Shown here: positions 1 to 21,621 of the stretch, piece after piece | Layout: every line of letters starts with the position of its first letter | How positions within the stretch are numbered: position 1 is the stretch's first letter | Position numbers and translations under genes: made by a program | Assembly: GCA_002686955.1 (NCBI GenBank) | Contig: NYZA01000214.1 | Coordinates: 1 to 21,621, forward strand | From: Gemmatimonadota bacterium | Lineage (GTDB): Bacteria; GCA-2686955 | Direction of reading: 5' to 3' | DNA: 21,621 bases | Notes under the pieces: generated by a model | Told to the model about the DNA's origin: nothing | Seen by the model: only the letters and a program-made list of their open reading frames with translations | Databases searched by the model: none

Positions 1-57
1 CAGAGAGCGGAACGAAGACGGATGCTGAGCGAAGCGAAGACTATGCGCAACAGGCTC

Positions 58-1665
58 CTAGTGCACGCCGGGCGCGACGATCGTGAAACCGACGGCCGCC
101 GACGCATCGGCCGGGCCGCCGATCGCGCCGCCCAGGTTGATCGTCCCGAGATACTCACCTTCCGGAACCGTCAGGTCGGTGCCCAGCACTCCAGTGTTGA
201 AGATGTGGGATCCCGGTGGAAATACCGTTGCTTGACTCAATGGAATGTCGGTACTCGGCGCGACTGAGAGCCAGAGCACTTTGGTTGCATCCCTCCCTGT
301 GTTGTTGCGTACTTTCACCGCGAGGGGACCCCCGTCGTTCCCCACGAAGAGACTCGCCAGCTCTTCATAGGTGGCAACAAAATCGGCGAGCGCGCCATCA
401 CCACAGATCGCGTCGTCGGGCTCGATCCCGAGAACCGGGAAATCGCAAGAAAACGCCGCTACATCGGTGACCGTGAGCTCGACCGTCGCCGAGTTCAGGC
501 CGAAGCCCCAGCCGACCCCGAGGGGTAGCGCGCAATTCGCCTTTCTGACCAGATCGCCTTCTCGGAGCTGGAAGTACTCCATCGTATTGGCATCTTGATT
601 GATCATCATGAAGGTGCCGGAGCAATCGTCGTATTCGAGCGATGCGGTGGAGTGCGTTTCACTGTAGCCACCCCAGGGCACCGGCCAGCGCCTGCCGGTG
701 GGGCTCACCGATCCGTCTTCGACGATCGAGTACTCGATCAGCTCGTCCGGATCGGAATTCGTCGAAGCGTAGAGCAGATCGCGTTCCTCGTCGACCGCCA
801 ATCCGGCGATCGGCTCGGCGATTGTCTGTGATCCCACGGCGACGAGCTCGGGATCGAGCCGGTAAAGGGTATTGTCGCTCCAGCCGGCGACGTAGACGGT
901 TCCGCTGTCGTTGTCATAGGCGCAGCCACGCTGGGAGATCTGGTCGAACGAGACGTAGCGATCGATCTCACAGGACTCGGCACCCATCCAGAAGACGCCG
1001 CCGGGCGAGACCACGTCGAGGGCCGCGAATCGGTCGTTCCTCCGATCGTACGCGAAATCGGCGACGAAGGCGCTCCGCGGCTTGGGGCAAATGGTCCCGC
1101 GGAGACCGAGGTGGTCGCAGCTTGCCTCCATGCGGGGGGAGGGGGTCGGAAGGGGGGCGCCCTCGGGAACGACCTCGTTCGGTCCCGTCGCGAATCGGGG
1201 CGTCGATTCGCGCAGAGTGGTCGGGTCGGAGGGAAGAGTGTGGATCGGGGATCGCTCCCGAAGTCCGGCCGCCACGATTTCGAATTCGACGTCGGTCGAT
1301 GCTTCGGGTGTGCCGGCGAAGCTCCGACTCAAATGTGCTCTGCTCGCATAGCTCCCCGGCCCCATCGGCAAGGGCCCGACGCTGCCGTAGAGCCGGGTCA
1401 TGCCGGGAGGGAAGGGGAAGGAGCCAAGATCAGCGTACACGTGAGGATCGTCGAGCTCCAGCCAGATGTCGCGGGTCAAGATCTCGCCCGTGTTGTTCTC
1501 GATCCGGGCGCCGAAAGGAAGCGCGAAGCCCTGCACCGCCACCGAAGCGATCGGATCGTAACGGATGGTCAGATCGGCCTGAGGGGCGCCGGGGATCGCC
1601 ACGTCGGGCGCGCCACCGATGAGTGCCGCGGACAGGGGAAACATGAAGGCAAGCGTTGCTAGCAT
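58..1665 (-). CDS. Secreted beta-propeller protein flanked by two copies of a beta-sandwich-like module
   Basis: A 535-residue protein of unknown function, probably exported: a short hydrophobic N-terminus (about residues 1-18) precedes an Ala/Pro-rich stretch. Residues about 50-133 and 449-535 are recognisably the same module. Each has an NNTG motif, then an aliphatic/W-L strand, an FPPG turn, and an ending of the type (D)xxFxIVAxG. Between them (about 197-420) lie repeated strand signatures such as GTVYVAGWSDNTLYRLD and DLLYASTNSD, typical of NHL/YncE-like beta-propellers. Several Cys in this part could form disulfides. The ATG at 1665 was chosen because GGAGG lies 8 nt upstream; a second ATG (residue 8) is possible. 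It is divergent from the Rrf2 gene. I assign no enzymatic role; surface or periplasmic binding is inference. Confidence 0.75.
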   Translation of the reverse strand: MLATLAFMFPLSAALIGGAPDVAIPGAPQADLTIRYDPIASVAVQGFALPFGARIENNTGEILTRDIWLELDDPHVYADLGSFPFPPGMTRLYGSVGPLPMGPGSYASRAHLSRSFAGTPEASTDVEFEIVAAGLRERSPIHTLPSDPTTLRESTPRFATGPNEVVPEGAPLPTPSPRMEASCDHLGLRGTICPKPRSAFVADFAYDRRNDRFAALDVVSPGGVFWMGAESCEIDRYVSFDQISQRGCAYDNDSGTVYVAGWSDNTLYRLDPELVAVGSQTIAEPIAGLAVDEERDLLYASTNSDPDELIEYSIVEDGSVSPTGRRWPVPWGGYSETHSTASLEYDDCSGTFMMINQDANTMEYFQLREGDLVRKANCALPLGVGWGFGLNSATVELTVTDVAAFSCDFPVLGIEPDDAICGDGALADFVATYEELASLFVGNDGGPLAVKVRNNTGRDATKVLWLSVAPSTDIPLSQATVFPPGSHIFNTGVLGTDLTVPEGEYLGTINLGGAIGGPADASAAVGFTIVAPGVH

Positions 1666-1775
1666 CTGCGGGTCCTCCGCTACTTCAGCCTACTGAACGT
1701 TATGCGAACGATTCACGCTGTCAACGGGCGCCCCGCGGGGACTTCCGGCTATCATGCGTTCATGAGGTCGAAATC
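1666..1775. promoter_or_regulatory. Divergent intergenic region between the propeller gene and rrf2
   Basis: This 110-bp spacer must hold promoters for both divergent genes. A TATCAT hexamer (1750-1755) is a possible -10 for rrf2, but no good -35 is seen 16-18 nt before it. A direct repeat of GAACG 11 bp apart (1695-1710) and a perfect 10-bp palindrome CCCCGCGGGG (1731-1740) are candidate protein-binding sites. Rrf2 regulators often bind in front of their own gene; binding here is not shown by the sequence alone. Confidence 0.3.
1760..1771 (+). repeat. 12-bp direct repeat copy 1 in the rrf2 leader
   Basis: TCATGAGGTCGA occurs here immediately before the rrf2 start and again, exactly, at 2271-2282 before bolA. 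It contains the palindrome TCATGA. The first copy includes the GAGG that may serve as the rrf2 ribosome-binding site. Confidence 0.4.
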
Positions 1776-2249
1776 ATGAGATTGAGCGCCCGAGAGGAGT
1801 ACGGCCTTCGCTGCCTTCTCCATCTGGCCCGCGCCGCCCCGGGCGCCTGCGTGACGATCGCCGAGATCGCGAAGGCCGAGGCTCTGACCGACGCCAATAT
1901 CGCGAAGCTGATGCGGCTCCTGCGACAGGCGGGGTTGGTCAATAGCGTGCGAGGCCGGAGCGGCGGCTACACGCTGACTATCACGCCCGAGAGCCTCTCC
2001 GTGAGCCGAGTGGTGGACGCGATCGGCGAACGGCTGGGGCATGCCTGCGATTGCGGGCGTTTCTCCGGCATGGGGGAGCGGTGCGTTCACGGCGACGACT
2101 GTGCAATGCGGGGGCTCTTTGCCGGCATCGACGGGGTGGTTCACGACTTTCTATCCGGCTGGACTCTCGCCGACCTCTTGTATCCGGAGGGGGAGATCCG
2201 GGAGCGGATCGGCCGTCGCGCGTCTCGAAGCCGCGCCGCTGAAGCTTGA
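1776..2249 (+). CDS. Rrf2 family transcriptional regulator (IscR-like, probable Fe-S sensor)
   Basis: A 157-residue protein with the Rrf2 winged-helix pattern: MRLSAREEYGLRCLLHLA at the start, a recognition region around residues 38-52, and the wing GRSGGYTL at 60-67. Four cysteines follow, C91, C93, C103 and C109. The C103-x5-C109 spacing matches the last two cluster ligands of E. coli IscR (C98, C104), and C91 or C93 could replace C92, so Fe-S binding is likely but inferred. The ATG at 1776 was chosen over an in-frame upstream codon at 1656 because Rrf2 proteins begin exactly here and GAGG lies just upstream. The neighbouring BolA gene fits control of Fe-S or redox homeostasis. The C-terminal 17 residues are basic and probably disordered. 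Confidence 0.85.
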   Translation: MRLSAREEYGLRCLLHLARAAPGACVTIAEIAKAEALTDANIAKLMRLLRQAGLVNSVRGRSGGYTLTITPESLSVSRVVDAIGERLGHACDCGRFSGMGERCVHGDDCAMRGLFAGIDGVVHDFLSGWTLADLLYPEGEIRERIGRRASRSRAAEA

Positions 2250-2274
2250 CCTGGAAGTCGAGATTTCCCATCAT
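2246..2274 (+). promoter_or_regulatory. Candidate sigma70-type promoter for bolA
   Basis: TTGACC (2246-2251) and CATCAT (2269-2274) are separated by exactly 17 bp, giving 5/6 and 4/6 matches to the consensus. This places a start site near 2281, about 30 nt before bolA. The -35 overlaps the last codons of rrf2, so bolA could have its own promoter as well as read-through. Confidence 0.4.
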
Positions 2275-2282
2275 GAGGTCGA
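2271..2282 (+). repeat. 12-bp direct repeat copy 2, overlapping the bolA -10
   Basis: This is the second exact copy of TCATGAGGTCGA (first copy at 1760-1771). It overlaps the 3' half of the candidate -10 box and the predicted start site of bolA, a usual place for a repressor site. Being an Rrf2 operator is a hypothesis only. Confidence 0.35.
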
Positions 2283-2312
2283 GTGTGGTGCCCCCCAACA
2301 AGAGGAGAGCCG

Positions 2313-2672
2313 ATGGCCACCGAGACGCGGCCGCACGTCGGACCCGTGCAACGCGCGATCACTGAGAAGCTCAGGACCGCCTTCAGCCCGGATCATCTCG
2401 AGGTGATCAACGAAACCCATCTGCACTCGAGCCCGATCGGGGCGGAAGGGCTCTTCAAGGTCGTCGTGGTGAGCGAGAGCTTCACGGACCGGTCGCTGTT
2501 GGATCGGCACCGCGCCGTACACGAGGCGCTGGTCGAGGAGCTGGCGAACGCTGTGCATGGAATCACGATTCATGCCCGCACACCGGCCGAATGGGCCCGA
2601 TTGGGCGGAATGACCCCCGCAACCCGCCGGTGCATGGGGGATGCGGAGGCGGGAGACCTTCACTCGCAGTAG
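2313..2672 (+). CDS. bolA: BolA family protein
   Basis: A 119-residue protein matching the BolA fold: GPVQRAITEKLRTAF, the strand with LEVINETHLH, then the core FKVVVVSESFTDRSLLDRHRAVHEAL and the C-terminal HGITIHARTPAEW. The loop His residues and the C-terminal His of the BolA-type are present. BolA proteins partner with monothiol glutaredoxins in Fe-S/iron handling and affect cell shape in enterobacteria. The ATG at 2313 follows AGAGGAGAG. It sits 63 bp after the Rrf2-type gene, so the pair is a plausible iron/redox unit. About 20 residues after the conserved region are a variable tail. The 3' end overlaps the convergent lyase gene by 13 bp, with no terminator between them. Confidence 0.9.
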   Translation: MATETRPHVGPVQRAITEKLRTAFSPDHLEVINETHLHSSPIGAEGLFKVVVVSESFTDRSLLDRHRAVHEALVEELANAVHGITIHARTPAEWARLGGMTPATRRCMGDAEAGDLHSQ

Positions 2673-4987
2673 AGAGCGAGGTCGACCGCGGCATCCGAGG
2701 GGGTGAACGACACGAGTCCGCCGGGCAGGTTCGACCAGCTATCGACCGGGCCGTCGAGCGAAGCGAGCGCACAGCCAACCCAAAGCTCGATCGAGGCGCC
2801 CTGGGCATCCTGCAGGTGTAGGGTCGTTCGATCCTCCGCCCAGGAGACCGCCAGATCGATCGGGATATCGCTGGCCAGAATCGGGCGCCCGAACGCCGAG
2901 ACCTCTGTGCATTCCGTCGCCAGTAGCGCCTGCGGGCTTTGCGGTTCACGCCCCAAGAAGAGCCCCACGAAGAGCCCCGCGAATCCATCGAAGCGTAGCG
3001 GGCCTAAGCTCATCGCCGACCGATCCTCGCGACTCGACAGGAGTGCGCGTATTCCGTCGGGGTAGCGACAAAGCAGGAGCGCGGCTCCGGGCCGCGACAG
3101 ATCGGTGGCGATCGCCTCTTCCTCTCCGGCTGCCGGCAAGTCGAGTAATGTCGCGAAGGCGGTGCTGGGGCCGGTGGTGACGGCTCGCAGGGCCATGTGG
3201 GTTTCCATCGAACCCCAGACGAGACCGTGCGACATCTCTTCGGCACCGAGCAGCGGTGCGGAGCCGGCGGCCGCCACATGCGCCACCAGCGATCCTCCGG
3301 CACGGTCCCAGCGGGCCCCGTCGCCCGTCAACGCAAACGATCCGCCGGTGCTTCCGCCTCCGTTGCCGTGAAGAACCCACTCAAAATCGTGGCTTCCCTG
3401 ATCGGCGGCTATTCGATCCAGAACCGCCACCCAGCGATGATCGAAGGCGGCGACGATCCGAAGCACTTCGGAATCGCGGTAGCCGGCGGCCACTCGCACG
3501 GCGTCGATCCGATCGGTATCGGCCTCCAGATCCTGAGCGGCATCGACTCCCACCGGTGGGATCAGCTCGGGCGCCGGCGGACCTTTGCCATCGACGAGAA
3601 TCAGATTGTGGTTCTCCGCGGCGTGCACGAGTAGACGATCTTCCCATCGCCCGTAGCCACTGTCGATCGCGAGCGGCTCCGAATGCGCTTCGATCATGAA
3701 GCTGGTCGCGTCGGCATGCTCGTGCAGTCCGCCCGCGACTCGGGAATCGTCGTGCTCCGCCAGAATATGCACCCGCATGTCGCCGTGCTCCCAACCCTCG
3801 CGCAGGATCGCGTGCCCGCCGGCTGGTAGAAAGACCGTCGGCGAGCCGGTCGGTTGCACGCGTGCCTGTCCATCGTCCGCAACACAAATCGCATCGGCAC
3901 GCAGATCGTTGACGTCTTCCACCTTGAGAGCGTCGGCCTCCCACCAGTCCCATGCCAGAATCGGATCGTCGCGCACGACGGCGCCGAAGAAGCCGAAGTA
4001 GCCGATGGGATTTGCGTCGTCAAAGGGGGAACGGAGCCCATCGAAACGCCGAATCGCCACTCCCCAATCGTCGATCGCGGCATAGAGATCGGAAATGAGA
4101 GGATTCTCCAGCTCTCGCTCCTCGCTGACGACGATCTGTCCGAAGATGCCGTAGCGCCGATAGGTGAATACACCTCCAGCGCCATCCCGGAAGAGATGGT
4201 ACGCATACGCAAAAGGCAGATGGTTGACGGCAGAGTAACACAAATAATCGGGGCCTTCACCGTAGGTGCCGTCCTCTTCGACCGTCTGGTAACGCAATAT
4301 GTCGTCGACGACCGTCATGCCCCAATCGACCCAGATGCTTGCGTCCTCATCCTCGTTGAGTGCGAGCCCGGCCATGCCCATCGCCGCCGCCAGTTTCGAG
4401 CGGTGGTTGTTCATCATCAAGTGATACTGAAGCGGGTTCCCCTTAACGTATCGTTGGTACGTGGAACGGGCCAGCGTGGCCAGACGATCGTGCACGGCGA
4501 TCGAATCGGAAGGGCTCAGCGCTCCGGTGGCGAAGAGAAGATCGGCCGCTTGCGCATACGCCATGATCCCCTCGGCCAAGTGGATATCTTCGCCGATCAG
4601 CAGGGGGTTGAGAGTGAGATTCGGAACCGAATCTTCGCAGACGAGCAACACATCACGGGCGCGCGACGCGGCCGCCACATCGTCGTCGACGAGCGCCGTG
4701 AAGGCCGCCGCTTTGGCGATATTGCCGTTCGCCGACTCTCTGCTGGGATCGTACCCTTCGTATGGAGCGGGGCTCGCCTGCGATAGGGCACGAAGCCCGC
4801 TCATCCAGGAATCGTAGGGCGCGCGCCCGATCCGAGCCCGCACCGTCGCCAGATCGTCTGCCTCGAGCATCAGCCGGGGGCGGTGGCGGACCTCGGGATC
4901 GAAGGGATCGGCATTCGCCGGGCGGCCGAAGGCGGCCGCCAGGGCCAGAGTCAGGGCGGCGAGAGCGTGATGGGTGCGCTGGCGCAT
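2660..4987 (-). CDS. Secreted heparinase II/III-like polysaccharide lyase
   Basis: A 775-residue protein with a clear signal peptide (about 26 residues: basic start, Ala/Leu core, PANA cleavage site). The N-terminal half is helical and has NNHRSK near residue 194, as in the (alpha/alpha) toroid of PL12/15/17/21-type lyases. The second half carries the Hepar_II_III C-terminal signature: GGLHEHADATSF (near 420), then IDSGYGRW and ENHNLILVDGKG (near 458). The acid sugar it cleaves cannot be read from sequence; heparin itself is unlikely in a free-living bacterium. ATG 4987 is preferred over ATG 5020 because GGAG lies about 7 nt upstream and it gives a normal signal peptide. No sulfatase, SusCD or other PUL gene is adjacent. 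Confidence 0.85.
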   Translation of the reverse strand: MRQRTHHALAALTLALAAAFGRPANADPFDPEVRHRPRLMLEADDLATVRARIGRAPYDSWMSGLRALSQASPAPYEGYDPSRESANGNIAKAAAFTALVDDDVAAASRARDVLLVCEDSVPNLTLNPLLIGEDIHLAEGIMAYAQAADLLFATGALSPSDSIAVHDRLATLARSTYQRYVKGNPLQYHLMMNNHRSKLAAAMGMAGLALNEDEDASIWVDWGMTVVDDILRYQTVEEDGTYGEGPDYLCYSAVNHLPFAYAYHLFRDGAGGVFTYRRYGIFGQIVVSEERELENPLISDLYAAIDDWGVAIRRFDGLRSPFDDANPIGYFGFFGAVVRDDPILAWDWWEADALKVEDVNDLRADAICVADDGQARVQPTGSPTVFLPAGGHAILREGWEHGDMRVHILAEHDDSRVAGGLHEHADATSFMIEAHSEPLAIDSGYGRWEDRLLVHAAENHNLILVDGKGPPAPELIPPVGVDAAQDLEADTDRIDAVRVAAGYRDSEVLRIVAAFDHRWVAVLDRIAADQGSHDFEWVLHGNGGGSTGGSFALTGDGARWDRAGGSLVAHVAAAGSAPLLGAEEMSHGLVWGSMETHMALRAVTTGPSTAFATLLDLPAAGEEEAIATDLSRPGAALLLCRYPDGIRALLSSREDRSAMSLGPLRFDGFAGLFVGLFLGREPQSPQALLATECTEVSAFGRPILASDIPIDLAVSWAEDRTTLHLQDAQGASIELWVGCALASLDGPVDSWSNLPGGLVSFTPSDAAVDLALYCE

Positions 4988-5081
4988 GCGATTCTCCGGT
5001 CGATCCCTCCTCGCCTCCATTATCGGTGATCCGGGGCGGTGGCGCTACGGGTGAGCGGAAATCGAGCGGGTCGGCGAGCGG

Positions 5082-7872
5082 TCATGTCGTGCCGGCCTTC
5101 AGCCAGTCTTCCGCGCGGCGGGCTACATCGTCCAGACGGTCGCTGTTCCATGTGTGGCCAGGCACCGGCAATTCGCTGCGTGTCTGGTGCTCGCGCTCGC
5201 CGTGCGCGTGGCGGAATGCGCTCAACGCCAGCGTTTTCTTGAAGCGAGCTCCGGAATCCTCCGCGTCGATTCGCAAATACGCTTCGCTCAGTCGGGCCAA
5301 GCCTTGCAGCTCTTCCCGCGCGAAGAGGAATATGGCTTCCAATGGCGCGAGAGCGCTTCTTCAGGGCGACCGCTCTCGAGCAGCCGGTCGGTCTCGACGA
5401 TGGCCAGCACCAGGCGGCGCACCGCCGAGCGCGGTTTGTCCTCCCCGGGAGTTGCCGGCCCGATCGTTTCCAGGCACAGATCCAGCTCGCATTGCCCATC
5501 ATGTCGCGGACCATCCTCCCAGGCTTCGCGGGCGGCATCGACATCTCCGATGGCGAAGATGGCTTCGGGTGTCACGAGCGACCGCTCCATCCCGAGGCAA
5601 TCATCGAACTCGCGACAGATGCGCCTGGAATCGAGGTCGAGGACTCTCGCTACGATCAGCTCCCCGGCCTCGCGACGAGCGATCTCCATCCACACGAATC
5701 TCGTGCCCGGAACAAAGAGCACGCTTTCGATACGCTCGTTCTTCTTCAAGTGCTCACCGAGGAGGTGCCATCGCAGCACCCGCCAGTCGTCCAGAGAGAT
5801 CTTGATCAAGCCGCCCTCTTCACAGGCGATCCACAGCTCAGCGCCGTTCACCACCAGATCGATCACCGGGCCCAGAGCTTGGGGAGCGCGCATACGGATC
5901 CGCTCCCGGACCACTCCGCCTTCTACATCGATCAGCCAGATGAAGATCCATTCCCCCCAGGAGTTGGCCAACAAGACTTGTCTCCCGTCATCGCGCAGGA
6001 GCAGCTCCGGCCGATCCCGATCGTAGTGGGGCCATGCGCCGGCAACATCGGCGCCAGCTCCCTCGGCGATCTCGATTCGCCACTGCGAACGAACCTCGTC
6101 CCCCAGGTCGGCGTGCTCCCGCAACCACCTCTGGCGCTCATCGCCGGAGTTCAGCTCGATCAGCCGCCGAACGATCACGCCGGCGCGTACAGGATCGTGC
6201 CTCCTCGAGGCCAGCTTGCCCTCGAGACGCCGCAGGTCCGCTACGCGGCGCAGTGCGCGATCGAGTGCCGCCGCCTGCTCCCCGCGCTCCTCGTCGAGCA
6301 GCTTCAGGTTGGTATCGTCCAAGCATGCGCGGGCCTCTTCGATCCGTCCCAACCGAAATGCGTCGCTAGCTTTCTCAATTCGTCGCAGCGCTTGCGCTCG
6401 ATCTTCCCGAAGGGCGTGGTCGGCGGCTTCGGCGAGGAGAGATCCGGCGATCCGAAGGTGGCGGAGCTGGCGCCGGTGCGGTGCGAGCATCGAGGAAACC
6501 GTCTCGTACTCACCAAATGCGGCGGTCGCCTTGGCGTCGCGCAGAGCGAGAACCGCCTCGACCGCCGCTCCCGCCTTGCGCCCGGATTCGAGCGGTCTCG
6601 ACTCTTCCAGCCAACCCAGGTGCTCGACTCCGGTCTCGCTCCGCAAAGCCGATCGTGACTTCTCGTCCAACGACAGATACTTCAGAAGCGCCGCCGCGTG
6701 ATCACCCCCTCCCAGCAGCTCTCGCACACGAGTGACAGTCTGCTCTTCCTCAGCGGCCCGTGTTTCGCGCTCCAGCTCCGCCAATCGCCACCGGACATCC
6801 GCCTTCGCGCCCAGCTCCAACGCCCGGCGAAGCAGCGCCGCGGCCCCTCTCGCATCGCCTTGCTCGAGCACGCGATCGGCCCGTGCCGACAGATCTCGGA
6901 TCCGGGACTCGCGATCCTCCCGCTCCAATTCGCTCACAATCCGCCGCGCGACGGCGCTCTCCGGCCACTGCCCCACGATCTGCTCGGGGAGCCGCAGCGC
7001 ATCGGTAGCCCGCCCTTCCGCCAGCGCCGCCTCGGCCTGTGCCTCGAGTGGTGCCCGTCGTGCCGCGCGCCAAGCGCGTCCTCGAGCCGCGTGACGTCGG
7101 AGCGCAACGCCCCTCGATCGCGTGCCCGGCGCAGCCACAGATCCGCACGCTCCTCGTCCTCGCTCTTCAGGGCCGCCTCGGCAAGGAGCCGGCAGGCCTC
7201 GCCGATGCGATCCCCCTCGATCCCCCAAATGAGCCGCTCCACGGCATCGTCCAGACCGCCGCACCGAAGCAGGCGCGCGCCCGGTCGTAGTCCCATTCCT
7301 CCAGAGCGGCCCATCCCGCTTCACGGAGCTCTCCGGCGCCGAGGTGCTCGATCTCTTCCGCGATCGGTTCGGAGGTCGGCTCGGCTCTCGACCGTGACGC
7401 CCCCCGGCTCCCGCCCCGCGACATGGGAGCCGCCCGATCCGGTTCATCGCTCGCGCCGATATCGAGCTGCCGCTGCACCCAGCTTCGCACGTCCGGATCG
7501 AGCTCGTTGAGCCGCGCATGACAGGCGTCGCCGGCGCCGTAGCGATCCGCGATGGCGACGATCTCCCCATCGGGCTGTTCCTCGACCCGCAGCCGATCCC
7601 GAGAATTGCGCAACAGAATGCTCTGTAGCTTCGACTTTTCCGCGTAGCGCCGTGTTGTTTCCTCGGCGGGTAGATCCTCCCCGGTCGGGTTGCTGTCGTG
7701 GATCAGGATCAGCAGCTCATCGACGCCGGGGACGATCCGTCCAGCCAGCACCGCGGATCGATCCAGGCGTCGCGTCCGGTCTTTCCGTTTTGCCAATTGG
7801 TCACCGCCTCGTCGATTCGGGTGGTCGAGAGCGCCGCGCGGGGGGCGAGATCCGGGCGGCGGAGTCCCGCAT
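5082..7872 (-). pseudogene. TPR-repeat plus beta-propeller protein gene with multiple same-sign frameshifts
   Basis: Reading the minus strand, coding character moves between frames. The main block (about 7060 to 5342) has Ala/Leu/Glu-rich helical hairpins such as ADRVLEQGDARGAAALLRRA (TPR-like). It then has strand-rich propeller-like sequence such as LLLRDDGRQVLLANSWGEW and LWIACEEGGLIKISL. It continues in another frame to TGA at 5082, adding a TPR-like C-terminus beginning LEAIFLFAREELQGLARL. Upstream, two further frame changes near 7045-7070 and 7255-7265 join helical segments. Another near 7725-7760 reaches a segment with AVTNWQNGKTGRDAWIDP, and a probable one lies at a G6 run (7839-7844). 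The 5' end is uncertain: ATG 7872 or GTG 7804. Every shift equals loss of one base. It is either a decaying gene or a locally misassembled intact gene of about 920 residues. Function unknown; it resembles repeat/propeller proteins of conflict-type systems only in architecture. Confidence 0.6.
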
Positions 7873-7906
7873 TCTCGCGCCCGTGAGAGGCGCGGGCAAC
7901 TCTGGA

Positions 7907-7966
7907 GTTCTCGCATAATTCGAGAACCTAATTGACAAATTATACAGTCGGCGCCACGATGCACTC
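7907..7966. promoter_or_regulatory. AT-rich divergent promoter region with a 7-bp inverted repeat
   Basis: This is the most AT-rich stretch nearby. It holds a perfect inverted repeat GTTCTCG-N7-CGAGAAC (7907-7927), a perfect TATAAT on the minus strand (7939-7944) and TTGACA on the plus strand (7932-7937). With 17-bp spacing the plus-strand -10 would be CACGAT (7955-7960, 3/6), and transcription would begin at about the ATG of the ATPase gene. The minus-strand -35 is poor. The inverted repeat is a plausible operator for either gene. Confidence 0.4.
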
Positions 7967-9157
7967 ATGATTCGACGCAACTTGGCCGTCGTGCTGAGAG
8001 AGTCGGCTTCTTACTATCCGGTGGTCACGCTGACCGGCCCGAGGCAGTCCGGCAAGACCACCCTGTGCAAGGCCGTTTTTCCCGACTTTCACTATGTCTC
8101 GCTGGAGGACATCGGGGCGCGTGGCTACGCCGAGGATGATCCTCGCGGTTTCCTAAGAGAACACTCCGCGGGTGTGGTCATCGATGAAGTGCAACGCGTG
8201 CCCGAGCTGCTCTCCGCGTTGCAGGTCGAGGTCGATGCCAAGCCAGATCCTCCCGGACGTTTCATCCTGACGGGCTCCCAGCACTTCGGCGTCTCCGCCG
8301 CCGTCGCCCAGTCTCTCGCCGGTCGCACCGCGGTCCTGACACTGCTCCCACCCAGCCTCGACGAGCTCAAGCGCTTCGCGAGCCCCTCCAACGACGATCT
8401 GATCGAGATGCTCTGGACGGGAGCCTATCCACGCATCCACGACCGGAGGATTCCGGCGGGTCGATGGCTCCGAGACTACATCGGCACCTATGTGCAGCGG
8501 GATGTGCGAGAGGTGCTCAATGTTGGCGATCTGACGGCCTTCACCACCTTCACGAAGCTCTGCGCCGGGCGCACCGGCAGCGAGCTCAACCTGAGCAATT
8601 TGGCTGGGGACGCAGGCATCACCCGCAACACCGCCAAGGCGTGGCTCTCCGTCCTCGAAACGAGCTATTTGTGCACCTTGATCCCAGCGTGGCACGCCAA
8701 CCTCCGCAAGCAGCTGGTGAAGCGGCCCAAGCTTCATTTCTACGACACAGGCTTGGTCTGTGCCTTGCTCGGGATCTCCAGCTCCGACCAACTGAGGCAC
8801 CATCCGCTGCGCGGCCCGATTTTCGAGAGCTGGGTGATCGCCGAGATCACCAAGGCGCGATTGCACGCGGGAAGGGCTCCTGGAGCTCACCATTTCCGAG
8901 AGTCTCGCGGCCTGGAAGTGGACGGCGTGATAGACGAGGGGAGCGCTCTGGTCTTGGTGGAGGCCAAATCGGGGGCGACCCTCAGGTCGGAACACTTTCG
9001 GCCGCTGGCGAGACTTTCCGAGCTTCTGCGCCAGCGTGACGATAGTCGCGGGATTCAAGCCGTCCTGGTTCACGGAGGAGATGAGAGACAACGACGCTCC
9101 GCCGGTTTGGCGCTGCCCTGGAGCGGGATCGAGCACGGGCCGTGGGTTGAAGGATAG
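7967..9157 (+). CDS. AAA family ATPase with C-terminal DUF4143 domain
   Basis: A 396-residue protein of the AAA_14/DUF4143 family. Walker A is GPRQSGKTT (residues 24-32), Walker B is VVIDEVQ (70-76), and LTGSQHF supplies the sensor-1-like motif. The DUF4143 part includes IFESWVIAEITK, then LEVDGVID and LVLVEAKSG, an arrangement recalling the D...E-x-K core of PD-(D/E)XK folds. Length is normal for the family. These ATPases are frequent and poorly understood accessory genes; cellular role unknown. The ATG at 7967 has no Shine-Dalgarno sequence, and the best promoter puts the transcript start almost on it, so a leaderless mRNA is possible. It stands alone between the broken TPR gene and a palindromic element. 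Confidence 0.85.
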   Translation: MIRRNLAVVLRESASYYPVVTLTGPRQSGKTTLCKAVFPDFHYVSLEDIGARGYAEDDPRGFLREHSAGVVIDEVQRVPELLSALQVEVDAKPDPPGRFILTGSQHFGVSAAVAQSLAGRTAVLTLLPPSLDELKRFASPSNDDLIEMLWTGAYPRIHDRRIPAGRWLRDYIGTYVQRDVREVLNVGDLTAFTTFTKLCAGRTGSELNLSNLAGDAGITRNTAKAWLSVLETSYLCTLIPAWHANLRKQLVKRPKLHFYDTGLVCALLGISSSDQLRHHPLRGPIFESWVIAEITKARLHAGRAPGAHHFRESRGLEVDGVIDEGSALVLVEAKSGATLRSEHFRPLARLSELLRQRDDSRGIQAVLVHGGDERQRRSAGLALPWSGIEHGPWVEG

Positions 9158-9569
9158 CGGTTCACCGGAAACGGCGGCGGAGCTCCCGCATGAAGAACGG
9201 GATCGGGCGGCCGAGTTCCTCCGCGACTGTCGCCCGTCACGCCATTTCGCCTCGCCTTTCCTGATTGGGGGCCCGGAAAGAAATAGACGTGCCACCTCGC
9301 ATCCCATCTTCGGGCCATCTTCGGCCGACGCCTCAATCGTGCAATCCTCGACGTAGGCTGCGACTACGCCTCCGGTTGCACTCAATCGGATCGGCCGAAG
9401 CTGACCCAAATCTGGGCGCGATCCGACACGTCTATTTCTTTCCGGGCCCTACGAAGATCCCCGGGAGGACCGAGCACTGGCCGGCGAGCCGCCGCCATTC
9501 GTCGCCAGGCCCGCCCCGCGGCTCCGCTTCGCCGAACGCGACGCCCTTTTTGCCCCCGGCGATGGATGT
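9158..9569. other. Non-coding region after the ATPase gene
   Basis: About 410 bp with no credible gene. Open frames on both strands are Arg/Pro/Ser-rich and cross the palindromic element at 9269-9449. Apart from that element I see no terminator with a U-tract after the ATPase stop and no other recognised feature. Confidence 0.6.
9269..9449. mobile_element. MITE-like 181-bp long imperfect palindrome with 23-bp perfect terminal inverted repeats
   Basis: Positions 9269-9291 and 9427-9449 are exact reverse complements (23/23; ends GGGCCCGGAAAG and CTTTCCGGGCCC). The interior is also symmetrical about 9359: the arms share CTTCGGCCGA, then GTGCAA/TTGCAC and CGTAG/CTACG towards the centre, with mismatches and small gaps between. 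The whole unit could fold into one long hairpin. No transposase is encoded, and I see no clear target-site duplication. This shape is typical of non-autonomous MITEs or hairpin-type intergenic repeats. There is no second copy in the window. Confidence 0.65.
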
Positions 9570-9598
9570 TTGACTTCTCCCCCTCGACCAGCCATACT
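9570..9598 (+). promoter_or_regulatory. Sigma70-type promoter upstream of prs
   Basis: TTGACT (9570-9575) and CATACT (9593-9598) are separated by exactly 17 bp, matching 5/6 and 4/6 of the consensus. The predicted start site near 9605 leaves a leader of about 200 nt before the prs ATG at 9806. It is the best promoter candidate seen for the long prs-to-tRNA run. Confidence 0.55.
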
Positions 9599-9604
9599 GC
9601 TCGC

Positions 9605-9805
9605 TTGCTCCGCCGACGTGATGCGGAGGAGCGCTGAAATGAATATCCGCCCAACCCCCATTGATGAGGGGTGGAACGAGCAGGGGGCGCCGCCTTCGGG
9701 GGGTGTCCGAGATCGAATCGCCGAGCCCCGGTGGTCGCATTCCTCCTGTCAGGTCGGCCGAGGCCACGGGTCTCGGTGGGGCGTTTTTCTTTTGGACGGA
9801 AGTCG
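9605..9805 (+). promoter_or_regulatory. Structured 5' leader of prs
   Basis: The leader holds three hairpins: CTCCGC/GCGGAG (9608-9613 with 9623-9628), ACCCC/GGGGT (9654-9658 with 9668-9672), and CCGAG/CTCGG (9758-9762 with 9772-9776). The last is followed within 8 nt by a T-rich tract (9784-9793), like an intrinsic terminator placed 12 nt before the prs start. It may be an attenuator; E. coli prs also has a long regulated leader. I recognise no known riboswitch class. The hairpins are short, so this is tentative. Confidence 0.35.
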
Positions 9806-10741
9806 ATGCGCAAGCAGATTCAGGTTCTTTCGGGGACTTCGAACCGGCCGCTGGCCGAGGCGATCTGTGGCCAGCTGAAGATCCCACTCGGAAATGTGGA
9901 GCACCGGCGGTTCTCCGATGGCGAGGCGTTCGTTCGGATCAATGAGAACATCCGGGGGGCGGATGTTTTCATCGTGCAATCGACGAATCAGCCCGATGCG
10001 AATCTGATCGAGCTTCTGCTGATGCTCGATGCGGCGCGTCGAGCGTCGGCCGATCGGATCACTGCGGTGATTCCGTATTTCGGCTACGCGCGACAGGATC
10101 GCAAGGACCAGCCGAGGGTCGCGCTCACGGCGAAACTGATCGCGAACCTGATCGTCGCGGCCGGGGCGACGCGCGTGTTGACGATGGATCTGCACGCCGA
10201 CCAGATTCAGGGTTTTTTCGATATTCCCGTCGACCATCTATATGCCGGCCCGATCATGGTCAACCATTTCTTGGGGATGGGGATCGAGAAGCCGATGGTG
10301 GTGTCGCCCGATCTGGGTGGGGTGAAGATGGCGCGCTGGTTCGCTCAGAAGCTGGGCGAGTCGGTGGAGATGGCGGTGATCGACAAGCGGCGACCGAAGC
10401 CGAACGATGTCGAGATCATGAATATCATCGGTGATGTTCGGGGCCGCACCTGCATCATCGTCGACGACATGATCGACACCGCCACGACGACTGTAAGAGG
10501 TGCGGCCGCCTTGTTGGAAGGTGGCGCGAAAGATGTGTACGCATCGTGCACTCATGCGGTTTTCAGCGGAAATGCGGAGGACTGCCTGAAGGCATCCGAT
10601 ATTCGTTGCTCGCTGGTAACCGACACCATTCATCATACCGTCGACGGCGAGCGGATTCGGAATCTGACGGTTGCCCCGCTCATCGCCGACGCAATCAACA
10701 GAATTCACGAGAGCGAGTCGATCTCGATTCTCTTTCGCTAG
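9806..10741 (+). CDS. prs: Ribose-phosphate pyrophosphokinase (PRPP synthetase)
   Basis: A 311-residue protein, the normal length for class I PRPP synthetases, which make PRPP from ribose-5-phosphate and ATP for purine, pyrimidine, His, Trp and NAD synthesis. Seen motifs: RFSDGEAFVRINENIRGADVFIVQST, the ATP-binding PYFGYARQDRK, the metal-site MDLHADQIQGFF, the VSPDLGG region, and the PRPP loop VDDMIDTATTT. In that loop the usual Gly of DTAGT or DTGGT is Thr. The ATG at 9806 matches the family start, with GGACGGAAG just upstream; in-frame codons further 5' lie in the leader. First gene of the housekeeping run, with rplY 59 bp downstream. Confidence 0.95.
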   Translation: MRKQIQVLSGTSNRPLAEAICGQLKIPLGNVEHRRFSDGEAFVRINENIRGADVFIVQSTNQPDANLIELLLMLDAARRASADRITAVIPYFGYARQDRKDQPRVALTAKLIANLIVAAGATRVLTMDLHADQIQGFFDIPVDHLYAGPIMVNHFLGMGIEKPMVVSPDLGGVKMARWFAQKLGESVEMAVIDKRRPKPNDVEIMNIIGDVRGRTCIIVDDMIDTATTTVRGAAALLEGGAKDVYASCTHAVFSGNAEDCLKASDIRCSLVTDTIHHTVDGERIRNLTVAPLIADAINRIHESESISILFR

Positions 10742-10800
10742 CCGGTGGTGCGGTCGGGTTGTTGTCGGCCGCTCAATTCACCAGAGGAATCGAAAGACCC

Positions 10801-11451
10801 ATGGAAAAGTACAACCTGGTCGCCCAGCCGCGATCGGAGAGAAAGAAGCAGGCGGCGAAGCGACTTCGACGCGAAGGCAGGGTTCCAGCGGTCGTCTACG
10901 GGGGCGATGACGATCCGATCGCCGTGTCGGTGGACGGGCGCGATCTGAACACCGGACTGCACACGGAGCTCGGCCTGAATACGGTTTTCGATCTGCGGAT
11001 CGACGGGGGTGATGGTTGCGATGTCGTGGCGAGGCAGATTTCGCGGGATCCCCTGACCGGCGATTTCATTCATGTCGATCTGATGCGCGTGGACGAAACG
11101 AAGAAGCTGGTCTGCCGCGTGCCGATCGAGTTCACCGGAACGCCGAAAGGGGTTCGCCTCGAAGGCGGCGTGCTGCAGAAATACGGCGGCTTCGTCGAGC
11201 TGCTCTGCGCGCCCGCGGAGGTGCCGCGGGGGATCGCGTGCGACATCGACGAGCTTGGAATCAATGAAGCGATCCATGTGGACGAGCTCGATCTCGGCGG
11301 TCTGGAGGCCGTGGCCGACGGCCGCAGCCCGGTCGCCGCGGTGCATCCGCCGCGTGTTCAGGTCGAAGAAGAGCTCGAAGAAGAAGAGGAAGGCGCCGAG
11401 GAGGCAGAGGCCGCCGAGGGCGAACAGAGCGAGGAGAGTGCGGAGGAGTGA
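10801..11451 (+). CDS. rplY: 50S ribosomal protein L25 (general stress protein Ctc type)
   Basis: A 216-residue long-form L25/TL5/CTC protein, which binds 5S rRNA in the large subunit. The N-terminal domain begins YNLVAQPRSERKKQAAKRLRREGRVPAVVYGG and ends near HVDLMRV. The C-terminal beta domain follows (VPIEFTGTPKGVRLEGGVLQ). The last 30 or so residues are an unusually acidic Glu/Ala tail. The ATG at 10801 has AGAGGAA about 11 nt upstream and fits the family start. The stop overlaps the pth start by 4 nt, so the two are translationally coupled. The prs-rplY-pth order is widespread in bacteria. Confidence 0.95.
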   Translation: MEKYNLVAQPRSERKKQAAKRLRREGRVPAVVYGGDDDPIAVSVDGRDLNTGLHTELGLNTVFDLRIDGGDGCDVVARQISRDPLTGDFIHVDLMRVDETKKLVCRVPIEFTGTPKGVRLEGGVLQKYGGFVELLCAPAEVPRGIACDIDELGINEAIHVDELDLGGLEAVADGRSPVAAVHPPRVQVEEELEEEEEGAEEAEAAEGEQSEESAEE

Positions 11452-12026
11452 CCGGCTCGTCCGGTGTGTCGCCCTTTCTCGCCGTTGGGCTTGGGAACCC
11501 CGGTCCCGACTACGAGGAGACCCGACACAACCTGGGCTTCGAGGCCGTCGATCGGGTCGCCGAGACCCTTTCGGCGACCTGGCGCCGGGGAGCCGGCCGA
11601 TGGTTGGAAGCGCTCGCCGATCGAAAAGGCGTGCGGGTCCTCCTGCAGAAACCGATGACATACATGAATTTGAGCGGCGATGCGGTGGCTTCTTTCGTGG
11701 CCATTCATCGCCCTGAACCGGAGAGGATCCTGATCGTTTGCGACGATATCGATCTGCCGCTCGGAAAGCTTCGACTGCGCAAGCGGGGCGGAGCGGGGGG
11801 GCAGAAGGGTCTTCTCTCAATTTTGGAGATTCTGGGTACCGAGGAGGTGCCCCGGCTGAGGCTGGGGATCGGACCGAAGACCGGCGACGCCTCCGATTTC
11901 GTTCTTTCACCTTTTGACGATCCCGAACGCCCCGCCGCGGACGAAATGCTGTCGCGGGCGAAAGATCTGATCTTGGAGCTACCCGGCTCCGATCTCGATC
12001 AGGTCATGAATAGATACAACCGATAG
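11448..12026 (+). CDS. pth: Peptidyl-tRNA hydrolase
   Basis: A 192-residue Pth, which frees tRNA from prematurely released peptidyl-tRNAs. Seen: GLGNPGPDYEETRHNLGF with the catalytic His (residue 27) and the substrate-binding Asn of GNPG, then PMTYMNLSG, and DDIDLPLGKLRLR with the catalytic-partner Asp. The glycine loop reads GGAGGQKGL where E. coli has GGHGGHNGL, so the H113/N114 pair is Q/K here. The GTG start at 11448 overlaps the rplY stop and has GAGGAG 11 nt upstream; no ATG is available near the family start. A later GTG at 11466 is a weaker alternative. Confidence 0.93.
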   Translation: MTGSSGVSPFLAVGLGNPGPDYEETRHNLGFEAVDRVAETLSATWRRGAGRWLEALADRKGVRVLLQKPMTYMNLSGDAVASFVAIHRPEPERILIVCDDIDLPLGKLRLRKRGGAGGQKGLLSILEILGTEEVPRLRLGIGPKTGDASDFVLSPFDDPERPAADEMLSRAKDLILELPGSDLDQVMNRYNR

Positions 12027-12038
12027 TCGAATCTCGCT

Positions 12039-12059
12039 GGTCGCCGCCCATCGGCGACC
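12039..12059 (+). other. Perfect 8-bp hairpin between pth and hppA
   Basis: GGTCGCCG and CGGCGACC flank a 5-nt loop. A run of G rather than U follows, so it is not a standard terminator. It may stabilise mRNA ends or mark a processing site between pth and the strongly translated hppA. Confidence 0.4.
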
Positions 12060-12124
12060 GGGGGGCGCAACTACGACGCAGATAGCTCGCGAGTCACGAA
12101 AGGCCGCGAGCAAGGAGTCAACGA

Positions 12125-14185
12125 ATGGATCCCCAGGGGATGCTCTTCACCGTACCGATCGCGGGTGTTCTGGCGTTGCTGTATGCATATGCGAGGTCCG
12201 CCTCGATTGCCAAGAAAGATGGCGGCAACGAGACCATGCTCGAGATCTCGGGGCACATCAAAGAGGGTGCGATGGCGTTTCTCGGACGGGAGTACAAGGT
12301 CCTTTCCATCTTCGTGATCGCCGTCACGGTGCTCTTGGTGTTGGCGTACAGCGGCAGCGCGCAGAGCCACGCCTTGGTCGGCTTGTCGTTCGTCTGCGGC
12401 GCTACCTGCTCGGCTCTCGCGGGCTTTTTCGGAATGCGGGTGGCAACCACGGCGAATGTCCGCACGACGAACGCCGCGCAGAAGGGGTTGGCGGGCGCCT
12501 TGGAGATCGCATTCGGCGGCGGCGCGGTCATGGGGATGAGCGTCGTCGGCCTTGCGGTGCTCGGTCTCTCGCTTCTTTTCATCGCCTACACCCGCTTCTT
12601 CGGTGCCGCGGGGCCGGGCGCGGCGCTGGATCAGACACTTTCGGTGCTCTCCGGCTTCAGTCTGGGCGCTTCTTCGATCGCGCTCTTCGCGCGCGTCGGC
12701 GGGGGGATCTACACGAAGGCGGCCGATGTCGGCGCCGATCTCGTCGGCAAAGTGGAGGCCGGGATTCCCGAGGACGATCCCCGCAATCCCGCGGTGATCG
12801 CCGACAATGTGGGTGACAATGTGGGCGATGTCGCCGGTATGGGCGCAGACCTCTTCGAGTCGTTCGTGGGCGCGATCGTGGGGGCGATGGTGCTCGGCGC
12901 GCTGCAGTCGGCCGCGCATGTGATGCTTCCTCTCTACATCGCCGGCGCGGGGATCATCGTATCGATCATCGGCACCTTCTTCGTGCGCACGAAAGAGGGC
13001 GGGAATCCGCAGGCCGCCCTCAACATCGGAACCTTCGGCGCGGCCATCATCATGGTGGGCGTGATGTTCGTCCTCTGCCGGATTCTGCTGCCAAGCGTCG
13101 CCACCGCTGCTCTGCCGACCACGGCGATCGGCGCTTTCGGCGCCACCGCGGTCGGCCTGATCGCCGGTGTGCTGATCGGGTTGATTACCGAGTACTACAC
13201 GTCTGAATCCCGCTCGCCGGTTCACGGCATCGCCGAGAAGTCGACGACCGGTGCGGCGACCAACATCATCGGCGGGCTGGGGCTCGGACTGCGCTCCGTT
13301 GCCGCTCCGATCGTTGTGTTGGGGCTGGCGATTCTGCTCTCTCACAAGCTCGGTGGCGGCCTCTACGGCATCGCGATGGCCGCGCTCGGCATGCTCTCTA
13401 CGACCGGTATTCAGCTCGCCGTGGACGCCTACGGACCGATCGCCGACAACGCCGGCGGGATCGCGGAGATGGCGGGTCTCGAGAAGAATGTTCGGGAGCG
13501 GACCGACAAGCTAGATGCCGTTGGAAACACGACAGCCGCGATCGGCAAGGGATTCGCCATCGGCTCCGCGGCCCTTACCGCGTTGGCGCTCTTCAGCGCC
13601 TTCCAGACGAAGGCCGGGATCACTTCGATCGACCTTTCCGAGCCGAAGATCATGGTCGGGTTGCTCTTCGGCGCCATGGTGCCCTTCCTCTTCAGCTCAT
13701 TCGCCATGGAGGCCGTCGGCCGGGCGGCGAACCAGATGATCGAAGAGGTTCGGCGGCAGTTCAAGTCGATCCCCGGGCTGCTCGAGGGGAAGGCGACGGC
13801 GGATTACAAGACCTGCGTCGACATCTCCACCGCGGCCGCGATCCGCGAGATGATAGTTCCCGGTCTTCTCGCCGTCGTGATTCCGGTGGCGGTCGGCTTC
13901 TACGATGCGCACATGCTGGCCGGTCTGCTGGCGGGTGTGACGGCTTCGGGCGTGCTTCTGGCCCTGTTCATGGCGAACGCGGGTGGGGCCTGGGACAACG
14001 CCAAGAAACATATCGAGAGTGGCCATTTCGGCGGCAAGGGCAGCGATACCCACAAGGCCGCGGTGGTCGGCGACACGGTCGGTGATCCGTTCAAGGACAC
14101 CGCCGGTCCCGCGCTCAACATCCTCATCAAGCTGATGAGCGTCGTGGCGCTCGTCATTGCACCGCTGATAGCGATCGCGTCCTAG
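12125..14185 (+). CDS. hppA: Membrane-bound ion-translocating pyrophosphatase
   Basis: A 686-residue, multi-spanning protein (about 16 hydrophobic segments) that couples PPi hydrolysis to H+ or Na+ export. The substrate/metal site [55 protein letters not shown] lies at about residues 194-246. A second acidic site lies near the C-terminus ([17 protein letters not shown]). Near residue 467 the motif [10 protein letters not shown] has Ala where K+-independent enzymes have Lys, so this is the K+-dependent class. Whether it pumps Na+ or H+ is not decided by what I can see, although the Glu of ADLFES required by known Na+ pumps is present. The ATG has a perfect AAGGAG 7 nt upstream. It could use PPi released by the biosynthetic reactions around it. 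Confidence 0.96.
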
Positions 14186-14231
14186 CCTTCCCCGGCGGGA
14201 CGCCTTCCACTCCATGAAGGAGACGAACACA

Positions 14232-14831
14232 TTGTCAACCAACAAGTACGAAATGGTCGTCATCATCGATGCGGCCCTCGAAGACGAGGCGATCGACCGC
14301 GAGGTCGAGTGGATCAAGAGCTATCTGTCCGAGCAGGGTGGTGAGCTCGAGACGCTCGATCTTTGGGGACGACGTCGTCTCGCCTATGCAATCAAGAAGA
14401 AGAGCGAGGGGTACTACGCGGTCTTCCGCTTCACGATCGGGCGCGACACACTTCGCGGCCTGGAGCGTGAGCTGGGGTTGCGGGAAACGGTCCTCCGCTA
14501 TATGGCCGTGAAGCGATCTCCCGCCGCCGACGAGGCGTACGCCGAGGCGGCGATCGAGGCCGAATTGAAGGCCGAGCAGGCGAGGTTGCGGCAAGAAGAG
14601 GCCGCTGCCCGAGAAGAAGCGGAGGGCGGGGGCGGCGAGCAGGCTGCCGATCCGGGCGCCGATGGCGATGCCGATGCCGCCGATGAAACGCCGGCCGCGG
14701 AGAGCGCGGCCGAGGGCGATGAGCCGGAAGCCGCCGAGCCCGAGTCGACCGATCCATCGACCGAACAGAATGAAGACGAAGGCGAAGCCGAAAAGGCAGC
14801 CACTTCGACGACCGCCGAGACCGCGGACTAG
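14232..14831 (+). CDS. rpsF: 30S ribosomal protein S6 with long acidic C-terminal extension
   Basis: A 199-residue S6, about twice the usual length. Residues 1-100 are the S6 fold ([67 protein letters not shown]). The rest is a Glu/Ala/Asp-rich low-complexity tail. The TTG start at 14232 is preferred: AAGGAG sits at 14217-14222, 9 nt before it, and the protein then begins MSTNKYEMV like other S6 proteins. The ATG at 14214 is in frame but has no Shine-Dalgarno sequence and lies just before that AAGGAG. S6 binds S18 in the platform of the small subunit; rpsR follows after 8 bp. Confidence 0.92.
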
Positions 14832-14839
14832 GAGACCCG

Positions 14840-15067
14840 ATGGCCAGAGAACCGAGGCGCAGGGAGTGCTACTTCAGCGCCAACCAGATTGATCATATCG
14901 ACTACAAGAACTCGAAGCTGCTCAAGCGCTTCGTGAGCGAGCGCGGGCGGATCATTCCCCGCCGAACCACCGGAACGAGCGCGAAGCACCATCGAGCGTT
15001 GACGCGGGCCATCAAGAGGGCCCGCTACATCGCTCTGCTGCCCTACGTTTCGGAGATGTCGGCGTAG
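14840..15067 (+). CDS. rpsR: 30S ribosomal protein S18
   Basis: A 75-residue S18 with the typical [61 protein letters not shown]. The single Cys near the start means the four-Cys zinc-binding form is not present. The ATG follows TAGGAGA by a few bases. It forms the S6-S18 pair with the preceding gene; the ssb gene often found between them is absent here. Confidence 0.97.
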
Positions 15068-15145
15068 GAGCTCCGCGGAGGTCCGTGCCGGGGCGAATGA
15101 GCCTCGGCTCAGCTCCGCGTGGCTCGGCGCAGGCAACCCTGTCTC

Positions 15146-15775
15146 ATGATGGAGCTGTCGAGATCAGCCCTCGTACTTCTCGCGGTGTCGATGGCCGTGG
15201 TGTTGGGGGCAATCGGCCTCGACGACGCGACGATTCGGGAGACATCGGGCCAGTACTTGCGCTGGGCTGAGGAGCAGACCGGTCGCTTCGCCAACCTGGG
15301 CGAGGAGGAGAGACGAAATGTGCTCGAAGCTTGGGCCGTCGTTGCGGACCGCCTCGCTCGGGGGGCGGTCGGGATCGGTGCGGCGATCTGGTTGGGGGTC
15401 GCGACCGCCGTCTACGCGGTGCTGCGGACCTTCGCTCCGGCCCCTGGCAAGTCCGGCCCCTCACTCGCGCGTTTCGCGCCATGGGACGGACTGGTTTGGG
15501 TGCTGATCTGCGCCCTCGGGCTCGTCATCGTGGACCTGGGCAAGCCGGGGACGATCGGATGGAATCTTCTCTTTTTCACGAGCGGTGTCTACTGGGTGCG
15601 AGGGCTGGGGGTCATGGACCACTCACTGGCGCGTCGTGGCGCGGCGCTAGGGTTGCGCGCGGTCGCGTCCGGTGCTCTCGTGCTGGCCTCTCTTTACATA
15701 CTTTTTCTGCCGGTTGCGGCCGTTGGGCTTTTTGATACGTGGTTCGATTTTAGGCGGCCCGCGCCCCCTCGTTGA
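15146..15775 (+). CDS. DUF2232/YybS-like integral membrane protein
   Basis: A 209-residue membrane protein with about five hydrophobic segments: residues 8-22, then GIGAAIWLGVATAVYAVLRTF, LVWVLICALGLVIVDL, a GWNLLFFTSGVYWVRGLGVM stretch, and a C-terminal LVLASLYILFLPVAAVGLFDTWFDFRR. The C-terminal pattern, ending in a D-x-FR motif, and the place between rpsR and rplI are those of the DUF2232 (YybS) family, whose function is unknown. It is shorter than typical members (about 300), lacking N-terminal helices. Two adjacent ATG codons occur (15146, 15149), neither with a strong Shine-Dalgarno site; an in-frame GTG at 15119 is also possible. Confidence 0.7.
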   Translation: MMELSRSALVLLAVSMAVVLGAIGLDDATIRETSGQYLRWAEEQTGRFANLGEEERRNVLEAWAVVADRLARGAVGIGAAIWLGVATAVYAVLRTFAPAPGKSGPSLARFAPWDGLVWVLICALGLVIVDLGKPGTIGWNLLFFTSGVYWVRGLGVMDHSLARRGAALGLRAVASGALVLASLYILFLPVAAVGLFDTWFDFRRPAPPR

Positions 15776-15820
15776 TTCTTGGGGGGCGGAGCGTCAGGTG
15801 GACCATGGAGGTTGAAGACG

Positions 15821-16273
15821 ATGAAGGTCATTCTGCGCGAAGATGTGAGGACTCTAGGAAAACGCGGTGATGTCGTGGATGTTGCCGCGGGTTATGCACG
15901 CAACTCTCTGATCCCGAGGAAGCTCGCTATTCAGGACTCGGAAGCGAACCGACGGGTGCTCAAAGACGAAGATGTGTCTTATGGGCGAAAAGAGGCGAAG
16001 GCGAAAGCCGAGGCCGAGCTCTTGGCCAAGGATCTCGTGGATGTATCGCTGACCATCGCCGTCAAGGTCGGCGAGGAGGACCGGCTCTACGGATCGGTCA
16101 CCAATGCCGATGTGCACCGCCTGCTCGAGGAGCAGGGGATTCACGTCGACAAGAGAAAGATCGAGCTCGATGAGCCGATCAAAGTCTTGGGCTTCTTCAA
16201 CGTGCCGATTCGGCTCCATCGTGATGTTCAGGTCGAGATCAAGCTGTGGGTCATGAAGGAGAGCTCCGGGTGA
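15821..16273 (+). CDS. rplI: 50S ribosomal protein L9
   Basis: A 150-residue L9 of normal length. The N-terminal domain MKVILREDVRTLGKRGDVVDVAAGYARNSLIPRKLA binds 23S rRNA. A long charged connecting helix (about 48-72) leads to the C-terminal domain with LYGSVTNADVHRLLEEQG and IKVLGFFNVPIRLHRDVQVEIKLWV. The ATG at 15821 has GGAGG 9 nt upstream. The usual downstream dnaB is absent; a DUF151 gene follows instead. Confidence 0.97.
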   Translation: MKVILREDVRTLGKRGDVVDVAAGYARNSLIPRKLAIQDSEANRRVLKDEDVSYGRKEAKAKAEAELLAKDLVDVSLTIAVKVGEEDRLYGSVTNADVHRLLEEQGIHVDKRKIELDEPIKVLGFFNVPIRLHRDVQVEIKLWVMKESSG

Positions 16274-16331
16274 GTCGGTGCGTGCGCCGGGTGGCGAGCG
16301 GAGCTATGCTTGAGGCGCGAGAGGAACCGTC

Positions 16332-16823
16332 ATGACAGAGATGGAGATCTCAGGCGTCTTTCACGACCACCGCCGTGAGTACCCGGTCGTCGTGCTGCAG
16401 CAGCAAGACGGTTCACGCATCATGCCGATCTGGATCGGCTACTCCGAAGGGCACTCGCTCCAGATCTGCCTCGGCGAGGTCGCCTGCCCCCGCCCGCTGA
16501 CCCATGAGCTCACCGCTCGTGTTTGTGAGGCGATGGGCGTCGAGCTCGTTCGTGTGTTGATCATCGAGTTCAAGGACCGCACCTATCACGCCCGCCTGGT
16601 GATCCGGGGCGCGGACGATCAGCTCGTGACGATCGACGCCCGCGCGAGCGACGCGATCGCGCTCGCGGCGCGCTCCGGCTGCCCGATCCTCGCCGACGAG
16701 TCGATTCCCCAGTTCGAGGTGGGTGGGCTCGCGGCGATGAAGAGCGAGGAGCGGGAGCGTGCGATCACCGATGTTCTCAAGCGGATCCACCCCAGGGATC
16801 TGGGCTCGTTCGGTCCGCGTTGA
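16332..16823 (+). CDS. Bifunctional nuclease domain protein (DUF151/BFN)
   Basis: A 163-residue protein covering the whole BFN domain (pfam02577): VVVLQQQDGSRIMPIWIGYSEGHSLQICLGE, then RPLTHELTARVCEAMGVELVRVLI, TYHARLVI and IDARASDAIALAARSGCPILADESI. The family was named for RNase and DNase activity in a plant homologue; the bacterial role is unclear. The C-terminal 30 residues are a charged helix resembling a short UVR-like tail. The ATG follows GAGAGGAA. It lies 58 bp after rplI and 29 bp before the lipoprotein gene, so co-transcription is likely. Confidence 0.88.
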   Translation: MTEMEISGVFHDHRREYPVVVLQQQDGSRIMPIWIGYSEGHSLQICLGEVACPRPLTHELTARVCEAMGVELVRVLIIEFKDRTYHARLVIRGADDQLVTIDARASDAIALAARSGCPILADESIPQFEVGGLAAMKSEERERAITDVLKRIHPRDLGSFGPR

Positions 16824-16852
16824 CCCGCGTTGGGATCCCTCGAAGGGCCGGC

Positions 16853-18124
16853 ATGCGCTCGTTCCCTCTTGCCCTGATAGTGCTTTGTGGCGCGGTGTGG
16901 GTAGTGGCGGGATGCGCGCGCCAGGCGCCACCGCCACCGAGCCCTCCCGTTGAACGAGAACGTCCCTCCTCGGTGGTTGAGAAACCAACGTCGCTCCCCG
17001 GTGGCGAGCCGACGACGCCCATCGTCGAGCCACCACTCGAGCCGGCCGCTGATGACCATGAGAGCCGGATCGGCCTCTTGCTTCCCCTCACTGGAACACG
17101 ATCGGAGCTCGGGCGACGGGCGGCCAACGCCGCGCGGCTCGCTGTGATCGACGACCCGATCGAGCTCTTCGTGCGAGACACCGCCGGCGATCCTTTTCAG
17201 GCCGTGCTCGCGGTCAAGGAGTTGATCACCGTCGACGATGTCGACTGTATCGTCGGGCCCCTGCTCAGCGAGGTCGCGGTCGGTGCCGCGGCAGTCGCAG
17301 AGGCGCTCTCGATTCCCCTGCTCTCGCCCACCGCGACCGACCCACGGGTGGCCGGGCTCGGGCAGAACATCTTTCAAATGAATGTATCGACGGCCGCGCA
17401 GGGGACGAGAATGGCGCACATCGCCGCCGATCTATTCCTCTGCCGAAGTGTTGCGATCGTCCACGCGAACACCTCGTACGGCGAGACGGTCTCCGACGCT
17501 TTTCGGGAGGCATTCGAAGGGGCGGGGGGAACGGTTTCGGGGACCGAATCGTACGCGTCCGCGGCACCGATCTTCGAACCGATCGCGCTGCGAATCAAGG
17601 AGCTGCGCCCCGATGGAGTGTTCATGCCGATGCCCGCGAGCCATGTGGCGCGATTGACCCCGCTCTTGCTCTTCCACGATGTGCACGCGGCGTTGCTCGG
17701 ATCGAATGGATGGGTGTCCGACGAGCTGCTGGGACTAGGGGACCAATACGTGGGAGGAGCCGTGTTCACCGCGCCCTTCAACGAGCATGCGGCCGATCCC
17801 GCCACCCGGTTTTTTGTTCGGCGCTATCGAGAGGCCTACGGCGGGTCCCCGGATCTGGTGGCGGCCTATGCCTACGATTGCGTGCGCGCCCTGGTCCATT
17901 TCGCCCGCGATGGAGCGGATTCGCCGGCGGCATTTCGAGAGCGACTGGTCGGTGGCCTCGATTTCGTGGGGACTACGGGACCGATGGTCTTCGACGAGAA
18001 TGGCCGATCGGTGGCCGAGCCCCGCGTGGTTTCGCTTCACGGCACAGGCGTGTATCCGGTCGGGAATCCACCCGCTCTGGAGCTTCTGCCCTTCTGGTTC
18101 GACTGGGAAGCTCCGCGGCCGTGA
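16853..18124 (+). CDS. Lipoprotein with periplasmic ligand-binding (LivK/Peripla_BP_6) fold
   Basis: A 423-residue lipoprotein: a hydrophobic signal ends in the lipobox VVAGC, with Cys near residue 21. A Pro/Glu-rich linker to about 65 precedes a type 1 periplasmic-binding fold. The fold starts IGLLLPLTGTRSELGRRAANAARLAV and contains VDCIVGPLLSEVAVGAA, IPLLSPTATDP, SVAIVHANTSYGETVSDAFREAF and VAAYAYDCVRALV. No permease or ATPase of a Liv-type transporter is nearby, so it may be a sensor or a PBP-activator (LpoA)-like protein rather than a transporter part. The ATG at 16853 gives a proper lipoprotein signal, with GAAGGG upstream. Its stop overlaps the larE start (TGATG). Confidence 0.85.
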   Translation: MRSFPLALIVLCGAVWVVAGCARQAPPPPSPPVERERPSSVVEKPTSLPGGEPTTPIVEPPLEPAADDHESRIGLLLPLTGTRSELGRRAANAARLAVIDDPIELFVRDTAGDPFQAVLAVKELITVDDVDCIVGPLLSEVAVGAAAVAEALSIPLLSPTATDPRVAGLGQNIFQMNVSTAAQGTRMAHIAADLFLCRSVAIVHANTSYGETVSDAFREAFEGAGGTVSGTESYASAAPIFEPIALRIKELRPDGVFMPMPASHVARLTPLLLFHDVHAALLGSNGWVSDELLGLGDQYVGGAVFTAPFNEHAADPATRFFVRRYREAYGGSPDLVAAYAYDCVRALVHFARDGADSPAAFRERLVGGLDFVGTTGPMVFDENGRSVAEPRVVSLHGTGVYPVGNPPALELLPFWFDWEAPRP

Positions 18125-18993
18125 TGGGTGGCGATGGCGTGGATCGTGCGGAGGAGCTGCGCAGCCTGCTCGGTGGGCTCGATAGGGTCGTGGTTGCGTT
18201 CAGCGGGGGCATCGATTCGTCTCTGCTCCTGCATGCCGCCACCGAAGCGCTCGGTGCCGGCCGCGTCATGGCGGTCACCACGGAATCTCCAGCGGTTCCT
18301 CCCCACGAGATCGACCAGGCCCGGCGCCTCGCCGATCTGATCGGTGTTACGCATCGGGTGATCCCTTCCGGCGAGTTGAGCCGCGACGAGTATGTCGCCA
18401 ACGACGGTGACCGCTGCTACCACTGCCGCATCGAGATGTACACCCTCATCGGCGCGATCGCCCGCTCGGGGTTCGAGGGGACCGTGATCGACGGCAGCAA
18501 CGCCGATGACGAAGGGGACTACCGGCCCGGCATGAGGGCCGCGGCGGAGTTGGGGGTTCGCTCGCCCTTTCGAGAGCTCAGGATCACCAAAGGCGAGATC
18601 CGTAGCATGGCGCGGGCGGCGGGCCTGCCGAACTGGAACAAGCCCGCGCAGCCCTGTCTGGCGTCACGAATCCCCGCCGGCTCTCCGGTGACCGAAGCGA
18701 AGCTGGTTCAGATCGATCGGGCGGAGCAGGCGATCCGCGCGCTGGGGATCGATGTCGTGCGGGTGCGTCACCATGGCGACGTGGGGCGGGTCGAGGTCGG
18801 CATCGAGCAGCTCTCTCGCGTCGTTGCCACCCCCTTGCGAGAAAAGCTCGTGGAAGCGCTGAAGTCGGCCGGTTTTCGCTTTGTGGCGATCGATTTGGAC
18901 GGCTACCGTTCCGGAAGCGTGAATCCAGTCACGGCACGGCGCAGTGAGAGACCCGATCATGGACAAAACCAAGCCTTCTCAGAACAAACCTGA
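18124..18993 (+). CDS. larE: ATP-dependent sacrificial sulfur transferase LarE-like (PP-loop)
   Basis: A 289-residue PP-loop enzyme. SGGIDSS (residues 27-33) is the ATP-pyrophosphatase loop. The LarE signature NKPAQPCLASRIPAGSPVT follows, with C178 at the place of the sulfur-donor Cys of L. plantarum LarE. DRCYHCR supplies C98 and C101. Three such cysteines fit the form of LarE reported to hold a [4Fe-4S] cluster rather than the sacrificial type (inference). LarE makes the nickel-pincer cofactor together with LarB and LarC; neither they nor LarA lie in the window, so another sulfur-transfer role is possible. The ATG overlaps the upstream stop by one base. Confidence 0.85.
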   Translation: MGGDGVDRAEELRSLLGGLDRVVVAFSGGIDSSLLLHAATEALGAGRVMAVTTESPAVPPHEIDQARRLADLIGVTHRVIPSGELSRDEYVANDGDRCYHCRIEMYTLIGAIARSGFEGTVIDGSNADDEGDYRPGMRAAAELGVRSPFRELRITKGEIRSMARAAGLPNWNKPAQPCLASRIPAGSPVTEAKLVQIDRAEQAIRALGIDVVRVRHHGDVGRVEVGIEQLSRVVATPLREKLVEALKSAGFRFVAIDLDGYRSGSVNPVTARRSERPDHGQNQAFSEQT

Positions 18994-19192
18994 TCCCGAT
19001 GATCTCGGCTTCGACAGGCGCAACTACGTCGTCTTCGCCGTTGCTCTGGCCGTGATCATCGCGGGGTGGCTGGCCTTGGCAAGGGGCTCGATCACCTTCG
19101 CACCGATCGTGCTTGTCTTGGGGTACTGCGTCCTGGTGCCGGCGGCGATTCTGATCGGCATCGGTGACCGCGGCGGGTTCGGGGGCGATTAG
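18959..19192 (+). CDS. Small two-helix membrane protein, DUF3098-like
   Basis: A 77-residue protein with a charged N-terminus, then FDRRNYVVFAVALAVIIAGWLALARG (helix 1) and ITFAPIVLVLGYCVLVPAAILIGIG (helix 2). The RRNY entry and the TFAPIVLVLGY segment match my knowledge of DUF3098, a small family of unknown function known mainly from Bacteroidota. ATG 18959 is preferred, with GAGAG 8 nt upstream; GTG 18944 is possible. The start lies 35 nt inside larE in another frame. The last codons and the TAG stop lie inside tRNA-Val (10-nt overlap). Confidence 0.72.
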   Translation: MDKTKPSQNKPDPDDLGFDRRNYVVFAVALAVIIAGWLALARGSITFAPIVLVLGYCVLVPAAILIGIGDRGGFGGD

Positions 19193-19257
19193 CTCAGAGG
19201 CAGAGCAGGAGCCTTACACGCTCTGTGTCCGCGGTTCGAATCCGCGATCGCCCACCA
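19183..19257 (+). tRNA. tRNA-Val (anticodon UAC)
   Basis: A complete cloverleaf: acceptor GGGCGAT/ATCGCCC, D stem GCTC/GAGC, anticodon stem GGAGC/GCTCT around loop CTTACAC (anticodon TAC, reading GUA and wobble Val codons), and T arm CGCGG-TTCGAAT-CCGCG. The discriminator is A and the CCA end is encoded. It immediately follows and overlaps the DUF3098-like gene, so it is probably transcribed with it and freed by RNase P. Confidence 0.97.
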
Positions 19258-19264
19258 CTCGCGC

Positions 19265-19306
19265 CTGTTCAGAACTGTGGGGGATGCTGTTCAAGGTCTG
19301 AACAGC
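19265..19306 (+). other. Two mutually exclusive hairpins just after tRNA-Val
   Basis: CTGTTCAGA (19265-19273) pairs perfectly with TCTGAACAG (19297-19305). The same right arm also pairs with GCTGTTCA (19286-19293), as GCTGTTCA-N5-TGAACAGC. No U-tract follows. It could be a non-canonical terminator, an RNA 3'-end structure for tRNA processing, or a protein-binding dyad. Confidence 0.4.
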
Positions 19307-19469
19307 TACGCCCTGCCTCCATGCTCCGATCGGCCCGCGGGAGGTTCGCGCCGATCTGCGCTCCCCGATTCGCCCAGAGCTCGGCTCAGTGCGAAACGAT
19401 GGATGCGCCATCCCCTAAGCCGTTACTGGTAAAGGGGATTCGACTTCATCTCCTCGCGAAGGACCCGTA

Positions 19470-19491
19470 CCGAATCCGATCACGGATTCGG
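19470..19491. other. Perfect 9-bp hairpin with tetraloop
   Basis: CCGAATCCG-ATCA-CGGATTCGG is a perfect stem. No T-run follows on the plus strand, and the minus-strand side has only mixed sequence, so a terminator role is weak. It lies about 100 bp before the beta-helix gene and could act as an operator or mRNA element. Confidence 0.4.
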
Positions 19492-19592
19492 CCACGATCA
19501 AGAATAGGGGGGATGCGACGCGATCAATCAGATATGGCGCACGAATTGCTGTAATAGCTGAATTCTCATTCTTCCCGCGCCCGGAGCCATCG

Positions 19593-21621
19593 ATGCGAGC
19601 AATCAGCACCACCGCGGCCTTCGCCATCATCATCTCGAACACAACCGGTGCCGGCGCGGCGCGGATCCACGTGCCCGGCGACTACACCACGATCCAGACG
19701 GCGATCGATGCGGCGAGTGCGGTTGGCGATTCGATTCTGGTGAGCCCCGGTACCTATGACGAGCGGGTGAACTTCAAGGGAAAGGCGGTCGTCGTTCGAG
19801 CCGAGTCCGGCCCGGATTCAACCGTGATCGACGGGCGTGGAATCGAGCCCTGTGTGGTGATGTGGTCGGGCGAAGAGGCGGGGTCGGTTCTCGATGGTTT
19901 CACGTTGACCCGAGGCTGGAACATCGACGGTGGCGGCATACACCTCAACGGCGCCTCGCCGACCCTGAAGAACCTGCGGGTGAGCAATTGTTCCGCCCAG
20001 GCCGCGGGAGGTGGTTTGTACGCACTCACCGACGCCCAGCCCGTCGTCGAGAACTGCACATTCCTTCTCTGCACGGCGGGAGACTACGGAGCGGCGATTG
20101 CTTCCTACAGAAGTGCCCCTTGGCTGGAACGCTGTGTGATCGCGAACAACAGCGCGACGACGGCGGGAGGCGGGATCTGGGCGAGCCGCGGATCCCCGAC
20201 GGTCGTCAACTGTACCTTCGACCAAAACTTCGCCGGAGTGGGCGGACATGCCGCTTTTCTCGATAGCGCCGATGTCGTCTTCACCAATAGCATTGCCGTA
20301 CAAAGTGCATCGAGCGGGATCTGGGCGGACGAGACCTCCCTAGTCGACGCGACGTACAACGATGTGTGGGCAAATGGAACCGACTACGTCAACGTTTCAC
20401 CGGGCGAGGGGAGTATATCGCTTGATCCGCAATTCGTGCCCGATAGCTACGATCTCGATACCGGCTCACCATGCATCGACACCGGCAATCCGGACGATCC
20501 ACCCCCCTCCGGCGGCGGAGCGAGGATCGACATCGGGGCTCGTGAACACGACTACGAGACCCGAGTCGTGGATCTCTATCCCGGGCAATCGATTCAGGCA
20601 GCGATAGATACTGCTCTGGCCGGTGACTTGATCCGTGTCGCTCCGGGTACTTATCACGAGAATCTCGATCTGATGGGCAAGCTCGTCACGCTCGAATCGA
20701 CCGACGGGCCGCAGGCGACGGTGATCGACGGGGGGGACTCCTCGAGCGTGGTGTGGATCCACCGTGGCGAAAACGCGGCGACCAGGATTCAAGGATTCAC
20801 TCTCCGCAACGGACACAATACACGCGGTGGAGGCTTATTGATCGAGTACGCCAGCCCAACCATCTCGAATATGATCATCGAAGATTGCGAATCCGATGCC
20901 GACGGTGGCGGCATCTACGTACGCAATTGGTGCGAACCGGCCATCGAAGATGTCGTTCTCAGAAGCAATATTGCGGGACAGTTCGGCGGAGGCATCGCGT
21001 GCTTCAGAGCCTCGCCGACAGTGGTTCGATCGGTAATCCACGACAACGTCGCGGCTATCTTCGGGGGTGGGGTCTTCGTGCGAGAGTCGGATGCCGCGAT
21101 CTCGCATTGCAGCATTGCCTTCAACTCTGGTGGAAACGGTCCGGGTGGCTCGGGAGGGATCTACATAGACAAGGCATGCTCGCCGCGCATCAATCACACC
21201 ATCGTATCTCACAGTCGAAAGGGCGCTGGAATTCGCGTAGTTTCGCCCGCGACGCCGACTCTATCCTACAATTGCAGCTGGGGACATGACGGCGACGATC
21301 TAGTCGGAATATTGCCCGGACCTGGCGGTATCTCGGAGGATCCGCTCTTCGTTGATGCTTCCGCAAACAATTTCCACCTCTCTTCACCGGCCGGTCACTT
21401 CGAAGAGGGGGTTCTAACGGACCGAACACCCGGAGTGCTCTCTCCATGCATAGACGCCGGTGATCCTCTGCTGGAGACCGGGGTTGAACCGGTTCCGAAT
21501 GGCGGCAGGCGCAACCTAGGTGCATTCGGAGGAACCCTCGACGCCAGTCGAACTCCAGGACAGAGATTCGATGTACCATCCGAGTACTCCACGATCGCAG
21601 AAGCGATCGCGAATGTGGCGG
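19593..21621 (+). CDS. Secreted right-handed beta-helix repeat protein (3' end outside window)
   Basis: The frame is open from ATG 19593 to the window end (676 codons so far), with GGAG 6 nt before the start. A signal peptide of about 23 residues (AFAIII core, ending GAGAA) precedes tandem modules. Each begins like pectate-lyase/DUF1565 repeats: HVPGDYTTIQTAIDAASAVGD (from residue 26), LYPGQSIQAAIDTALAGD (from 327) and FDVPSEYSTIAEAIANVA (from 659). Each module carries VSPGTY or VAPGTYHENL, then TVIDG, then many GGGI/GGGL coils with PTxxN/S turns as in Beta_helix domains, and closes with DPQFV or DPLFVD and SPCIDxG. Probably a cell-surface or secreted carbohydrate-binding or structural protein; no catalytic residues can be named. 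Confidence 0.88.
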   Translation, partial: MRAISTTAAFAIIISNTTGAGAARIHVPGDYTTIQTAIDAASAVGDSILVSPGTYDERVNFKGKAVVVRAESGPDSTVIDGRGIEPCVVMWSGEEAGSVLDGFTLTRGWNIDGGGIHLNGASPTLKNLRVSNCSAQAAGGGLYALTDAQPVVENCTFLLCTAGDYGAAIASYRSAPWLERCVIANNSATTAGGGIWASRGSPTVVNCTFDQNFAGVGGHAAFLDSADVVFTNSIAVQSASSGIWADETSLVDATYNDVWANGTDYVNVSPGEGSISLDPQFVPDSYDLDTGSPCIDTGNPDDPPPSGGGARIDIGAREHDYETRVVDLYPGQSIQAAIDTALAGDLIRVAPGTYHENLDLMGKLVTLESTDGPQATVIDGGDSSSVVWIHRGENAATRIQGFTLRNGHNTRGGGLLIEYASPTISNMIIEDCESDADGGGIYVRNWCEPAIEDVVLRSNIAGQFGGGIACFRASPTVVRSVIHDNVAAIFGGGVFVRESDAAISHCSIAFNSGGNGPGGSGGIYIDKACSPRINHTIVSHSRKGAGIRVVSPATPTLSYNCSWGHDGDDLVGILPGPGGISEDPLFVDASANNFHLSSPAGHFEEGVLTDRTPGVLSPCIDAGDPLLETGVEPVPNGGRRNLGAFGGTLDASRTPGQRFDVPSEYSTIAEAIANVA

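Follow-up and report, generated by a model that had tools for sequence, protein, structure and literature searches.

The window analysed here, a stretch of 21,621 nucleotides, contains a 181-bp palindromic element at positions 9269–9449. It starts 111 bp after the stop codon of a gene for a DUF4143/AAA_14 ATPase (7967–9157) and is followed by a run of housekeeping genes comprising prs, ribosomal protein L25, H+-pyrophosphatase and ribosomal protein S6, the probable start of prs (ribose-phosphate pyrophosphokinase) lying about 370 bp downstream of the palindrome. These neighbours are as described in the first-pass annotation, which placed the element between an accessory ATPase and a core operon. 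The open reading frames crossing 9269–9449 are only mechanical, overlapping ones, and the element has no transposase gene; in this G+C-rich genome such frames overlap too heavily for gene-context statistics. The contig with the prs locus in the one same-family genome begins 340 bp upstream of that gene and does not reach the position of the palindrome.

The left terminal inverted repeat, GGGCCCGGAAAGAAATAGACGTG (9269–9291, plus strand), is the exact reverse complement of the right one (9427–9449, minus strand) at 23 of 23 positions, and the repeat search extended the terminal arms to 32 nt at 88%. The same search gave a second arm pair, 9303–9328 (plus strand) and 9391–9416 (minus strand), which are 81% complementary and in which CTTCGGCCGA (9319–9328) is matched by TCGGCCGAAG (9391–9400). 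The hairpin tip (9339–9381) is formed in the RNA fold by the stem GTGCAATC/GGTTGCAC and an inner stem CGTAG/CTACG (9352–9356 with 9364–9368), and GTGCAA (9339–9344) is complementary to TTGCAC (9376–9381). The palindrome with perfect 23-bp ends and an interior partly self-complementary to the centre, as first described, is thus present with all the pairs then named. By our own estimate an exact 23-bp inverted repeat within 200 bp is expected about 1e-7 times in 21.6 kb, and the repeat is not due to chance. Folding of the RNA, suggested by the first-pass annotation, gave one long hairpin for 9255–9465 with −103.7 kcal/mol, compared with −68.1 ± 4.3 kcal/mol for shuffled sequences (z = −8.2, none of 200 shuffles being as good). 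The Rfam search of the element gave no family match at the gathering score, and two sub-threshold microRNA matches (E values of 4e-4 and 5e-3), far below the family cut-offs, were rejected as hairpin artefacts.

The genome of the window, represented by an assembly of 270 contigs with 84.5% completeness, holds further full copies of the element at C16:5736–5916 (92% identity) and C14:2576–2756 (91%). The segment C58:2174–2263 is a half copy of the same subfamily (93%); close to the hairpin tip unrelated sequence takes over, the outcome expected of a deletion that began at a hairpin. The subfamily is small, its end GGGYCCGGAAAGAAA, to which both terminal repeats of the window element belong, having 8 matches in the genome and none in the control. 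The same genome contains many relatives about 70% identical to the window element, with the 17-mer GGGTYCGCGCAAGAATA as their ends; the full-length relatives number 27 and measure 177–180 bp. This 17-mer was found at 165 places with at most two mismatches (1 for the backwards control) and at 202 places with at most three (control 15). In a further set of 97 genomes, which took in the single relative from the same family, it did not rise above background, and the copies seem to be confined to one genome. Pairing of inward-facing ends in the fetched stretches gave 43 elements, in classes of 177–180, 151, 98, 86–90 and 40 bp. Adding four by hand, namely one at C56 and the window element with its two 181-bp sister copies, brings the total to 47 paired copies, which span 40–181 bp and contain no transposase gene. 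A search of the rest of the genome, as the first-pass annotation had proposed, thus places copies at tens of unrelated sites.

At C17:57829–57849 and at C244:22417–22421 a pair of MITE ends adjoin back to back with one 3-bp site in common, and one end of each pair is solitary, no partner having been found nearby. At least 12 contigs end inside a MITE copy (for example C18, C65, C81, C131, C150, C156 and C195, and further C228, C251, C45, C96, C158 and C260). The MITE probably breaks the assembly, and a gene-bearing driver element may have been lost with these contig ends.

The flanks of the paired copies bear on how the family has spread. An identical 3-bp direct repeat is found at 22 of the 47 paired copies, compared with a mean of 8.1 and a maximum of 18 in 5000 shuffles, and there is no excess of identical repeats of 1, 2, 4 or 5 bp. 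The repeats are mostly TAA or TTA, with CAA, TCA, TGA, AAA and ATA pairs also present, and the preferred insertion site reads approximately C-TWA-G. The window copy itself is flanked by TGG and TAC, with no identical 3-bp repeat or clean duplication, and its two sister copies also have no exact 3-bp repeat. The flanking duplications anticipated in the first-pass annotation are therefore a property of the family that this copy and its sisters do not show, and it is from the family that we infer that the window copy has moved. The initial suggestion of a non-autonomous transposable element or an intergenic hairpin family is supported by the copies at unrelated sites and the 3-bp repeats.

We consider it likely that the palindrome is a MITE, a transposable element without genes that relies on an ISAzo13-type DDE transposase (PF07592) encoded elsewhere. 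The enzyme would recognise and move it by its two ends, and insertion would duplicate 3 bp, usually TAA or TTA. This reading is supported by the ends of ISAzo13 loci in other genomes. The end GGGTCCGCGCAGAAATAACTTCACATTCTTGC of locus L218 matches the MITE end at 27 of 32 positions, the end of L217 (GGGCTCACGCAAAAATAACTTGTCA...) at 25 of 32 and that of L216 at 23 of 32, in each case at the terminus of the insertion sequence, while the 17 PF21804 loci used as control reached at most 22 of 32. For more distant ISAzo13 loci, carried by plasmids of Streptomyces and Rhizobium, the match to the MITE end was no better than that of shuffled ends. L217 is flanked by CTA/CTA, and ISAzo13 loci of Nostoc, Skermanella and Streptomyces by TTA/TTA, which agrees with the 3-bp duplications reported for ISAzo13 (PMC10045372).

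An ISAzo13 transposase is the most likely mover on these comparisons, although the assembly contains no intact gene of this type. Its sole ISAzo13 trace is a decayed 138-aa fragment with a stop at C200:3186–3596, without MITE-like ends. This suggests that the driver was either lost or not assembled, and at 84.5% completeness an intact element may be missing from the assembly rather than absent from the genome. The driver would be expected to consist of an ISAzo13 gene between inverted GGGTYCGCGCAAGAATAACTTG ends, with TWA flanks. A scan of viral contigs with an ISAzo13 protein gave no relative, the phylum-level search around genome G149 covered three genomes, and a search of the open-access literature for ISAzo13 MITEs found no paper. 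The divergent window subfamily, the end of which is further from the ISAzo13 ends than the GGGTYCGCGCAAGAATA-type ends are, has presumably been moved by the same type of transposase.

The family is also characterised by the behaviour of its hairpin. When 30 full copies are brought into one orientation, 93.6% of the consensus pair cells form. Changes on both sides are seen in 33 of 57 pairs, compared with at most 10 when the pairing is slid by 1–3 columns; these counts are inflated by the relatedness of the copies, and the alignment used for them is also the one that yielded the structure. Arm-to-arm conversion, without selection, could also be a source of the covariation. Most copies in either subfamily have four ATCT words, at positions 36/37, 47/48, 128–130 and 139–141, each arm holding two of them at a spacing of 11 bp. 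In the window element the inner left arm (9303–9328) has both of its words (element offsets 37 and 48), and the inner right arm (9391–9416) retains the one at offset 141, while that at offset 130 is changed.

The ATCT words also predict most of the short forms. Deletion from the first to the third word, or from the second to the fourth, removes 92 bp (179 to 87), and deletion from the second to the third removes 81 bp (179 to 98); the predicted 87 and 98 bp correspond to short classes that were observed, and these have their junctions at ATCT. The 86–90-bp and 98-bp forms appear to have arisen when the hairpin top was lost between directly repeated ATCT words, probably through slippage across the hairpin during replication. 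The short forms show at least three different junction sequences, which suggests that such deletions probably occurred several times. The rule does not simply extend to the forms of 151 and 40 bp or to the copy of 90 bp at C108:66219.

The arms change together while the four ATCT words, spaced in each arm by about one turn of the helix, remain constant, which raises the question of whether the whole-length hairpin is itself selected, with the transposase or a host protein recognising a folded (cruciform or single-strand) form and not the ends alone. We regard such selection as rather unlikely. Of still lower probability, in our judgement, is that the copies form a REP/ERIC-like family of intergenic palindromes, kept for a host function such as transcript stability, termination or nucleoid binding and spread by duplication and not by an ISAzo13-type transposase. 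The covarying arms (33 of 57 pairs, at most 10 when slid), the conserved ATCT words and the strong fold would be in agreement with a host function, but the covariation can also come from copy relatedness or arm-to-arm conversion, the family seems restricted to a single genome, and exact 3-bp direct repeats together with insertion-sequence-like ends are what transposition leaves behind.

A different mover was considered: the same genome has a Transposase_29 (PF21804) insertion sequence, of which the MITEs would then be internal-deletion derivatives. A PF21804 element or its end directly follows a MITE end at C99, C102, C108 and C131 (partial at C131), and two of the four copies carry long open transposase frames. 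However, PF21804 elements of many phyla have an inverted repeat of their own, CAGACCTCCTGATCTC, with unrelated flanks, and this repeat is absent from the MITEs. Moreover, the copy in C108 (L117 of genome G000, approximately 63505–65946) has AACTT as a direct repeat on both flanks, and on its far side the interior of the MITE continues (CTTGTCATTTGGCATCCCATCTGC), which marks an insertion into a MITE. The C108 flank and the element's own ends in relatives therefore indicate that Transposase_29 elements inserted into the MITEs and did not drive them; we rejected this driver and hold the derivation to be very improbable. All four copies lie at the same place inside a MITE, just after ...AATRACTT, so either MITEs are the target of the PF21804 element or the two moved as a composite. 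The copy L117 has two ORFs in different frames (L117:304–2593, minus strand), encoding a 182-aa helix-turn-helix protein and a 572-aa transposase, near an A-rich stretch, an arrangement that may reflect programmed frameshifting. Finally, a single local structure, for instance a terminator or attenuator of the downstream housekeeping genes, would suit a strongly folding element between two same-strand genes, but no T-run follows the hairpin, and the two copies of 91–92% identity and the many relatives at other loci, found in place of the one copy conserved at one site that the first-pass annotation associated with a local structure, refute it.

The ISAzo13-driven MITE remains our preferred reading, and what we describe is apparently a MITE family linked to ISAzo13 and present in many copies in a single uncultured lineage. 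The assembly seems to break at its copies, and another insertion sequence seems to land in them. With its covarying arms and fixed size classes the family is clearly suited to the study of how foldback elements keep and lose their hairpins.

That the element is of a known kind, a MITE family with an unusually complete palindrome, is well supported. The MITEs resemble the ISAzo13 family insertion sequences (PF07592, DDE_Tnp_ISAZ013) in their ends, GGG...CGCAARAATAACTT, with up to 27 of 32 positions matching, and in their 3-bp TWA repeats, but they have no transposase gene, measure 40–181 bp against about 1.3–2 kb for the ISAzo13 loci, and are palindromic over nearly their whole length. The bacterial MITEs known as Correia elements, Nezha and Chunjie are likewise short and gene-less, with terminal inverted repeats, target duplication and many copies; the present family differs from them in sequence and probable driver, in a palindrome that reaches nearly to the centre and in short forms with junctions at ATCT. 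The ERIC/IRU and REP repeats are also palindromes of intergenic regions with a long hairpin fold, and the family described here is set apart from these by its insertion-sequence-like end and its 3-bp direct repeat.
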